A stretch of 64,000 bases of DNA, from NCBI RefSeq assembly GCF_013607485.1, contig NZ_SCHP01000003.1:1-64000 (forward strand). Direction: 5' to 3'. A program made the translations under genes and the position numbers. The first letter of the stretch is position 1. Each line of letters starts with the position of its first letter. This DNA comes from Bombilactobacillus bombi. Its GTDB lineage: Bacteria; Bacillota; Bacilli; Lactobacillales; Lactobacillaceae. The notes under the pieces were generated by a model. That model was given only the letters and a program-made list of their open reading frames with translations, was not told the DNA's origin and made no database searches. Below are positions 1-64,000 of the stretch, piece by piece.

Positions 1-289
1 AAAAACCAAAAATAATAAAGAAAAATATCCCAATTTATACAAAAGCAGATTTAAATGGATTGAATTTATAAAAAGACTCAAGAAAACTGGTATGCCTTTA
101 AAACAAATAAAAAAATATTCCATTTTAAGATATAAAGGCGACAGCACTATTCAAGCTAGGTTGTCATTGCTGTATGATCAAAAGCAGCGTTTAGAAAAAA
201 ATAATAAAGAAATAGAAGCGCATATTGTGTTTTTAGAACAAAAAATCAATATTTATAAATCAAAATTAGCAACTGTAAATAACAGGTAG
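1..289 (+). pseudogene. MerR-family regulator, C-terminal part, frameshifted
   Basis: The reading frame enters from the left edge. From about position 56 it reads WIEFIKRLKKTGMPLKQIKKY and then a Lys/Glu-rich coiled coil ending at the TAG at 287-289. This is the second half of a MerR DNA-binding domain plus dimerisation helix. Just upstream, the next frame (from position 3) reads IPIYTKADLN, which is the expected preceding MerR segment. One base appears to be missing near position 56 to join the two halves. The N-terminal helix-turn-helix lies outside the window. MerR proteins of this kind often control carboxymuconolactone-decarboxylase-like genes, and such a gene with a MerR-type promoter lies at 1116-1577. 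The frameshift could be real or a sequencing error. Confidence 0.7.
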
Positions 290-318
290 GAAAACTTTTT
301 AAAGTTGTATTTATTAGC

Positions 319-363
319 AATAGGGATTTGTGAAGGCAAAAATATCTTTCACAAATCCCTATT
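319..363. terminator. Bidirectional intrinsic terminator
   Basis: A 16-bp inverted repeat (AATAGGGATTTGTGAA at 319-334 and its complement at 348-363) is flanked by T- and A-rich tracts. It lies between the converging merR remnant and the sirtuin remnant and can serve both. Confidence 0.8.
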
Positions 364-367
364 TTCA

Positions 368-1123
368 TTACTGTAATTTTTCCTTAACAAGTCTGAATAC
401 TTCTGCTGCATTCCTATTTATATTAATGAGCTGCTGATTACTCTTATAAGGGCTAATATCACTATTAATAACAAATTTAACCCCTTTATTATTAAAAGAA
501 GAAAAATTTCTCTTCGTTCCCAACTACAATAAGAATGTCTGAATTCTTCATTTCTTCTTCACCATTTTTAACTGCCTCCGAGTAACTAGCTAAATTACGT
601 AAAACAAATTCAGGGATTACCGCACCGCCGCAGCTGCTGCAAATTGGCATTTTCTTTTGATCATAAGCTGCTAAATCCCAATCATATTTTTTATTGCACT
701 TACAGCACCTATTCAAACGCATGTTTCCCCAATATTCAATAACGTTTTTTGAACCTGCCTTTTGATGTAATGTATCAATATTCATTGTTACTAAGCTTTT
801 TAATATACCTGCATTTTCTAAATCAGCAAACACCATGTGTGTAGTACTGGGAATAGCATAAGGCTTAAAAAAGTTTTTCTATACAATCTATAAAATTCTA
901 CCGAGTTATTTATTGCAAAATTAGGATTTAGTAAACCAAAAACTCCCTGGTGAAAATGTAAATAACTAAATAAACCATCACTTTTTAAAATATTATTTAT
1001 TCCGTCTAAATCTGGAATTCCAGAATCTGTAGATGCACCTGCTCCTGTAAAGGCAACAAGATGTTTTGATTCCAGTATTTTTTGACATAAAAATTCTATA
1101 TTTACTATATCTGTTTTATTCAC
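368..1123 (-). pseudogene. Sirtuin (Sir2-family NAD-dependent deacylase), two frameshifts
   Basis: Three consecutive reading frames together make one sirtuin of about 250 residues. The first starts at a GTG (1123) overlapping the previous gene by 8 bases and holds the NAD-binding motif GAGASTDSGIPD. The second holds NIDTLHQKAGS and a four-Cys zinc site (CCKC and CSSC). The third, after the VVG motif, ends in a normal sirtuin C-terminus at the TAA at 368-370. Joining them needs one frame correction near 868-875, in an A/T homopolymer, and one near 522. The position of the catalytic His (family ELHGS) reads EYWGN, so the His is replaced by Trp. With two frameshifts and no catalytic His, I call it inactive. 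Homopolymer sequencing errors could explain the shifts but not the His change. Confidence 0.75.
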
Positions 1124-1493
1124 GTTCTTTAAATACTTCCTTAGCAACATTAATAGCATTTAAAACTTTTGGAAACCCTACATAAGGTATGCATTGAATA
1201 AAAGTTTCTATGATTTCTTCTTTTTTCCACCCTACATTCAAAGACGCATTTATGTGTACATCCAATTGTGCAGCAGTATCTCCTTGAGTTAATAAACTAG
1301 TAATTGTAATCATTTCTCTTTGTTTCAAATTTAAAATAGGTCGATTATAAATATCGCCAAAAGCAAATTCAAAAATATATTTACCAACATCGGGAGCAAC
1401 ATCTTTTAATGAATTCATAACATTATCAGCTGCCGGTCCATCAACGCTTGCTAAAGTTTTCTTTCCTAATGCTAATCTATTTAATTCTGTCAT
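1116..1493 (-). CDS. Carboxymuconolactone decarboxylase family protein
   Basis: A 125-residue protein with the all-helical AhpD/CMD fold pattern. The motif RPILNLKQREMITITSLLTQGDTAAQLDVHINASLNVG corresponds, in shorter pieces (LNLKQREMITI, then LDVHINASLNVGW), to the family signature, and the C-terminal CIPYVGFPKVLNAI matches the usual YAGFPAALNA segment. There is no CxxC pair, so an AhpD-type peroxidase reaction is unlikely. Members in lactobacilli are usually uncharacterised. The start ATG has a strong AAGGAGG 9 bases upstream. The sirtuin remnant follows with an 8-base overlap, so the two were one operon. The promoter upstream is MerR-type (1547-1577). The gene appears intact inside a decaying region. 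Confidence 0.8.
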   Translation of the reverse strand: MTELNRLALGKKTLASVDGPAADNVMNSLKDVAPDVGKYIFEFAFGDIYNRPILNLKQREMITITSLLTQGDTAAQLDVHINASLNVGWKKEEIIETFIQCIPYVGFPKVLNAINVAKEVFKERE

Positions 1494-1546
1494 TTTGTAA
1501 ACCTCCTTAGATGTGTAAATATCATAAAAAATATTTACCAGTCAAA

Positions 1547-1577
1547 AATATAAATGCTGGAGTTTACTCCATGTCAA
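1547..1577 (-). promoter_or_regulatory. MerR-type promoter with 19-bp spacer
   Basis: On the minus strand there is a -35 TTGACA (1572-1577) and a -10 TATATT (1547-1552) separated by 19 bases. The spacer contains the dyad TGGAGT-AA-ACTCCA. A long spacer carrying a dyad is the hallmark of MerR-activated promoters. It drives the CMD/sirtuin operon. The broken MerR gene at the left edge is the natural candidate regulator. Confidence 0.75.
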
Positions 1578-1601
1578 GTTTTTTTCTTTTTAATTTAGTA
1601 A

Positions 1602-2544
1602 CGCAGATTCTATAATTAATCCAAGCAGCCTTAATCTAAAAAACCCAAAGTAATTCCTTTACAATGGTAGTTACGACACAACCATTGTAAAGGAATTACT
1701 TTGAGTACTACTACTTTAATACAGTTTGACCGGGGAGCGAGCTCTTTTACACCAACAAAGTAAAACGCAGCAACAAATCGCTACTGCAGTGGGCGTAGTA
1801 AATCCACTATCTGTACAGAATTACAACGGGTGCAGCCTTATGCTCCCCTCTTAGCCCAACAAGATATCGATCAAAAAAGAAAGCATTGTGGCCGTAAAAC
1901 GATTTTAGATGAGCCACTGAAGCAATTGATCGAAAACCATTTACGCTTACTTGGTCCCTAGAAACTATTGCCGCTAAATTTAAGTTAGCGACAGCTTCAA
2001 TTTATAACTGGTTGAATCAGGGACAATTGGCGTTTGAGCTTCAGGACTTGCCCGATCGTAATCGCCGGCGGCAGCACAGCCAAGAAAAGTGTGGACAATA
2101 TCAAACCGGCACCAGTATTGAGCAACGGCCAGCACCGGTCAATCAGCGGACAGAGTTTGGTCATTGGGAAGTCGATACAATTTTATCCAGTCGTGGGCAA
2201 AGCAAGGCTTGTTTAGTGACGTTTGTCGAACGCAGCAGTCGCTTACTTTGGGCTCTGAAAGCTCCGGATCGAATGACCCAGTCTTTAAACCAGGCTTTTG
2301 TGAGCTTTAAGCAGCGTTATGGCTTGACTACTTATTTCTGTCATCCTTATTCACCTTGGGAACGGGGGAATACTAACCGCAAACTGCGCTGGTTCTTTCC
2401 TAAGAAAACTGACTTTAAACAAGTGACTGCCGACCAAGTGTTGGCATCACTTGAACTGATTAATAATCGACCTTTAAAACTACACAATTATCGAACTGCC
2501 ATTGAAGCTTTTAGAGTTTGTTCGGATTAAACTTGTAATCTGCC
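1602..2544 (+). mobile_element. IS30-family element, copy 1, degenerate
   Basis: The element is bounded by degenerate 25-bp inverted repeats (1602-1626 and 2520-2544). The transposase reads in pieces: an N-terminal part from about 1700 (QFDRG motif, then a frame break near 1738), a second frame break near 1810, and an open part 2012-2530 with HWEVDTILSS (first catalytic Asp) and the IS30 end NNRPLKLHNYRTAIEAF. The segment with the second catalytic Asp (family V/TDHGKEF) is absent, and WERGNTNRKLRW lacks the Glu-containing SNEY motif seen in copy 2. It therefore has only one of three DDE residues. Its insertion appears to have removed the 5' part of the acyl-CoA synthetase gene that follows. 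Confidence 0.85.
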
Positions 2545-2553
2545 TTTAAATAA

Positions 2554-3236
2554 AAAAAGGATAAGATTAATCTGGTTCGTCGTTCTAGAAGAGTTCTAGG
2601 TGGTAATATTAAAAAAATTTGCTGCAGGGGTGCTATGTTCCCTAAAAGCTTAATAACATTTTTCAATAATTTAAATATTAAGTTAACAAATGGATATGGT
2701 ATGACTGAATGTTCATCAATTATAAGTATTGGTTCTAATATTAATTCTAATACAGTTGGCAAAATTAACCCCCATTGTAAAATAAAAATTGTTAACGGCA
2801 CAATTCTTGTTTCTGGCAGCATTTTAATGAGTGGTTATTTTAAGGAGCCAGAATTAACAAATGAAAAAATTAAAGATGGATGGTTAAATACTGAAGATAT
2901 GGGTTTTATTGATAATAAGGGTGATTGCATATTACCGGAAGGAAAAAGAACTTGATAATTCTTTCTAACGGTAAAAATGTATCTCCAGAACTTTTGAAAC
3001 AAAAAATAATGAAAAATCCCTTAATTCAGGCATGCGTTGTTTATGAAAAAAAAGACAGTATATATGTCAAAATGTATATTGAAGTGGATAATAATTATGA
3101 GGACAATAAAAAGAGTGTCTGCCAGTTTATTAATTCTTTAAACTATCAATTACCTAGCTTTGAAAGAATTGCAAATGTTATTATTGTAAATAAGGATTTT
3201 CAAAGGACAGCATCAGGTAAGATCGTTCGAAAATAG
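2554..3236 (+). pseudogene. AMP-forming acyl-CoA/acyl-acid synthetase, C-terminal half, frameshifted
   Basis: After the IS30 right end, the frame reads VLGGNIKKICCRGAMFP, then LTNGYGMTECSSII (the adenylation A5-type motif), then DGWLNTEDMGFIDNKGD (A7). A frame change near 2930 leads to HITGRKKNLIILSNGKNVSPE (in two pieces, the A8 hinge) and finally TASGKIVRK, the A10 catalytic Lys motif. This is the C-terminal half of an ANL-superfamily enzyme. The N-terminal half, including the P-loop, is missing, presumably displaced by the IS element. Its substrate cannot be told. It lies convergent to the TetR gene, 3 bases from the stop. Confidence 0.8.
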
Positions 3237-3239
3237 TTT

Positions 3240-3800
3240 TTAGATAAATAATTTTGACGTTTCTGAAAGAGCTTCAATAGTTAAATTGGCTATTTCGCTA
3301 GAACTTTTATCAGGATAATCTTTTAGCCATGTACTTACTATGTTCCATAATCCTCCAATAGACCAAAACATTAGCAACGATATCTTTAATTCGTTGCTTT
3401 TTTTGTTTTGTAAATGCCAGGGGAAATTGTTTGATAAGTATATCGTCCTAGCTTGTCTATTGTATTCATCTTGAAGATTAAACAATAAATTTCTATTTTG
3501 TAATATTATTAATTCAGTTTTGAATTTATTCCAAAAATCAAAAAAGAAAGCGATTAAATCTTTTAAATCTTTAAGAGAAATATTAGCAGCCGTCTCTTTA
3601 TATTCTAAAATTGTTCTTTCATAAAATAATTTTAGTACATCATTTTTTGATTTAAAACGTCTATAAAATGTTTTACGTGAAATCTGAGCCTGAATGCATA
3701 TTTCTTGTACAGTGATCTGTGATAATTCTTTATTTTTTAATAATTGAAATAGAGCTTCAATAATCCATTGTTTAGTTTGTTCAGTCATACGATTAGACAT
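3240..3800 (-). CDS. TetR-family transcriptional regulator
   Basis: A repressor of about 187 residues. The N-terminal helix-turn-helix reads ITVQEICIQAQISRKTFYRRF, followed by KSKNDVLKLFYER, typical of TetR. The C-terminal ligand/dimerisation domain is helical and ends in LTIEALSETSKLFI. I chose the ATG at 3800 because AAGGAG precedes it at proper distance. An in-frame ATG at 3833 would add 11 residues but has no such site. The gene is divergent from the 14-TM exporter at 3972, with a long palindrome between them, so it most likely represses that exporter and itself until a ligand binds. Confidence 0.88.
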   Translation of the reverse strand: MSNRMTEQTKQWIIEALFQLLKNKELSQITVQEICIQAQISRKTFYRRFKSKNDVLKLFYERTILEYKETAANISLKDLKDLIAFFFDFWNKFKTELIILQNRNLLFNLQDEYNRQARTIYLSNNFPWHLQNKKSNELKISLLMFWSIGGLWNIVSTWLKDYPDKSSSEIANLTIEALSETSKLFI

Positions 3801-3910
3801 ACATATTCTCCTTTTTGTGTCTTTTGGATACATTAATTATTTTTAATAGACACATATTAAGCTTTAATTAATTCTATTGAAAGTACTTTGAAAGTTAATT
3901 ATACTAATGT

Positions 3911-3942
3911 TATCTACTTGATACAAGTGTATCAAATAGATA
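3911..3942. promoter_or_regulatory. 32-bp palindromic operator between tetR and exporter
   Basis: A near-perfect dyad with inner half sites TTGATAC/GTATCAA around a 4-base centre, extended by TATCTA/TAGATA arms. A second partial half site (GTATCAA) lies at about 3948-3954. Such a dyad beside a TetR gene is the expected operator. Confidence 0.75.
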
Positions 3943-3971
3943 ACATTGTATCAATAATTAAGGAGGATTTT

Positions 3972-5729
3972 ATGCAAAATCAAGGAAAAAAAGGAATTAT
4001 TTTGTTAATTCTTTGTATTGGCGCATTTTTGTGCATGCTTGATACTACAATTATGACAATAACAATTCCAAAAATTCAAGATGCTTTTAATATAGGCTTA
4101 AATCAGGTTTCTTGGGCAATTAACTTATACACCATTGTTTTTTCGTCTATAACTTTATTAATGGCACGGATTGCCGAAATTTATGGTAAGAATCGCTTTA
4201 TGTTATTAGGTTTTACACTGTTTGGTGTAGGTTCATTAGTCAGTGGTTTATCAACTACTTTATTGATTCTATTTATTGGAAGAATTGTTCAAAGCATAGG
4301 CGCGGCATTAATTTTACCTTTAGCAAGTATCATTGGTTTATCATCTGTATCTATTGATAAGAGGAATAAGATTGTAGCTTTAATTGGTGGTGTTTCTGGA
4401 TTAGCTGCTGCTATTGGTCCTACAATTGGAGGATTGGTAACAGAATATTTAGGCTGGCGCTGGGTATTTTTTATAAATGTTCCTCTTATAGTAATTGTAA
4501 TAATTGTTTTCTTAATTGCTTTACCATTGGAAAAAAGTAAAGAACAAGGAATTAAATCACAAAAATTTGATTTTTTTGGTGCAATATTAAGTATTGTAAT
4601 GATGTTTAGTTTTACTTTAGCTTTAATTAAAGGTAAAGATTGGGGCTGGAATTCTTTTAGTATTGTTTCACTTCTTTTTCTTTCTTTGATTTCATTAATT
4701 TTATTTATATTTAATGAAAGAAAATTCTCTTATCCTATGATTGATACAAAACTCTTTAGCAGCCATAATTTCGTGGGTGCAGCATTAATTTTATTATTTT
4801 GTAATTTTTTACTAGGCGGGTTTGTAATTCTTATACCTACCTATTTAGTTAAAATAGAAGGCTTAACGGAATTGCAAGCTGCGCTAATGATTTTGCCCTA
4901 TTCTATTACGGTTTTAATTGCCACAGTGGGTTCATCATTACTAATGAAAAAAATAAATTCAAAATTTTTACTATTATTTGGGTTCATTTTTATCTTTAGT
5001 AGTTATGTACTATTAGGCAAACTTTATACTGATTGGCAAGAGAAATTAACTTATGCTTCTATACTATTAGGCATAGGTTACGGTATTATTGCTGGGCCAT
5101 CCGTCGTAATTGCAGCATCTGATTTTACGGGCAAACAATTGACCACTTCACAAAGTGTTACTAATGTTTTGCGTCAAGTAGGCTTAGTAATATCGATTGC
5201 AATTTGTATGTCTTTATTATCATCTAATATGATAACTGCTAGAACTAATATTACTAATTATGCAGATAGTAAAATTGATAGATCTGATTTACCTAACAAT
5301 ATAAAAAGTAAAATGAAGCATAAAATAAATTCTAATGTTGAAGCTAGTGCAAGTCAAAATAGCTCTAATAAGTTAAATCAAAATACTATTAATTTGAATA
5401 AGATTAAAGTAACAAAAGCTCAACGTGATTCAATTATAGAAAATAATTTAGTAAACTTATTAGCAAAAAAGGGAGTATCTCTAGACAAAATGCCGATAGG
5501 ACAACAAAAATTGTTACGTCAACAGATTGCTAAAAAAGTTAATAAGGAAATTGATCACAAAGAAATTATAATTAAAAAGACAATTTCTCAATTAATTAGG
5601 AAAATCCATAGAATATCGATCCATGAAATTAAAAGTGCTTTTTTAAATATATATGTTACAATTTCGTATTTCATTATTCTTGGATTAATCCCTATAGTTT
5701 TTTTGAAAAAACAAAAATCTTCTAATTAA
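3972..5729 (+). CDS. MFS multidrug exporter, DHA2 (EmrB/QacA-like, 14 TM)
   Basis: A 585-residue membrane protein. The first helix carries LDTTIMTITIPKIQ, the DHA2-family motif, and RWVFFINVPL follows helix 6, typical of 14-helix EmrB/QacA exporters, which drive drug efflux with the proton gradient. Between the last two helices is an unusually long hydrophilic stretch of about 130 residues rich in Lys, Asn and Ser (starting ARTNITNYADSKI), expected to face outside. The start at 3972 is preceded by AAGGAGG. An earlier in-frame ATG (3888) overlaps the operator and is unlikely. It is divergent from tetR and probably under its control. The drug cannot be predicted. Confidence 0.88.
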   Translation: MQNQGKKGIILLILCIGAFLCMLDTTIMTITIPKIQDAFNIGLNQVSWAINLYTIVFSSITLLMARIAEIYGKNRFMLLGFTLFGVGSLVSGLSTTLLILFIGRIVQSIGAALILPLASIIGLSSVSIDKRNKIVALIGGVSGLAAAIGPTIGGLVTEYLGWRWVFFINVPLIVIVIIVFLIALPLEKSKEQGIKSQKFDFFGAILSIVMMFSFTLALIKGKDWGWNSFSIVSLLFLSLISLILFIFNERKFSYPMIDTKLFSSHNFVGAALILLFCNFLLGGFVILIPTYLVKIEGLTELQAALMILPYSITVLIATVGSSLLMKKINSKFLLLFGFIFIFSSYVLLGKLYTDWQEKLTYASILLGIGYGIIAGPSVVIAASDFTGKQLTTSQSVTNVLRQVGLVISIAICMSLLSSNMITARTNITNYADSKIDRSDLPNNIKSKMKHKINSNVEASASQNSSNKLNQNTINLNKIKVTKAQRDSIIENNLVNLLAKKGVSLDKMPIGQQKLLRQQIAKKVNKEIDHKEIIIKKTISQLIRKIHRISIHEIKSAFLNIYVTISYFIILGLIPIVFLKKQKSSN

Positions 5730-5828
5730 AATAGTTACAGTTATGGATTAAAAATTTGAAGGTAATTTTGTGCTTCCAATCTTATAAAAAGCGGTGTTGA
5801 TATTATGATTCATAATTTTAATTTTTTT

Positions 5829-6784
5829 CGCAGATTCTATAATTAATCCGAACAGCCTTAATCTAAAAAAACCAAAGTAATTCCTTTACAATGGTAGTTA
5901 CTACACAAACCATGAAAGAAGGATTACTTTGAGCACTACTACTTTAACACAGTTTGACCGCGGAGCCATAGCTCTTTTACACCAACAAGGTAAAACACAG
6001 CAACAAATCGCTACTGCAGTGGGTGTAGCGAAGTCCACTTCTGTACGGAATTACAACGGGTGCAGCCTTATGATCCCCTCTTAGCCCAACAAGATGCCGA
6101 TCAAAAAAGAAAGCATTGTGGCCGTAAAACGATTCTAGATGAGCGCCTGAAGCAACTGATCGAAAACCATTTACGCTTAACTTGGTCCCCGGAAACGATT
6201 GCCACTAAATTTAAGTTAGCGACAGCTTCAATTTATAACTGGTTGAATCAAGGTAAACTGGATTTTAAGCTTCAGGACTTGCCCGATCGTAATCGTCGGC
6301 GGCAACACAGCCAAGAAAAACGTGGACAATATCAAACCGGCACCAGTATTGAGCAACGGCCGGCAATGGTCAATCAGCGGGCAGAGTTTGGTCATTGGGA
6401 AGTCGATACGGTTTTATCCAGTCGTGGGCAAAGCAAGGCTTGTTTAGTGACCTTTGTCGAACGCAGCAGTCGCTTACTTTGGGCTCTGAAAGCTCCAGAT
6501 CGAACGGTCCAGTCTTTAAACCAGGTTTTTGGAAGCTTTATGCAGCGTTTTGGCTTAACTACTTATTTCTGTCATCCTTATTCGCCTTGGGAACGGGGCA
6601 GCAATGAGTACTTTAACCGCAAACTGCGCTGGTTCTTTCCGAAGAAAACGGACTTTAATCAAGTGACTGCCGATCAAGTGTTGGCAACAATTGAACTGAT
6701 TAATAATCGACCTTTAAAACTGCACAATTATCGGACTGCCATTGAAGTTTTTAGAGCTTGTTCGGATTAATTATAGAATCTGCG
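5829..6784 (+). mobile_element. IS30-family element, copy 2, full length but defective
   Basis: A 956-bp element with perfect 25-bp terminal inverted repeats (5829-5853 and 6760-6784; inner end GTTCGGATTAAT). The transposase starts at a TTG (5929, LSTTTLTQFDRGAIALLHQQ) and leaves frame at about 6045. The -1 frame continues as RVQPYDPLLAQQDA to the TAA at 6768-6770. HWEVDTVLSS gives the first Asp and WERGSNEYFNRKLRWFFP the Glu, but the block between FMQRFG and LTTYFCHPY is missing. In IS30 transposases about 25 residues here carry the second catalytic Asp. Copy 1 shares both the frame break and this deletion. I saw no slippery heptamer to suggest programmed frameshifting. Confidence 0.88.
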
Positions 6785-6938
6785 ATTTTTAATTAATAAG
6801 ATCAAAAAAATTGACATGCTTGCATCTCTAAATGGATTTAAATAGAAATTTACCAATTTTTAATAACTGAATTTTTCTCTTTTTTCATTTAAGCTTGCTA
6901 ATACAAATGTTCTGTAAAACAAAAATTCTTTAATATCA

Positions 6939-6978
6939 TTGACTTAAAATTATCACAATAGTATCATTATTTTATGAT
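6939..6978 (+). promoter_or_regulatory. arsR promoter, probably leaderless, with overlapping dyad
   Basis: A -35 TTGACT (6939-6944) and -10 TATCAT (6962-6967) have a 17-base spacer. The -10 ends 6 bases before the ATG at 6974, so transcription should start at or next to the start codon. No Shine-Dalgarno sequence is seen. The repeat ATCAT-N6-ATGAT (6963-6978) covers the -10 and the start codon and is a likely ArsR autorepression site. Confidence 0.6.
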
Positions 6979-7264
6979 TATCAAACAATTAACTAAAGAC
7001 GAAATCAGAGTTCAAGTATTTAAGGCTTTAGCCGATGAAGCACGTTTAACAATCGTTCGAATTCTAAATTCTCAAGATAAGGAATGGAGCTGTGGAGAAA
7101 TTGGAGAGAGTTTAGACATTAATAAGTCAACAGTTTCTTACCATTTTAAAATTTTGAGGGAAGCTGGACTTACTACTACCAGAAAATCTGGACAAAATAG
7201 ATTTGTGTATTTAAACAGGAACTTCATCGAAGAAATATTGCCCGGATTCTTGGAAACTTTGTAA
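6974..7264 (+). CDS. ArsR-family winged-helix regulator
   Basis: A 96-residue protein with the compact ArsR fold: FKALADEARLTIVRIL (helices 1-2), CGEIGESLDINKSTVSYHF (recognition helix-turn-helix) and GLTTTRKSGQNRFVYLN (the wing). A single Cys lies at the start of the HTH, and I see no CxC metal site, so it may sense something other than a metal. It precedes an MFS transporter on the same strand, separated by a terminator hairpin, and likely regulates it. The promoter suggests a leaderless mRNA. Confidence 0.85.
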   Translation: MIIKQLTKDEIRVQVFKALADEARLTIVRILNSQDKEWSCGEIGESLDINKSTVSYHFKILREAGLTTTRKSGQNRFVYLNRNFIEEILPGFLETL

Positions 7265-7269
7265 ATATT

Positions 7270-7294
7270 AATACCTTAAAAAAGGTATTTTTTT
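7270..7294 (+). terminator. Intrinsic terminator or attenuator between arsR and MFS gene
   Basis: The 8-bp stem AATACCTT/AAGGTATT with loop AAAA is followed by a run of T. It may end arsR transcription or limit read-through into the MFS gene. Confidence 0.75.
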
Positions 7295-7341
7295 TATTAA
7301 AATTGTTTGATAGTTTTAAAACTACAAAAGAGGGCTACTCA

Positions 7342-8487
7342 ATGAAAAAATATTCTTTAATGTTTTTCCTAACTATGTTTTTAATTGGAACTGATACTTT
7401 TTTAATTTCACCATTACTTCCTACACTAAGTAAGCTATATGGAATATCTACTTCTATTTCTGGATGGATGGTAAGTGCATATGCAATTGGATATGCTGTA
7501 TTCGCTTTAATATCAGGACCTATTTCAGATGGTCGTGATCGCAAAAAAGTGATGTTGTGGGGACTACTAGCTTTTGCTATTTCTACTCTTTTATGCGCCT
7601 TTGCTACCAGCTTTCCTTTCATGCTTTTGTTCAGATTATTAGCTGGTATTAGTGCCTCTTTTGTTACACCGCAAGTATGGGCATCTATTCCCATAGTTGT
7701 TGATAAAAAAGATATTGTAAAGGTAATGGGCTATGCTACTGCAGGCTTGTCAGTTTCCCAATTAGTAGGCATTCCTATTGGTAGCTATTTAGCGGTACTT
7801 TCTTGGCGAACACCTTTTTATGTAATATCTGCAGCGTCAATAGTTTTATTATTATTATTAATTTACGCATTACCGGAATTAGAAATTGGAAAACGCGAAC
7901 ATTCATCATTTTTAAAAACTTATGTACAAATTCTTAATAATAGATTGGCATTAAGCTACTTATTTGCCTATTGTGTATTTCAAACAGGCTCTTTCACAGC
8001 AACAACATTTGTGTCAACTTGGTTTACAGGTAGCTTTGGCTTATCATTATCAGGTGTTGGTACTGCTATGATTGCAATCGGTGCTGGTAATTTGATTGGA
8101 TCTTTAACCGGTAGCAAAATAGTAAATAAGCTCGGATTAGAAAGAACGTTTCTGTATGAATTAATTGCTTTAATTGTTTTATATTTACTCACACCATTAG
8201 TTCACAACTTTTGGTCGGCAGAAATACTATTGACTATAGTATTTTTAGTTAATGGTTTTATTTTCCCCTTATTCATGACAACTCTGCAAAGTACTGTCAA
8301 AAACGAAAGAAGTACAATTTCCTCATTATCTAATGCTGCCATGTATTTAGGAGAAACCATCGCAGGTATTGCAGGTGGTATTTTATTCAAACAATTTACA
8401 GGATATAGTGGCATTGGACCATTTGTCGCTATTATGATCCTCATAGCATTAATACTCTATACAAGATCTGGTATTTTTAAACAGTAG
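7342..8487 (+). CDS. MFS transporter, DHA1-like (AraJ/YdhP type)
   Basis: A 381-residue protein with about 12 hydrophobic segments. The first helix is FLIGTDTFLISPLLPTLSKLYG, then MVSAYAIGYAVFALISGP and DGRDRKKVMLWG (the MFS loop 2-3 motif). RLLAGISASFVTPQVWASI in helix 4 is typical of DHA1 efflux proteins. The family exports drugs, sugars or other small molecules; the substrate is unknown. I chose the ATG at 7342, where MKKYSLMFF begins, preceded by AAGAGGG, over an upstream in-frame codon at 7303 that sits next to the terminator. It probably belongs to the arsR regulatory unit. Confidence 0.85.
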   Translation: MKKYSLMFFLTMFLIGTDTFLISPLLPTLSKLYGISTSISGWMVSAYAIGYAVFALISGPISDGRDRKKVMLWGLLAFAISTLLCAFATSFPFMLLFRLLAGISASFVTPQVWASIPIVVDKKDIVKVMGYATAGLSVSQLVGIPIGSYLAVLSWRTPFYVISAASIVLLLLLIYALPELEIGKREHSSFLKTYVQILNNRLALSYLFAYCVFQTGSFTATTFVSTWFTGSFGLSLSGVGTAMIAIGAGNLIGSLTGSKIVNKLGLERTFLYELIALIVLYLLTPLVHNFWSAEILLTIVFLVNGFIFPLFMTTLQSTVKNERSTISSLSNAAMYLGETIAGIAGGILFKQFTGYSGIGPFVAIMILIALILYTRSGIFKQ

Positions 8488-8511
8488 ATTAAAGATATAA
8501 TCTGTAAACAT

Positions 8512-8662
8512 CTTTTAAACAAAACCAGATATGCTATAATTAGGTAAATAAAAGAGCTGATGCTCGAACACCAACTCATGCTGGGCCGTTTTAAAGACGG
8601 TGACGCAATATTAACTATTTAATAACCGCCAACTGGTCAAAGTCATGGCGGTTATTTTTTTA
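8512..8662 (+). ncRNA. Small structured RNA, copy A (antitoxin-like)
   Basis: An extended -10 TGC-TATAAT (8535-8540) opens a transcript of about 115 bases. It contains hairpin 1 (GAGCTGATG with CACCAACTC), hairpin 2 (GCCGT/ACGGT, loop TTTAAAG) and a terminator (AATAACCGCC 8621-8630 and its complement 8647-8656, then T run). The promoter, hairpins and terminator closely match copies at 12.7 and 13.2 kb. No long ORF is inside. By analogy with copy B it may be an antitoxin RNA of a type I toxin-antitoxin pair. I could not find a toxin ORF opposite it at 8660-8760, so it may be an orphan. Confidence 0.6.
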
Positions 8663-8765
8663 AAAATTTTTATACTAGGCTGATTATTTACGTGCTGAAT
8701 GTATCAGAAGCAATTGTTGATTCCTCAAAGTCCCTTGTCCTCAAAGTTTACAGATTCCATTAAGC

Positions 8766-10445
8766 TCAACAGATATTCTTATTACGCTCACTCCAAATCA
8801 CGTTATTTCCTTTAGAATAAAGTATCGCATGCCTTGTAAATAATTGGGTTGCAGAATAATTCCGATGTGATATAAATATAAAAGTTATTTTTGGATATTT
8901 TTTAATAATATTTGAGAAAATTTCTCTTTCAAGTTTATAATCCAACGCACTAGTACTTTCATCAAAGACAATTAGTTTTGGTAACTTAATTAATGCTCTG
9001 GCTATGCCAATCATTTGAATTTGTCCGCCAGATAATCCTCTGCCATCTGGGTGAATCACTTCTTGTAATCGATCCTTGAGATTAGCGGAGAAATGGAGAA
9101 TTTTTAAAATTTCCTTTACTTTGCGACTATTTTTTACACTTTCACCCAAACAAATATTATCTAATAGCGTCATTTTATAGAGTTTAATATTTTGAGGAAT
9201 TATTACACAAAAATTTTGCCAATTTTTTCTGGAAACATCTTTAAAATGAGCATCATTAAAAGTAACGATTTTTGATCTCCAAAGGTTGTCTTTTTTATCC
9301 ACTGGATACAGTAATGCCGTATTAATTAATGAAGATTTACCCACACCAGATTTCCCGCTTATCAGAATTCTATCACCAGAGTTAATAATAACTTTTCCTT
9401 GAAGTATAGAACCATTAATTAATTGAGATCCATCTTTAATAGTGATAGGAAACGGATGAGTAATATCCCCCTTTCCCTCAAAAAAAGTTGCCTCATTAAT
9501 TTGGCTACTCAGTTCATTAATTCTCTTAATAGCAGGTTTATTCTCTTGAAAATTAATCATTAAAGATACAAGAACTGCCATTGCCGGCACAATCCATTGG
9601 TATATTTGATAAATTGCAACAACATTGGCCAGCGTATTTACTTTGCTGTCAGAGCCAACGTACCAGATTAGTCCTAAGAATATTACCAGAGTACATATTA
9701 CTTCTGAAACCCCTTGAAGCAAGTTCAAAAAAGCGGTTTGTTTATTTATCAATAGTTGACTTTTAAATAAGCTGTTTGCTTGTTGATGCCATCTATTTTT
9801 AATAAATTTTGCAAAATTCGAATTATTACGGATACTAATAGTTCCGGAAAAGGAAGTATCTAAAATTTGATTCCAGCTAGTTTCCTGTGATAAATATTTG
9901 GAATTACTTTTTTCCAAGCGATATGATTGTAAATATATAAATGTATATTCAAATACGTTAACAAGCAACAAGATAAGACCGATTTTTAGGTTAAAAAATA
10001 AAATAAGAGCAAATCCGATTGCAATAGTTGTACTTAACCATAAAAGATTGCCAATGCCCCGAAAAATCATCCCGGTAACTTGTTCTGTTTCCTTTAATAA
10101 ACGATGTATTACCTCTTCTTTGTTTAATTGAATTGAAAAACAACTTAAATATTTAGTATAGATATGCTCTCGAAATTCCTTGCTATTTTTGATAACAAAA
10201 GAAGAAAGATATAAATCCAAAATAATTAATCCACAAGTCATCAGTGGAATTATTATTAATGATAAAGTAATTACAAGTAATTCATTCGCCCTTTTATTAG
10301 GTATTAAGCTACCCAAGGCCACCTTAGTTAAAATAGGAGGCAATAATAGAATAGTAGATCTTATTATAGTTATTATGAAAATAAGTAGCTTGCGCCCATG
10401 ATTACCATGCCAAAGAACATTATAAAAATCAGAATTATTTTTCAT
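8766..10445 (-). CDS. ABC exporter half-transporter, ATPase-permease (second subunit)
   Basis: A 559-residue fusion with an N-terminal membrane domain of about six helices (to about residue 310) and a C-terminal ATPase. The ATPase has Walker A GKSGVGKSS, signature GLSGGQ, Walker B LIVFDE followed by STSALD, and H-loop FISHRN. It starts 6 bases after the other half-transporter, so the two are translated together and probably form a heterodimer. Such exporters carry drugs, lipids or peptides out of the cell. I see no nearby peptide precursor, protease domain or immunity gene, so the cargo is unknown. Low GC like the rest of the region. Confidence 0.85.
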   Translation of the reverse strand: MKNNSDFYNVLWHGNHGRKLLIFIITIIRSTILLLPPILTKVALGSLIPNKRANELLVITLSLIIIPLMTCGLIILDLYLSSFVIKNSKEFREHIYTKYLSCFSIQLNKEEVIHRLLKETEQVTGMIFRGIGNLLWLSTTIAIGFALILFFNLKIGLILLLVNVFEYTFIYLQSYRLEKSNSKYLSQETSWNQILDTSFSGTISIRNNSNFAKFIKNRWHQQANSLFKSQLLINKQTAFLNLLQGVSEVICTLVIFLGLIWYVGSDSKVNTLANVVAIYQIYQWIVPAMAVLVSLMINFQENKPAIKRINELSSQINEATFFEGKGDITHPFPITIKDGSQLINGSILQGKVIINSGDRILISGKSGVGKSSLINTALLYPVDKKDNLWRSKIVTFNDAHFKDVSRKNWQNFCVIIPQNIKLYKMTLLDNICLGESVKNSRKVKEILKILHFSANLKDRLQEVIHPDGRGLSGGQIQMIGIARALIKLPKLIVFDESTSALDYKLEREIFSNIIKKYPKITFIFISHRNYSATQLFTRHAILYSKGNNVIWSERNKNIC

Positions 10446-10451
10446 TTAACA

Positions 10452-12035
10452 TCAATCTCCTGTTATGTTGCCATACTTACCAAAAAGTGGTGGATAATTA
10501 ACGCCCTTAAAAAGCATAACTGTGTCATTTATGCCGATTTCCTCTGTTCTATGTAGCGCTTCAAAAATAATAGTATCTCGATGCTTATTAACTAACGTTT
10601 TGATTTGTCTTGCTGTCTCATGATCCATGGAAGACGTGATTTCGTCTAACAATAAGATTGAATGTGACTGTACTAAAGAACGAAAAATACATATAACTTG
10701 TCTTTCTCCACCTGATAATTGGTAAGCACCTGGAGCAATTTTTGTATCTAGACCCTCAGGAAATCTTTTAGCCCAATTGCTTAAAAATAGCGCTTCTTCC
10801 TCAGATAGATGTGTATTCTCTGCAAAGAAGATATTGTCGCGAATAGTTCCCTGGATAATTATAGTTTGCTGGTCAACAAAGGCTATCTGTTTTTTAAGAA
10901 ATTCTTTTTTAATTTTTGTTGATAAATAATTGTTGAATATATATTGATATTTGGAGTTATTTTGTTCTCCGCATAGCCCCCGCAAAAAGGTTGTTTTTCC
11001 CGAACCGATTCCTCCAATCAAATAAATATGCATACCTGGTAACGCATTTACAACCAACTTAGAACCATAAAAGATAGCTATCTTCTTTACTTCGCCTATT
11101 TCTTTAGATCCTGTAGTTATTTCAGTAGAATTTAAATAGCTTTCAATAGACTTTTTAGAAATCATGGCTTGCTGTAGGTCAACAAAGATTGAAAAGAAGG
11201 CTTTAAAAGGAGCATTTATGTATGATATTAATCCAATAACACTAACCAATTGTCCCATAGAAATAATATGATTCATACTCATAACGCCACCAACTAGCAA
11301 GGCCAAAGCCGGAGATAATGCATCTAATATTCTGGGAAATGTTTTAAATAAATTTTTTGAAATGTCTATTTGTAAAAAAGCTTTTTCCCATTTTTGCTGT
11401 AATTCATTATAAATACGTGCAAAAAAGTTAATATTATCATACTGATATATTTCTTCTTTATTATCACTAGTATTATCTACAATTCCTTGTAAATCAGCCT
11501 GTGCTTTTCTAAAGTCATGTATTGCTTGATGTTGTTTTCTACCGAAAAATTTAAATGGAAAAATATAAATACAGGTTGAGAGCAGCACACATACCAATAA
11601 CCAACTATTAATGCAGAATAGAAAATAAACTGCTCCGATAAACATTGTGACTTGCTGGACACATGTTGGTATTGTATTAGAAAACATTAACTGTAGGTTA
11701 TTAATATCATTAGAGAATATTTGTCGATAATCTCCATTTTGATACTCCATATTGGCTTCATAATTAATTGTAAAATACTTATTTATCAGTTTCTGCCTGG
11801 TTTCATTAGCGTAATCACAACCAATTCTTTCTGTTAAATACTCGTTAATTAACGCTAGTAAATTAGATAAGATCAAAAAAGCAAATAGTGTTAAGAGAAA
11901 GTAATCAATATTCCTATTATTCAAAAATGCGTCTGTTAATTTGCCAATAATGTTCGGTATTTGAACAGTAAGTAAAGCTACAAAAATACTCCAGATTATA
12001 ATCATTAATATTTTATTGCATTGTCTTATTTCCAT
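10452..12035 (-). CDS. ABC exporter half-transporter, ATPase-permease (first subunit)
   Basis: A 527-residue half-transporter. The membrane domain starts IWSIFVALLTVQIPNIIGKL. The ATPase has Walker A GGIGSGKTT, signature QLSGGE, Walker B ILLLDE followed by ITSSMD, and a switch His in EALHRTEEI. It is the first gene of the pair, with AAGGAGC upstream of the ATG at 12035. Both subunits keep canonical ATPase motifs, with the Glu after Walker B present in each, so I see no sign of one degenerate site. Confidence 0.85.
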   Translation of the reverse strand: MEIRQCNKILMIIIWSIFVALLTVQIPNIIGKLTDAFLNNRNIDYFLLTLFAFLILSNLLALINEYLTERIGCDYANETRQKLINKYFTINYEANMEYQNGDYRQIFSNDINNLQLMFSNTIPTCVQQVTMFIGAVYFLFCINSWLLVCVLLSTCIYIFPFKFFGRKQHQAIHDFRKAQADLQGIVDNTSDNKEEIYQYDNINFFARIYNELQQKWEKAFLQIDISKNLFKTFPRILDALSPALALLVGGVMSMNHIISMGQLVSVIGLISYINAPFKAFFSIFVDLQQAMISKKSIESYLNSTEITTGSKEIGEVKKIAIFYGSKLVVNALPGMHIYLIGGIGSGKTTFLRGLCGEQNNSKYQYIFNNYLSTKIKKEFLKKQIAFVDQQTIIIQGTIRDNIFFAENTHLSEEEALFLSNWAKRFPEGLDTKIAPGAYQLSGGERQVICIFRSLVQSHSILLLDEITSSMDHETARQIKTLVNKHRDTIIFEALHRTEEIGINDTVMLFKGVNYPPLFGKYGNITGD

Positions 12036-12680
12036 CTCATCAGCTCCTTGAACAGAGAATGAAATTATTTTAAATATTATTCAAGCTCACTCCATTTATA
12101 ATTATTATTTAATCTTTCCAAAATTAACTGAAAATCCATTCTAGACTGATGTACATAGAACTGGAAAAAGTGGTTATCCTTAGATTATGTTAAAATTATC
12201 ATCTATCCAACAACAATTTCAAAAAGTCCTTTCGGTTTAAAAGTTGATTTGTGAAAGTAGTGTCCTATCAAACCTTTGCATAGCTTGCATTGCTAATTAA
12301 TTCGATAACATTAGAATAGTATTAATATTATTTGCAGTAAAGTTGAATTTTAATTTGGAGATAATTAATTTTTTAAAGTCACATATAACTTTACTAATCA
12401 GATTACCCTGCTACTTTATTTATGAAAGAAAATTTATATTACTGCCTTCATGGCGGTGTTGATATGATGTCTTTTATTGGAATTAAATTACAAATTTTTA
12501 CAAGAAAATAATATTAATCAGCTTATCAAGTACAACTATAGTGTAGGCGATTATTTTGAACTAATTTTTGATTAATTCTATAGCTAAAGTAACTATGCAG
12601 TCGATGCCATAAACGTACAAAAAGCTTGAAATTCAAAAAGAGAATATTATTAATTTGATCTTTGCAAATATCTTACAAAC
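12036..12680. other. Long A+T-rich intergenic stretch with a possible ORF remnant
   Basis: About 650 bases between the ABC operon and small RNA copy B. I see no complete gene. Plus-strand frames near 12470-12575 read ELNYKFLQENNINQ then LIKYNYSVGDYFELIFD before TAA. This looks like the end of a real protein, but the frame is closed upstream and no family is recognised. The rest is A+T-rich with no clear feature. Confidence 0.35.
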
Positions 12681-12834
12681 AAAACCAGATATGCTATAAT
12701 GTAGATAAATAAAAGAGCTGGCGCTGTAACACCAACTCTTGATGTAAGCCGCTTTAAGAGCGGTAGCCATACATTATAGAAGCAAATTAGCTGTCCTATA
12801 ACCGACTAAAGTTTATGATGAGGACAGCTTTTTT
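12672..12834 (+). ncRNA. Small structured RNA, copy B, convergent to holin-like toxin ORF
   Basis: The promoter has -35 CTTACA, a 17-base spacer and extended -10 TGC-TATAAT (12695-12700). The transcript contains hairpin 1 (GAGCTGGCG with CACCAACTC), hairpin 2 (GCCGC/GCGGT with a TTTAAGA-type loop at about 12752-12760) and ends in the hairpin AGCTGTCCT/AGGACAGCT (12789-12829) with a T run. It runs into a convergent 27-codon toxin-like ORF whose stop lies in that T run. The loop CTTTAAGAG can pair over 8 bases (two of them G-U) with the toxin start region CTCTTGAG. This is the layout of par/Fst-type type I systems; the RNA would be the antitoxin. Confidence 0.65.
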
Positions 12835-12916
12835 ATTTGTCATCATGATGATCCATAATTGCTACTACCAATAGTGCAAATGAAATCATCAGTGACAAAA
12901 CTTGAAAAGTACTCAA
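12833..12916 (-). CDS. Putative holin-like toxin, 27 residues (type I TA)
   Basis: A small ORF starting at TTG (12916) and ending at TAA (12833-12835). It reads LSTFQVLSLMISFALLVVA and then IMDHHDDK: one hydrophobic helix with a short charged tail. This matches the size and pattern of the putative holin-like toxins of Lactobacillales (pattern ALxLMxSFxxLxVAI). An AAAGG lies about 14 bases upstream. An AAGGAGG followed by a 12-codon ORF (12960 downward) lies further upstream and may couple translation. It converges on small RNA B and shares its terminator hairpin. The protein would insert in the membrane and depolarise the cell unless the RNA blocks its translation. Confidence 0.6.
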   Translation of the reverse strand: MSTFQVLSLMISFALLVVAIMDHHDDK

Positions 12917-13020
12917 GAGTGCTGTTATATCCTTTCATGAGTTTTCTTCCGTATCTTCATACGCAAGCACCTCCTTGAAGATCCAACAGCCACCGCCCAT
13001 AAAACTTCTTACCAAATTAT

Positions 13021-13046
13021 TATATCATAGCTCTATGATAACTCTG
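13021..13046 (-). promoter_or_regulatory. Toxin mRNA promoter with dyad TATCATAG-AG-CTATGATA
   Basis: On the minus strand, a -10 TATAAT (about 13017-13022) directly follows a perfect 8+8 dyad (13023-13040). The -35 is weak. The mRNA would start near 13010, giving a leader of about 95 bases before the toxin codon, long enough for RNA-based control. The dyad may be a protein operator. Confidence 0.45.
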
Positions 13047-13154
13047 ATTGATAGTTGCTGATTGATAAAATCAAATTTTAATTAGTTCTAATATTGCTTG
13101 CTTTTAAAAATAAGCTATTTTCCCTCTCTTTTCCTCATTTTCATCTGCAAACAT

Positions 13155-13307
13155 CTTTCAAACAAAACCAGATATACTATAATGTAGATAAATAAAAGAG
13201 CTGGTGCTGTAACACCAACTCTTATGTAGAGCCGTTTTAAAGACGGTGACGCAATAACAGTTATTTAATAACCGCTAACTGGTCAAAGTCATGGCGGTTA
13301 TTTTTTT
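13155..13307 (+). ncRNA. Small structured RNA, copy C (orphan antitoxin-like)
   Basis: The same promoter block as A and B (-35 CTTTCA, -10 TATAAT at 13178-13183), hairpin 1 with a perfect stem GAGCTGGTG/CACCAACTC, hairpin 2 (GCCGT/ACGGT, loop TTTAAAG), and the terminator AATAACCGC/GCGGTTATT (13267-13302) nearly identical to copy A. Just after the terminator an IS30 remnant begins (13318), at the place where a convergent toxin would sit. The toxin may have been lost to the insertion. Confidence 0.6.
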
Positions 13308-13317
13308 GGTTGAATTT

Positions 13318-13600
13318 CATCAATTCTATAATTAATCTGGTTAACTCAATGCCGAAAGTTCCAACATTAATTATAACAAGAACTAATTGTAGAATGTCCG
13401 CTATGCCCACTGAAGTAGCGATTTGTTGCTGTGTTTTACCTTGTTGGTGTAAAAGAGCTATCGCTCCGCGGTCAAACTGTGTTAAAGTAGTAGTGCTCAA
13501 AATAATCCTTCTTTCATGGTTTGTGTAGTAACTACCATTGTAAAGGAATTACTTTGGGTTTTTTAGATTAAAGCTGTTCGGATTAATTATAGAATCTGCG
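13318..13600 (-). mobile_element. IS30-family remnant, copy 3, internally deleted
   Basis: A minus-strand copy of about 283 bp. Its outer 25 bases (13576-13600) equal the perfect inverted repeat of copy 2. The transposase start MSTTTLTQFDRGAIALLHQQ continues through QQQIATSVG and then breaks into unrelated sequence. The other end (13318-13342) is a degenerate inverted repeat (CAATTCTATAATTAATCTGG). With both ends and almost no coding sequence it resembles a MITE-like derivative. Confidence 0.8.
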
Positions 13601-13614
13601 AGATCAATTAAATT

Positions 13615-13663
13615 AAAAAGACTTTGAATTTACTTCTAAATCAAGTAACTAAAAAGTCTTTTT
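13615..13663 (-). terminator. Terminator downstream of gap
   Basis: An 11-bp perfect stem AAAAAGACTTT/AAAGTCTTTTT with a 27-base loop, followed on the minus strand by TTTAATTT. It lies about 50 bases after the gap stop codon. Confidence 0.7.
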
Positions 13664-13672
13664 ATAATCATA

Positions 13673-13687
13673 AATTATAGAATCTGC
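13673..13687. repeat. Solo fragment of the IS30 inverted repeat
   Basis: AATTATAGAATCTGC repeats the outer part of the IS30 ends seen at 6770-6783 and 13586-13599. There is no element attached, so it is probably a scar of a lost copy beside the gap terminator. Confidence 0.5.
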
Positions 13688-13716
13688 TATTTATATTTTT
13701 AAATAGCTCAATTTTA

Positions 13717-14733
13717 TCATAATAAATTTGAAAATTTTTGTAATGTCCGAATCATTTGTGCGGTAAAGCCCGATTCATTATCATACCAAGCTACAACCTT
13801 GACCATTTGTAAATCACCGGCTGTCACAACTTCTGTTTGAGTAGGATCAAAAATTGAACCATATTGAGAGCCAATAACATCAGAAGAAACAATATCTTCA
13901 TCATTATAGCCAAAAGATTCATTACCTAAGGTGACCTTTCTGAGAGCAGAATTTACTTCCTCAACTGTCACTTTCTTACTCAGAACCACATCTAATTCAG
14001 TAAGAGAGCCAGTTATAACTGGTATTCTTTGTGCATGACCATTTAACTTACCCTGTAATTCTGGAATTACTAAACCTATTGCTTTAGCAGCTCCTGTAGA
14101 ATGAGGAATTGTATTTTCAGCTGCTGCGCGAGCTGAACGTTTATTGCCCTTACGATCAGGACCATCTTGCAACTTTTGGGTGGCAGTGTAGGCATGTACA
14201 GTGGTCATTGTACCAACTTTAATTGCAAAAGCGTCATTTACCGCTTTAGCTAGTGGTGCTAAACAATTAGTAGTACAGGAAGCTGCCGAGATAATTCGAT
14301 CATTTTTGGTTAAAGTATCATCATTAACACTATACACAATAGTTTTCATGTCACCTGAAGGTGCTGAAATTAAAACTTTTTTTACTCCAGCATCCAAATG
14401 AGCCTGTGCTTTTTCTTTAGAAGTATAAAATCCAGTGCTTTCAAGAACTAATTCAACGCCATCATTTTTAACCCAAGGAATATTACGCGCATCAGCCTCA
14501 GCATATACAGGTATTTTTTTACCGTCAATAACAATCGCATTATCAGTTGCTGAAACTTCATGGTCAAAAATACCATGTGCAGTATCATACTTTAATAAAT
14601 GTGCTAACATCTCTGGTGAAGTTAAATCATTAACCGCAGTTATTTCTAAGTCATGTTTTGCTACTTCAAAAATTCTCCGTAAAGCCATTCGACCGATTCG
14701 ACCAAAACCATTAATACCCACTTTTGTAACCAT
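13717..14733 (-). CDS. gap: Glyceraldehyde-3-phosphate dehydrogenase
   Basis: A 338-residue glycolytic enzyme that oxidises glyceraldehyde-3-phosphate with NAD and phosphate to 1,3-bisphosphoglycerate in the cytoplasm. The NAD-binding start is [17 protein letters not shown], the catalytic Cys is Cys153 in SAASCTTNC, and the C-terminal [12 protein letters not shown] is conserved. The start ATG has AAAGGAG upstream. It stands alone, without pgk, tpi or a cggR regulator, which is common in lactobacilli but differs from Bacillus. The terminator is at 13615-13663. It is an intact core gene set between IS30 debris and a murT pseudogene. Confidence 0.97.
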
Positions 14734-14891
14734 AATATTCTTTCTCCTTTAAGAAAATTAATTATTTTAAAAGGTTTTATTCCCATTAAAATATTTTTCA
14801 TTTGTTATAACCAACAATTACAAACTATTTAACACGTATTGTGTAATATTGATAAAATAAAGGATTGTAAAAACGCCTCCTGTTATTTTAT

Positions 14892-16179
14892 TTAACATTG
14901 CAGCTTATTTCTTATTTGCACCATTGCAGTATAAGTTGCAAGAAGATAAATCTTTCCACATAATTGCTGTCTCAATGCACCAATCAAATGATCAAGGTTT
15001 GCTTAGTTCCAAAGTCTCGCTTCTGGAGCTCCTGCAACCTGAAAGCAAAAATTAAAATCATGACCACGTTCGCCACCAGTAATTATTTTGTTAATCCTGT
15101 TAAAAGGCAATTCTTCTAAATTACCATCCCATATCAAGCTGGTATCTAATCCATCAGCATAATTAGAATTTAAAACAAAACTTACACAATAATTAATCGA
15201 ATCGTTTTTTAACATTGTGATTACTTGATTCAATCCCACGGGAATTTTTACTAAAATAATCATCCGCTATTTATTATCCAATTGAACAACTTCTTGCTGA
15301 CCGAAGATCCGTTTATTTTTAGACAATGATTGCCTAATTTGAGAATTTTTAATACCAAATTCTCTCTATTGCGTAGGCTGCCAGTATATTATAAACATTA
15401 TATAAACCACCAATATTAATTGAATATATACTATTATTAATAGAAAATTCAGATTTATCAGGCAATAAGCTAATCAATTTTATAATTTGATATTTCATCT
15501 TTGGTCGTTTGAATTCGCAATTTAAACAAAAGTAGCTGCCCAAACCACTATAAGTCAAAATATGATAATGCATAATCCGTCTGCAATAAGGACATAAGAC
15601 ACCATCTACGTTCCTTAGTGCCAATAAATCTTTTTGTTCTTTGCCATAATCGCTAAAGCCGTAATAAATTTTTGGATTGGTTAATTAGTAAAATTGAAAA
15701 CATTAGCATCTGTATTAATAATTAACTACTCTTTTGGAGCTTTTTAATACTTGCTACTGTTTTTGTCAAGTGTTGTGTAAGTTTCACTATAGCGGTCCAT
15801 CTGATCTCTAAAAATATTAGTAAGAATAAAATAACTAGGAGTAATAGAAAAACAAGTTATTTCTACATTTGATTCATCAACTTCTAAAACTGCAATTTTA
15901 TAGCATTGTTCTCCGTTAATGTAGTCAGCTAAAAAAGTCGTATAATCCCTTGTATCATATTAGAACCACTTGCATTTGTTAGAACATGTGAATATTTTTG
16001 CTGTAAAATATTCTTAATTAATGCCGTTGTTACCGTTTTGCCATTAGTACCTGTTACCATAATTATTTTATAACCTTGGCTGAGGAATTTTAAAATAGTA
16101 GGATCAATCCAGTAAGCTATTTTGCCAGGAAGGGAACTGCCTTGACGAAGAACGTGCTAACTTCGTTTTTTATGCTCAT
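14892..16179 (-). pseudogene. murT-like lipid II isoglutaminyl synthase subunit, multiply broken
   Basis: The minus strand carries a whole MurT in broken frames. In order: a start (MSIKNEV) overlapping the eamA stop; GSSLPGKIAYWIDP; the ATP-binding MVTGTNGKTVTTALI; VLEVDESN and FRDQMDRYSETY; the zinc ribbon CPYC...CLNC (15540-15600); GGLYNVYNILAAYAIE; LVKIPVGLNQVI of the C-terminal domain; and LLATYTAMVQIRNKL at the end. Lesions are a short deletion or shift near 16150, frame changes near 15950, 15365 and 15003, and an in-frame TAG near 15265. MurT with GatD amidates lipid II. No gatD is here, so this is probably a decayed second copy. Confidence 0.8.
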
Positions 16180-17136
16180 TTATTTAACAGTTTCTTGTGC
16201 TGTTGCTTGACTTTTCTTTTTTGTAATATAACGATTATAAAGATTGTTCCCAACCAAAGCCCCAATAGTTACTAAACAACCAATTATTTCAAATGATGAA
16301 ACATGATAACCATTAATTATGGTAATAATGAAAGAAGTAATTGGCACCAAATTCATAAAAAGAATTCCATTAATGGGAGTAACAATACGATTACCTAAAT
16401 TCCAAGCAAAAACTGCGATGACTCCTGCAAGACTAATCATATATAATAAGGCGTTTCTGACACCACCAATTTGCGTCATTGTTGGTACCTTCAACCACCC
16501 CATTGCAGTTGTTACTATTAATACGGCTATAACAGAAAACACTCCTAAAATTGAGGTTAAAGTAGAATACCGCAAGATACTCCATTCAGGAAAATCTGCA
16601 CCGCCAGTAGTGTAAATAACCCAACATAAAGCTCCCAATAAGATTAGCACCATTGCTAAAACTGTATTATGACCAGAAACTAAAACTGAAACGTTACCCT
16701 TAGTAACGACCATAAATACACCAATAGCAGCTACAATCATAGAAATAAGTGAGACTGTAGTAGGTTTGACTCCGCGATATACCCAACTCACAAGTACACC
16801 TAATAAGGGTTGAACTGCCATCATAACCGAAGCAATAATTGAACCAGATGATCCAGCAATTTGTTGACCTAAAAATACTAAAAAGCTAAAGCCAGCAAAA
16901 GCTGAGGTGCCGAAAATCCATAATTTACCAGTTTGACCCTCAGTTTGAAAAGCTTTAGGTCCTTCTACAATTAATAAGATAATGGCAAAAATGATTGCAA
17001 CACTACCATATCTTAGTAATGTGAAATAAAATGGATCAATAATCTTTAAAGCGGGAGCCATAACTGGAAACATCCCACCCCATGATAAAACGGAAACCAG
17101 GCAAAGTAACAAGCCATAAAGGTATTTTTTTGACAT
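16180..17136 (-). CDS. EamA-family (drug/metabolite) transporter
   Basis: A 318-residue membrane protein with ten predicted helices in two EamA repeats, beginning YGLLLCLVSVLSWGGMFPVM and, in the second half, ILLGALCWVIYTTGG. The C-terminus is a short basic tail. The family exports amino acids, nucleosides or other metabolites. A good AGGAG precedes the ATG. Its stop codon abuts the murT pseudogene start (TAAATG), and a broken small ORF (17154-17389) precedes it, so it may sit in a decaying operon. The divergent LysR gene is the likely regulator. The substrate is unknown. Confidence 0.85.
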   Translation of the reverse strand: MSKKYLYGLLLCLVSVLSWGGMFPVMAPALKIIDPFYFTLLRYGSVAIIFAIILLIVEGPKAFQTEGQTGKLWIFGTSAFAGFSFLVFLGQQIAGSSGSIIASVMMAVQPLLGVLVSWVYRGVKPTTVSLISMIVAAIGVFMVVTKGNVSVLVSGHNTVLAMVLILLGALCWVIYTTGGADFPEWSILRYSTLTSILGVFSVIAVLIVTTAMGWLKVPTMTQIGGVRNALLYMISLAGVIAVFAWNLGNRIVTPINGILFMNLVPITSFIITIINGYHVSSFEIIGCLVTIGALVGNNLYNRYITKKKSQATAQETVK

Positions 17137-17153
17137 ATTCTCTACTCCTATTT

Positions 17154-17389
17154 TTATTTTAAAAAATTATCATACTTTACTTTGCCTGATAGACTATAAT
17201 TTATATTGTCTACGAGCTTAACTGATGTATTAATATTTAAATTTTTTAATAGATTTTCAATGACACACAAAATATTTTTCTTTGATATAGTAGATTCATC
17301 ATTTAATTTATTTTTAGCTATAGGTAATGCATGAAAAGAACTTCTAAAATATTAGAATATTTGATAAAGCTTGTAGTTTTGCTACGCAT
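17154..17389 (-). pseudogene. Small ORF of about 78 codons with a frameshift
   Basis: A strong AAAGGAGGTG precedes the ATG at 17389, which opens MRSKTTSFIKYSN. A frame change near 17340 leads to a clean second part, SSFHALPIAKNKLNDESTIS, then ENLLKNLNINTSVKLVDNIN and YSLSGKVKYDNFLK, ending at TAA 17154-17156. The ending SGKVKY recalls the C-terminal tail of adenylate-forming ligases (PaaK-like), but the match is short and I do not claim it. It lies 17 bases before eamA and probably shared its transcript. Confidence 0.45.
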
Positions 17390-17519
17390 ATAAAAATCAC
17401 CTCCTTTATTAAAAGAAGAATAACATTTACATTTTAAATATAGAATAATTGATTTATAATATGGGGGTATAACTTATAAGAATATCGTTGAAATTAAAAT
17501 ATATGGGGGAGAAATCATA

Positions 17520-18407
17520 ATAAATATCAATTCTTTTAATATTGAGCTTTTATACATATTGATAGCTGTAGCTGATTTAAAAAGTATTAATAAAGCTAGC
17601 AGTATACTAATGCAAACTCAACCAGCAATAAGTAAAAAAATAAAGAACTTAGAGAATTACTATGGTAAACAATTATTCATAAGAAGTTCAACTGGAATGG
17701 AATTAACATTAGATGGTCAAAAAATATACTTAGAAGCTCAAAAAATAATAGATCAGTTTGAAAAATTGCGTAATAACATTATTGAAGACAACAATATTAA
17801 CATGAAAAATCTAAAGATAGGAACTTTAGATAGTATTTCTTCATACATGTATCCTTCATTTTTTGCAATATCTATATCAAATTTCAAAAAAATAAATATA
17901 ACTAATAAAATATTTGATTTAATAGTTCCTTTTAACAATAAAAAACTTGATGCTATATTAATGGATACTGCTTTTAAAAAAGAAATACTGGGAAAATTTG
18001 AAGAAATAAAGTTATTTGAGGAGCCTTACTGCTTAGTATTTTCTAGTAAAAACCCAGATATTGCACGAATTAAGGAAAATAGTATTAGTGCTAATAATAT
18101 TAAAAAATTAAACATTATAATGTACCCTAAATATTGTCCTATACATAAACGTATAGTTCAAATTTATAATGAATTGAATATTACTGCACCTAAAATTATT
18201 GAAGTAGATTATAGTGAGTCTACTATTTCCATAGTTTCAAGATCAAATTATGTAACAATTTTGCCAAAATCATTAGCTGTAAACAAAGTAACTCTTGCCC
18301 CAACAAAATTAGCCATGAAGCAACTTGACAATACGTTTAGGAGAAAAGTTTCATTATTTGCTCGAGATAATAGAGTTTTAAATTATGTATATAATTCTTT
18401 ATATTAG
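17520..18407 (+). CDS. LysR-family transcriptional regulator, start codon unclear
   Basis: A protein of about 295 residues. The N-terminal winged helix-turn-helix reads ADLKSINKASSILMQTQPAI then KKIKNLENYYGKQLFIRSS; the effector domain follows. Alignment with LysR proteins needs about 12 residues before the first standard start, a TTG at 17559 that would cut helix 1. In frame upstream the protein continues as NINSFNIELLYILIAVAD, and GGGGGAG lies 6-9 bases before ATA codons at 17517/17520. Either an AUA start is used, or the ATG was mutated and expression is poor. It is divergent from eamA and likely regulates it. Very A+T-rich. Confidence 0.75.
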   Translation: MNINSFNIELLYILIAVADLKSINKASSILMQTQPAISKKIKNLENYYGKQLFIRSSTGMELTLDGQKIYLEAQKIIDQFEKLRNNIIEDNNINMKNLKIGTLDSISSYMYPSFFAISISNFKKINITNKIFDLIVPFNNKKLDAILMDTAFKKEILGKFEEIKLFEEPYCLVFSSKNPDIARIKENSISANNIKKLNIIMYPKYCPIHKRIVQIYNELNITAPKIIEVDYSESTISIVSRSNYVTILPKSLAVNKVTLAPTKLAMKQLDNTFRRKVSLFARDNRVLNYVYNSLY

Positions 18408-18778
18408 TTTTCTAAAACAGTTTCAAATTCATATTAAAATAATAAGACAGCTCTCATCATAATTGAAGTTTCTCATATTTTTAGACAATACTAGCGATCG
18501 AGAGACATTGCATTATTGTGGGAGAATAGATAGACACTTGTTTTATTTTATCGATCAATTATTGCATCGTAGTCGCCTCCCATCTGCTGCTAAAGATGGC
18601 GACGAACTAAGTATCTAATAATATTTTTTAAGTTAATCCGTAATCTTTTTAATACAATCTACCAATTAATTTAAGTTGATATGTGAACCGTTTTGCTCTG
18701 GACATGGGCACGATGATACACCAAATTGCACCTTAAATTTCCTATTTTAATTTAGATTTAGGACTCTGTGCTGCATAG
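18408..18778. other. Intergenic region without recognisable gene
   Basis: About 370 bases between the lysR stop and the guaB terminator. I found no ORF with a ribosome-binding site and no clear RNA fold. This seems to be the border between the accessory region and core sequence. Confidence 0.5.
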
Positions 18779-18818
18779 AAATAGCCGCAAAATATGTTTT
18801 TCAATTTTGCGGCTATTT
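18779..18818 (-). terminator. Terminator of guaB
   Basis: A 15-bp perfect stem (AAATAGCCGCAAAAT and its complement) with a 10-base loop, located 45 bases after the guaB stop. Confidence 0.85.
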
Positions 18819-18862
18819 CTAGTTTTACTTTTACTCTTCTTATAAAGATAAAGAAGAATAAA

Positions 18863-20002
<1,140 letters not shown>

Positions 20003-20087
20003 TTACCTCCATAATAGTGTAAATTTAATCTACTTTAGCACAAAAATTATCTAAAAGTAAACTAGTACATAACCCTTCAGGGAAAAG

Positions 20088-21869
20088 TTATTCGGCATGC
20101 ATGTCTAAAATGGGGTCAAAATAAGTTAAATGTGTATAATCAACATTTCCGCCATCAGTAATCGCTAAATCTGGTATTGCCGTGATGGGAAGAAATGATA
20201 AATAAAATAAGGGATCGGGTAAATGACAGCCTAATTGTTCAGCGGCAGCTTTTAATTCTAATTCTTTTTGAGCTAACTCTTGCGGCGGCAAGTCGCTAGC
20301 GATACCGGCAAGCGGCAATTTTAAAAATGCTAGTACTTTCCCAGCTGCAACTACCACTTGGCCACCCCCATTTTCAATGAGTGTATTAGCCGCAAAAGCC
20401 ATATCATCTGTGTCCACGCCAGCAACTACTAAATTATTGTCATCCGGAGCAGCCGTCGTAGCAATAGCACCTTGTTGTAGTGACCAACCCGAAATAAAGC
20501 CGCGAGCATGATTTTGATTGATGCCATAGCGTTCAATAACGGACACCAAAGCTGTATCTTGTTGCACACTAGGTAATACTAAGCCGTCTTGTACAGCCAA
20601 TTGAACATCGCGCCGTTTTCTAACAAAGGGTCCTACGCTATTAATTGTTTGAACTGTAACTTGGCCCTTATTAATATTTACTGGATAAGCAAAATCATGC
20701 TCCGTTAGTGGTGCATGCTGCACTGTTGCTTGTAGATGTGCACTACGTTGAGGCGGTTGAAAGTTCGGTAGAATCTGCTTTTGCAACATAACTACTTGAC
20801 CTTTACTAATAACTGTTTCTACTTGAAATGACTCCGGACGATCTATCAAAAGAATATCCGCGTCTTTACCAGGCGCAATTGAGCCAACCTTTTGTTCAAT
20901 TTGATAAGCCTGGGCACTATTGAGCGTTGCCATCTGAATTGCAGTCATAGGGTCTACACCCGCTTGAATAGCTAAGCGCACTAAATGATCTAAGTGACCC
21001 TGAGTTAGGATATCATGCGCTGTCACATCATCTGTACAAAAACTCATCTGGCGAGCTATCCCGGCAGGGCCTTTAGTTAAAGCTTGGATATTTTTACGTA
21101 AAAATTTAGTTACCGACGACTCTCTTAGAACCACGTGAAGGCCCTTACGGGCTTTTTCTAGTAATTCTTCAGGACTATAGCTTTCATGATCAATTTGGAC
21201 TCCACTCATTAAAAATTCATTCAAATCAACACCTGTCGCCATGGGTGAACATCCAAAAATAGGTTTATGATATTTTTGGGCAAGGCTTAATGCTTTTAAA
21301 GTATCTTTGTCCTTTAATTGAACTGCTTCACGCACGGTTTCCCAAACTCCATAGCAATTAGGTTTCGGTAAGTAAGTTTCATGATCTTGAGCGGATACTT
21401 CATAAGCAATTGTAGACTTAGGAATAGTATAGGGCGTCTTATAAGGCAATCCCCAAAAAACTTTTAGCGGTGTTTGCTTGATTTCAGCAAAAATTTCTTT
21501 TAGGCCTGTTATTCCTACAACTGAAATATACTCATCCAAGCCAGTCACTATACTGGTAGTTCCATGAGGAACTACTGCCTGTGCAAAGCGTGTCATGCTT
21601 AATTTACTGCACTCCACGTGAATATGGCCATCAATCAGTCCAGGAACTAAGTATTTACCTGCGGCATTAATATGGCGTGTCTGCGGTCCAATATATGCCG
21701 TGATATCTTGGTCTACCGCGACTATGCGTTGCTGATAGATAGCTACATTAGCAGCGTAATATTCAGCGGTATTAACATTTACTAAAGTACCATTTTCAAT
21801 CACCAAATCAGCCGGAATTTTTGCGGCACCAGCAGTAATGTATGATTCTAGTTGATCAACTGTTGTCAT
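20088..21869 (-). CDS. ade: Adenine deaminase
   Basis: A protein of about 593 residues of the amidohydrolase superfamily, converting adenine to hypoxanthine and ammonia. The metal-binding GLIDGHIHVECS, then GTTSIVTGLDE, the later GCSPMATGVDLNEFL and MSFCTDDVTAHD (metal Asp) are typical of bacterial Ade enzymes, as is the C-terminal domain with VVAGVDTDDMAFAAN. I chose the ATG at 21869 (MTTVDQLES), preceded by GGGGAGGAAA; the open frame upstream overlaps the permease gene. It follows the NCS2 permease by 17 bases, so uptake and deamination of purine bases are coupled in one operon under a PurBox-like site. Confidence 0.93.
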   Translation of the reverse strand: MTTVDQLESYITAGAAKIPADLVIENGTLVNVNTAEYYAANVAIYQQRIVAVDQDITAYIGPQTRHINAAGKYLVPGLIDGHIHVECSKLSMTRFAQAVVPHGTTSIVTGLDEYISVVGITGLKEIFAEIKQTPLKVFWGLPYKTPYTIPKSTIAYEVSAQDHETYLPKPNCYGVWETVREAVQLKDKDTLKALSLAQKYHKPIFGCSPMATGVDLNEFLMSGVQIDHESYSPEELLEKARKGLHVVLRESSVTKFLRKNIQALTKGPAGIARQMSFCTDDVTAHDILTQGHLDHLVRLAIQAGVDPMTAIQMATLNSAQAYQIEQKVGSIAPGKDADILLIDRPESFQVETVISKGQVVMLQKQILPNFQPPQRSAHLQATVQHAPLTEHDFAYPVNINKGQVTVQTINSVGPFVRKRRDVQLAVQDGLVLPSVQQDTALVSVIERYGINQNHARGFISGWSLQQGAIATTAAPDDNNLVVAGVDTDDMAFAANTLIENGGGQVVVAAGKVLAFLKLPLAGIASDLPPQELAQKELELKAAAEQLGCHLPDPLFYLSFLPITAIPDLAITDGGNVDYTHLTYFDPILDMHAE

Positions 21870-21886
21870 TAAAATTTCCTCCCCAG

Positions 21887-23227
21887 TTATGCGGTAGTTC
21901 CATTCGGCATAATATTTAAAATGTATAGTAATAAAATAAAGACAAAAAATAAAATCCAAGTGATTAGGTTAACTTCTTTGCGACGCCCAGCAGCAGTCAT
22001 TAAAATAGGATAAGTTAAAAAGCCAAAGGCAATACCATAAGAAATGTTATATGTCAGCGGCATTCCAATCACTACCAAAAAAGCTGGCAAGGCTACTTCA
22101 AATTTATCCCAATCAATTTCGCGCAAGGATGACATCATTAAAACTCCTACAACAATTAAAGCAGGCGCAGTAACTTGATTAGTTACAATTGTCAATAACG
22201 GCGAAAATAACAAACTCAAAACAAATAAGACGCCCGTGGTCAAAGCTGTTAAACCAGTACGCCCACCGATAGCAATGCCAGCCGAAGATTCTACATAAGC
22301 TGAAGTAGGCGTAGTGCCCATAACTGCACCTGCTAACATTGATAACGAGTCGGCCATTAAAGCGCGACCAATTCGAGGCATTTTATTATTTTTCATAATT
22401 CCAGCCTGCTGAGCTAGACCAATCAGTGTCCCAGCAGTATCAAAAAAGGCTACTAATAAGAAAATGAGCACTACCGCCCACATTTGCGGATCCGTGATAA
22501 TCGACAGATTAGCAATACCCACACCAAAAGTTGGCTTTAAGCTCGGCGTTAAAGAAATCCATTGTTGTGGGGCTTTAATTAAACCGGTAACTAATCCTAA
22601 AAGCGTAGTGGCTACTAGACCTATAAAAATTGCCCCGGGAATTTTTCGAGCCATTAAAATTCCAATAACAAAAATCCCAAAAATAGTTAGCAAAGTTGTA
22701 GGTTTGGTAAAAGAACCAATTGCGACTAAAGAAGACTTACTAGCAACTACTAAACCGCCACCTTGTAAGCCGACAAAAGCAATAAAAATACCAATTCCAG
22801 CCGCCATCGCTGATTTTAATTCCTGGGGAATTGCATCAATAACAATTTCGCGAATTTTAAAAAAGGATAAAATCGTAAAAAGTACTGAGGCAACAAATAC
22901 CCCTGCTAAAGCCTTTTGCCAGGAAATACCCATTCCCAAAACCACTGAATAAGTAAAAAAGGCATTATCACCTAACCCGGGAGCAATAGCAATTGGATAA
23001 TTAGCCAAAAAAGCCATCAACAAACAGCCAATAATGGCCGAAAGCGCTGTTGCTGTAAAAACAGCGCCCTTATCCATTCCTGAAGCACCTAAAATACTAG
23101 GATTAACAAACAAGATATAAGCCATAGATACAAAGGTCGTTAAACCGGCCAACATCTCTCTATGAACAGTCGTATGTTGTTCAGATAAATGAAAGACCTG
23201 ATCTAAAATACCCTGATTATCGTTCAT
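21887..23227 (-). CDS. NCS2-family purine base permease (AzgA/PbuG-like)
   Basis: A protein of about 446 residues with 12-14 membrane segments. EMLAGLTTFVSMAYILFVNP and LGDNAFFTYSVVLGMG are signature segments of the AzgA-type NCS2 permeases for adenine, guanine and hypoxanthine. ALMADSLSMLAGAVMGTTPT followed by SAYVESSAGI marks the conserved substrate region. The start is either ATG 23227 or the GTG just before it; AAGGGG lies upstream. It is first in an operon with ade and divergent from the deaminase at 23398. Its promoter carries a PurBox-like site. It likely takes up adenine for Ade. Confidence 0.9.
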   Translation of the reverse strand: MNDNQGILDQVFHLSEQHTTVHREMLAGLTTFVSMAYILFVNPSILGASGMDKGAVFTATALSAIIGCLLMAFLANYPIAIAPGLGDNAFFTYSVVLGMGISWQKALAGVFVASVLFTILSFFKIREIVIDAIPQELKSAMAAGIGIFIAFVGLQGGGLVVASKSSLVAIGSFTKPTTLLTIFGIFVIGILMARKIPGAIFIGLVATTLLGLVTGLIKAPQQWISLTPSLKPTFGVGIANLSIITDPQMWAVVLIFLLVAFFDTAGTLIGLAQQAGIMKNNKMPRIGRALMADSLSMLAGAVMGTTPTSAYVESSAGIAIGGRTGLTALTTGVLFVLSLLFSPLLTIVTNQVTAPALIVVGVLMMSSLREIDWDKFEVALPAFLVVIGMPLTYNISYGIAFGFLTYPILMTAAGRRKEVNLITWILFFVFILLLYILNIMPNGTTA

Positions 23228-23302
23228 CACTACTTTAAACACCCCTTATCAGAATTTGTTTATGTCCGTATTATTCCATACATTTTTCTAAAATACAACA
23301 CT

Positions 23303-23315
23303 AAAGTTCGTATTT
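23303..23315 (-). promoter_or_regulatory. PurBox-like site upstream of permease-ade operon
   Basis: On the minus strand AAATACGAACTTT matches the PurR box AWWWCCGAACWWT at 12 of 13 positions. It lies just upstream of a possible -35 (TTGTAT), as expected for PurR control. Confidence 0.6.
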
Positions 23316-23364
23316 TAATCATTGAAAATCTTAATAAAATCTGATATGCTAAATTTATTCAGTT

Positions 23365-23377
23365 ATAAACGAACATT
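23365..23377 (+). promoter_or_regulatory. PurBox-like site upstream of the deaminase gene
   Basis: ATAAACGAACATT matches AWWWCCGAACWWT at 12 of 13 positions, on the opposite strand to the other box and with the same single mismatch (ACGAAC core). A possible promoter (TTGAAA, 17 bases, TATGCT) lies upstream of it. Confidence 0.55.
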
Positions 23378-23397
23378 AATTCAAGGAGGTAGTCATA

Positions 23398-24429
23398 TTG
23401 TCCACTACTGTCACTCAACAATTTACCGAAGGCCTGCCCAAGGCAGAATTACATTTGCATATTGAAGGTACTTTAGAACCTGAATTAAAATTAAAATTAG
23501 CCCAACGAAACCACATTGATATTGGTCAAACTTCGATTGCTGAAATTAAAAAGACTTATAATTACCATGATTTGGCTTCTTTTCTAGCAGTATATTATCC
23601 CGCTATGAATGTCTTACAACATGAAGCCGACTTTTATGACTTGGCTATGGCATACTTAAAGCGAGCAGCAGCCAATAATGTCCGCCATGTCGAAATTTTC
23701 TTTGACCCCCAGGCTCATACCAGCCGCGGGATTGATTTTGCTACTGTCATTAACGGCTTATATCAAGCCACTGTTGACGCGCGTGCTTTAAATATTGATG
23801 CCCGCTTGATTATGTGTTTTTTGCGTGATTTTTCCAAAGAATCCGCCCGTCAGACCTTAGCAGAAGCCTTACATTATAAAGACAAAATTATCGGCATTGG
23901 CTTAGATTCAGATGAACACAACAATCCACCTTTAAAATTTGCCCGTCAATTTGAAGATGCTGCTGCTGCAGGTCTGCATTTAACTACGCATTGTGATATT
24001 GACTAAAAAGATTCCATTGAGCATATCCGACAAGCCTTAGAAATTATGGGAGTTGAAAGATTAGATCACGGCACCAACATAGTTGAAGATGCTGATTTAG
24101 TAGCCTTTGCGGCTAAAAATCATATTGGCCTAACTTCTTGTCCGCTCTCCAACACTTTTGTTACTCCTGAAATGAAGGGTAAAGAAGTTCTTGAACTATT
24201 AACTCAAGGTGTGCCCGTATCCATTCACTCAGATGATCCTGCTTATTTTGGTGGCTATATTAACGACAATTATTACGCAATCGCACAACAATTTAATTTA
24301 ACTCAAGAGCAAATTGTCCAATTAGCTCGTAATTCCTTTACAACTTCTTGGATTAGTCCTGAACAAAAACAAATCTACTTAGCAGAATTGGATCAGTATG
24401 TGACTAACTACCAAAAACAAAATTCCTAA
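23398..24429 (+). pseudogene. add: Adenosine/adenine deaminase (Add family) with in-frame stop
   Basis: Two open stretches in the same frame, 23398-24006 and 24007-24429, together give a full-length protein of about 343 residues split only by TAA at 24004-24006. The N-terminal ELHLHIEGTLEPELKLKLA provides metal-binding His residues; later come LTTHCDID, then VERLDHGTNIVED, LTSCPLSN and VSIHSDDPAYFGG. The stop replaces the residue after CDID, where relatives have Gln (CAA to TAA). THCDID in place of the adenosine-deaminase HAGE motif suggests the adenine-deaminase-like branch of the Add family. Start TTG with AAGGAGGT. If the stop is real, only a 202-residue fragment without the C-terminal metal ligand is made. 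A sequencing error is possible. Confidence 0.85.
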
Positions 24430-24450
24430 GCATTACTTATCTAACTCACA

Positions 24451-24485
24451 AAAACAGGGTAGGACGAAATATCCTACCCTGTTTT
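24451..24485. terminator. Bidirectional terminator
   Basis: A 14-bp perfect stem (AAAACAGGGTAGGA and complement) with loop CGAAATA lies between the converging deaminase and choloylglycine-hydrolase genes. Confidence 0.88.
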
Positions 24486-24518
24486 CTTTACTATAACCAC
24501 CTATTAAAAAATAAATTA

Positions 24519-25538
24519 TTAATCCAATTCAATTACCTGATTAGATATCTTGATTTTAGTTCGCGTAATCCCGGAGCGGCCCAAAGTTAAAGTACTAGTA
24601 TTAAAGGCCAGACCCAGGCTGGTACGGACAAACAATTTCCGAGCGGCTAAATCATAACCTACCCAATAACGAGTATGATCACTCACCGGGCTATTTTTGT
24701 AGCCACGCTGAATACCCCGAGGGACAATAACAGACTGTAAAACAGAAAATAATTGGTTCATCCCATCTTGAGCCGGGAATTTCTCTAAACTATTAGCCAA
24801 TAAGGCAGCCCGAACAAAGCGTGAAGGTGAAGTGTAATCACCCGGTAAACCTAACATGCCATAACCCGTCCCGGTCGCAATCGGAGTTAATGCCAGACGA
24901 TTATTATAAACAATTCTACTCTTATGCGGATTCAAATTAGTTAAATTAACATAATTTCGCAAATTAGTCACATGCCAAATATATTCCGGACTATTTGTCA
25001 TCACACCTACACTATCATAAATTTTAAATGCACCTTGATCAGTCGGCTCTAATATGACACTGTCATTAGTTTCATCAATAAAAACATAGTGTCCCGAAAA
25101 CTGTGAACGAATAAAACCATGGCGATAAGGATGATATAAGAGCCCGTATTCTTGAATGTGCTGTCTGATTTCGGCCACACTTTTAAAATTAGATAGAACA
25201 AATGTAACTAATTCTTCTCCCAAGAGCGGCTGCAAATTGCGCTTTTGTAACTGTTGTAAGGAGCCATGACTGCTCTCCAGTAATACCTGTAAATCCCCAG
25301 CTAAACCGGCAGAATTAACCCCATCAAACATATTAAGATTCTTAGCTGACCCAATGCCCATCACATCATATTTACTTTGCCAAGATTTCAAGCGACTGGT
25401 GATTTTAGCACCCTTAGGGATATTAATGATTTCAGCAGGCAATCCAGCATCATCTTCAAATACGCCAACATTTAAATCCATAGTCCGACCCCAAAATACT
25501 TGCCCATTGTCTGCTGTTAAAGAAATACTTGTACACAT
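24519..25538 (-). CDS. Choloylglycine hydrolase / linear amide C-N hydrolase family
   Basis: A 339-residue Ntn-hydrolase. After removal of the first Met, Cys2 becomes the nucleophile; Arg18 and Asp21 (GRTMD) and the later LPGDYTSPSRFVR (Arg) fit the active site, with NSPEYIWHVTNLRNY as the central motif. The family includes bile-salt hydrolases, penicillin V acylases and N-acyl-homoserine-lactone acylases. The early region (DNGQVFWGRTMDLN) is closer to the penicillin-acylase-like pattern than to classic intestinal bile-salt hydrolases (GRNFDYE). Substrate therefore unsettled. No signal peptide, so cytoplasmic. Single gene with its own ribosome-binding site (GAAGG). Confidence 0.85.
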   Translation of the reverse strand: MCTSISLTADNGQVFWGRTMDLNVGVFEDDAGLPAEIINIPKGAKITSRLKSWQSKYDVMGIGSAKNLNMFDGVNSAGLAGDLQVLLESSHGSLQQLQKRNLQPLLGEELVTFVLSNFKSVAEIRQHIQEYGLLYHPYRHGFIRSQFSGHYVFIDETNDSVILEPTDQGAFKIYDSVGVMTNSPEYIWHVTNLRNYVNLTNLNPHKSRIVYNNRLALTPIATGTGYGMLGLPGDYTSPSRFVRAALLANSLEKFPAQDGMNQLFSVLQSVIVPRGIQRGYKNSPVSDHTRYWVGYDLAARKLFVRTSLGLAFNTSTLTLGRSGITRTKIKISNQVIELD

Positions 25539-25621
25539 TGTTATTACCTTCTCTTTTGCAGTTAGAATAATTATAACAACACTACAAATTTACGTATATA
25601 AATAACTATCATAATAATATT

Positions 25622-25658
25622 AAAGCGCCTCTTAATCAATTAGATTAAAAGACGCTTT
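25622..25658 (-). terminator. Hairpin between lplA and choloylglycine-hydrolase gene
   Basis: Arms AAAGCG...CGCTTT with an inner paired part CTCTTAATC/GATTAAAAG. T tracts are short on both sides. Confidence 0.55.
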
Positions 25659-25700
25659 ATTAATATTACTTTTCAGCTAAATTAGATCCAGTTCAATTAA

Positions 25701-26732
25701 CTATTCATATTTTTTCAAAATTAAATCTGCCACCGTTTTGGGCCCAATCTTACCTAAATTTTGTTCAAGATTACTTTTTTCTAGAGCTTGAATTAAAGCC
25801 GAGCGCTCATACTTTGTCCCAATAAGACGCTGATCGATAACTTCGACATCCCCTTTAGTAATAAAGTCTCCATAGATTTGGCATTCGGTAATTATGCCAT
25901 CAGTAACCGTGTAATTAAAAGCAACGGTCCCAATATCAAAATGATGCGAAACATATTCATGATAACCGGGATTCTTACCAAAATTCCATTCGTCGGTCTT
26001 ATATTTGGTCTTTAAATTATTATCAATATTTTGCCAGTCGGCAGCTGTTAAAGAATAAGTCTCAATCTCCGCTAAATTCTTGACTCCAAACATATGACAC
26101 AATAAATAATTTTTAAAGTCTTCTCCAGTCCAATGTTGATATTGTGCGGGCAGATAAGGCTTAATGTTAGTTATCCGCTTGTCAACTGATTTAACGCCCT
26201 TTGATTGCAATTTTTCTTGATTAGGTGTTAAAACTTGGCGTGCCGCTTGATTATCCAAATCAAACATAATTGTCCCACCAGCAGCATAGGAATCGCCCAC
26301 TTTAACCATGGTCATGCCGCAAAACTTCTTGCCTTCAATCACGAGGTCATTACGGCCGCTTAACTGTGCATTTACTCCTAAATCTTGTAAAGCACTTAAA
26401 ATCGGTGCGCCAATTGCCGCATAATTATCAACCTTTGCAGTAGGATCATTAACTACTATATTTTCAAAAATTATATTACCATAATCTTGATATACCGCCC
26501 CACCGCCAGAAGATCGCCGGACTAAATCAATATTATGTGCCTTTAAATAAGATAAATTGACTTCAGCGTAGGCATTTTGATGGACGCCAATAATCACAGC
26601 AGGATGGTTAATATAGGCAATAATGCCATGTCCTTGAATCCTTTTGGTTTGAATTAAATAATTATCCAAGGACTGATTAATAATTGGATCATAAAGCGGC
26701 TTAGAATCTCTATTTGTATCAATTAAGAACAT
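25701..26732 (-). CDS. lplA: Lipoate-protein ligase A
   Basis: A 343-residue ligase that activates lipoate with ATP and attaches it to Lys of 2-oxoacid dehydrogenase E2 or GcvH proteins. The hallmark RRSSGGGAVYQD (72-83) binds lipoyl-AMP, GRNDLVIEGKKFCGM holds the catalytic Lys, and AAGGTIMFDLD follows. The C-terminal accessory domain ends PKTVADLILKKYE, so it is the full two-domain type. GGAGG precedes the ATG. No lipoylated enzyme is encoded in the window. Single gene. Confidence 0.93.
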   Translation of the reverse strand: MFLIDTNRDSKPLYDPIINQSLDNYLIQTKRIQGHGIIAYINHPAVIIGVHQNAYAEVNLSYLKAHNIDLVRRSSGGGAVYQDYGNIIFENIVVNDPTAKVDNYAAIGAPILSALQDLGVNAQLSGRNDLVIEGKKFCGMTMVKVGDSYAAGGTIMFDLDNQAARQVLTPNQEKLQSKGVKSVDKRITNIKPYLPAQYQHWTGEDFKNYLLCHMFGVKNLAEIETYSLTAADWQNIDNNLKTKYKTDEWNFGKNPGYHEYVSHHFDIGTVAFNYTVTDGIITECQIYGDFITKGDVEVIDQRLIGTKYERSALIQALEKSNLEQNLGKIGPKTVADLILKKYE

Positions 26733-26820
26733 GCAGCACCTCCACTAAAATGTTTCTCAAGTAGATGTTAGCATTTTAAACGAAAATTTGAAAGCGCTAC
26801 GATTTGTTTTCTAATTGATT

Positions 26821-27384
26821 CTACCAATGATGATGCTTTAATCCTGAATATCGCTCCCAACTACCAGGTTCAAAACGAGGAAAGTGATGTCTTGGTGAAC
26901 AATAAGTATGTAAGGCTTGATAACGTTGATCTCTTAAGTCAATATGCTTTAAATTATCTAATAACTTAGTTAACAAATGTACGAATTGTTCCTGCTCTGC
27001 GGCAGTTAAATTAGCGAACACCTCTTGATTCAAAGACTCCTGGGCTGTCTGAACGTGGGAAATAGCCTGCTTGCCTTTAGCAGTCAACTTTAAAATTGTC
27101 ACACGCTTATCATTTTCTAAAGGCTCTTTTTCCACAAAATCTCGTTCTACCAACTTATTAACTAAAGCCGTTACCGAACTAGGGCGAATATCGAGAATTT
27201 CTGCAATTTCACTGTTAGTTAATCCATCATGCTGTGCAATCAAACGCAAGACGCGACCGGGGCCCCGGCCTTCAACACCAAAATCACTATGCCGATAATG
27301 ATTTTGGTGAATTGCCATAATAAATTCCGGGTTCCTGAGTAATTTAGTAAAAAGATCAAATAAATTTTGCGTGTTCTCAGACAT
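26821..27384 (-). CDS. MarR-family transcriptional regulator
   Basis: A protein of about 187 residues. The winged helix-turn-helix reads LTNSEIAEILDIRPSSVTAL then VNKLVERDFVEKEPLENDKR, with the conserved wing (D/E-N-D-K-R) and LTAKGKQA. A C-terminal extension rich in His, Arg and Pro (PRHHFPRFEPGSWERYSG then LKHHHW) goes beyond the usual MarR length of about 145 and could bind metal; that is my inference. The ATG at 27384 has AAGGAG 9 bases upstream and is preferred over the ATG 11 codons earlier. Target unknown. Confidence 0.85.
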   Translation of the reverse strand: MSENTQNLFDLFTKLLRNPEFIMAIHQNHYRHSDFGVEGRGPGRVLRLIAQHDGLTNSEIAEILDIRPSSVTALVNKLVERDFVEKEPLENDKRVTILKLTAKGKQAISHVQTAQESLNQEVFANLTAAEQEQFVHLLTKLLDNLKHIDLRDQRYQALHTYCSPRHHFPRFEPGSWERYSGLKHHHW

Positions 27385-27555
27385 TTTAAGACACTCCTTC
27401 ACAGGTTTATTTAACAAATCGATTAATTAGTTAGATTTATATTTAACTAACTAATATTTATAATAAAACATTTCCTGCTTATCGTCAATTAAAATATTCA
27501 GATTTAATAACTGCACTTCAAGTATAGTCATAGCAAAACTGCCAAACACAAAAAT

Positions 27556-27581
27556 AGGATTGGAACAATTGTCCCAATCCT
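27556..27581 (-). terminator. Terminator of the CsbD-like gene
   Basis: An 11-position stem AGGATTGGAAC/GTCCCAATCCT (one A-C mismatch in DNA terms, G-U in RNA) with a short loop, followed by ATTTTT on the minus strand. Confidence 0.8.
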
Positions 27582-27611
27582 GTCATAAGTAATGTTCATA
27601 ATTAAGCTTCG

Positions 27612-27761
27612 TTATTTCTTAGCTTTATCAATTGCATCTTTAGCTGATTCTTTTAAATCTTCAGCCTTATCCTTTGCTTTACCAGCAACCTTTTGTGCTT
27701 TGCCTTCAACTTCTTTAGCAGCGCCTTCAACCTTATCTTTCATGTTATCCAATTTACTCAT
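27612..27761 (-). CDS. CsbD-like small stress protein
   Basis: A 49-residue ORF below usual gene-finding length. It reads MSKLDNMKDKVEGAAKEVEG and then KAQKVAGKAKDKAEDLKESA, ending in DKAKK. The repeated 11-residue pattern of Lys, Glu, Ala and Gly is the CsbD/YjbJ pattern (family start DKIKGKVKEVKGKA). GGAGG lies 9 bases before the ATG and a terminator follows, so it is a complete single-gene unit. CsbD proteins are induced by general stress in many bacteria; their biochemical function is not known. Confidence 0.85.
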   Translation of the reverse strand: MSKLDNMKDKVEGAAKEVEGKAQKVAGKAKDKAEDLKESAKDAIDKAKK

Positions 27762-27877
27762 AAAAAATTCCTCCTCATATTTTACAACTATCTTTATTAT
27801 ACATCAATTTGAATGAGAAAAAAGGGTTAGAATCATTTTAAAAAACTATCACTTAATGTAATAAGCTTTAATAATTT

Positions 27878-29212
27878 TTACCAACCGATTTGTTCAGCAT
27901 TCGCTGGCAATTTCAATTTACCAGCTGCTAATTCAGCAAACGCTTGTTCAAATTTAGCAAACACTTGTTGTAATTGTTCACTGCTAATTACTAACGGCGG
28001 CTGAAAGCGTAATGTATATCCGCGTAAACTAATAATTAAGACGCCTAATTCAAACATTCGATAAATCAACTTCGTAGTCATTTGAGGATCAGGTTTGCCG
28101 GTGGCTGCGTCAACAATATCAATGCCCCCATCTAATCCATAAAATCGTACACCTCCAATAAAATCAAATTGCTGCTGCATTTTAGTAAAGAAGGCCTGGG
28201 CTTGGAGACCTAACTGCTGTGAGCGTTGGAGCAAGTGCTCATTTTCCAAAACATCAATAGTAGCATTAGCGGCTGCCGTCGTGACAGGATTACCAGCAGT
28301 AGTGTAAGTGTTAGCTGGTGCTTGTAAGGACTGCATGATTGGAGTTCGCCCAATAATTGCACTTAAAGGCAGCCCTGAAGCTAAAGATTTACCTACAGAC
28401 ATTAAATCCGGTTCCAAATCAAATTGCTGAATTGACCACCATTTGCCTGTCCGCCCCATGCCTTGATTAACTTCATCAATAGCAAAAACAATCCCATGCT
28501 CTAAAGCAAATTGGCGTAAACGACGCAAATATTCTGTTGGTGCTTTGACAATGCCGCCATCACCTTGAATTGGTTCAATAATAATAGCCGCCACTTCTTC
28601 AACTGGCAAATATGTAGAGAATGGCAGTAAAAAGGCCTGCCATTGCCGCTCAATAAAATCAGTCAAACTTTCAGCTGCGGGTTTTTGACTAATATCTGGA
28701 TAAGGTGCCTTAACAATTCCTGGCAGTAAAGGACCAATCTTACGGCTCATATTCAAACTTACACTAGAGATACTAATCGAACCGTAGGTCGAACCATGAT
28801 ATGCCCCTGTAAAACTCACGATATATTGGCGCTTGGTATAAGCACGAGCATATTTAATAATGGCATCATTGGCGTCTGAACCAGAATTGCCCCAGCCCAC
28901 CTGAACTGGACCACTAATGGGAGCTAATTGAGCTAAGCGTTGGGCTAATTGAGCGGCTGGTCCATTAGCAAAATAAGTAGGTGTATATTGAATGAGCTTT
29001 TTAGCCTGTGCACAAATGGCTTCTACCACATGGGGGTGCGAGTGACCTGTATTAGTCGAAGAAGCACTGGCTAATAAATCAATGTAATCTTTGCCATCTA
29101 AATCTGTTAGAATGGCGCCTTGGCCCCGCTCAATTACAATATCAAAATATGGAATCCTGACTGCAGGTGCTAAAACTTCTTTTTCAGTTTTCAAAACATC
29201 TTGTTGTTTCAT
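27878..29212 (-). CDS. Class III aminotransferase, isoleucine 2-epimerase-like
   Basis: A 444-residue PLP enzyme. YIDLLASASSTNTGHSHPHV, WGNSGSDANDAIIKYARAYT, TGAYHGSTYGS, IIIEPIQGDGG, FAIDEVNQGMGRTGKWW and SVGKSLASGLPLSAI (PLP Lys) are all present. The strings LASAS, NSGSDANDAIIK.ARAYT, DEVNQG.GRTGK and the end IGW agree with the isoleucine 2-epimerase described from Lactobacillus buchneri, a racemase within the aminotransferase family acting on branched-chain amino acids. I therefore favour epimerase over aminobutyrate transaminase, though substrate needs proof. Start at ATG 29212, with AGGGG upstream. Single gene. D-amino acids so made may go to the wall or medium. Confidence 0.82.
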   Translation of the reverse strand: MKQQDVLKTEKEVLAPAVRIPYFDIVIERGQGAILTDLDGKDYIDLLASASSTNTGHSHPHVVEAICAQAKKLIQYTPTYFANGPAAQLAQRLAQLAPISGPVQVGWGNSGSDANDAIIKYARAYTKRQYIVSFTGAYHGSTYGSISISSVSLNMSRKIGPLLPGIVKAPYPDISQKPAAESLTDFIERQWQAFLLPFSTYLPVEEVAAIIIEPIQGDGGIVKAPTEYLRRLRQFALEHGIVFAIDEVNQGMGRTGKWWSIQQFDLEPDLMSVGKSLASGLPLSAIIGRTPIMQSLQAPANTYTTAGNPVTTAAANATIDVLENEHLLQRSQQLGLQAQAFFTKMQQQFDFIGGVRFYGLDGGIDIVDAATGKPDPQMTTKLIYRMFELGVLIISLRGYTLRFQPPLVISSEQLQQVFAKFEQAFAELAAGKLKLPANAEQIGW

Positions 29213-29344
29213 AACTATCAACCCCTTTTTAATTAAAATAATCTCTAATTTATATATAACTTATTATTAATCAATTAAAATATGATTAATATCATCTAAC
29301 ATTTACAAAGATTTGTCAATACACTATTAAAAATAATATACAAT

Positions 29345-29376
29345 AAAAGCCGAGGCCAATGTTTACCTCGACTTTT
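29345..29376 (-). terminator. Terminator of the MacB-type ABC operon
   Basis: AAAAGCCGAGG/CCTCGACTTTT with a 10-base loop and T tract on the minus strand, 60 bases after the permease stop. Confidence 0.85.
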
Positions 29377-29434
29377 TATAACTAATTTTTATTTAGCATT
29401 AGTACTAGTAATAACGCCCAATATTGTTGAATTT

Positions 29435-30703
29435 TTATTCATAACGCAAAGCCGTCATTGGATCTAGTTTAGCTGCTCGCCGTGCTGGTAAAGTTCCTGC
29501 CAAAAAGGCAATCAGCAAAATAACAAGAACAATCAGCAGCACTGAACTCCAGGTGAATTGCACTAATGTAAAGCCGGCCAATCCCTTCAAAAAGCTGTTT
29601 GCAGCTACTTGATTTAAGATTTTCCCTAAACCGGCAGCTAATAAAATACCCATAACTGAACCAATTAAACCAATTAATAAGGATTCACAACTAAAGGTTA
29701 AAAAGACTTTACCACGGCTCAAACCAAGGGCTTTCATTAAGCCAATTTCCCGAGTCCGATCGCGCACGGACATGTACAAGGTATTAATTACGCCAAAGCT
29801 GGCTGCTAAGAGGGCAATAGCACCAAAGACAATTAAAACTCCAGTAATCGCATTTACTATTTGCCGCAAGTTGCTGATGGTATCCTGAAGTGTTAGGGCT
29901 TGATAGCCTTGGTCAGCTAACTGCTTTTTAACTTTAGCAATGTTTGCATCAGTGGGATTCTTCACTGTGGCAGTAGCCCCATAGTAGTTTTGTTTCATCT
30001 TGGCCGGTAACCCAGTTTGATTAATATCCGAAACTTTATCTGCTAAGCCCTGACTAATAATAGATTGGCCAGCTAAAAGAATACTTGGATTTCTAACGCC
30101 AACAATCTTCGCTGATACAACAGTTTGCTGGTTGGTAGCTTGTGCCGATGCAGCCACTTTAATGGTCTTGCCGATAGCTTGCTTAGCAGACTTAAAACCT
30201 AAGACTTTGACATAATCACTTGCTAAAACAATTTCTGAGTTGGTGCCTTTTTTAGCCGCTTGGCGACCTTGCTTCAAATCAACATTTACCCCAGTTGGCG
30301 GTTGGGCTTGAATAATGTATTTAGAATGATTAGGACCTTGGACATAGTCAATACTAGAATCTTGGATCGGTTGAACATTCTTCAAAGATTTCATTGCTTT
30401 AAGTTTTTTTAATTTTTTAGGCGTGATATTTTCTTGATCGGTAGCACTGCCCCGATTAGCATCATATTTTTTGGGTGCATCGGTTTTTTGATCGGCACCG
30501 GTGGAAGGAATAATCTGCATTACATCTTTTCTGCCAACATTGGCTACTTGCTTGGAGACATAATCATTAACGCCATTATTAATGCCCAGCGTAATCGCAA
30601 TTGTTAATGCCCCAATCATGACCGCAACTACCGTCAAGATGGTCCGGCCTTTATTGTGCCAAAGATTAGTATTTGCTGAACGTAAAATATCCGAAAATTT
30701 CAT
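29435..30703 (-). CDS. ABC transporter permease, MacB/FtsX type
   Basis: A 422-residue protein: one N-terminal helix (GRTILTVVAVMIGALTIAI), a large extracytoplasmic MacB-like domain of about 230 residues, then three C-terminal helices with the FtsX signature TREIGLMKALGLSRG. It starts at the ATG that overlaps the ATPase stop (TAATG), with AAAGGAG inside the ATPase end. Such permeases work by mechanotransmission rather than by a classical transport channel, and in Firmicutes often give resistance to cationic peptides or export peptides. There is no two-component system here, so the BceAB type (10 TM) is excluded. Confidence 0.9.
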   Translation of the reverse strand: MKFSDILRSANTNLWHNKGRTILTVVAVMIGALTIAITLGINNGVNDYVSKQVANVGRKDVMQIIPSTGADQKTDAPKKYDANRGSATDQENITPKKLKKLKAMKSLKNVQPIQDSSIDYVQGPNHSKYIIQAQPPTGVNVDLKQGRQAAKKGTNSEIVLASDYVKVLGFKSAKQAIGKTIKVAASAQATNQQTVVSAKIVGVRNPSILLAGQSIISQGLADKVSDINQTGLPAKMKQNYYGATATVKNPTDANIAKVKKQLADQGYQALTLQDTISNLRQIVNAITGVLIVFGAIALLAASFGVINTLYMSVRDRTREIGLMKALGLSRGKVFLTFSCESLLIGLIGSVMGILLAAGLGKILNQVAANSFLKGLAGFTLVQFTWSSVLLIVLVILLIAFLAGTLPARRAAKLDPMTALRYE

Positions 30704-31389
30704 TAGTTTTCTCCTTTTTCTGCTACAATTTGGCCATCTTTGATTTGAATTTGCCGCTGGCATTTAGCTGCTAATTCGTCATCATGAGTCACAATGATTA
30801 AAGTGATATTGTGCTTTTGGTGTAAATCAAACAAAATATTTTCAATAATTTCACTAGTATTAGAGTCCAGATTGCCAGTTGGCTCATCCGCAAAAATGAT
30901 TTGAGGATTATTCACTAGAGCTCTAGCAATACAGACCCGCTGTTTTTGTCCTCCAGATAAATCACTGGCACGATTATTTTTCTTCTCGCTTAAACCAACT
31001 GCTTCAATTGCCGCCAGGGCTTTTTCTCGGCGCTTCTTACCTGTAATACCAGCAATTTTTAAGGGCAGCATTACATTTTCTAAAACCGAATCCTTAGCAT
31101 TTAAGAAAAATTGTTGAAAAACAAAACCAAATGTTTGATTACGAATTTTATTTAAGGTCTTAGCCTTGATATTTTGAGTAGGCTGACCGTTTAGCGTAAT
31201 TGTGCCCGAAGTTGGCTGATCTAATAAAGCCATAATGTGCATTAAAGTCGACTTGCCGGAGCCACTTTTACCAACAATGGCTACTGATTCGCCCTGTTCA
31301 ATTTGTAAACTTACGCCACGCAAAGCCTGAAACTGTGAGGAACCTTTGCCGTATGTACGGACAATATCTTGGGTAGTTAATAAGCTCAT
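30703..31389 (-). CDS. ABC transporter ATP-binding protein, MacB/LolD type
   Basis: A 228-residue ATPase with Walker A GKSGSGKST, Q-loop FVFQQ, signature LSGGQKQRV, Walker B IIFADEPTGNLD and H-loop THD. The A-D-E-P-T-G-N-L-D wording is typical of the MacB/LolD/BceA group. It is first in a two-gene operon with the permease, with a one-base overlap. GGAGG lies 8 bases before the ATG. A palindromic operator candidate sits over its promoter (31413-31437). Confidence 0.92.
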   Translation of the reverse strand: MSLLTTQDIVRTYGKGSSQFQALRGVSLQIEQGESVAIVGKSGSGKSTLMHIMALLDQPTSGTITLNGQPTQNIKAKTLNKIRNQTFGFVFQQFFLNAKDSVLENVMLPLKIAGITGKKRREKALAAIEAVGLSEKKNNRASDLSGGQKQRVCIARALVNNPQIIFADEPTGNLDSNTSEIIENILFDLHQKHNITLIIVTHDDELAAKCQRQIQIKDGQIVAEKGEN

Positions 31390-31412
31390 TTCATTATCCT
31401 CCTCGTGTTACT

Positions 31413-31437
31413 GTGTATTATGTACATAGTATACCAC
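31413..31437 (-). promoter_or_regulatory. Promoter with TATGTACATA dyad before the MacB-type operon
   Basis: On the minus strand a -10 TATACT is followed by TATGTACATA, embedded in an imperfect longer dyad (GTGTA...TACCAC). The dyad overlaps the transcription start and would suit a PadR- or GntR-type repressor; no such gene is adjacent. Confidence 0.5.
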
Positions 31438-31481
31438 AACCCTGCTAAAATAAAAGTCTTTTCAAAAATTTTTTTAAAAAA

Positions 31482-31518
31482 CCCCACAATCATTAGTCTT
31501 TAACTAACAATCATGAGG
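31482..31518 (-). terminator. Terminator of LD-carboxypeptidase gene with G-U-rich stem
   Basis: As RNA, 16 consecutive pairs form between CCTCATGATTGTTAGT and ACTAATGATTGTGGGG, five of them G-U, with loop TAAAG and then seven T on the minus strand. The DNA looks like a direct repeat, which hides the hairpin. Confidence 0.75.
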
Positions 31519-31553
31519 TATGTCAATACTTTTTCAAATCAGAGATGGCCTTA

Positions 31554-32636
31554 TTAATCAACATCTTGAAACCATGGTTCCATAATTGTTAAGCTGCGTT
31601 GATCAAAATCAATTTGAGCTTGGGCACCATATGGTAGAGCCGCCCGCGGATAAGCATGGCCAAAATTGCAATTATACAAAATAGGCGTTTGCTCTAGGTC
31701 AGTCATATCTAAAAGTACTTGCTGATATTCGGTATAATATTTCTTATTTTGTGGCTTTCCCACAATAATGGCTTTCACAGCCTGCAAAACACCAGCTGTT
31801 TTTAAAATATTCAGTAATTTGCGATATTTATCTGGCGTTGGCTGATTTTCACTGGTTTCAATAAATAAAATCTTGTCTTGCCATTCTTGGACTGACGGAA
31901 AAATCTGATACTTAGAATTAATAGCTATTTCTTCATGATAGCGTGATCCTACTAACAAATCAGTCAAAGTTTCAATACAACCGCCTAATAATCGTCCCTC
32001 AACTAGACCGTGTCCGCGTAAAACCACATAACCTTCATCTTTATGCTGTGGACGTAAGGTTCCAACTTGAGCCGCCGAAAAATCTGTCCGCTCTTCATAC
32101 CAAACAGTGCTAGCTTCCACAGTTGTTTGTGTTGAATTGACAAAATAATGCTCCAAAGTTCTTTTAGTGTAAGGCAGCAATTGGGGACTCAATTCAGCTA
32201 AGTCATTTAAAAAGTTAGGACCATAAAAGCTCTGCATTCCTATCTGATAAAACATCAAGTGATTTACTGTTGTATCTGAAAAGCCACTAAATAGCTTGGG
32301 ATGATGGAGAACATTTTGCTTAAATTTTTCATCTTCTAGTAAATAAGGAGCTAATTTAAAAGCATCTTCACCACCAATAGCCGCAAAGATTCCTTTGATT
32401 TGCTCATCTGCAAATGCTTGCTTCAAATCTTGGGCGCGAGCTTGAGGATGGGTTTTGAGATAATTAATTCCTCTTAAAGTATTGTCCATAAAAACAGGCC
32501 GCAACCCAAATTCTTGCAAGCGTTGAATGCCCAGTTGGCGTTGATGGTGGGCAAAATTTTCTCCTAATGTTCCTTGAGACAAACTAACTATAGCTACTTG
32601 ATCACCCTTATGTAACATTGGTGGTTTAACTAACAT
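31554..32636 (-). CDS. Muramoyltetrapeptide (LD-) carboxypeptidase family, S66
   Basis: A 360-residue serine peptidase of family S66, which also includes the microcin C7 immunity protein MccF. The N-terminal part starts KGDQVAIVSLSQGTLGE. The nucleophile Ser sits in GFSDTTVNHLMFY; LFIETSENQPTPDKYRKLL supplies the Glu, and CNFGHAYPRAALPYG the His. At 360 residues it is closer to the MccF-like branch than to the 300-residue LdcA of E. coli. It would cut peptidoglycan tetrapeptides or acyl-nucleotide conjugates in the cytoplasm. ATG 32636 has AAAGGAGG 7 bases upstream; a GTG one codon earlier is less well spaced. Confidence 0.85.
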   Translation of the reverse strand: MLVKPPMLHKGDQVAIVSLSQGTLGENFAHHQRQLGIQRLQEFGLRPVFMDNTLRGINYLKTHPQARAQDLKQAFADEQIKGIFAAIGGEDAFKLAPYLLEDEKFKQNVLHHPKLFSGFSDTTVNHLMFYQIGMQSFYGPNFLNDLAELSPQLLPYTKRTLEHYFVNSTQTTVEASTVWYEERTDFSAAQVGTLRPQHKDEGYVVLRGHGLVEGRLLGGCIETLTDLLVGSRYHEEIAINSKYQIFPSVQEWQDKILFIETSENQPTPDKYRKLLNILKTAGVLQAVKAIIVGKPQNKKYYTEYQQVLLDMTDLEQTPILYNCNFGHAYPRAALPYGAQAQIDFDQRSLTIMEPWFQDVD

Positions 32637-32742
32637 CACTATACCTCCTTTAATAATTTAAAAATGTTAAAGTTACTATACCGCAATTAAGGTCAGCGTC
32701 AATTAATTTTGGTGTTAATTTATATCACTTCTTAAAGCAAAT

Positions 32743-32786
32743 AATGGTGCTTTTCAGTTCATTTTCATGAACTAAAGAGCACCATT
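32743..32786. terminator. Long hairpin downstream of the amino-acid permease
   Basis: AATGGTGC/GCACCATT arms with inner AGTTCAT/ATGAACT pairing form a hairpin of about 40 bases. It is the likely end of the permease transcript. Confidence 0.7.
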
Positions 32787-32808
32787 GTTTATTTATTAAA
32801 AGCCAGTG

Positions 32809-34218
32809 TTAATCATGAGCCTTTTTTTGGTTTAAATTACTATGATTAATACTGTATGTCAAATAAATTACGATTCCAATCGCAAACCAGATAGCTGAAG
32901 CAATCCAGGTAATTTGTTTCAATTTAGTCATCAAGTAAAGACATAAAATTAGCGAAATAATCGGCAAAACTGGGTATAATGGTACCTTAAAACCGTCATT
33001 TTTAATATCTTGGCGTTTTCGTAAAGGTACAACTCCAATCGAAACAAAAGCAAAGGCAATTAACGTTCCTATATTAACTAATTCAGCTAACTGGTTCAGA
33101 TTAATAAAGCCACCCATAACTGCGATGATAATGGTTACAACAATTAAACTATTATTAGGTAAATGCTTATCGTTAATGCTTCCTAAAAATTTCGGCAGCA
33201 AACCATCACGACCAATCGCATAAACCAGCCGAGAGCTACTATAAATCATAGTCACCATCATCGTAAACATACCAGCCATGGCTCCTACGGAAATGATACC
33301 CGCCACAGTATTCAAGTGGAAAAATTGCAGTGCAAAGGCCACAGGATCAGCAACATTTAATTTGGTATAAGGAACCATCCCGGTTAGAACAGTCGCGACC
33401 GCCATATACAAGATGGTTGCAACAATCAAAGTACCAATAATTCCAATAGGCAAATTCTTTTGTGGATTTTTAACTTCTGGTGCTGATGATGACACAGCAT
33501 CAAAACCAAGGTAGGCAAAGAAAACAGTCGAAGCACCAGTCAAAACACCGGAAGTTCCAAAGGGCATAAAAGGTGACCAATTCTTTGGTTTAACATAGAA
33601 AATTCCCACTGCAATAAAAATTGCAATAATCACAATCTTAATTACGACCATCCAGTCATTAATTTTCATAGAGCTTCTCATTCCCCGTGATAACATAGCC
33701 GAAATCAATAAAACAACAATCACGGCAACTAAGTTCACATAGGTATGCTGCTGCAAATTCAGTGGTCCGGAAATAGCTTGCGGCAAACTAATGCCAAAGC
33801 CTTTCAAAAAAGCACTAAAGTAAGCAGAAAATCCTACAGAAACTGTCGCGACCGCTAACATATATTCCAAAATGAGGGCCCAACCAATAATCCACCCAAT
33901 CAACTGTCCAAAAACAATATTCCCATAAGAATAAGCACTACCAGCAACTGGCAAGGCAGAAGCAAATTCTGCATAGCACATAGCCGCTGTTGCACACACA
34001 ACTGCCGCTATCAAAAAGCTCAAAATAACTCCGGGGCCACTAACAGTTGCAGCCACAGTTCCGGGTAAAATAAATATTCCTGTTCCGATAACTGCGCCAA
34101 TCCCTAAGGCCATTAGATCTTTAGCACGCAGTGTCTTTTGAAAATGTACGTCTTCTCGCAAATATTGTTGTACATCGGCCTTTTGTGTAATTTTCTGCCA
34201 GATTGACACAAGCATCAT
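32809..34218 (-). CDS. APC-superfamily amino acid permease (YfnA/CAT-like)
   Basis: A 469-residue permease with about 12-13 helices. KDLMALGIGAVIGTGIFILPG is the APC substrate-binding helix 1; CYAEFASALPVAGSAYSYG and FFAYLGFDAVSSSAPEVKNP are typical of the cationic amino-acid transporter (CAT) branch. Substrate cannot be assigned. The listed start is an ATG only 3 bases after AAAGGG; the GTG at 34209 has better spacing and may be the real start. Its promoter carries two dyads (34232-34271), so it appears regulated. Single gene. Confidence 0.9.
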   Translation of the reverse strand: MMLVSIWQKITQKADVQQYLREDVHFQKTLRAKDLMALGIGAVIGTGIFILPGTVAATVSGPGVILSFLIAAVVCATAAMCYAEFASALPVAGSAYSYGNIVFGQLIGWIIGWALILEYMLAVATVSVGFSAYFSAFLKGFGISLPQAISGPLNLQQHTYVNLVAVIVVLLISAMLSRGMRSSMKINDWMVVIKIVIIAIFIAVGIFYVKPKNWSPFMPFGTSGVLTGASTVFFAYLGFDAVSSSAPEVKNPQKNLPIGIIGTLIVATILYMAVATVLTGMVPYTKLNVADPVAFALQFFHLNTVAGIISVGAMAGMFTMMVTMIYSSSRLVYAIGRDGLLPKFLGSINDKHLPNNSLIVVTIIIAVMGGFINLNQLAELVNIGTLIAFAFVSIGVVPLRKRQDIKNDGFKVPLYPVLPIISLILCLYLMTKLKQITWIASAIWFAIGIVIYLTYSINHSNLNQKKAHD

Positions 34219-34231
34219 CCCTTTAATTAAT

Positions 34232-34271
34232 TTGTACTTCGTACAATAGGTGAAAATTCACCTCTTGTCAA
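34232..34271 (-). promoter_or_regulatory. Permease promoter with two palindromic operators
   Basis: On the minus strand, -35 TTGACA (34266-34271), 17-base spacer, -10 TATTGT (34243-34248). A perfect 16-bp palindrome AGGTGAATTTTCACCT (34248-34263) fills the spacer. A second perfect dyad, TTGTAC-GAA-GTACAA (34232-34246), overlaps the -10 and start point. Both placements would block RNA polymerase. Confidence 0.65.
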
Positions 34272-34421
34272 CAGCTTCTAATTATAAACAAATTAAATCT
34301 ACTAATAAAGGCAAATTTTGCCAGTAGCCTCCAAGCCCTTGGTATAACAACATTATCGAGCCTAAAATATTTTTTTAAATTGTTTTTTAACTTAATAAAT
34401 TAAATTAAAATTAAAAAAAGC

Positions 34422-34450
34422 TTGACATTTACCGGTTAGATATATTAAAT
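34422..34450 (+). promoter_or_regulatory. Promoter of the attenuator-controlled aminotransferase operon
   Basis: A consensus -35 TTGACA (34422-34427), 17-base spacer and -10 TTAAAT (34445-34450). The transcript would begin near 34457, giving a leader of about 290 bases before the aminotransferase ATG. Confidence 0.75.
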
Positions 34451-34485
34451 TAGAGACAATTCAATTTAAGTCAGGAGAAATCATT

Positions 34486-34545
34486 ATGTTAAATCTTCAA
34501 GTTCGACAATTGAATGCGTATTATTACTTTCGTTTCTTTAGTTAG
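34486..34545 (+). CDS. Tyr/Phe-rich leader peptide, 19 residues
   Basis: ATG at 34486 with AGGAG 8 bases upstream, ending at TAG 34543-34545. The product is MLNLQVRQLNAYYYFRFFS. Codons 12-18 are three Tyr, Phe, Arg and two Phe. It lies between a good promoter and a terminator in the leader of an aromatic-type aminotransferase operon. The Tyr/Phe codons form part of an RNA stem (34527-34537 with 34599-34609). The composition and place are those of an attenuation leader peptide, where ribosome stalling for lack of charged tRNA-Tyr or tRNA-Phe changes RNA folding. The peptide itself needs no function. Confidence 0.82.
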   Translation: MLNLQVRQLNAYYYFRFFS

Positions 34546-34727
34546 TGTTTGTACTCAATCATATGGGTGCAAACACCAGACAAGTGTTTGACACCTGTAG
34601 GAACGAAAGCTTATTTACTTGAGTAAACTTCGACCTAACAGGTTCAAGAAAATCTGCTAGGCCGCTATCATAATTAAACTTAAAGTAGCCCAACAGATTT
34701 TCTTAAAACAAATCTGTTGGGTTTTTT
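34527..34727 (+). promoter_or_regulatory. Ribosome-mediated attenuator with antiterminator and terminator
   Basis: Four pairings can be drawn. Segment 1 (GTGTTTGTAC, 34545-34554) pairs with segment 2 (GTGCAAACAC, 34567-34576). Segment 2 (34566-34576) can instead pair with segment 3 (34584-34595). An outer stem joins the Tyr/Phe codons to 34599-34609 (11 pairs). Downstream, 34646-34656 (AAGAAAATCTG) pairs perfectly with 34694-34704, which is the left arm of a perfect 12-bp terminator (34689-34700 with 34710-34721, then six T). Antiterminator and terminator therefore exclude each other. No T-box consensus is present. How the upstream switch is passed to the antiterminator is not clear from the sequence alone. 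Confidence 0.7.
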
Positions 34728-34749
34728 ATTTGGAAAGGATGGAATTATT

Positions 34750-35922
34750 ATGCAAATGAACCAATATCTTAATCATCAACTCAGCCAAGTCAAGCCTTCA
34801 GCAATTTTGGCCTTCTCTATGTTCGCTAACAAAATTGAGAATGTCGTGAAATTCACTCTCGGTGAACCCGACTTTAATACACCTGAGCATATCAAACAGG
34901 CTGCAATCACCAGCATTCAAGATAATCACTCACACTATGCGCCTAGCAATGGTACCCAGCCATTACGCCAAGCTGCTTCAAATTTCTTAGCCAAAAAATA
35001 TGACCAGCATTATGCTCCTGAAGAAATTATTGTCACTGCTGGCGCTACTGAAGGTATTTATACTGCAGTCATGTCGGTTTTAAATCCTGGAGATAAGGTA
35101 ATTATTCCTACACCAACATTTCCTTTATACATTGCTGATACTATCTTAGCTGGCGGACAGCCTATCTTAGTTGATACTTCCAGCAATAACTTTAAATTAT
35201 CACCACAAATGTTAAAGCAAGCAATCCAAGATGCTGGTTCTGGCGTGAGATTAGTCATCTTAAATTACCCTAGCAATCCAACAGGTGTTACTTATACCCA
35301 AAAAGAATTAGATGGTTTGGCGGCAGTCCTCAAAGATCAACCAATCTTTGTCCTCTGTGATGAAATATATAGTGAATTAAATTATGACGGACCACATGCC
35401 AGTTTATCCAAAAGCCTGCATGAGCAAGTGATTTTAGTTACTGGTGTCTCCAAGTCACATGCCATGACTGGTTGGCGCATTGGTTTGCTCTGTGCACCTC
35501 AAGCAATTACTGATGAACTTAGCAAAATCCATCAATTCACCATTACTTCAGCAGCCACAGTCACACAAGATGCCGCTGCAGAAGCTTTACAAAATGGCCA
35601 AGATGATGCCATTCCTATGCGTCAGCAATACCAAAAACGCCGTGATTACATCGTCGAACAAATGAGTCAAATGGGCTTTGACTGTGCAACACCTAGTGGC
35701 GCATTTTACATTTTTGCTCATATTCCGTCTGATTTAGATCAAGATGACGATCGTTTTGCTCATGACTTAGCTACCAATGGCCAAGTTGCTGCAGTTCCCG
35801 GTTCCTACTTTGGACCTGGTGGCGCTGGCTATCTAAGATTTAGTTACGCTACCAGTATGGAAGAAATCCAACGCGGTATGCAGCTGATGCAAACTTACGT
35901 CCAAAAGCAACGCCAAAAATAA
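34750..35922 (+). CDS. PLP-dependent class I aminotransferase (aromatic/aspartate type)
   Basis: A 390-residue fold-type I aminotransferase. VVKFTLGEPDFNTPEHIK, SHYAPSNGTQPLRQAA, ILNYPSNPTGVTYT, FVLCDEIYSEL and VTGVSKSHAMTGWRIG (PLP Lys) are the standard motifs, and RFSYATS holds the Arg that binds the substrate carboxylate. This group in lactobacilli includes AraT, which moves amino groups between aromatic amino acids and 2-oxoglutarate. The Tyr/Phe leader peptide and the adjoining hydroxyacid dehydrogenase support an aromatic substrate; that is inference. Start at ATG 34750, 16 bases after GGAAAGG; an earlier in-frame codon (34717) is inside the terminator and is rejected. Operon with the next gene. 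Confidence 0.88.
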   Translation: MQMNQYLNHQLSQVKPSAILAFSMFANKIENVVKFTLGEPDFNTPEHIKQAAITSIQDNHSHYAPSNGTQPLRQAASNFLAKKYDQHYAPEEIIVTAGATEGIYTAVMSVLNPGDKVIIPTPTFPLYIADTILAGGQPILVDTSSNNFKLSPQMLKQAIQDAGSGVRLVILNYPSNPTGVTYTQKELDGLAAVLKDQPIFVLCDEIYSELNYDGPHASLSKSLHEQVILVTGVSKSHAMTGWRIGLLCAPQAITDELSKIHQFTITSAATVTQDAAAEALQNGQDDAIPMRQQYQKRRDYIVEQMSQMGFDCATPSGAFYIFAHIPSDLDQDDDRFAHDLATNGQVAAVPGSYFGPGGAGYLRFSYATSMEEIQRGMQLMQTYVQKQRQK

Positions 35923-35936
35923 GGAGGAGTTAAACA

Positions 35937-36926
35937 ATGAAATTAATTTTACTTAGTGTACGTGATGATGAATTACCAGCCATTAAACAATGGCAAGCCC
36001 GCCACTCTGATATTAAAGTACAAACTGCCAATTGGGAACTACATCCTGATACCGTTCAACGCTTGCAAGGCTTTGACGGTGTGATTGCACAACAGCGGAG
36101 TCAAATTGAAGATGAAGTTTACCCACAATTAAAAGAATTAGGTTTCAAACAGTTAACAACACGAACTGCCGGCTTTGACGTGATTAACTTACCACTAGCG
36201 ACTGCTAATGGACTAAAAGTCAGCAATGTTCCTGCTTACTCGCCCCATTCAGTGGCTGAATTAGCCCTAACTCATACTATGCGCTTAATTCGGCAATTAC
36301 CACTTTTTGATGCCCGTATGGCTCAGCAAGATTTTCGCTGGCAAGGGCTACAAGCCAAAGAAATTAGCTCTTTAACCATTGGTATCATTGGAGCTGGACG
36401 CATTGGCAGCACCACTGCTAAAATCTTCCATACTTTAGGTGCCAAAGTAATCGCCAACGATACCAAGCCCAATCATGACTTAGATGCTATCTTAACCTTC
36501 AAAAGTAAGGAAGAAGTATTACAAGAATCAGATGTTGTCTGCTTACATGTCGACTTAAACGAAACTTCTAAAAATTTAATTGACGCTAAAGCCCTCAGCC
36601 TCATGAAGTCAAGTGCTTACATCGTCAATGAGTGCCGGGGACCCGTTATTGACACCGATGCTTTAATTGCAGCTTTAAAGAAAAAACAGATTGCTGGTGC
36701 AGCTTTAGATACTTTGACTGGTGAAGAGAACTTCTTTAATGTTGATCTACACGGTCAAGAACTCCCTAGTGAGCAATTAAAGCAACTACGTGCCATGGAT
36801 AATGTCATTATTACCCCACATATCGGATTTTACACCAATATTGCTGTGCAAAATATGATCGATATTAGCCTCGATGATGCCGTTCAATTGATTAAAGATC
36901 AGCCTTGCGAACATGTGTTGAACTAG
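35937..36926 (+). CDS. D-2-hydroxyacid dehydrogenase (D-HicDH/D-LDH family)
   Basis: A 329-residue NAD-dependent dehydrogenase that reduces 2-oxoacids to D-hydroxyacids. TRTAGFDVINLP, YSPHSVAELALTHTMRLIR, the Rossmann motif GIIGAGRIGSTTAKIF, NECRGPVID (catalytic Arg), ALDTLTGEE (Glu) and ITPHIGFYT (His) are present and typical of the D-lactate/D-hydroxyisocaproate branch. It lies 14 bases after the aminotransferase with GGAGG between, in the same operon. Together they would convert aromatic (or branched) amino acids to 2-oxoacids and then to hydroxyacids such as phenyllactate or hydroxyphenyllactate, reoxidising NADH. The substrate is inferred from context. Confidence 0.88.
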   Translation: MKLILLSVRDDELPAIKQWQARHSDIKVQTANWELHPDTVQRLQGFDGVIAQQRSQIEDEVYPQLKELGFKQLTTRTAGFDVINLPLATANGLKVSNVPAYSPHSVAELALTHTMRLIRQLPLFDARMAQQDFRWQGLQAKEISSLTIGIIGAGRIGSTTAKIFHTLGAKVIANDTKPNHDLDAILTFKSKEEVLQESDVVCLHVDLNETSKNLIDAKALSLMKSSAYIVNECRGPVIDTDALIAALKKKQIAGAALDTLTGEENFFNVDLHGQELPSEQLKQLRAMDNVIITPHIGFYTNIAVQNMIDISLDDAVQLIKDQPCEHVLN

Positions 36927-37078
36927 TTTCTTCCATTATATATGCAGAATTTAAAACCCTAATAAAGCATAGACGCAATACTCCAGTTTATTTTTCAATT
37001 AAGAAAAATACATTTTTGTTGATGGCAATTAAAGGATATGACAGTAACAAAAGAACTAATTATCTTCATGAATCACTA

Positions 37079-37111
37079 AAAAATTCCGGTTTTATAAAGA
37101 CCGGAATTTTT
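37079..37111. terminator. Bidirectional terminator overlapping the end of accA
   Basis: A 12-bp perfect stem AAAAATTCCGGT/ACCGGAATTTTT with a 9-base loop. The accA stop codon is inside the hairpin. It ends both the hydroxyacid-dehydrogenase and FASII transcripts. Confidence 0.88.
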
Positions 37112-37862
37112 GTTTGCGTTTATTTAATAATTCAGTTGGTGTCAACTGATCAAAATTTACTAATTGCTGAATTATGTGACGCCGCAACTGATTGTTATCA
37201 TCCCTCAACCACGATTCAGGAATTATTTTATCAATAACGTGATGCTCTTTTAGCCACTCCGGATTAATATGCATTAATTCTGCTGCTTGCTCCGCAAGAT
37301 GAGCATCCTTCCACATAATTGAAGCAAAACCTTCGGGGGACAAGACCGTATACATACTTTTTTCTAGCATCCAAATTTCATCTGAACATGCTAAGGCCAA
37401 AGCTCCCCCCGATCCAGCTTCGCCAATAATAATAGTTAAAATAGGCGTAGGCAACTGGAGCATTTTACTAATATTTTGAGCAATTACCTGGCCTTGTCCT
37501 TCGGCTTCCGCTTGCTCATCGGGATAGGCACCTGGAGTATTAATCAAACTAATAATAGGAAGATTTAAGTCAGCCGCTGTTTGCATAATGCGCAAAGCCT
37601 TGCGATAGCCTGCGGGAACCGGACTGCCAAAATGGGTTTGCAGGCGTTCTTCCAATTCTTGACCCTTATTAGTTGCTACAACTGCAACTGCGCGGTCACC
37701 AATAGTTGCATAACCAGCAATCATAGCTGGGTCATCACCATTAACTCGATCTCCCGAAACAGCTACGAAGTCATCAAAAAGGTTGGAAATAATTGCCTTC
37801 ATATCGGCTTTACTATCACTGCGCGCACCGGACATTATTTCACTGACTTTACTTTCTTTCAT
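37092..37862 (-). CDS. accA: Acetyl-CoA carboxylase carboxyltransferase subunit alpha
   Basis: A 256-residue subunit, the short form usual in Lactobacillales. Together with AccD it moves carboxyl from biotin to acetyl-CoA to give malonyl-CoA. AVVATNKGQELEERL, INTPGAYPDEQAEAEGQG and IIGEAGSGGALALACSDEIW form the crotonase-fold active site. It overlaps accD by 4 bases (ATGA) and is last in the FASII operon. Confidence 0.95.
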   Translation of the reverse strand: MKESKVSEIMSGARSDSKADMKAIISNLFDDFVAVSGDRVNGDDPAMIAGYATIGDRAVAVVATNKGQELEERLQTHFGSPVPAGYRKALRIMQTAADLNLPIISLINTPGAYPDEQAEAEGQGQVIAQNISKMLQLPTPILTIIIGEAGSGGALALACSDEIWMLEKSMYTVLSPEGFASIMWKDAHLAEQAAELMHINPEWLKEHHVIDKIIPESWLRDDNNQLRRHIIQQLVNFDQLTPTELLNKRKQKFRSL

Positions 37863-38725
37863 ACCACTTGTTCACCTCTCCATGTTTGCGCTGCAAAAAT
37901 AGCCAAAACCCGCTGTAATTGTGCTACTTGTTGCTCGCGAGGGACAATAGCATCTAAAAAGCCATTTTGTAAAACTTTCTCTGCATTTTGAAAATCACGG
38001 GGTAATTTTTTGTTTATTGTTTGCTCAATTACTCGCCGTCCAGCAAAACCGATCAAAGCTCGCGGCTCTCCCCAAATTATATCAGCCTGAGAAGCAAAAC
38101 TAGCTGTTACCCCACCAGTTGTAGGATCCATCAAAATTGCCAAATATAACAAATGAGCTTGCCGATGGTCATTAATTGCCTGGGATACTTTGGCCATCTG
38201 CATTAAAGACAATATACCTTCTTGCATACGTGCACCGCCCGATGCCGTTAAAAGAACTACCGGCAAATTTTGCTGAGTAGCTCGCTCAAATAATTTTGTT
38301 AAACGCTCACCCGTCGCAGGTGCCAAGCTGCCCATAATAAAATAGGGATCCATTATTCCTAATGCTACGGAATAATCACCAATTTTTGCTTTTCCTGTCC
38401 AAACAGAATCTTGCAGTTGCGTTTTATTTTGCGCATCTTTAATCTTTTTCAAATAATCTGGAAATTGTAAAGGATCTTGCGTTGAAATTTGGGCATCCCA
38501 CTCTTGGTAAGTCTTGGTTAGCATTTTTAAACGTTGATGGGCAGATACGCGAAAGCCATAACCGCAATCCGGACACACTTGGTAATGACCAGCTTTTCGA
38601 AAATAAAAATGGGCATGACATTTCGGACAAGTACGGAATAAACCTTGAGGAACATTAATCTTATAATGTTGTAATGCATCTTTGGGATGACGTACAAAAT
38701 TACGAAAGCGATCATTAGCGTCCAT
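37859..38725 (-). CDS. accD: Acetyl-CoA carboxylase carboxyltransferase subunit beta
   Basis: A 288-residue partner of AccA. The N-terminal zinc ribbon has Cys33, Cys36, Cys51 and Cys54 (CPKC, CPDC). GSLAPATGERLTKLFE and LLTASGGARMQEGILSLMQM build the acyl-CoA site. It starts 3 bases after accC and overlaps accA by 4 bases, so the two subunits are probably made in equal amounts by coupled translation. Confidence 0.95.
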   Translation of the reverse strand: MDANDRFRNFVRHPKDALQHYKINVPQGLFRTCPKCHAHFYFRKAGHYQVCPDCGYGFRVSAHQRLKMLTKTYQEWDAQISTQDPLQFPDYLKKIKDAQNKTQLQDSVWTGKAKIGDYSVALGIMDPYFIMGSLAPATGERLTKLFERATQQNLPVVLLTASGGARMQEGILSLMQMAKVSQAINDHRQAHLLYLAILMDPTTGGVTASFASQADIIWGEPRALIGFAGRRVIEQTINKKLPRDFQNAEKVLQNGFLDAIVPREQQVAQLQRVLAIFAAQTWRGEQVV

Positions 38726-38727
38726 TT

Positions 38728-40098
38728 TTAAGCTCCCTTTTGCTGCCTTTTAAGGATTTGACTAAAATTTTGATCAATGTAATTAATTTGATATTTTCCA
38801 GAAGTCACCATAGGCTGATTAAGTAATTCTTGTAAAAACGATTGATTAGTCTTTAAACCTTGAATCTCTAATTCTTGTAAGGCATTTTGTAAGCGAATTA
38901 AAGCTTCCCTACGATTAGCGGCATGCGCGATAATCTTAATAATCATAGAATCATAATAAGGGGAAATTTGATCTCCACTTTTGACTGCACTTTCTAAGCG
39001 AATTCCTAGGCCTCCGGGTAAATTTAGCTGGCTAATTAGACCCGCTTGTGGTCGAAAATCATACTGAGGGTCTTCAGCATTAATACGTGCTTCTATGGCA
39101 GCCCCATTTAAGATAATATCTTCTTGATTAAAGTCTAATCGCTCGCCGGCTGCTACTTTAATCTGGGCTTTTATTAAATCGATCCCAGTAACTTCTTCAG
39201 TTATGGGATGTTCTACTTGTATGCGGGTATTCATTTCCATAAAATAAAAATTTTGTTTATCATCCAGCAAAAATTCTACAGTTCCTGCATTCTGATAACC
39301 AATTTCTTGTAAAGCTTTAATTACAATTTGTTGAATTTTTTGACGTTGCTTCGAATCAATTAAAGCACACGGACTTTCTTCGATTACTTTTTGCTGTTTA
39401 CGTTGCAAAGAACAATCTCTTTCGGGAAAAGCAACTACATTTTGAAATTGATCTCCTATGACTTGAATCTCAATATGTTTAGCTGGTGAAATAACTTTTT
39501 CTAAATACATACGTTGATCACCAAAAGATAATTGGGCTTCTTTTTGAGCACTTGTAAAGGCACTGGGTAAGTCTTCTAAGCATTGCACCTTGCGGATTCC
39601 TTTACCGCCGCCACCGGCCACTGCCTTTAACATAACAGGAAAACCTACTTGCTGGGCAATTTTATTAGCTTGATTGTAATTTTCAACAAATCCAGTACTT
39701 CCAGGAATGACGGGCACATGATGAGCCTGCATAGTAGTTCGCGCATTAGCCTTATTACCCATTAGTGAGAGAATCTTAGGATCTGGTCCAATAAATTTTA
39801 ACTGGCAATCAGTACATAATTGTGCAAATTCTGCATTTTCAGCTAGAAAGCCGTAACCCGGATGAATGGCTTGAGCGCCTGTGAGAACAGCCGCACTAAT
39901 AATATTTTCCATATTAAGATAAGAATCACTTGGAAGTGGACCCCCGATGCAAACAGCCTCATCAGCTGCTTGTACAAAACGAGCATTGCGATCAGCAGTA
40001 GAGTAAACAGCTACCGATTTAATCTGCATTTCTCGTAAAGCCCGTATAATTCTTAAAGCAATTTCGCCCCTATTTGCAACTAAAACTTTGGTAAACAA
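38728..40098 (-). CDS. accC: Acetyl-CoA carboxylase, biotin carboxylase subunit
   Basis: A 456-residue ATP-grasp enzyme that carboxylates the biotin on AccB using bicarbonate and ATP. KVLVANRGEIALRIIRA at the start, the Gly-rich ATP loop AVAGGGGKGIRKV, EKVISPAKHIEIQV, EMNTRIQVEHPITEEVTG and the biotin-carboxylase C-terminal domain (FRPQAGLISQL) are all present. It is the eleventh gene of the cluster, between fabZ and accD. Confidence 0.96.
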   Translation of the reverse strand: MFTKVLVANRGEIALRIIRALREMQIKSVAVYSTADRNARFVQAADEAVCIGGPLPSDSYLNMENIISAAVLTGAQAIHPGYGFLAENAEFAQLCTDCQLKFIGPDPKILSLMGNKANARTTMQAHHVPVIPGSTGFVENYNQANKIAQQVGFPVMLKAVAGGGGKGIRKVQCLEDLPSAFTSAQKEAQLSFGDQRMYLEKVISPAKHIEIQVIGDQFQNVVAFPERDCSLQRKQQKVIEESPCALIDSKQRQKIQQIVIKALQEIGYQNAGTVEFLLDDKQNFYFMEMNTRIQVEHPITEEVTGIDLIKAQIKVAAGERLDFNQEDIILNGAAIEARINAEDPQYDFRPQAGLISQLNLPGGLGIRLESAVKSGDQISPYYDSMIIKIIAHAANRREALIRLQNALQELEIQGLKTNQSFLQELLNQPMVTSGKYQINYIDQNFSQILKRQQKGA

Positions 40099-40109
40099 TT
40101 CATCACCTA

Positions 40110-40556
40110 CTATTCGATCGCAAAAACCAAATCACCACTGCAAATACACTTCTCACCAATATAGGCATTAGCATGGCCTAAGCCAGCATTTCCACGTAAT
40201 TTATCTAAATGTACTTCCAATTTTAATTGATCACCTGGACGAACCATTTGTCTAAATTTCACCTTTCGAATACCACCGAAATAAGCTGTTTTTCCCTTAA
40301 AAGAAGGCAAGCTCAATAGGGCAATTGCTCCCGTTTGCGCTAAAGCCTCGACAATTAAGGCACCTGGCATTACTGGGTTGCCTGGAAAGTGACCTTGAAA
40401 AAAGTTTTCATTAACAGAGACATTTTTCACACCAATAGCATATTCACCTGGTTGATAGTCTAAAATTCGATCGACTAATAACATGGGATAGCGATGTGGC
40501 AATATCTTTTGTATTTGATTAGCTTCTAAAATTTTCTTTGTATTTGCTGAATCCAT
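40110..40556 (-). CDS. fabZ: (3R)-hydroxyacyl-ACP dehydratase
   Basis: A 148-residue hotdog-fold dehydratase that removes water from 3-hydroxyacyl-ACP. The catalytic His56 lies in NFFQGHFPGNPVMPG and Glu70 in LIVEALAQTG. HRYPMLLVDR and AYFGGIRKVKF are the other family motifs. It sits between accB and accC. A second FabZ-like gene heads the operon (46692), but that one lacks the His, so this copy is likely the working dehydratase. Confidence 0.95.
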   Translation of the reverse strand: MDSANTKKILEANQIQKILPHRYPMLLVDRILDYQPGEYAIGVKNVSVNENFFQGHFPGNPVMPGALIVEALAQTGAIALLSLPSFKGKTAYFGGIRKVKFRQMVRPGDQLKLEVHLDKLRGNAGLGHANAYIGEKCICSGDLVFAIE

Positions 40557-40571
40557 AAATTCATCCTCTTT

Positions 40572-41018
40572 TTATTGAGTTACTTTAATTAATGGCTGAT
40601 TATATTCCACAACTTCTTCGTCAGACACTAATATTTCACTAATTGTCCCACTAATTTGGCTTTTAACCTTCGTCATCATTTTCATTGCTTCAATCACACA
40701 GACTACATCACCCTTTGAAACATGATCACCAACCTTTTTATAAGGTGGCTGCTCAGGTGAAGACTGTAAATAAACAATCCCTACTAAAGGGGCTTTGATA
40801 AAGTCTGCATCAATTTTATTTGTTTTTGTTGTTGAAGTTGATGATTCAGTTTGCTGATTACTAGGAGTCAAATTAGGACGTTCTATTTGTTTAACGGCTT
40901 GAGTTGCAGTTTTATTTTTATTTAAATATAAATGTCCGCCATCAAAATCTAATTCCAACTCAGTAAAATCACTTTGATTAAGTTGCTGCATCAATTTTTG
41001 AATTTCTTCAAAAGTCAT
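40572..41018 (-). CDS. accB: Biotin carboxyl carrier protein of acetyl-CoA carboxylase
   Basis: A 148-residue carrier. The biotinylated Lys113 is in CVIEAMKMM; a Ser/Thr/Gln-rich linker (about 45-68) separates a short N-terminal part from the biotinyl domain. I place the start at the ATG at 41018, overlapping the fabF stop (TAATG), with GAGGTGG upstream, rather than 4 codons earlier. BirA, encoded divergently at 47374, should attach the biotin. Confidence 0.94.
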   Translation of the reverse strand: MTFEEIQKLMQQLNQSDFTELELDFDGGHLYLNKNKTATQAVKQIERPNLTPSNQQTESSTSTTKTNKIDADFIKAPLVGIVYLQSSPEQPPYKKVGDHVSKGDVVCVIEAMKMMTKVKSQISGTISEILVSDEEVVEYNQPLIKVTQ

Positions 41019-42247
41019 TAATCCAACCACCTCTTTAAAGCTAAAACTGCGTTATGACCACCAAATCCAAATGAATTACTTAAAGCATAATTAACTGTTT
41101 GTGCACAATCAGACTGCGTGACTAAAGGAATATCACATTCAGGATCAATATTAGTTAAACCGACATTCACAGGCAGCTTTTGCTGCTGCAAGGCAATAAC
41201 AGTTGCTATTGCTTCAATAGCTCCCGCAGCACCTAATAAATGTCCGGTCATACTTTTAGTGCTAGAAACCCAAGGCAAATGATTAGTGAATAATGATTTA
41301 ATAGCTCGTGATTCGGCAGCGTCATTGCCTTTGGTAGCAGTACCATGGGCATTAATATAATCAACTTGTTCCAGATTAATTTGAGCTTCTTGGACCGCCA
41401 ACTTCATTGCTCGAGCAGCTTGTTTACCGCTTGGATCAGGTGAGGTAATGTGGTAAGCATCAGCCGTAGCTCCATATCCTACTATTTCTCCTAAAATTTT
41501 GGCGCCGCGATTAGTAGCATGTTCTAAAGATTCCAAAATCAATATTCCAGCACCTTCACCCATCACAAATCCAGAACGATTTTTGTCAAATGGAAGACTA
41601 GCTTGAGATGGATCAGTTGCTGTCGATAAAGTAGATAAAGCTGCAAAGCCAGCAATACCAATTTCATTAACGGCTGCTTCTGCGCCTCCAGTAATCATCA
41701 CTTCACACTGGCCATTTTTAATTTGCCGATAAGCTTCCCCAATTGCATTAGTTCCTGAAGCACAAGCAGTTACTATAGCTGTACAGATACCGTGAGCATG
41801 AAAACGCATGGCCAAATTACCAGATGCCATATTAGAAATAGCTGTTGGCACAAACATTGGCGATACACGATTTAAACCCTTATCATGCATCTTAATCACT
41901 TGATTTTGGATTGTAGTTAAGCCTCCAATGCCAGTACCTAAAATCACTCCGAAAAGATCATTATCTACCACATCATCAGTTATTTGAGCTTGCTGCATAG
42001 CTTCTTCAGCAGCATAAACTGCGTATTGAGTATACTGATCCATTCTTTTAAGATCTTTGCGCGTTAAATGCTGTAAAGGGTCAAAATCGTGTATTTCTCC
42101 GGCCAATGTAACACCAGTTGCCGAAGGATCAAAGGTAGAAATAGGTTGAAAACCGACCTTTTGCTGAAATAATCCCTTTTGAAAACTAGGCACATCATTG
42201 CCAATAGGAGTAACAGCTCCCATGCCTGTAATTACCACTCTTACCAT
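41018..42247 (-). CDS. fabF: 3-oxoacyl-ACP synthase II
   Basis: A 409-residue condensing enzyme that elongates acyl-ACP with malonyl-ACP. Catalytic Cys162 is in IVTACASGTNAIG, the two His residues in NAHGTATKGND and KSMTGHLLGAAGA. NSFGFGGHNAVL is the usual C-terminal loop. It follows fabG by 12 bases and overlaps accB. Confidence 0.96.
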   Translation of the reverse strand: MVRVVITGMGAVTPIGNDVPSFQKGLFQQKVGFQPISTFDPSATGVTLAGEIHDFDPLQHLTRKDLKRMDQYTQYAVYAAEEAMQQAQITDDVVDNDLFGVILGTGIGGLTTIQNQVIKMHDKGLNRVSPMFVPTAISNMASGNLAMRFHAHGICTAIVTACASGTNAIGEAYRQIKNGQCEVMITGGAEAAVNEIGIAGFAALSTLSTATDPSQASLPFDKNRSGFVMGEGAGILILESLEHATNRGAKILGEIVGYGATADAYHITSPDPSGKQAARAMKLAVQEAQINLEQVDYINAHGTATKGNDAAESRAIKSLFTNHLPWVSSTKSMTGHLLGAAGAIEAIATVIALQQQKLPVNVGLTNIDPECDIPLVTQSDCAQTVNYALSNSFGFGGHNAVLALKRWLD

Positions 42248-42259
42248 TATTTTCTCCTT

Positions 42260-42994
42260 TTATTGCATTGTTAAGCCACCATCAATTGTTATGGTTTGTC
42301 CTGTAATATAATCATTTTGCGCTAAAAAGATAGCAGCTTGAGCAACCTCATTAACAGTTCCTAATCGTTTTAAGGGTATCTGTTCAATAATCTCTGTTTG
42401 TCTTTTATCACTTAGCTGTTGAGTCATCTGGGTCGCAATCATTCCTGGAGCAAGCGCGTTGCAGCGCAAATTACGTAAAGCTGATTCATGCGCTACAGAC
42501 TTTGTAAAACCAATAATTCCGGCCTTACTAGCAGCGTAATTAGCTTGACCTATATTACCCGTTAGTCCAATTACACTAGCCATATTGATAAAACAACCAG
42601 AACGCTGCTTATACATTGGGCGTAATGCTTGTTTAGTTACATTAAAAGTTCCAACTAAATTAGTATCCAAAACACTCTGAAAATCAGATGAACTCATTCG
42701 ATTCAACAGACCATCGTGTACAATACCTGCATTATTTACGACTACATCCAAGTGTCCCCAATTAGAAATAATATCAGCAATTAATTGCTTTACTTCATCC
42801 ATATTCGTGACATCTGCAGTTAAGGCTAAACAATCACTGCCCAGATGTTTAATTTGGGCAATCACTGTCTCATCAATGGGTTTACGAGCATTTAAAACAA
42901 TATTAGCACCTTGTTTTGCAAACGCTTGAGCAATGGCTAAACCTATTCCCCGTGAACTACCAGTGATGAGCACTACTTTATCTTTTAATTCCAT
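42260..42994 (-). CDS. fabG: 3-oxoacyl-ACP reductase
   Basis: A 244-residue short-chain dehydrogenase that reduces 3-oxoacyl-ACP with NADPH. The cofactor motif is ITGSSRGIGLAIAQAF; VVNNAGIVHDGLL, Ser in NMASVIG and Tyr/Lys in YAASKAG form the active site. It lies 2 bases after fabD. Confidence 0.95.
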   Translation of the reverse strand: MELKDKVVLITGSSRGIGLAIAQAFAKQGANIVLNARKPIDETVIAQIKHLGSDCLALTADVTNMDEVKQLIADIISNWGHLDVVVNNAGIVHDGLLNRMSSSDFQSVLDTNLVGTFNVTKQALRPMYKQRSGCFINMASVIGLTGNIGQANYAASKAGIIGFTKSVAHESALRNLRCNALAPGMIATQMTQQLSDKRQTEIIEQIPLKRLGTVNEVAQAAIFLAQNDYITGQTITIDGGLTMQ

Positions 42995-42996
42995 AC

Positions 42997-43926
42997 TTAC
43001 ACTCCTAGTAACTGTTGAGTTTGGCGCAAAGTCTCCAAACTATCTACACTATACCGAGGTATTTGCTTATCAATTTTCTTCACAAATCCTAATAAGGTGT
43101 GCCCTGGTCCAATTTCAATCACAGCTTCCAATTGAGAGGCAACTTTTTGAAATGTTTGGGAAAAATACGTAGTCGAAACTAATTGCTGGGTCAGATTGGC
43201 TGTCAAATTAGACTGGGCAAAAGGTTTTTGCGTAGTAGTACTAATAACTTCAAAATCGCCTTCTTGCCAATTAATTGGGGCAAGTGTTTGTTTTAAACCA
43301 GCTTGAATTGAATGCATTATCGGAGTATGAAAGGCACCACTAACTTTCAGTTCTACAACTCGCAAAGATTTTTCTGCAGTTAGTAGTTCTATAGCATAAT
43401 CTACGGCCTGATTTTGACCGCCAATTACGATTTGATCTGGAGTATTAACATTTGCAATGCTCACTATTCCCTTTTTCTGTGCCTTTTGACAAGCTTGCTG
43501 CACAGCAGTCAAATCAGCTTTTAAAATTGCCACCATTTTACTATCTATTTGTTCGCTAGCTTGCTGCATTAATTCTCCCCGACGCTTGATAACTTTAAGC
43601 GCACTAGAAAAATCTAGATAACCACTGCAAGCCAAAGCACTATATTCACCTAAACTTAATCCCATACCCACTAGCTTGTGACCAGATAAAGCTGGCTTTA
43701 GAATTTGATATAGTCCCAAACTAATGGAAAGAATTACAGGTTGAGAATACTGGGTTTGTAATAACTGGGTCGCTTTTTGTTCATCAAACATCAACTTGCC
43801 AATATCTAATTGTAATATTTCACTAGCCTTATCAATTGTTTGCCGATACTCAGGTACTTGCTGATAGATATCTTGAGTTATTCCAGTTTTCAGCGATCCT
43901 TGACCACTGAACAATAAACCAATCAT
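42997..43926 (-). CDS. fabD: Malonyl-CoA:ACP transacylase
   Basis: A 309-residue enzyme that loads malonyl on ACP. FSGQGSLKTGI at the start, the nucleophile Ser91 in GMGLSLGEYSAL and the His in GAFHTPIM. The usual GHSLGE reads GLSLGE, so the residue before the nucleophile is Leu instead of His; the true catalytic His is the later one. Overlaps fabK by 4 bases. Confidence 0.94.
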   Translation of the reverse strand: MIGLLFSGQGSLKTGITQDIYQQVPEYRQTIDKASEILQLDIGKLMFDEQKATQLLQTQYSQPVILSISLGLYQILKPALSGHKLVGMGLSLGEYSALACSGYLDFSSALKVIKRRGELMQQASEQIDSKMVAILKADLTAVQQACQKAQKKGIVSIANVNTPDQIVIGGQNQAVDYAIELLTAEKSLRVVELKVSGAFHTPIMHSIQAGLKQTLAPINWQEGDFEVISTTTQKPFAQSNLTANLTQQLVSTTYFSQTFQKVASQLEAVIEIGPGHTLLGFVKKIDKQIPRYSVDSLETLRQTQQLLGV

Positions 43927-44876
43927 TGCACACCACCTAAAAGGTCGCTGGCTGTTTGACAGACTTCTTCTACTATTTCTTTAGCAGTTTGTTCTTTTTT
44001 AATCATTCCAGAAATTTCACCTGCCATATAAGCACCTGTATTAGGATCACCGGTTTCGACCGCACGTCTCAAACTACCATTGCCTAACTCATCTAAAGAA
44101 TTAAAATCTGGATGATCTTTGGCCGCTTCAGCTTTTTCAATTTGTAGATATTTTCGAGCCATAGGATTTTTTAAAACGCGAGAAGGATGACCAGCAAAAT
44201 CTCCCGTAACTAAAGTATCAATATCTTTGGCTTTTAATACTGCCTGCTTATAAATAGGGCTGATTTTAGATTCACGAGCTACTAAAAATCTAGTCCCCAT
44301 TTGGACCCCTTGAGCGCCTAACATAAAGGCTGCTGCTAAGCCGCGTCCATCTCCAATACCGCCAGCAGCGATAACTGGGATTTTAATGGCATCAACTACT
44401 TGAGGAACCAAGGTCATAGTTGTTAATTTACCAATATGTCCCCCTGATTCCATACCTTCAGCAATAACTGCATCGACACCACTACGCTCCATAATTTTGG
44501 CTAATCCTACAGAACCTACGACTGGTATTACTTTAATATTTGCTTCTTGAAGCCTTTTCAAATAACGAGAAGGATTGCCTGCACCAGTTGTTACCACTGC
44601 TATATTGTCCTTTTGTTGCAATATTGCTTCTACTACTTCATCAACATGAGGAGACAATAACATAACATTGACTCCAAAAGGACGATCTGTTAGTGAAATA
44701 GCGGTTTTAATTTCGTTGTAAACAACCTCTCCGGGAGCATTCCCGCCACCGATAATACCTAAACCGCCAGCATTCGATACCGCTGCCGCTAATTTGCCAT
44801 CAGCAACCCAAGCCATTCCACCTTGAAATAGTGGATACTTTAGACCTAATGACCGCATAAATGGACTTAATTGCAT
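43923..44876 (-). CDS. fabK: Enoyl-ACP reductase II (FMN-dependent)
   Basis: A 317-residue flavoprotein of the nitronate-monooxygenase/FabK fold that reduces enoyl-ACP in the last step of each elongation cycle. PLFQGGMAWVADGKLAAAVS, GMESGGHIG and PVIAAGGIGDGRGLAAAFMLG bind FMN and substrate. Its place between acpP and fabD is the standard one. FabK enzymes, unlike FabI, are insensitive to triclosan; no fabI is seen in the cluster. Confidence 0.95.
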   Translation of the reverse strand: MQLSPFMRSLGLKYPLFQGGMAWVADGKLAAAVSNAGGLGIIGGGNAPGEVVYNEIKTAISLTDRPFGVNVMLLSPHVDEVVEAILQQKDNIAVVTTGAGNPSRYLKRLQEANIKVIPVVGSVGLAKIMERSGVDAVIAEGMESGGHIGKLTTMTLVPQVVDAIKIPVIAAGGIGDGRGLAAAFMLGAQGVQMGTRFLVARESKISPIYKQAVLKAKDIDTLVTGDFAGHPSRVLKNPMARKYLQIEKAEAAKDHPDFNSLDELGNGSLRRAVETGDPNTGAYMAGEISGMIKKEQTAKEIVEEVCQTASDLLGGVQ

Positions 44877-44880
44877 AAAA

Positions 44881-45129
44881 TTATCCCTCTTTCGAATCTA
44901 ATTGATTCTTGACAAAGTCCACTAAATCCTGAACCGTTTTAATACCATCTTCATTTTCAATTTTGATATCAAATTCATCTTCTAATTCATTAATAACTTC
45001 AAAAACATCTAAACTATCAGCATTTAAATCATCTTTGATATTGGCATTTAATGTAACTTTATCCTTACTTTCGCCTGTTTGATCAGCAATAATAGCTTGT
45101 ACTTTTGTAAAAATTTCTTCTTCAGTCAT
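44881..45129 (-). CDS. acpP: Acyl carrier protein
   Basis: An 82-residue acidic four-helix protein. The 4'-phosphopantetheine is attached to Ser39 in LNADSLDVFEVIN. It carries the growing acyl chain between the Fab enzymes. Located between fabH and fabK. Confidence 0.95.
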   Translation of the reverse strand: MTEEEIFTKVQAIIADQTGESKDKVTLNANIKDDLNADSLDVFEVINELEDEFDIKIENEDGIKTVQDLVDFVKNQLDSKEG

Positions 45130-45165
45130 GATAATTCTCCTCTAACTTATAATTATTTGTTAAAA

Positions 45166-46140
45166 CTAATATACTAAGGCAATGGAGCCCACGGTCAGGC
45201 CCCCGCCAAAACCACTTAAAACTATTTTTTGACCTCTTTTAATAGTCTGTGAACGAACACATTCATCCAGCAAAATTGGAATGCTAGCTGCTGAAGTATT
45301 ACCATAGGCATCAACATTTAATAAAAAGCGCTCGCTTGACTGCTTTAAATGTTTTGCAATTTCTCTATTAATACGACCATTTGCTTGATGTAACAGCCAC
45401 CAGTCAACTTGTGCTGCTGTCCACTTTGCCTTGTTTAAGGCTCTCAGAATCGAATTAGGCACTTCACGAGTCGCAAAATTATAAACTTGACGTCCATCCA
45501 TAATAAAATACTTTTTTTCGGGTTCAGTTAAGTCATGTGCAAAGGCCGAATCTAACGGTTGATAACCCGCCGTTAAATACTGTGCTGATTGTCCAAAAGT
45601 GTGTAAATCATGGCCGACAACTTTGGATTGTGAATCTAATTGAGATTCTACCAGGATACCTCCAGCACCATCACCAAATAAAACTGCCGTTGAGCGATCT
45701 TGCCAATTTACTAACTTAGATAGTGTTTCTCCGCCAATTATCATCCCCCGACGATATGATCCCTTCAGCAATTGATCAGCTTGAACCAGAGCGTATATAA
45801 AACCTGAACAGGCAGCATTTAAATCAAAAGCAAAAGCATTATCAGCCTTAATCTCTCCTTGAACAATTGCCGCCGTAGATGGTGATAAGTAATCAGGAGA
45901 CATAGTAGCTACAATAATAAAATCCAATTGATCGGCAGTCCATGAAGACTGTGATAAAAGCTTTTTTGCTGTCTGTATACACAATTCTGAAGTTTGCTCA
46001 GTTTGCGAAATATGGCGTTGTCTAATATAAGTTCTTGTCTTAATCCACTCATCTGAAGTATCTAATAGCTTAGTCAAATCATTATTATGGATAATTTTGT
46101 CTGGAACATAATGCGCCGTTTGCATAATTCTTAATCCCAT
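45166..46140 (-). CDS. fabH: 3-oxoacyl-ACP synthase III
   Basis: A 324-residue condensing enzyme that starts fatty-acid synthesis from acyl-CoA and malonyl-ACP. Catalytic Cys111 in LNAACSGFIYAL, His in WLLHQANGRIN and Asn in DAYGNTSAAS. I place the start at ATG 46140, which has AAGGAG 7 bases upstream; the frame open to 46158 would overlap fabT. Confidence 0.95.
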   Translation of the reverse strand: MGLRIMQTAHYVPDKIIHNNDLTKLLDTSDEWIKTRTYIRQRHISQTEQTSELCIQTAKKLLSQSSWTADQLDFIIVATMSPDYLSPSTAAIVQGEIKADNAFAFDLNAACSGFIYALVQADQLLKGSYRRGMIIGGETLSKLVNWQDRSTAVLFGDGAGGILVESQLDSQSKVVGHDLHTFGQSAQYLTAGYQPLDSAFAHDLTEPEKKYFIMDGRQVYNFATREVPNSILRALNKAKWTAAQVDWWLLHQANGRINREIAKHLKQSSERFLLNVDAYGNTSAASIPILLDECVRSQTIKRGQKIVLSGFGGGLTVGSIALVY

Positions 46141-46144
46141 TAAA

Positions 46145-46606
46145 TTACTCCTTGTCACTACTTACAGGTGGATATTCTAAAAAAATATGAATATTCAATA
46201 GTGCTTGCTCTATCCAAGAAATTTGTTCTTCACTAAAACCTTCAATAAAGCTTTTTACTAAGGAACGGTGAAAAGCGTCATGAGCCCGATATAATAAACG
46301 TCCCTTTCGAGTTAAACCCAATCTAACAAAGCGGCGATCATCATTACCTCTAATCCGAATAACATAGCCTTTTCTGACTAAATTATTTATCATAGAAGTT
46401 ACTGTACCCGGAGAGATCTTTAATTCCCTAGCAATTTGGGAACTAGTTTTATGTTCGTACATCGTAATCGCATTTACTGCATGCATTTCATGAATCGAAA
46501 CATCATTAAAAGTACTTTTACGCAGCTCTCGCTGCTCTACTTGAATAATCTCTGTATAAATTGTTGTTAAAAGTCGACTAATTTTTTCCATCTGCTGTTT
46601 TTTCAT
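46145..46606 (-). CDS. fabT: MarR-family regulator of fatty-acid synthesis
   Basis: A repressor of about 153 residues. The winged helix-turn-helix is TSSQIARELKISPGTVTSMI then NNLVRKGYVIRIRGNDDRRF. By position (second in the FASII cluster, before fabH) it is FabT, which binds long-chain acyl-ACP as co-repressor and shuts off fab genes. Start at ATG 46606, preceded by AGGTGG. Palindromes just upstream (46619-46649) and before the first gene (47156-47175) are candidate FabT sites and imply autoregulation. Confidence 0.92.
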   Translation of the reverse strand: MKKQQMEKISRLLTTIYTEIIQVEQRELRKSTFNDVSIHEMHAVNAITMYEHKTSSQIARELKISPGTVTSMINNLVRKGYVIRIRGNDDRRFVRLGLTRKGRLLYRAHDAFHRSLVKSFIEGFSEEQISWIEQALLNIHIFLEYPPVSSDKE

Positions 46607-46618
46607 TAATACCACCTA

Positions 46619-46649
46619 TTTTGATATTCTAATATTTTGAATATCAAAA
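46619..46649 (-). promoter_or_regulatory. FabT-type operator upstream of fabT
   Basis: Perfect inverted repeat TTTTGATATTC-N9-GAATATCAAAA. The TTTGA...TCAAA core is that of known FabT boxes in streptococci. Confidence 0.7.
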
Positions 46650-46691
46650 TATTAGCAACAGTTACCACCTACGTCAACCATTAAGCAATCT

Positions 46692-47123
46692 TTACTTCAT
46701 TTCGACAATAAACATTAATTCTGTTTCGACTGCAGTTTCTCCATTCACAGTTGCTAAACAACTGACCAATCCGATGTTTTGACGTTGCTTTTTTAATGAA
46801 ATATCTAATACAAGACGATCGCCAGCATAAACTCGACGTTTAAATTTGGCCTGAGTGATACCTCCTAAATAAGCCGTTTTATTACGAAACATCGGTGATT
46901 TTAAAATAAATATTGAAGCTGCTTGAGCTAATGTTTCTATAATTAAAGTTGAAGGCATAACATATTGTCCAGGCATATAACCTTTGACAAACCACTCATT
47001 AACGGTAACATTTTTAATAGCTCGAATTGATTTATCAGTTTGAATATCTTCTACTTGATCGATGAAATAAATCGGGTAACGATTAGGAATTAATTCCTGT
47101 ATTTCATCTGCATTTAATTGCAT
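46692..47123 (-). CDS. FabZ-like hotdog protein without catalytic His
   Basis: A 143-residue FabZ/FabA-family protein that opens the FASII operon. NRYPIYFIDQVED, VMPSTLIIETLAQAASI (Glu63 kept) and TAYLGGITQAKFKRRVY follow the FabZ pattern. The segment that should read NFFQGHFPG reads WFVKGYMPG, so the essential His is Tyr49. In other Lactobacillales this position holds an active FabZ1/FabN-type dehydratase. Here it may be inactive, act as a partner of the other FabZ, or have a changed function. The gene is intact with no other lesion. Confidence 0.85.
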   Translation of the reverse strand: MQLNADEIQELIPNRYPIYFIDQVEDIQTDKSIRAIKNVTVNEWFVKGYMPGQYVMPSTLIIETLAQAASIFILKSPMFRNKTAYLGGITQAKFKRRVYAGDRLVLDISLKKQRQNIGLVSCLATVNGETAVETELMFIVEMK

Positions 47124-47155
47124 ATTTATTTACATAACCCCTTTTCAAAAATATT

Positions 47156-47213
47156 TCAAACATCAAAGTGTTTGATTAAAAAACACAATATATTATATCA
47201 TTATTATTGTCAA
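47156..47213 (-). promoter_or_regulatory. FASII operon promoter with FabT-type dyad
   Basis: On the minus strand a -35 TTGACA (47208-47213) is followed by a T/A-rich -10 region, then the perfect dyad TCAAACA-N6-TGTTTGA (47156-47175) over the start point. It fits repression by FabT. Confidence 0.65.
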
Positions 47214-47273
47214 GTTTTATTTAAAAAACTTTGATAGTGCCCTTTAAAGCATAACTAGCATAATTATAATAAA

Positions 47274-47290
47274 ACTTTGAACAGCAAAGT
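47274..47290 (+). promoter_or_regulatory. Dyad ACTTTG-AACAG-CAAAGT upstream of birA
   Basis: A perfect 6+6 dyad about 85 bases before the birA ATG. Its half site (CTTTGA/CAAAG) resembles the FabT dyad on the other side of the intergenic region, so birA may join the FabT regulon. Confidence 0.45.
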
Positions 47291-47373
47291 ATATTGCAAA
47301 TTAATTACCTTTTGTTAATATTAGCAGATAGCACAAAACTAGTTTTTAATAATTTTAGACAGGAAAACTTAGT

Positions 47374-48144
47374 ATGAACGATTATTTTAAGCAGCTGCAA
47401 TTACAAAAATTATTATCCGATCTTACTTTACAAATAGAATGGTACCAAAGCCTTAATTCTACCAATCTAAAAGCTGCTGACCAGATTAATTCAGCTTTAC
47501 AAACACCTGTTGTTATCATCAGTAACCAACAAACTAGTGGTTATGGCAAAAGAGGTCGTCAATTCATCTCTAAACCAGGAGGTTTGTACTTATCTTTACT
47601 TACGCCAATTCACAACTTAAATAATGATAATATTGGGCTCTTAACAACTGGTATTGTAGCTGTTTTGCAGCAATCAATTAACCAATATTGGCAAATTAAT
47701 TGTCAAATTAAATGGGTTAATGATCTTTTATTTAAGCACCAAAAAATTGCTGGTATTCTTGTGGAACATCCCACATCTCAACTAGTAATTATCGGCATTG
47801 GCCTAAACTTATACCAAAAAGACTTAACTGCAACACTTCCACAAGCTGCAAATTTATTAGCCTATATTCCTAAAAACATTGAAATTGTTCAATTCACGGC
47901 TCTCTTAATTCGTAACTTACTAGAATTTTTACCGGATTTTTCTAAATCTTGTTATTTAAATCTTTACCGACAACATCTCATATTATTAAATAAAGCCGTT
48001 CAAATCCAGCTAGGACATAAGGTAATTACAGGACAAGTCACTGATATTGATGACAAAGGAAATTTACTGCTTAAAACAAAAACTGGCATTACTTCTCTTA
48101 GCATGGGGGAAGTGACTAAAGTTAATTGGAATTCTAAAACATAA
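47374..48144 (+). CDS. birA: Biotin--[acetyl-CoA carboxylase] ligase, monofunctional
   Basis: A 256-residue ligase that makes biotinyl-AMP and transfers biotin to AccB. SNQQTSGYGKRGRQFISKPG is the biotinyl-AMP loop; KWVNDLLFKHQKIAGILVE contains the catalytic Lys motif. The C-terminal SH3-like domain ends VTDIDDKGNLLLKTKTG. The N-terminal DNA-binding domain of E. coli or Bacillus BirA is absent, so it should not repress genes itself. Divergent from the FASII operon whose AccB is its substrate. Confidence 0.93.
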   Translation: MNDYFKQLQLQKLLSDLTLQIEWYQSLNSTNLKAADQINSALQTPVVIISNQQTSGYGKRGRQFISKPGGLYLSLLTPIHNLNNDNIGLLTTGIVAVLQQSINQYWQINCQIKWVNDLLFKHQKIAGILVEHPTSQLVIIGIGLNLYQKDLTATLPQAANLLAYIPKNIEIVQFTALLIRNLLEFLPDFSKSCYLNLYRQHLILLNKAVQIQLGHKVITGQVTDIDDKGNLLLKTKTGITSLSMGEVTKVNWNSKT

Positions 48145-48216
48145 AAAACTGAGCAAGTATCTATCTTAGATTTTTGCCTTTGTACATTAATGTTATATTT
48201 TTAGCAATTATATCTA

Positions 48217-48255
48217 AAAAAGGTGTTGCGTCATAATCTTGCGCAACACCTTTTT
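48217..48255. terminator. Bidirectional terminator between birA and merR
   Basis: A 14-bp perfect stem (AAAAAGGTGTTGCG and complement) with an 11-base loop, flanked by A and T tracts. Confidence 0.88.
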
Positions 48256-48269
48256 ATAATACCGTCCTT

Positions 48270-48704
48270 TTACAACACTTTTTGTGGCTGTGATTGAGGA
48301 TTTTTATTGGCAATATTGGACGGCTCATAAGAATCCGGTTTTTTATTAATGAGAATATCCGCATAGTGGGCAACTTTTTTATTAATAGTTACTAAATGCT
48401 GATTAAGCTCATTAATTTCGGCTAAAGTTTGTTGCTGTTGTTCTAGCATAATCTGATAACGTTCTGGAACTGTTTGTTCTCCTTGCACAACCAATTGTAA
48501 ATAATGCTGGATCTTCTTTAAGGGCATCCCCGTCTCCCGTAAACAAATAATGATTTGAACCCATTCCAAATCCACATCATCAAAAATTCGGTTGTTATTT
48601 TCATCGCGCTTGACATAGGGTAACATTCCATGATTGTCATAATAGCGCAAAGTGTAGGTAGTTAAGCCCATTTTATCCGCTGCTTGTTGGACACTATAAT
48701 TCAT
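48270..48704 (-). CDS. MerR-family transcriptional regulator
   Basis: A 144-residue protein. The N-terminal MerR domain reads YSVQQAADKMGLTTYTLRYY then DNHGMLPYVKRDENNNRIFD, followed by a coiled coil (LEQQQQTLAEINELNQHL) and a Pro/Gln-rich tail. No metal-binding Cys, so it is of the small-molecule/aldehyde-stress type. ATG at 48704 with GGAG upstream. Divergent from a four-gene oxidoreductase operon whose promoter has the MerR-type 19-base spacer. Confidence 0.9.
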   Translation of the reverse strand: MNYSVQQAADKMGLTTYTLRYYDNHGMLPYVKRDENNNRIFDDVDLEWVQIIICLRETGMPLKKIQHYLQLVVQGEQTVPERYQIMLEQQQQTLAEINELNQHLVTINKKVAHYADILINKKPDSYEPSNIANKNPQSQPQKVL

Positions 48705-48820
48705 CAATTAGTCTCCTTTATCTTTGTTTTATTACCAAGTATAAGGCTTATTTAGAATAAGAGCCACTTTTAAGTTGTCTTTTCCTACTGCATTAGGCTT
48801 CAATTTTTTTAAAGTTTACG

Positions 48821-48851
48821 TTGCCTTACAGTAAGACTAAGGGAATACAAT
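48821..48851 (+). promoter_or_regulatory. MerR-type promoter of the oxidoreductase operon
   Basis: -35 TTGCCT (48821-48826), 19-base spacer and -10 TACAAT (48846-48851). The spacer starts with the dyad CTTAC-A-GTAAG (48825-48835). This fits activation by the divergent MerR. Confidence 0.72.
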
Positions 48852-48883
48852 AGCGCTAAGCATGCGATGAAAGGAGAGTATCA

Positions 48884-49492
48884 ATGACCAATGTCTTAAT
48901 TATTGGAGCTACCGGTTCAATAGGTCGAGTTACCCGGCAATATTTTTTAAATAATTCTGATGATCAATTGACTTTAATGGCACGTCACACAAACTCTTTG
49001 CAAAAGCAGTTAAATCCTCAAAGAGAGCGCTTAATCACTGGAGATGTTACAAATCCTAAGGATCTGAAAATTGCTTTACAAGAGCAAGAGGTCGTTTTCG
49101 CCGCTTTGAGTGGTGATTTACCCAAAATGGCTCATTCACTAGTCGAACAAATGACCAAATCAGAGGTGCAGCGATTACTCTTTATTAGTTCAATGGGTAT
49201 CTATAATGAAATTCCTGCGACCATCGGTACCAAAGGTAATCTGAAAAATAATCCGCTATTGTCAACCTATCGCCAAGCGGCCGACATCATTGCAGCTTCT
49301 ACTTTGAATTATACAATCATTCGCCCGGGATGGTTCGACAATGGTAATGATCTTGACTATCAAATCACCCATAAAGGTGAGTCGTTTGGCGGTCATGATG
49401 TCTCACGTAAGAGCATTGCTGACCTAGTATTACACTTAGCCCATGATCCTCAACTCGGTAGTCGTGATAGCTTAGGAATTAATCGTATATAA
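48884..49492 (+). CDS. NAD(P)-binding NmrA/SDR-a-like protein
   Basis: A 202-residue atypical short-chain dehydrogenase. The Rossmann motif is IIGATGSIGRVTRQYF; LLFISSMGIYNEIP holds the Ser region and YTIIRPGWFDNG the usual C-terminal motif. It lacks the YxxxK pair of classical SDRs, as many NmrA-like proteins do, so it may sense redox cofactors or act on an unknown substrate. First of a MerR-controlled operon, 10 bases before a paralogue. Confidence 0.85.
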   Translation: MTNVLIIGATGSIGRVTRQYFLNNSDDQLTLMARHTNSLQKQLNPQRERLITGDVTNPKDLKIALQEQEVVFAALSGDLPKMAHSLVEQMTKSEVQRLLFISSMGIYNEIPATIGTKGNLKNNPLLSTYRQAADIIAASTLNYTIIRPGWFDNGNDLDYQITHKGESFGGHDVSRKSIADLVLHLAHDPQLGSRDSLGINRI

Positions 49493-49502
49493 GGAGATAA
49501 TA

Positions 49503-50147
49503 ATGAATTTATTAATTTTAGCAGCTAATGGCCAAATATCACAACTTGTTGAACACCGCATATTCAATGAGCCACAATTTAAAGATGTGCACTTAACATT
49601 AGGACTCCGTAATAGCAGCCGCCTAGCTAACTTACAAAAACAAGCCCGTATTTTAGAAGTCGATTTAGCTAATGCCCAAGATGTTGAACAAGCAGTTGCT
49701 GGTCAAGACCTAGTTTTTGTAGGAGTCGTCGACCGCACCCCTAATAATGTCATCACTAAAAATGTGATTGCCGCTATGAAAAAGCATCACGTTCCCAGAG
49801 TTATCTTCGCTAATATTCTTGGATTGTATAACGAAGTAGGCGGTGAATTTGGTCGTTGGAACCATGAGCGTGTCTTGCCCGGTTTACAATCAGCAATTAA
49901 TTCCGATCAATTATTATCTGATTCTGGTCTTCAATACACTACTTTACGCTTACCTTGGCTTAATGATCGTAATGAAATCAAATATACAATTACTACACAT
50001 AATCAGCCTTATAATGGCGTTTGCGCCTCCCGTCAAAGCATTGCTGATGTGATTTTACAAATTGTCATTAACCCGAGTTTATTTGTTAATGAAAGTATTG
50101 GAATTGCTGATCCTGATACTCAAGGTGAAAACCGCCCATTATATTAA
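49503..50147 (+). CDS. NAD(P)-binding NmrA/SDR-a-like protein (paralogue)
   Basis: A 214-residue relative of the preceding protein. LILAANGQISQLVEHRIF replaces the usual Rossmann GxxGxxG (reads AANGQIS), so cofactor binding may be altered. IFANILGLYNEVGG and YTTLRLPWLND correspond to the neighbour motifs. AAGGAG lies upstream. Tandem duplication in the operon is likely. Confidence 0.83.
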   Translation: MNLLILAANGQISQLVEHRIFNEPQFKDVHLTLGLRNSSRLANLQKQARILEVDLANAQDVEQAVAGQDLVFVGVVDRTPNNVITKNVIAAMKKHHVPRVIFANILGLYNEVGGEFGRWNHERVLPGLQSAINSDQLLSDSGLQYTTLRLPWLNDRNEIKYTITTHNQPYNGVCASRQSIADVILQIVINPSLFVNESIGIADPDTQGENRPLY

Positions 50148-50164
50148 AAAGGAGAATTATAATT

Positions 50165-50988
50165 ATGACTAAACCAGTAATGTTAGTTGTCGGTGCAGGC
50201 CAAATTAGTATGGCCATTGCCCGCCGAATCGGTGCCGACCAAAAAATCATCTTAGGAGATAAAAATTTAAAAAATGCCCAGGACACGGGCAAGATATTAC
50301 AAGAGGCAGGTTTTGACGTTGAACCTCTTGAAATGGACTTGTCCTCTCGCCCTTCCATCAAAAATATGATTGCTGTCGGTCAAAAATTTGGCCCTATTAA
50401 GAGACTCTTATTAACGGCGCGGGCTTATCACCCAGTCAAGACTCCATTGAAGCTATTTTAAAAGTTGATCTCTATGGTACGGCTGTTTTACTCGAAGAAG
50501 TGGGTCAAGTTATTGCTGAAGACGGTGTAGGAGTAACTATTTCTAGTCAATCAGGGCATCGAATGCCGGCCTTAACCGCTGAGCAAGACAAGCAATTGGC
50601 TCTTACTCCTAGTGAAGAACTGCTGAATTTAGAACTTTTACAAGCTTCAAATATTAAGGATACTTTACAAGCATATCAACTGGCTAAACGCTGTAACGAA
50701 AAACGAGTAATGGCAGAATCTTTGAAATGGACACAACGCAAAGCTCGATTAAATGCAATTGCTCCCGGAATTATTGTTACTCCCTTGGCTTTAGATGAAT
50801 TTAATGGTATTCGAGGAGACTTTTATAAAGAAATGTTTGCCAAATCCCCAGCAGGGCGCCCAGGAACGGCCGACGAAGTTGCTAATGTAGCCCAATTATT
50901 GATGAGTTCCCAAGGTGCTTTTATCACCGGCGCAACATTCTTAATTGACGGAGGCGCCACTGCCAACTATTATTATGGTGACAAATAG
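50165..50988 (+). pseudogene. Short-chain dehydrogenase, frameshifted
   Basis: The first part (50165 on) reads PVMLVVGAGQISMAIARRIG and stops at TAA 50459-50461. From about 50410 the next frame reads AGLSPSQDSIEAILKVDLYG and goes on through EEVGQVIAEDGVGVTISSQS to the end GAFITGATFLIDGG, with the SDR pattern ARLNAIAPGIIVTPL. One G missing in ACGGCGCGGGC (near 50415) joins the frames into a protein of about 274 residues. The classical YxxxK motif is replaced by AYQLAKRC (Tyr and Lys kept). A sequencing error is possible because the rest is intact. Confidence 0.8.
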
Positions 50989-51006
50989 AATGGAGGAAAA
51001 GTAATC

Positions 51007-52047
51007 ATGAAAACAGCAACTTTTATAGAACCAGGAAAAATGGAACTGAAAGAATATCCAAAACCTCAAATCCAAGCTGATACAGATGCTATCATCAAAA
51101 TTGTTCGGGCATGCGTCTGTGGTTCTGATTTATGGTGGTATCGTGGAATCTCCCAACGTCCTCATAATACCCCAGTTGGTCATGAAGCCATCGGTATTGT
51201 AGAAGAGGTCGGCTCCCAAGTAACAGCTGTTCAACCAGGTGATTTTGTGATTGCACCTTTTACCCATGGCTGCGGTCATTGCGCTGCTTGTTTAGCTGGT
51301 TTTGATGGTGATTGTCTTAATCAGAGTGATGAAGCCAATGGCGGTTATCAAGGCGAATACCTCAGATTTCCAAACGCTGCTTGGGCATTAGTCAAGATTC
51401 CTGGCCAACCAAGTGATTATACCGACGACCAACTCAACGATTTATTGACCCTATCCGACGTGATGGCTACCGGTTACCATGCTGCTGCCAGCGCTGAGGT
51501 TAAAAATGGCGATACGGTAGTGGTCTTTGGTGATGGTGCTGTCGGTTTGTGTGGTGTCATTGCTGCCAAACTATTAGGTGCTAAAAGAATTATTGCCATG
51601 AGCCGTCACGAAGATCGTCAACAATTAGCAAAAGAATTTGGTGCAACTGACATTGTTCCCGAAAGAGGCGAACAAGCCGTTGAACGGGTCATGGACTTAA
51701 CCAAGGGCAACGGCGCTGATGCTATCTTAGAATGTGTGGGTACTGAACAATCGGTCCAAACCGCCTTACAAGTTGGCCGTCCCGGAGCAGTGATTGGCCG
51801 CGTGGGAATCCCACAAAAAGCGGAAATGAATACCAATAACTTATTCTGGAAGAATATTGGACTGCGTGGTGGTATTGCTTCGGTAACAACTGATGACCGC
51901 AAGGTTTTATTAGAGGCCGTCTTAAAGGGCCAAATCCATCCTGGCAAAGTCTTTACTAAGCGTTTTACCTTAGAACAAATTCAAGCTGCTTATGAAGCCA
52001 TGGATCGGCGGGAAGCCATTAAGTCATTATTAATTGTTAGTGAGTAA
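51007..52047 (+). CDS. Zinc-dependent alcohol dehydrogenase (MDR family)
   Basis: A 346-residue enzyme. Catalytic zinc ligands are Cys38 (ACVCGSDL) and His60 with Glu61 (VGHEAIGIVEEVG). The structural zinc site is CGHCAACLAGFDGDC (four Cys). The Rossmann motif is VVVFGDGAVGLCGVIAA. The family oxidises alcohols or reduces aldehydes with NAD(P). Last gene of the MerR-controlled operon, 18 bases after the SDR gene; consistent with carbonyl or aldehyde stress handling, which is inference. Confidence 0.9.
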   Translation: MKTATFIEPGKMELKEYPKPQIQADTDAIIKIVRACVCGSDLWWYRGISQRPHNTPVGHEAIGIVEEVGSQVTAVQPGDFVIAPFTHGCGHCAACLAGFDGDCLNQSDEANGGYQGEYLRFPNAAWALVKIPGQPSDYTDDQLNDLLTLSDVMATGYHAAASAEVKNGDTVVVFGDGAVGLCGVIAAKLLGAKRIIAMSRHEDRQQLAKEFGATDIVPERGEQAVERVMDLTKGNGADAILECVGTEQSVQTALQVGRPGAVIGRVGIPQKAEMNTNNLFWKNIGLRGGIASVTTDDRKVLLEAVLKGQIHPGKVFTKRFTLEQIQAAYEAMDRREAIKSLLIVSE

Positions 52048-52115
52048 TTCCAATCAATTCAGGCAAAACTGTTTGACACAATTGTAATCTAGAATTTAGC
52101 TTAAGATTATTGCAT

Positions 52116-52156
52116 AAAAATGGGCTTGGGATAAATATTATCCCAGACCCATTTTT
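52116..52156. terminator. Bidirectional terminator
   Basis: AAAAATGGG/CCCATTTTT with inner TGGGATAA/TTATCCCA, between the converging alcohol-dehydrogenase and flavodoxin-like genes. Confidence 0.88.
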
Positions 52157-52206
52157 TTAATATTATCACGCTACAAATTCTACTTTTTACTAAACTATTA
52201 ACACTA

Positions 52207-52863
52207 CTATTTCCTAATAGAACTTAACCACCGTTCAATTTGATTATGAGCTTGATTAACTTTATTCCCATCAATCACTAAGGGATTGACAAAGTTATTA
52301 TTGCTATGCTTCTGATACAAAATTTCTTTAATTTTATCAATACTATCACCAGCACCATATCCTCCTTGAGTCATAAAAGGAGCGATCGTTTTCTGATGCA
52401 ATTTTGAACCATAAGTGTTCAAAAAGGCAGTCATCGGATGTGAAAGCGTCATTGCCCAAACTGGATAACCCAAATAGATAGTTTGATACTGATCTAAATT
52501 AGGCATCTTCATTTTTAATAAAGGATAATTCTGGTTTACGCGTTCATAATTGGCACGTTCGAGCGTCTTTTGATAATTAGTATCATATGGATTTTGAATC
52601 ACAATCTCTAAAATATCGCCTTTAATGATTGAAGCAATTGAATGGGCTAACAATTCAGTACTGCCTGATCTTGAATAATAAATCACGATACTATCTGCGG
52701 CTGTTGTCAAATGACAAGTCGGCTGACAATGAGCATTAGTATCTTGTCCATCAGACGCTGTGCCCCGTCCATGCTGCCACAAATGCTCATCACGCTGCAG
52801 CTGTTTTGCTCTAGCAATATCTTCTTCTAAATTAAATGAGAATAATTTATTTTTAAAATCCAT
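52207..52863 (-). CDS. Flavodoxin-like protein
   Basis: A 218-residue protein. After a charged N-terminal stretch of about 60 residues comes the flavodoxin fold: IVIYYSRSGSTELLAHSIA (FMN phosphate loop), TIYLGYPVWAMTLSHPMTAF and TIAPFMTQGGYGAGDSI. This is the flavodoxin_4 type found in many lactobacilli. It could serve as electron carrier or quinone-type reductase. The long N-terminal extension with two His/Cys (NAHCQPTCHL) is unusual. Single gene. Confidence 0.85.
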   Translation of the reverse strand: MDFKNKLFSFNLEEDIARAKQLQRDEHLWQHGRGTASDGQDTNAHCQPTCHLTTAADSIVIYYSRSGSTELLAHSIASIIKGDILEIVIQNPYDTNYQKTLERANYERVNQNYPLLKMKMPNLDQYQTIYLGYPVWAMTLSHPMTAFLNTYGSKLHQKTIAPFMTQGGYGAGDSIDKIKEILYQKHSNNNFVNPLVIDGNKVNQAHNQIERWLSSIRK

Positions 52864-52926
52864 TATCTTACCTTCTCTTAAATAAAAAATGGCTGCCCTT
52901 CAAACGATTATTGATTTTTAATAGGA

Positions 52927-53646
52927 TTATTTATTAACTAAATAACGCAACCAAACAGCATTACTAACCGCTTGTACGTCCTTTAACGTAAAAGTTACTG
53001 GTGTCGTATCTGATAAACCTGCTTGAGCTTGAAATAATGTGGGAGTCTTTGTGGAACCATCAGCCGCCGGAGAAATTACAATACTAATCTCATCACATAA
53101 TCCTTTTTGAATAAAAGACCAGTTCAAGACACCCCCGCCACCCAACATTACGGTCTGCATGTGGAAGAGCTCCTTTAACTTCTTTAGCGCCAAGGCTGCA
53201 TCTAATTCTTTGGTACCAGCAATAATATACGAAATATTTTGACGCCGTAAAAAATCTTTATATCCATTACTTACTTGTTGCGTAATGACTTCTAAAACCG
53301 CTGCATGAGTGGTATTATAAACCAATTCATTTGACTGCCAGGCCAATTTTCCATGAGGATCAATCGAAATATAGTGTTTCTTAAACTTAGTTGGCACTAT
53401 AAAATCGCCGTTCGGGACAGGAGCAGCATGTAAGTTTAGTTTTGGTTTTTTATAAAATGTAAAATTATCATCACTAGTAGTTCTCCCAGATAACCATCCT
53501 TGATTAGGATAAACGCCATCTTTTTCAAAAGCTTCATGATAGAATAACTTTCCTGCCGCTTCATTACCAGGTGCATCCATATAATTGCCTGTAATCTTGC
53601 CATCCAAAGACATGCCCATATGACAAAAAATATAAGGTCGTTGCAT
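52927..53646 (-). CDS. RibD C-terminal / dihydrofolate-reductase-like protein
   Basis: A 239-residue protein of the RibD-C fold. IFCHMGMSLDGKITGNYMDA at the start, GWLSGRTTSDDN and the cofactor loop VMLGGGGVLNWSFIQKGLCD then EISIVISP are characteristic. There is no deaminase domain and no riboflavin gene nearby, so it is unlikely to serve riboflavin synthesis; relatives are NADPH-dependent reductases of unknown substrate. 63 bases upstream of the flavodoxin-like gene, with AAGGAG before its ATG. Confidence 0.83.
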   Translation of the reverse strand: MQRPYIFCHMGMSLDGKITGNYMDAPGNEAAGKLFYHEAFEKDGVYPNQGWLSGRTTSDDNFTFYKKPKLNLHAAPVPNGDFIVPTKFKKHYISIDPHGKLAWQSNELVYNTTHAAVLEVITQQVSNGYKDFLRRQNISYIIAGTKELDAALALKKLKELFHMQTVMLGGGGVLNWSFIQKGLCDEISIVISPAADGSTKTPTLFQAQAGLSDTTPVTFTLKDVQAVSNAVWLRYLVNK

Positions 53647-53963
53647 TTAAACTCCTTCTTTCCTAACCCTTATCTACTATCAAAATTACTCCTTCCAGTA
53701 AGCTCTAAGTCAAGGATTTTGTAGTAACTTAACCATTGTAAATAGGGCCTTATTAGAGTTTTTAACAAGTCGCTATAATAATGAAAAAAGCTCAGGCCAT
53801 AATTGGACCGAGCTTCTAACCTAACTTGAATTAATTATATAATGAAAATTTTAAATAAAATTGCATAATTTTCTTGCGGAAACTAAAGCGGATAACATTA
53901 CCAAAAACTACACCTGCCTAAGTCCCAGACCAATTAGTCCTTGAAAACTATCAGCGCAAATAA
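53647..53963. other. Intergenic region with the zinc-operon terminator
   Basis: About 315 bases. The only feature I recognise is a hairpin at 53788-53815 (AAGCTCAGGCC with a complementary arm, T run on the minus strand), the likely terminator of the zinc transporter operon. Confidence 0.7.
53788..53815 (-). terminator. Terminator of the zinc ABC operon
   Basis: On the minus strand AAGCTCGGTCC-N6-GGCCTGAGCTT, followed by TTTTC. About 150 bases after the permease stop. Confidence 0.8.
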
Positions 53964-54761
53964 CTAGAGGGCTTGTTTTAATTTGCTGCTGCCCCAAGCA
54001 ATTAAGTAAATTATACTTTCAATAGTAGTAATAAAAAATGTCACTGGTAAATTCGTCCAATAACCCAATGCCAAACCCAGCCAAGTTCCCAGTAAAGCAA
54101 ATAAAATACTCCAGCCAATAAGAGCATGAACAGTTTTACCCCAAAATTGCGCCGCGGCAGCCGGTAAAGTGAGCAAGGCAAAGACCAATAATGCCCCGAC
54201 AATTTGAGAAACCATACTGACACTTAAAGACATCATGATTAAAAAAACCAAGTTGATACTCCCGCTAAAACGAATTCCACTTTGGGCTCCTAGAGGATCA
54301 AAAAAATCAAATTTTAACGGTCGATAAATAAGTAAAATTACTGTCAATTCAAGGACAGCAATGACACTAATTTGTACAACATCAGCCCGGCTAATACCGA
54401 CAATACTGCCAAATAAGATATTAGTAGCATAAGAAGAACTGGCTTGCGAAATCGATAAAAATAACACACCTAATCCCATAAAAAAAGCCGAAATTAAACT
54501 AATAGCTGTACTTTTTAAAGGGCGATTCTTATTGACTGTGCCAGCAGCCAAAGCGCTTAACACTGTGAATAATAGCATCCCATTTAAGGGTGTCCATCCC
54601 ATCCACAGACCAAAACTAGCTCCTGAAAAACCAATTTCCGACATTGTATGTGTTAAAAATGATAAATGACGGGCTGTAATAAAAACGCCAATAACACCAC
54701 ATAAAATAGAAATCACTGTGGCTACAATGGCTGCATTTTGCATAAATTCATATTGTAGCAT
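53964..54761 (-). CDS. Zinc ABC transporter permease (ZnuB/AdcB-like)
   Basis: A 265-residue membrane protein with about eight helices of the ABC-3 family: MSEIGFSGASFGLWMG, FFMGLGVLFLS and VGALLVFALLTLPAAAA are typical of zinc/manganese permeases. It overlaps the ATPase gene by 14 bases. Zinc rather than manganese is inferred from the neighbouring Zur-like regulator and Zur box. Confidence 0.88.
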   Translation of the reverse strand: MLQYEFMQNAAIVATVISILCGVIGVFITARHLSFLTHTMSEIGFSGASFGLWMGWTPLNGMLLFTVLSALAAGTVNKNRPLKSTAISLISAFFMGLGVLFLSISQASSSYATNILFGSIVGISRADVVQISVIAVLELTVILLIYRPLKFDFFDPLGAQSGIRFSGSINLVFLIMMSLSVSMVSQIVGALLVFALLTLPAAAAQFWGKTVHALIGWSILFALLGTWLGLALGYWTNLPVTFFITTIESIIYLIAWGSSKLKQAL

Positions 54762-55392
54762 TCTTATCTTTATCTCCTAATTGAAGGGTCTTAGTTCCAT
54801 ATTTCTCTAATAATTGCGGGTCATGAGTAATAAATATTACTGTCGTTCCCTGCCGATTAAGAGACTGCACCACATTCATAACTTCATATTTAGCAGCTAC
54901 ATCTAAACTGGCTGTAGGTTCGTCTAAAATTAACAATTGTGGTTGATTGACAATGGCTTGCGCTAAATATGCTCGTTGTTTTTCGCCACCAGACATTTGT
55001 CCTAGACGCAAATTTTTTTTAGCAATCAAATGTGCAGCTCCTAAAGCCTGGTGGACTTGTTGTCTTTCGCCATAACTTAGCCACGGCCAAAATCGTTGCT
55101 GTAATTTTAATTCTACAAAAGCCTGAGCAGATAAGGGAAAGTCAGTCTCAATATTTCGAAACTGTGGAATATAGCCAATTTGGTCATTAGTTAAATAACG
55201 CTGGATTTTACCAGCTGTAGGTGTTAATTCATCTAAAATCACGCGTAATAAAGTGGTTTTACCAGAACCATTGGGGCCTACAATACAAAAAAAATCACCA
55301 GTATCAATTGTAAAACTCAAGTCTCGAAAAATCACTTGCTGGTTAAATTGAACCAATAAGTTTTGTGCCTCAATTAAAACTTTTGTACTCAT
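54748..55392 (-). CDS. Zinc ABC transporter ATP-binding protein (ZnuC/AdcC-like)
   Basis: A 214-residue ATPase. Walker A GPNGSGKTT, Q-loop IPQFRNIE, signature MSGGEKQRA, Walker B LLILDEPTASLD and H-loop ITHD. GYIPQ wording is typical of metal-type ABC ATPases. It overlaps the binding-protein gene by 4 bases (ATGA). Confidence 0.92.
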   Translation of the reverse strand: MSTKVLIEAQNLLVQFNQQVIFRDLSFTIDTGDFFCIVGPNGSGKTTLLRVILDELTPTAGKIQRYLTNDQIGYIPQFRNIETDFPLSAQAFVELKLQQRFWPWLSYGERQQVHQALGAAHLIAKKNLRLGQMSGGEKQRAYLAQAIVNQPQLLILDEPTASLDVAAKYEVMNVVQSLNRQGTTVIFITHDPQLLEKYGTKTLQLGDKDKNATI

Positions 55393-56285
55393 TTTTGTGC
55401 CTCAATTTTTAGAATTTTTTGATATTGCTGCTGCATCCACTGACTATAAGACAAATGACGGGGTTGAGTTTCAGTTACCTTGATGACTGGTATCCGCTGT
55501 TTACGCGCCTGTGCCACTAAGTTAGCCACGACAGGATTAGTTGCCTGTTGATTATCCACAAAAAAGGCAATTTGGCGATTTTTAATGAGCTGCTGGACTT
55601 GTTGAATATCTTGCGGCGAAGGATCTGCCCCTTCTTCAATAGCCTTAGCAAAATGTGGATTGGCAACCTGATAGCCCATTTGTTGCAGTGAATAGTCAAA
55701 AACTGGTTCACTCACAGCAACTTGATGTTGGCGCCGTGTTGATTTAATCTGTTGGATTTGCTTTTGTAAAGGCTGTAAGGTTTGAATATATTTTTGTGCT
55801 TGTTGCTGATAATAATGCCGATGAGCCGGGTCTTTTTGGCTTAATATAGTTGCTAAATGTACTGCCCCAGTAGGCAAAGCATCCGGATGATACCATAAAT
55901 GCGGATTAGAACCCATTTTTTTATGCATTAGCTTGCCCAAGTTTATTGAAGTTACCTGCTCATTATTCACTAATAGCCGCTGCATCCAGGAATCATAGCC
56001 CAGACCATTGTACAGTGCAATCTGGGATTTGCTAGTCTCTTCAGCGTCGCGGACTGTCGGATCAAAGTCATGTGGATCAATATTCGGGTTAGACATAATA
56101 GTCGTAACTTGGCCATACTTTCCTACAACAGCTTGTGCCAGTTGACCATAAGTAGGTGTTGAAGCAACAATTTTAATAGGGCATGAAGTTTTGGGGGCTT
56201 GAGTGCCCTGATGACAGCCACTGCTGATTATCATTATTCCCAGCAGACCTATAATTAACATTATTCGTTGCAATAGCTTCACCAA
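55389..56285 (-). CDS. Zinc-binding lipoprotein of ABC transporter (ZnuA/AdcA-like)
   Basis: A 298-residue solute-binding protein of cluster A-I. The signal peptide ends in the lipobox ISSGC (Cys24), so it is anchored outside. Metal ligands are likely His in NIDPHDFDPTVRD, His in NPHLWYHPDALP and residues in DPSPQDI and FVDNQQ. There is no His-rich loop as in many zinc-specific ZnuA proteins. First gene of the operon, divergent from zur with a Zur box between. Confidence 0.88.
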   Translation of the reverse strand: MVKLLQRIMLIIGLLGIMIISSGCHQGTQAPKTSCPIKIVASTPTYGQLAQAVVGKYGQVTTIMSNPNIDPHDFDPTVRDAEETSKSQIALYNGLGYDSWMQRLLVNNEQVTSINLGKLMHKKMGSNPHLWYHPDALPTGAVHLATILSQKDPAHRHYYQQQAQKYIQTLQPLQKQIQQIKSTRRQHQVAVSEPVFDYSLQQMGYQVANPHFAKAIEEGADPSPQDIQQVQQLIKNRQIAFFVDNQQATNPVVANLVAQARKQRIPVIKVTETQPRHLSYSQWMQQQYQKILKIEAQK

Positions 56286-56321
56286 TTGACTTTTCTCCTA
56301 TCACCTTTTACAATCTAAATA

Positions 56322-56332
56322 GTAATCATTAC
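56322..56332. promoter_or_regulatory. Zur box
   Basis: The perfect palindrome GTAATCATTAC matches the core of Bacillus Zur boxes (TAATNATTA). It is placed between the divergent zinc operon and zur and can control both. Confidence 0.75.
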
Positions 56333-56391
56333 GCTTTGCATTTTAGCATAGGTTCAAGTCGCTGTCTATGAAAATATATGGAGGAATTTTC

Positions 56392-56838
56392 ATGTCTAAT
56401 CTGCACCTGGCTTTACAGCTTTTACAGCAAAATAATTATAAACTTACTAAACAACGCCATTACCTTTTAGAATATCTCGCTAGTCATGAAGATTTTTATA
56501 TTACTTTAACCCAATTAGACCAGCACATGCGGACATTTTTTCCTAAGATGAGTCATGATACAATTTATCGTAATGTCAAAGAAATGCAGCAAATTGGCGT
56601 TTTAGAAACTAAAATGTTTCAAAATGGTTTACGTGTGAAATTCCAATGTGATTTTCATAAACAAGAGCATAGCCATTTCATTTGTCAGCAATGTGGTCGT
56701 GCTCTCGAAATTCCATTACCTGATTTTTCTAAAACCCATGAACAGTTGCGCAATTATCAAATTAACAACTATCATGTAGAAATTTGGGGTATTTGTGACC
56801 TCTGTCAAACTAAAAACGACTCTACAACCAAAGCCTAA
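56392..56838 (+). CDS. zur: Fur-family regulator, Zur-like
   Basis: A 148-residue metal-dependent repressor. The DNA-binding part has MSHDTIYRNVKEMQQIGVLE. Metal ligands include HKQEHSHFICQQCG (His and CxxC) and WGICDLCQ (second CxxC); the four Cys form the structural zinc site. Start at ATG 56392, 7 bases after GGAGG, not the ATG eight codons earlier. Its place opposite a zinc-type ABC operon and the Zur box support Zur over Fur or PerR. Confidence 0.85.
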   Translation: MSNLHLALQLLQQNNYKLTKQRHYLLEYLASHEDFYITLTQLDQHMRTFFPKMSHDTIYRNVKEMQQIGVLETKMFQNGLRVKFQCDFHKQEHSHFICQQCGRALEIPLPDFSKTHEQLRNYQINNYHVEIWGICDLCQTKNDSTTKA

Positions 56839-56863
56839 AAGTTTGCTTTCTAACATATATCTA

Positions 56864-56903
56864 AAAAGGGGTTGAGACAAATATTATTGTCCCAATCCCT
56901 TTT
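56864..56903. terminator. Bidirectional terminator between zur and galM
   Basis: AAAAGGGGTTGAGACAA pairs with TTGTCCCAATCCCTTTT (two mismatches or G-U) around a short loop. T run on the plus strand. Confidence 0.8.
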
Positions 56904-56950
56904 ATTAACTTTTAAAAATCAAAAGTTTGTTTTTAGATTTGTTTAAATTA

Positions 56951-57949
56951 CTACTTTAATGACCGATACTGGTAACTGCTCATATATTGACAGGTCTTAT
57001 TGGCGGGCAGGATAATATCGCCAAAACCAGCATGATTAATTGCATCTGGCAAGCTCTGCATTTCTAAAGCTAAGCCTGTATAATCATGCCAAGTATGATC
57101 CTGGGGCGCTTCTGGACTGCCGGTATAGACTACTAAAGCATCCCGATCAGAATATAGATCGACAGCATACTTAGAAGTTTGAACCGTAGCTACCAAATCC
57201 GTGGGTGTATAGTAAACATGGTCAAATTCTGTTTTACCAGTTTGCTGGTGCAATGTTTCTAATCCTTGAGCTATTGTTTTAGGCTGACGAAAGTCAGTAG
57301 CCGCATCTACAGCTAATAATTTGCCAGTCGGCACTTTTTGATCTGTTAATTCTAAGTATTGATCAGCATTAATTTGTAAAGTTTGTTCATTAATACTGGT
57401 TGCTTGGTCCAAATTAAAGTACACATGGCAAGTCGGATTAAATAGAGTAGTTTGACTGCTAGTGCCATAATAAGTAATGTTCACACGATCATCATCTGTT
57501 AATTGATAACGCACTCTTAGTTGTAAACTGCCTGGAAAAACATTTTTTTCAGCACTTAAAGTATAGGAAAATTCTACTGTTTGCTCGTCTACTTCTTTTC
57601 CCTGGAAATTTTGATGCTGTAAACCTGCTTTGCCACTATGCAACAAGTTATCATTCTCATTAGCAGGCATTTGATAGTCCTGACCATTTAATTGAAAATG
57701 GGCTTTAGTAATACGGCCAGCGACTGGTGCTACAGTTTTACCCGGATTAAAAGCAGGTTCTTGATAATCAGTCCAATTAGGATAATGAGTAATTAAAGAA
57801 TGAGCCTGATTAGCTTCTTGAATCTCCCAATTTTGCCAGGTAGCACCATAACTCAAGAGCTCAATTTTCGTTTGGTGCTGGTTAGTAATGCTAAACAGTT
57901 CAATATTGCCTTGTTCAGTCTGTGCTAATTGTTTTTTTGTTATTGCCAT
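56951..57949 (-). CDS. galM: Aldose 1-epimerase (mutarotase)
   Basis: A 332-residue beta-sandwich enzyme that interconverts alpha and beta anomers of galactose and glucose. NDNLLHSGKAGL (His) and NPTCHVYFNLD (catalytic His) and YTGLALEMQSLPDAIN (catalytic Glu) are present, as is APVAGRITKAHF. No gal operon gene is nearby. Single gene. Confidence 0.93.
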   Translation of the reverse strand: MAITKKQLAQTEQGNIELFSITNQHQTKIELLSYGATWQNWEIQEANQAHSLITHYPNWTDYQEPAFNPGKTVAPVAGRITKAHFQLNGQDYQMPANENDNLLHSGKAGLQHQNFQGKEVDEQTVEFSYTLSAEKNVFPGSLQLRVRYQLTDDDRVNITYYGTSSQTTLFNPTCHVYFNLDQATSINEQTLQINADQYLELTDQKVPTGKLLAVDAATDFRQPKTIAQGLETLHQQTGKTEFDHVYYTPTDLVATVQTSKYAVDLYSDRDALVVYTGSPEAPQDHTWHDYTGLALEMQSLPDAINHAGFGDIILPANKTCQYMSSYQYRSLK

Positions 57950-58090
57950 AATAAAGCCTCCTCATACCATCTATTGTACCAAAAAATCCTTTAAAAAATT
58001 AATTCGAATAAAAAATTAATTGGATTTTAGTGCTATAATAACCAATTTTTTAAATCTAAATACTATACTTATATAAGTATAAGTAAAAAT

Positions 58091-58125
58091 TAAGGAGCTG
58101 GAACCAATTGTGTCCCAACTCCTTA
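58091..58125 (-). terminator. Terminator of the MalY/PatB gene
   Basis: On the minus strand AAGGAGTTGGGAC pairs with GTTCCAGCTCCTT around a 6-base loop, followed by AATTTTT. Confidence 0.82.
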
Positions 58126-58169
58126 AATATCTAAAATCACAACGTTTTAAATTCTGAAATTATGGTTAA

Positions 58170-59363
58170 TCATTCAACTTCTAATTGCTGCAAAGCTTTA
58201 ACTAAGCGTGCAATACCCTTTTCCAAAGTCAGACGAGCAGTAGCAAAATTCAAACGAATAAATAAGCCTGCCTTATCATCTAAACCAAATTCTTGGTTAG
58301 TTTGCACACCCACACCGCCAGCATCTAAAGCCTGCAGCAATTTTTCTTCACTGCACTTAAGATAGCTCACATCAATCCAAGCTAAGTAAGTTGCTTCACT
58401 ACGAATTACATGAGCAGCAGTTTGACTTTCAATTTGTTGTGTTAACCACTCCAGATTAGAAGCTAAATATTTTCGTAAATCCATTAGCCAAGCATGTGAC
58501 TCTTGATTTTGATAGGCTGCTGCTAAAGCTGGTAAGGCAAAGATAGTTGGCAAATCAGGATTAGAAGAATAGGCCGCTGTCGATTGCATTTGCTTTCGAT
58601 AATTGGGATTAGTTGTATAATAATAAGCAAATTGCAAACCCGCTAAATTAAATGTCTTAGAAGGTGATTTAAAAGTAATGATTTGATCTTGATATTCTGG
58701 ATAAATCTTGGCTAAGGGCTGATAATTATAGCCTGGTAAAGTGAGATCACTGTGAATATCATCTGATAGGATAATTACCTGATGTTGCTGACAAATTTGA
58801 GCGAACTGCTTTAATTCAGCAGCTGTCCAGACCCGCCCAGTGGGATTATGGGGATTACATAAAATCGCCATTTTCACGTGTTGCTCAACAATTTGCTGCT
58901 CTAAAAGCTGAAAATCCAGACTATATTTTCCATTTTGATATAATAAAGGATTACTAATAAGACGGCGCTTACTATTTTCCACGGCTAATTTAAAATGGCC
59001 ATATAAAGGAGTTTGTGTGATAATGGCGTCGTTTTCCTTAGTTAAAGCTCGAATTGCCAGCCCTAAACCATTCACTACGCCCGCACTATAGCCTAAATTG
59101 TCAGGATCAATCTCCCAATCATTTTGCTGCTGAAGCCATGTCGCAATGATTTGGGGAATAGAAGTCATATTTGGTTCAGTTGAATAGCCATAAATACCTT
59201 GAGCAGCTTGGTTTTTTATAGCGGTAATCACTGGCTGTGGAGATTGAAAGTCCATATCAGCAATCCACATGGGAATAACTTCGGGATTATGATACACTGC
59301 CTTGGCTCCATCCCACTTGATACTATAAGTATTATGCCGTTGATTAATTTGATCAAAATTCAT
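58170..59363 (-). CDS. MalY/PatB-family PLP C-S lyase (cystathionine beta-lyase type)
   Basis: A 397-residue fold-type I PLP enzyme. PMWIADMDFQSPQPV is the typical MalY/PatB start; ILCNPHNPTGRVWTAAEL, VIILSDDIHSDLTLPG and ITFKSPSKTFNLAGLQFAY (PLP Lys) follow, and FIRLNFA near the end has the carboxylate Arg. These enzymes cleave cystathionine or cysteine conjugates to thiol, pyruvate and ammonia. AAGGAGG precedes the ATG. Divergent from an MFS transporter. Confidence 0.9.
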   Translation of the reverse strand: MNFDQINQRHNTYSIKWDGAKAVYHNPEVIPMWIADMDFQSPQPVITAIKNQAAQGIYGYSTEPNMTSIPQIIATWLQQQNDWEIDPDNLGYSAGVVNGLGLAIRALTKENDAIITQTPLYGHFKLAVENSKRRLISNPLLYQNGKYSLDFQLLEQQIVEQHVKMAILCNPHNPTGRVWTAAELKQFAQICQQHQVIILSDDIHSDLTLPGYNYQPLAKIYPEYQDQIITFKSPSKTFNLAGLQFAYYYTTNPNYRKQMQSTAAYSSNPDLPTIFALPALAAAYQNQESHAWLMDLRKYLASNLEWLTQQIESQTAAHVIRSEATYLAWIDVSYLKCSEEKLLQALDAGGVGVQTNQEFGLDDKAGLFIRLNFATARLTLEKGIARLVKALQQLEVE

Positions 59364-59448
59364 GTTTTTAGCCTCCTTAACAGACTATCTTCATTGTAGT
59401 CAAAAATGCCGGCAAGAGCAATTTTAGTAAATTATAAGGAAGTGTCAT

Positions 59449-60645
59449 ATGTCATCTTCAAAGTCTAAAAATAAAATTTTAATAGGAATTATCGCTCTAG
59501 CAGTAGTCTCACGATTAATAGTTTCTACCTCCCCAGCTCTTGCTGTAATTGGCAAAGCCTTTCCCCAAGCAAGTGCCACTCAAGTAGAATCTGTAGCAAC
59601 TATCGGTGATTTAGCAGCGGTTATTTCGGCATTAATTTTTGGTAAACTGCTAGATTATTGGAATTTTAAGCGCCTAGGTATTATCAGTGTCACAATTTTA
59701 GCTCTGGGCGGCTTATCACCGTTAATCTGGCACCATTCCATTAATAACCTTTTAATAGCTGGATTCGTTGCGGGTCTTGGGGCCGGCGGAATTACCACGA
59801 TTTTACCTAGTTTACAGTCTTATATCTATCACGGTGAAGCTTTAGCGAATATGCTAGGACGAGTAGTAGCTTTAGAAAATGGCTCATCGATGGTGTTATT
59901 ATTTGCCGGGGGGCTTTTAGCCAGCCAATATTGGCTGCATAATTATTACTTATTCTTCTTAGCCTTAATTAGTTTAATTATTGTAGCTTTCACTTTACCT
60001 AACCGCCATCCTGGACAAGAAACAACAGCTGACATGCCAACCAGTCCTCAAATTATGTCACGAAAAACTATTATTTCCATTGGCGCTTATATGCTCACCG
60101 CCAGTATGATGGTCTTTTTAGAAGCAGTTTTATATAACAAAAATGCAATCTATATTCAACATTTTCATCTAGGCACTCCTGTTTTGTCAGGAAAAATTAT
60201 GATGCTTGACGGTGGAGCAGCCATCGTGGTTGGTTTAACCTTAAAATGGATACGAAGATTTTTTAAACAGTACCTCTTAGCTGCCTGCTATGGTTTCACT
60301 TTGATTGGTGGAATATTATTATTAGTTTGGCATACTAGCTGGAGTATTGGTCTTGCAACCTTTATTATTGGTGCATCTAGTGCTACTATGCTGACAACAA
60401 TTCCTTATATACTTTCTAATCTGTCTACAGCCAAGCGTTACCCACTGGTTATGGGTGGTTTTTCGGCCATTACCAGCCTAGGCTTTTCCAGCTCTGCTTT
60501 GATTTTTAATAAAGTAGTTCCTATTTTTAATCACAACATTCTTCAAGGTACTTATCAATTGCAAATAGCCCTTGCTGCTATAATGTTAGTAGTTTTATTA
60601 ATAATGGCGAACCACTCTCAACTACAAAAAATTTTAGTAAAGTGA
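59449..60645 (+). CDS. MFS transporter
   Basis: A 398-residue protein with about 12 helices. VVSRLIVSTSPALAVIGKAF at the start and the loop 2-3 motif FGKLLDYWNFKRLGII are MFS-like; AGFVAGLGAGGITTILPSL is helix 4. Between the halves is a hydrophilic loop (NRHPGQETTADMPTSPQ). Substrate unknown. AAGGAAG lies upstream. It may share a transcript with the small gene at 60709. Confidence 0.85.
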   Translation: MSSSKSKNKILIGIIALAVVSRLIVSTSPALAVIGKAFPQASATQVESVATIGDLAAVISALIFGKLLDYWNFKRLGIISVTILALGGLSPLIWHHSINNLLIAGFVAGLGAGGITTILPSLQSYIYHGEALANMLGRVVALENGSSMVLLFAGGLLASQYWLHNYYLFFLALISLIIVAFTLPNRHPGQETTADMPTSPQIMSRKTIISIGAYMLTASMMVFLEAVLYNKNAIYIQHFHLGTPVLSGKIMMLDGGAAIVVGLTLKWIRRFFKQYLLAACYGFTLIGGILLLVWHTSWSIGLATFIIGASSATMLTTIPYILSNLSTAKRYPLVMGGFSAITSLGFSSSALIFNKVVPIFNHNILQGTYQLQIALAAIMLVVLLIMANHSQLQKILVK

Positions 60646-60708
60646 TTTACAATTGGCCGCAATCATGCAATGATTAAATAGTACGTCTGATAGAAAGAAG
60701 GAGTAGAA

Positions 60709-61038
60709 TTGTCTGATACAATTTATAGTGAAAAAGCAGTAGCTGCTTTTTTAGCTTTTTATGTGCGGCATTTACGTGATAATGACTTGGAAATTTTATC
60801 ACAATACGATGTCGATCATCATGTAACAGAACTAAACGTCTTTATTTTGCATGATCGTAATTTTCGGATGAAGGATATTATTCCTGTCCTCATGAAAAAG
60901 CACACATCTATTATTAATCTCTTATTAGAAGATTTAATTGCCAACGCCCACTTAAATATGGAGCAACTGGATACCCCCCAAGCTTGGGAAAATTGGTATC
61001 TTGAGCAAAAGGCTCAAATTCACGAACCGGAAAGATAA
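60709..61038 (+). CDS. Hypothetical protein, 109 residues
   Basis: A soluble mainly helical protein of unknown family. It starts at TTG with AAGGAGTAG just upstream, reads MSDTIYSEKAVAAFLAFYVR and ends AQIHEPER. There is no signal peptide or Cys. A His-rich spot (DVDHHVTEL) is the only notable feature. It follows the MFS gene by 63 bases and ends at a strong terminator, so it is probably expressed. Confidence 0.75.
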   Translation: MSDTIYSEKAVAAFLAFYVRHLRDNDLEILSQYDVDHHVTELNVFILHDRNFRMKDIIPVLMKKHTSIINLLLEDLIANAHLNMEQLDTPQAWENWYLEQKAQIHEPER

Positions 61039-61055
61039 AGTGATTTATCAAAATA

Positions 61056-61098
61056 ACACCCCCAAATCATTATTCAGTAGCCAATGATTTGGGGGTGT
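61056..61098 (+). terminator. Strong intrinsic terminator
   Basis: A 16-bp perfect stem (ACACCCCCAAATCATT and complement) with an 11-base loop and T run, 18 bases after the hypothetical gene. Confidence 0.9.
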
Positions 61099-61114
61099 TT
61101 TTATTCCAGACAAA

Positions 61115-61147
61115 AAGAAGCAGGGACAATATTTATCTCCACTTCTT
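61115..61147 (-). terminator. Terminator of pyruvate oxidase gene
   Basis: AAGAAG...CTTCTT arms with imperfect inner pairing, followed by TTTTTG on the minus strand. It lies 10 bases after the pyruvate oxidase stop. Confidence 0.7.
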
Positions 61148-61156
61148 TATAAGATT

Positions 61157-62884
61157 TTACAAGAATTGCCGCATGATTTCTTTTAATGGCGGCATCTTTG
61201 GAATTTGAAACTTATCTTTGAAGTATTCAAAACCAAATTTCATGTAGCCCTTAGCTTCATCCATGACAATTTTGCCTGGCAGAGGTGCTTCATCATACAC
61301 TGCAGCATTAATTAAAACTGGTTTTGTAGGATTTTGATATTGTTCCATAGCAGCTTTAAATTCTGCATCCGTTGTAACATTAACGCCAATTCCACCACAG
61401 GCTTCGGCAAATTTGGCATAATCAATATCCGCCAAATCAATACCATAATTTTGCTGGCCAGCAGATTGCTGTTCATACTCAATAAAGGCCAACATTTGAT
61501 TATTTAAAACAACTAATACCATCGGCAAATCATACTTAACGGCTGTAACAAAATCCTGCATTACCATTGCAAAAGCACCATCACCACAGATTGCATAAAC
61601 TGTGCGATTAGGCCAAGCTCTCTTGGCAGCAATGGCTCCTGGTAGAGCACAACCCATGGTACCAAGCCAAGCTGAAATAGTATATTTTTGTGTAGGCTGC
61701 GCATCAATAAAGCGGGCTCCAAAAGAAGTTGCCGTTCCTACGTCAATCGACCACACAACATCTTCCGGCGCCATAGCACTCATTGTAGAAAATAGCTTAG
61801 AAGGCAATACGCCCGTGTGTTGCTTAGTCTGGACATCACTCATCCATGAACGCCAAATCCGCATGTTTTGTTGGCAGGCTTCTAAAAATGGCCGCTGGGT
61901 TATCACTTCACCACGAGCATTTAACAAGGTTAAAGCTGATTTAGAATCAGCAACAATCGCCAAATCAATATTATGGCGATGACCAATATGACTAGCATTC
62001 GCATCAATTTGAATTGCTGGAATTTTATGATTGATATATGGAGCATAAGGATAATCTGTGCCAATTAAGATTAATAAATCAGCATTAAACATCGCTTCAT
62101 AAGCTGGTTTTGTACCTAATTTACCAATCTGTCCCAAAGCATTAGGATGGTCATCTGCGATTGTCCCCTTAGCAGGCATAGTTTGAATAAAGGGCAGTGA
62201 GTAGCGCTCAACAAACTCTTTTGCCTCTGCTTTCGCATCTTCAGCACCCTTACCCAGTAACACTACCGGATTTTTAGCTTTTTTAATCATTGCTAAAGCT
62301 TGATCAACATCCTTAATTTGAGCTTGAGGCTGTTCTAGTTGAAATTGACCAGCTGTAGATACAAAAGTATCAGCAATTTTATGGTCAGGAATATCATCGG
62401 GAATTGTTAATACCGATACTCCTTGATAAGTATAGGCCATCCGAATTGCCTCATCCATCACATTCGGTAAAGTAGCTGGATTAGTGACTAATTTATTATA
62501 TACTGCAACATCTTCAAATAAAGTTGGCGTATTAACTTCTTGGAAGAAACCGCTATTCAATAAATGTGATTGTACTTGTCCCAAAATTGCAACCACAGGC
62601 GCGTGATCCATTTTGGCATCATACAAACCATTAAGTAAGTGGATCGCTCCTGGTCCGCCAATAGATAAGCAAACGCTCACCCGCCCAGTCAATTTACTAT
62701 GAGCAGCCGCAGCTAAGGCTGCCACCTCTTCATGACGCACTTGCGTAAATTTAATTTTTTGACGTTCACGATATAAAGCTTCAATTGTTGTATCAACCGA
62801 ATCCCCGGGCAAACCGTATACATTATCAATGCCCCAAGCTTCCATTACTTGAACCATTTTATCTGCTGCATTAATTTTTGTCAT
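61157..62884 (-). CDS. Pyruvate oxidase (acetyl-phosphate and H2O2 forming)
   Basis: A 575-residue TPP- and FAD-dependent enzyme that turns pyruvate, phosphate and oxygen into acetyl phosphate, CO2 and hydrogen peroxide. The N-terminal domain has GLPGDSVDTTIEAL and the catalytic Glu in VRHEEVAALAAA. The TPP motif is ICGDGAFAMVMQDF ending at VVLNN. Length and order match the Pox/SpxB family rather than acetolactate synthase. The ATG lacks a strong ribosome-binding site; GGGGATGAG is closest. Single gene beside menaquinone genes, consistent with an aerobic energy role. Confidence 0.92.
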   Translation of the reverse strand: MTKINAADKMVQVMEAWGIDNVYGLPGDSVDTTIEALYRERQKIKFTQVRHEEVAALAAAAHSKLTGRVSVCLSIGGPGAIHLLNGLYDAKMDHAPVVAILGQVQSHLLNSGFFQEVNTPTLFEDVAVYNKLVTNPATLPNVMDEAIRMAYTYQGVSVLTIPDDIPDHKIADTFVSTAGQFQLEQPQAQIKDVDQALAMIKKAKNPVVLLGKGAEDAKAEAKEFVERYSLPFIQTMPAKGTIADDHPNALGQIGKLGTKPAYEAMFNADLLILIGTDYPYAPYINHKIPAIQIDANASHIGHRHNIDLAIVADSKSALTLLNARGEVITQRPFLEACQQNMRIWRSWMSDVQTKQHTGVLPSKLFSTMSAMAPEDVVWSIDVGTATSFGARFIDAQPTQKYTISAWLGTMGCALPGAIAAKRAWPNRTVYAICGDGAFAMVMQDFVTAVKYDLPMVLVVLNNQMLAFIEYEQQSAGQQNYGIDLADIDYAKFAEACGGIGVNVTTDAEFKAAMEQYQNPTKPVLINAAVYDEAPLPGKIVMDEAKGYMKFGFEYFKDKFQIPKMPPLKEIMRQFL

Positions 62885-63040
62885 AAAATTCTCATCCCCG
62901 CCTCGTAATCTTAATTATCACTATTACTTTACCACGAAAAAATCACAAACTAAAGTAGAAAGTAATATCTAGATAATATCGACAATAAATACTTCTTTAA
63001 ATATAACTTTGTGAAATATTAGAGCTGACAAATCAAAAAG

Positions 63041-63412
63041 TCATTTGCTGTTTTGAATCATTAAAGTAATGTTACTATAACTAGTGGGATAATTCAGCTG
63101 GGTCTGATAAGTTACAGCTTGCCACACCTGCAGTGTATGTCCTAATTTAATCGGGGTAGCCTGCACTTTTAATAGACCGGTTTTTACAGGCCGCAAATGG
63201 GTAGTATTGATATTAGTCCCAATAGCTACCTGAGTGGCAGCAATGTTTAAATTAGCTCCCATACTGGCAGCTGTTTCAGCTAAAACGGCATTAATACCAC
63301 CATGAACTAGGCCATAAGGCTGTAATATGTGGTCAGAAACTGGAATCTGCAAGACTACTTTTTGCGGAGTTTGGATAATTGTTTTAATATTTAGATAATC
63401 TATTAAATTCAT
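63041..63412 (-). CDS. Hotdog-fold thioesterase, PaaI/MenI-like
   Basis: A 123-residue thioesterase. [20 protein letters not shown] is the PaaI-family active-site motif (catalytic Glu in AETAAS); [20 protein letters not shown] follows. It is divergent from menB with 26 bases between, so it is likely the DHNA-CoA thioesterase that acts right after MenB in menaquinone synthesis. That role is inferred from position. Confidence 0.85.
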
Positions 63413-63438
63413 ATTATTACCTCAAAAGGAGAATTATT

Positions 63439-64000
63439 ATGGCACAATGGCAAACTATTAAAACTTATAGTGAAATTTTATTTGAACGTCAAAATCATAT
63501 TGCTAAAATTACAATCAATCGCCCTCAGGTACGCAATGCTTTTACTCCTGATACTATTCAAGAAATGATTGAAGCATTTAATTATTGTCGCGATGACAGC
63601 AGCATTGGCGTCATTATTTTAACCGGTCAAGGCGATTTAGCTTTTTGCTCTGGTGGTGATCAAAACGTACGCGGCGACGGCGGTTATGTCGGTAAAGACC
63701 ATATTGCCCGCTTAAATGTTTTGGATTTGCAGCATTTAATCCGCATTATTCCTAAACCTGTAATCGCAATGGTGCGCGGCTGGTCTGTAGGTGGCGGTAA
63801 TATTTTACAGCTCGTATGTGACTTAACTATTGCTGCTGATAATGCCAAATTTATGCAGACGGGCCCGAAAGTCGGCAGCTTTGATGCCGGTTATGGCTCT
63901 GCTTATCTAGCACGCGTTATTGGTCATAAACGAGCTAAAGAAGTGTGGTTTTTATGTCATCCTTACACTGCTCAAGAAGCTTATCAAATGGGTTGGGTGA
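63439..64000 (+). CDS. menB: 1,4-dihydroxy-2-naphthoyl-CoA synthase, partial
   Basis: The first 187 codons, cut by the right edge. AAGGAG lies 7 bases before ATG 63439. [77 protein letters not shown] and [20 protein letters not shown] are nearly canonical MenB wording. MenB is a crotonase-fold enzyme that closes the naphthoate ring from O-succinylbenzoyl-CoA. Its presence implies menaquinone synthesis, used for respiration in some lactobacilli when haem is supplied. Confidence 0.95.

Follow-up and report, generated by a model that had tools for sequence, protein, structure and literature searches.

What is the leader that precedes an aminotransferase and hydroxyacid dehydrogenase operon in Bombilactobacillus bombi, and does it serve the breakdown of aromatic amino acids or their supply? 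The locus lies in a 64,000-nucleotide stretch of contig NZ_SCHP01000003.1, which we call the window. An initial annotation had proposed a leader-peptide attenuator for Tyr and Phe upstream of this operon. The conservation of the leader, its reading frame, its codons and the compensatory changes in its helices uphold this proposal. We consider it very likely that the leader is a ribosome-mediated transcription attenuator that reads the supply of Phe and Tyr, and that it belongs to a family found throughout the Lactobacillales.

Anatomy of the leader

The first regulated gene (34750..35922; this and all features of the leader and operon lie on the forward strand) encodes a class I/II aminotransferase of the AraT-like type (PF00155, 1.8e-66). 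Its best NCBIfam match is PRK07309, with 511 bits, below the cut-off of 576 for that model. The second regulated gene (35937..36926) encodes a D-2-hydroxyacid dehydrogenase (PF02826/PF00389) that matches PDB 4xkj over its full length with 416 bits.

The promoter (34422..34451) had been described as a consensus promoter. This holds for its -35 element, TTGACA (34422-34427), and not for the -10 element at about 34445-34451, which is weak (TTAAAT/TAAATT, spacing 17-18). The 19-codon ORF that had been reported is present at 34486..34545, where it encodes MLNLQVRQLNAYYYFRFFS followed by a stop codon; reading the sequence places its Shine-Dalgarno motif, AGGAG (34473-34477), 8 nt before the ATG. The run Tyr-Tyr-Tyr-Phe-Arg-Phe-Phe, the putative sensing codons, occupies 34519..34539 and corresponds to positions that are aromatic in homologues at c1, c3, c5 and c6.

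The RNA that surrounds these codons can form a chain of alternative helices. Segment 1 (34527..34541) lies inside the codons and pairs with 34595-34609, which gives the codon stem that had been noted before (CTTTCGTTTCTTTAG with CTGTAGGAACGAAAG, 11+3 pairs). Segment A (34545..34556) begins at the stop codon and pairs with segment B (34565..34576) in a 12-bp hairpin with the stop codon at its base. Segment B can instead pair with segment C (34566-34576 with 34584-34595). Segment C (34584..34609) has three possible partners: B through 34584-34595, segment 1 through 34595-34609, or segment D (34628..34644). Segment D can pair with C or with segment E (34646..34661), the antiterminator arm, and the D:E hairpin (34634-34644 with 34651-34661) hides that arm. 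When free, E can pair with the left arm of the terminator (AAGAAAATCTG, 34646-34656, with CAGATTTTCTT, 34694-34704). The intrinsic terminator itself (34689..34727) has arms at 34689-34700 and 34710-34721 that form 12 of 12 pairs, a 9-nt loop and a run of six T. Both the 11-base antiterminator arm and the perfect 12-bp terminator were thus described correctly. The A:B, B:C and D:E pairings had been overlooked, and the three-segment switch that had been suggested is part of the chain but is too simple; the full chain consists of 1:C, A:B, B:C, C:D, D:E, E:terminator-left and the terminator, with at least five mutually exclusive pairings. The leader as a whole (34454-34732) folds at -75.8 kcal/mol, compared with -50.4 +/- 4.8 for shuffled sequences (z = -5.35; 0 of 200 shuffles as stable).

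Distribution of the family

Comparison with relatives had been suggested as a check on the attenuator, and the peptide and the stems are conserved. Relatives of the leader, both in the genus and in other families of the order, came from a blastn-type search, and 12 of them served to build a covariance model. In the order, this model found the leader in 236 of 395 genomes and in 59 of 80 genera; the family gave 116 of 350 genomes and the genus 6 of 7. Within a class-wide sample, five genomes outside the order also matched, and leaders of the same type precede aromatic genes there too. The aminotransferase version is present, among others, in species of Weissella, Liquorilactobacillus, Lactiplantibacillus and Sporolactobacillus, to which a motif scan added Agrilactobacillus, Secundilactobacillus, Lentilactobacillus, Loigolactobacillus and Pediococcus.

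Evidence for a translated leader

From the family we chose 162 diverse loci. The frame of the leader ORF relative to the RNA is identical in 159 of them, the start codon is ATG in 161, and 155 have an SD-like motif under a permissive pattern. In 159 of 162 loci, TTGAC lies no more than 110 nt before the start of the leader, compared with 17 of 162 after shuffling, and at a narrow range of distances (median 62 nt, 10th-90th percentile 58-69 nt). A translatable ORF under selection, with its Shine-Dalgarno motif and start codon, is what a leader-peptide attenuator calls for.

The codons point in the same direction. Among 138 distinct homologues, the residue is aromatic at c1 in 128, at c3 in 135, at c5 in 130 and at c6 in 126, and c1 is Phe in 64 and Tyr in 64. 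Between the aromatic positions, c4 drifts among Ser, Trp, Arg, Tyr, Gly and Ala. Cognate codons therefore stand at the switching point (126-135 of 138), where a ribosome on c0-c5 frees C:D in the folding calculations below. A test of synonymous change gave 28.6%, 14.4% and 23.9% for frames 0, 1 and 2; it is not decisive, since the codons are part of a helix as well and Phe and Tyr replace each other.

Could the peptide act through its sequence instead? A conditional arrest peptide, in which a nascent QLN..YYF chain stalls the ribosome on free Phe or Tyr, another metabolite or an antibiotic, would account for two features of the peptides: QLN (window 34507-34515) directly precedes the aromatic block in 78 of 147 distinct sequences, and Arg stands before the stop codon in 87 of 138. 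We find it very unlikely. The N-termini are free in sequence and in length (13-27 aa), the stop codon shifts by up to 4 codons, and Phe and Tyr interchange to the point that Phe-only and Tyr-only variants exist; nor does any observation suggest an antibiotic as the signal. The conservation of QLN can be explained, though only in part, by its pairing with the 5' end and SD region (-6.07 for own, -4.82 for swapped partners), where compensation is weak. A hybrid of attenuator and arrest peptide across the order, in which the nascent QLN and aromatic block would itself pause the ribosome and be tuned by aromatic supply, seems to us quite unlikely. The reading as a translated leader peptide whose codons are sensed is strongly supported.

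Compensatory changes in the helices

The codon stem and its partner change together. Segment 1 pairs with its own C at -13.4 kcal/mol and with a swapped C, taken from loci with another c4 codon, at -7.4 kcal/mol; the own partner was better in 146 of 149 loci. The choice of the c4 codon thus drifts together with its partner in C, and shuffle tests supported 1:C in 93% of loci. For A:B, 91.1% of cells are paired, double changes occur in 11 of 12 pairs and 0 of 500 shuffles did as well. For B:C, 92.7% of cells are paired in the same alignment, which was fitted to A:B and not to B:C, double changes occur in 7 of 10 pairs and 0 of 500 shuffles did as well on the main measures.

The later helices were judged locus by locus. 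Among 127 loci, C:D was better than shuffles (p<=0.05) in 50% and E:terminator-left in 54%. A hairpin with a U-run follows the leader in 161 of 162 loci, a count that has no shuffle control, and the automatic calls are flawed at some loci, such as L014 and L163. Mutually exclusive helices that end in a choice between terminator and antiterminator are present in the family. Together, the frame, the codons and the compensatory pairs, kept across many genera, confirm that the elements of the leader are beyond chance.

Ribosome position and folding

We next consider how the position of a ribosome changes the fold. In the window leader, at the stage at which D:E has just been made, D:E is lost only when the A site holds one of codons 12-17 (Y Y Y F R F); at codons 8-11, 18, 19 or the stop codon it stays intact. 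These calculations assume a footprint of 12 nt past the first A-site base, and a shift of 3 nt moves the D:E-loss window by one codon. The family behaves similarly when D has just emerged: across 127 loci, C:D has a median of 4.1 pairs with no ribosome, about 11 with a ribosome at c3-c4 and 6.8 at the stop codon. At this early stage, the gain exceeds 2 pairs in 91 loci, and 5 loci show a loss; L003 and L092 form little C:D even then.

Equilibrium folding gave a different picture. The full-length window transcript at equilibrium has the opposite outcome, with the terminator in the stalled states. In equilibrium folds of 153 loci, the accessibility of E before the terminator showed no dependence on ribosome position. 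When E was included, D:E changed as predicted in 17 of 127 loci and in the opposite way in 11, and D:E outcompetes C:D in most other loci, including the close relatives L002 and L003. Equilibrium folding was dropped as a family-wide test, as a clear pattern appears only at the co-transcriptional stage, when D has just been made. That stage was picked after the equilibrium tests had failed and is weaker as evidence for that reason. Because the equilibrium results are contrary, the attenuation model needs the order of folding during transcription. Reliance on this order is usual for attenuators. Along a direct path in the window leader, the barrier is about 9.3 kcal/mol from D:E to E:terminator-left and about 16.7 kcal/mol to leave E:terminator-left (from saddle values of -1.4 and -0.9 kcal/mol), and an early folding choice should therefore persist.

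Target genes and the role of the operon

The genes under these leaders were classed by phmmer. As the 162 loci were picked for diversity, the following counts are not frequencies. The first gene encodes a TrpX-type ABC substrate-binding protein in 70 loci, an aminotransferase in 34 (with the hydroxyacid dehydrogenase next in 31) and AroE in 26 (with AroF next in all). An MFS-chorismate mutase fusion comes first in 9 loci, AroF in 5, transketolase in 4, an amino acid permease in 3, a PDT-like protein in 3, the dehydrogenase alone in 2, a PTS_EIIC_2 membrane protein in 2, AroC in 2 and AroB in 1; one is unassigned.

The codons of the leaders vary with these targets. The leaders of the three PDT-like genes (Phe branch) and of the permeases have almost no Tyr codons, and for the PDT-like genes this make-up fits the target. 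Among the TrpX leaders there are many of the Phe-only kind (FAFSFFFR) and a few of the Tyr-only kind (YYYSYYR). At L082-L089, all in one genus, tandem leaders that differ in their codons (YYYSYYR, FSFSFFR, FYFSYFR) precede TrpX paralogues that lie next to each other, which looks as though every binding protein were served by a separate amino acid sensor. A BcaP-like amino acid permease is encoded in the window at 32809-34218 on the reverse strand, divergent from the operon; at L118, L140 and L141, a homologous gene comes immediately after a Phe-rich leader of the family. The PTS_EIIC_2 (PF13303) membrane protein is found under the leader or 3' of the aminotransferase-dehydrogenase pair (L094, L095; L096, L100, L103) and could be what transports aromatic amino acids, keto acids or hydroxy acids.

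The B. bombi genome has a second leader of the family, which encodes MENCLSSKNYYFGFAYFR before its stop codon and lies outside the window, at about 79203 on contig 98. It heads an operon for MFS-chorismate mutase, AroC, a PDT-like protein, AroA, TyrA and AroK, without a transaminase. The first of these genes (L299:15412-16851) encodes an MFS transporter with a C-terminal chorismate mutase (MFS_1 10-345, CM_2 393-470); homologues are the first gene at eight further loci, some apparently without the mutase part. The PDT-like protein, of about 175 aa, is encoded at L299:18023-18550 and also at L128, L134 and L135, under nearly Tyr-free leaders, and because of these leaders it is probably an enzyme of the Phe branch. 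Its match to prephenate dehydratase in NCBIfam is only marginal (E 0.0019, in L128), and the copy in the B. bombi genome has no Pfam match. We found no class I DAHP synthase (PF00793) in the genome, and AroE is present; the aromatic pathway may therefore begin from an imported intermediate.

These genes bear on the purpose of the switch. The initial annotation had seen control of degradation rather than synthesis, with the leader governing the disposal of Phe and Tyr as phenyllactate. The second gene of the operon does belong to the phenyllactate-making class of D-2-hydroxyacid dehydrogenases and follows the aminotransferase in nearly all loci of this version. Other members of the family, however, precede genes for uptake and for the shikimate, chorismate mutase and PDT-like steps, the other copy in the same genome heads a chorismate-to-Phe/Tyr operon, and the predicted logic, read-through on starvation, is wrong for disposal. 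We therefore regard a catabolic switch as unlikely. Because the second-leader operon lacks a transaminase, the window operon most likely supplies, under a shared control, the last transamination of Phe and Tyr formation, or recovery from keto and hydroxy acids. This assignment is likely and not forced, since two other paralogues of the aminotransferase (50% and 44% identical) are encoded in the genome. On the simplest reading, the dehydrogenase would interconvert keto and hydroxy acids.

Relation to known systems

The leader resembles the trp, his and pheA attenuators of Enterobacteria, with a short ORF that contains cognate codons, mutually exclusive helices, a terminator before the operon and a stop codon at the switching helix. 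It differs from them in its longer chain (1:C, A:B, B:C, C:D, D:E, E:terminator) and in reading Phe and Tyr together; the likeness drawn here is one of design. Leader-peptide attenuation is known in some other Firmicutes too (PMC2965389, PMC9413887). The uORFC-13-1 motif, found only in Acholeplasma, likewise combines a predicted Phe-coding uORF with a terminator before a DAHP synthase gene (aroF), a likeness drawn from its description (PMC8632094). The Trp T-box of trpXYZ in Streptococcus suis also senses tRNA charging and controls a paralogous ABC transporter, but it is a Trp-specific T-box RNA without a leader peptide (PMC9382623). No T-box covariance model matched at or near the window leader, and Rfam found no T-box beside the leaders examined in Streptococcus-like loci or at aminotransferase loci that lack the leader.

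Pieces of the family have been reported under other names. The gbs2033 element of Streptococcus agalactiae is a Lactobacillales-wide RNA of about 270 nt that ends in a terminator, precedes paralogous ABC transporters and aroFBC-tyrA of Enterococcus faecium, and gave a short and a long transcript in RNA-seq, according to the available part of PMC4448216. We matched it to our family only by its target genes, by its size and by way of the Rfam model for its relative in E. faecium. The same part of that paper names the element a new riboswitch and mentions no leader peptide. An RNA that directly binds an aromatic amino acid or a precursor would agree with the conserved structure. We nevertheless regard this as highly improbable. 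What is conserved best is an ORF, with a fixed frame, an ATG, an SD motif and aromatic codons that swap Phe for Tyr; the helices exclude one another and depend on where the ribosome stands; and no conserved unpaired binding core was seen in the leaders. This evidence, which is indirect, favours a translated leader over a metabolite-binding riboswitch.

The Rfam family is RF02863, sRNA_2410 of E. faecium, which was among the sRNAs measured under daptomycin (PMC5593968, available part). Its model starts inside the leader codons and omits most of the ORF, and it is filed as an sRNA of unknown role. The member of our family at L014 scores 67.3, above the gathering score of 61; the window leader scores 40.8 bits against 61, and is related to RF02863 without being a member by Rfam's rule. 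Elsewhere in the window, Rfam matches above the gathering score were obtained for rli28 (12846-13034, reverse strand) and for RatA, an RNA antitoxin (13180-13270, forward strand). The leader peptide was not recognised in the available parts of PMC4448216 and PMC5593968, and a search of the full-text literature that covered the peptide motifs as well as leader peptides in such settings, with subscription papers outside its scope, found no earlier recognition. Leader-peptide attenuation is a known kind of control; the Tyr/Phe family of the Lactobacillales was previously unrecognised in the literature searched.

Discussion

We propose a model for how this leader regulates the operon. From the codons and the helices we infer that the leader responds to Phe and Tyr and that tRNA charging is the signal. 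If charged tRNA-Phe or tRNA-Tyr were short, the ribosome would wait on the YYYFRF codons. The waiting ribosome would cover segment 1 and leave A:B intact, so that C could pair with D once D was made. Formation of C:D would leave E free to pair with the left arm of the terminator, and transcription would read through into the aminotransferase and dehydrogenase genes. Conversely, if Phe and Tyr were plentiful, the ribosome would reach the stop codon and cover A, which would allow B:C, then D:E and the terminator to form. With no ribosome, segment 1 would pair with C and termination would be expected as well. The sign of this response, read-through on starvation, rests partly on the biology of the target genes.

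The family gives a testable identity to a reported class of aromatic amino acid riboswitches and to an Rfam sRNA, as both appear to be pieces of one attenuator family. The codon make-up of the leaders (Phe-only, Tyr-only, mixed, or with Trp) offers a prediction of substrate for transporters that are all labelled 'tryptophan'. The model would also link the phenyllactate-type dehydrogenase of lactic-acid bacteria to starvation for aromatic amino acids. Last, an order known mainly for its T-boxes appears to use ribosome-mediated attenuation widely as well, for the uptake and synthesis of Phe and Tyr.
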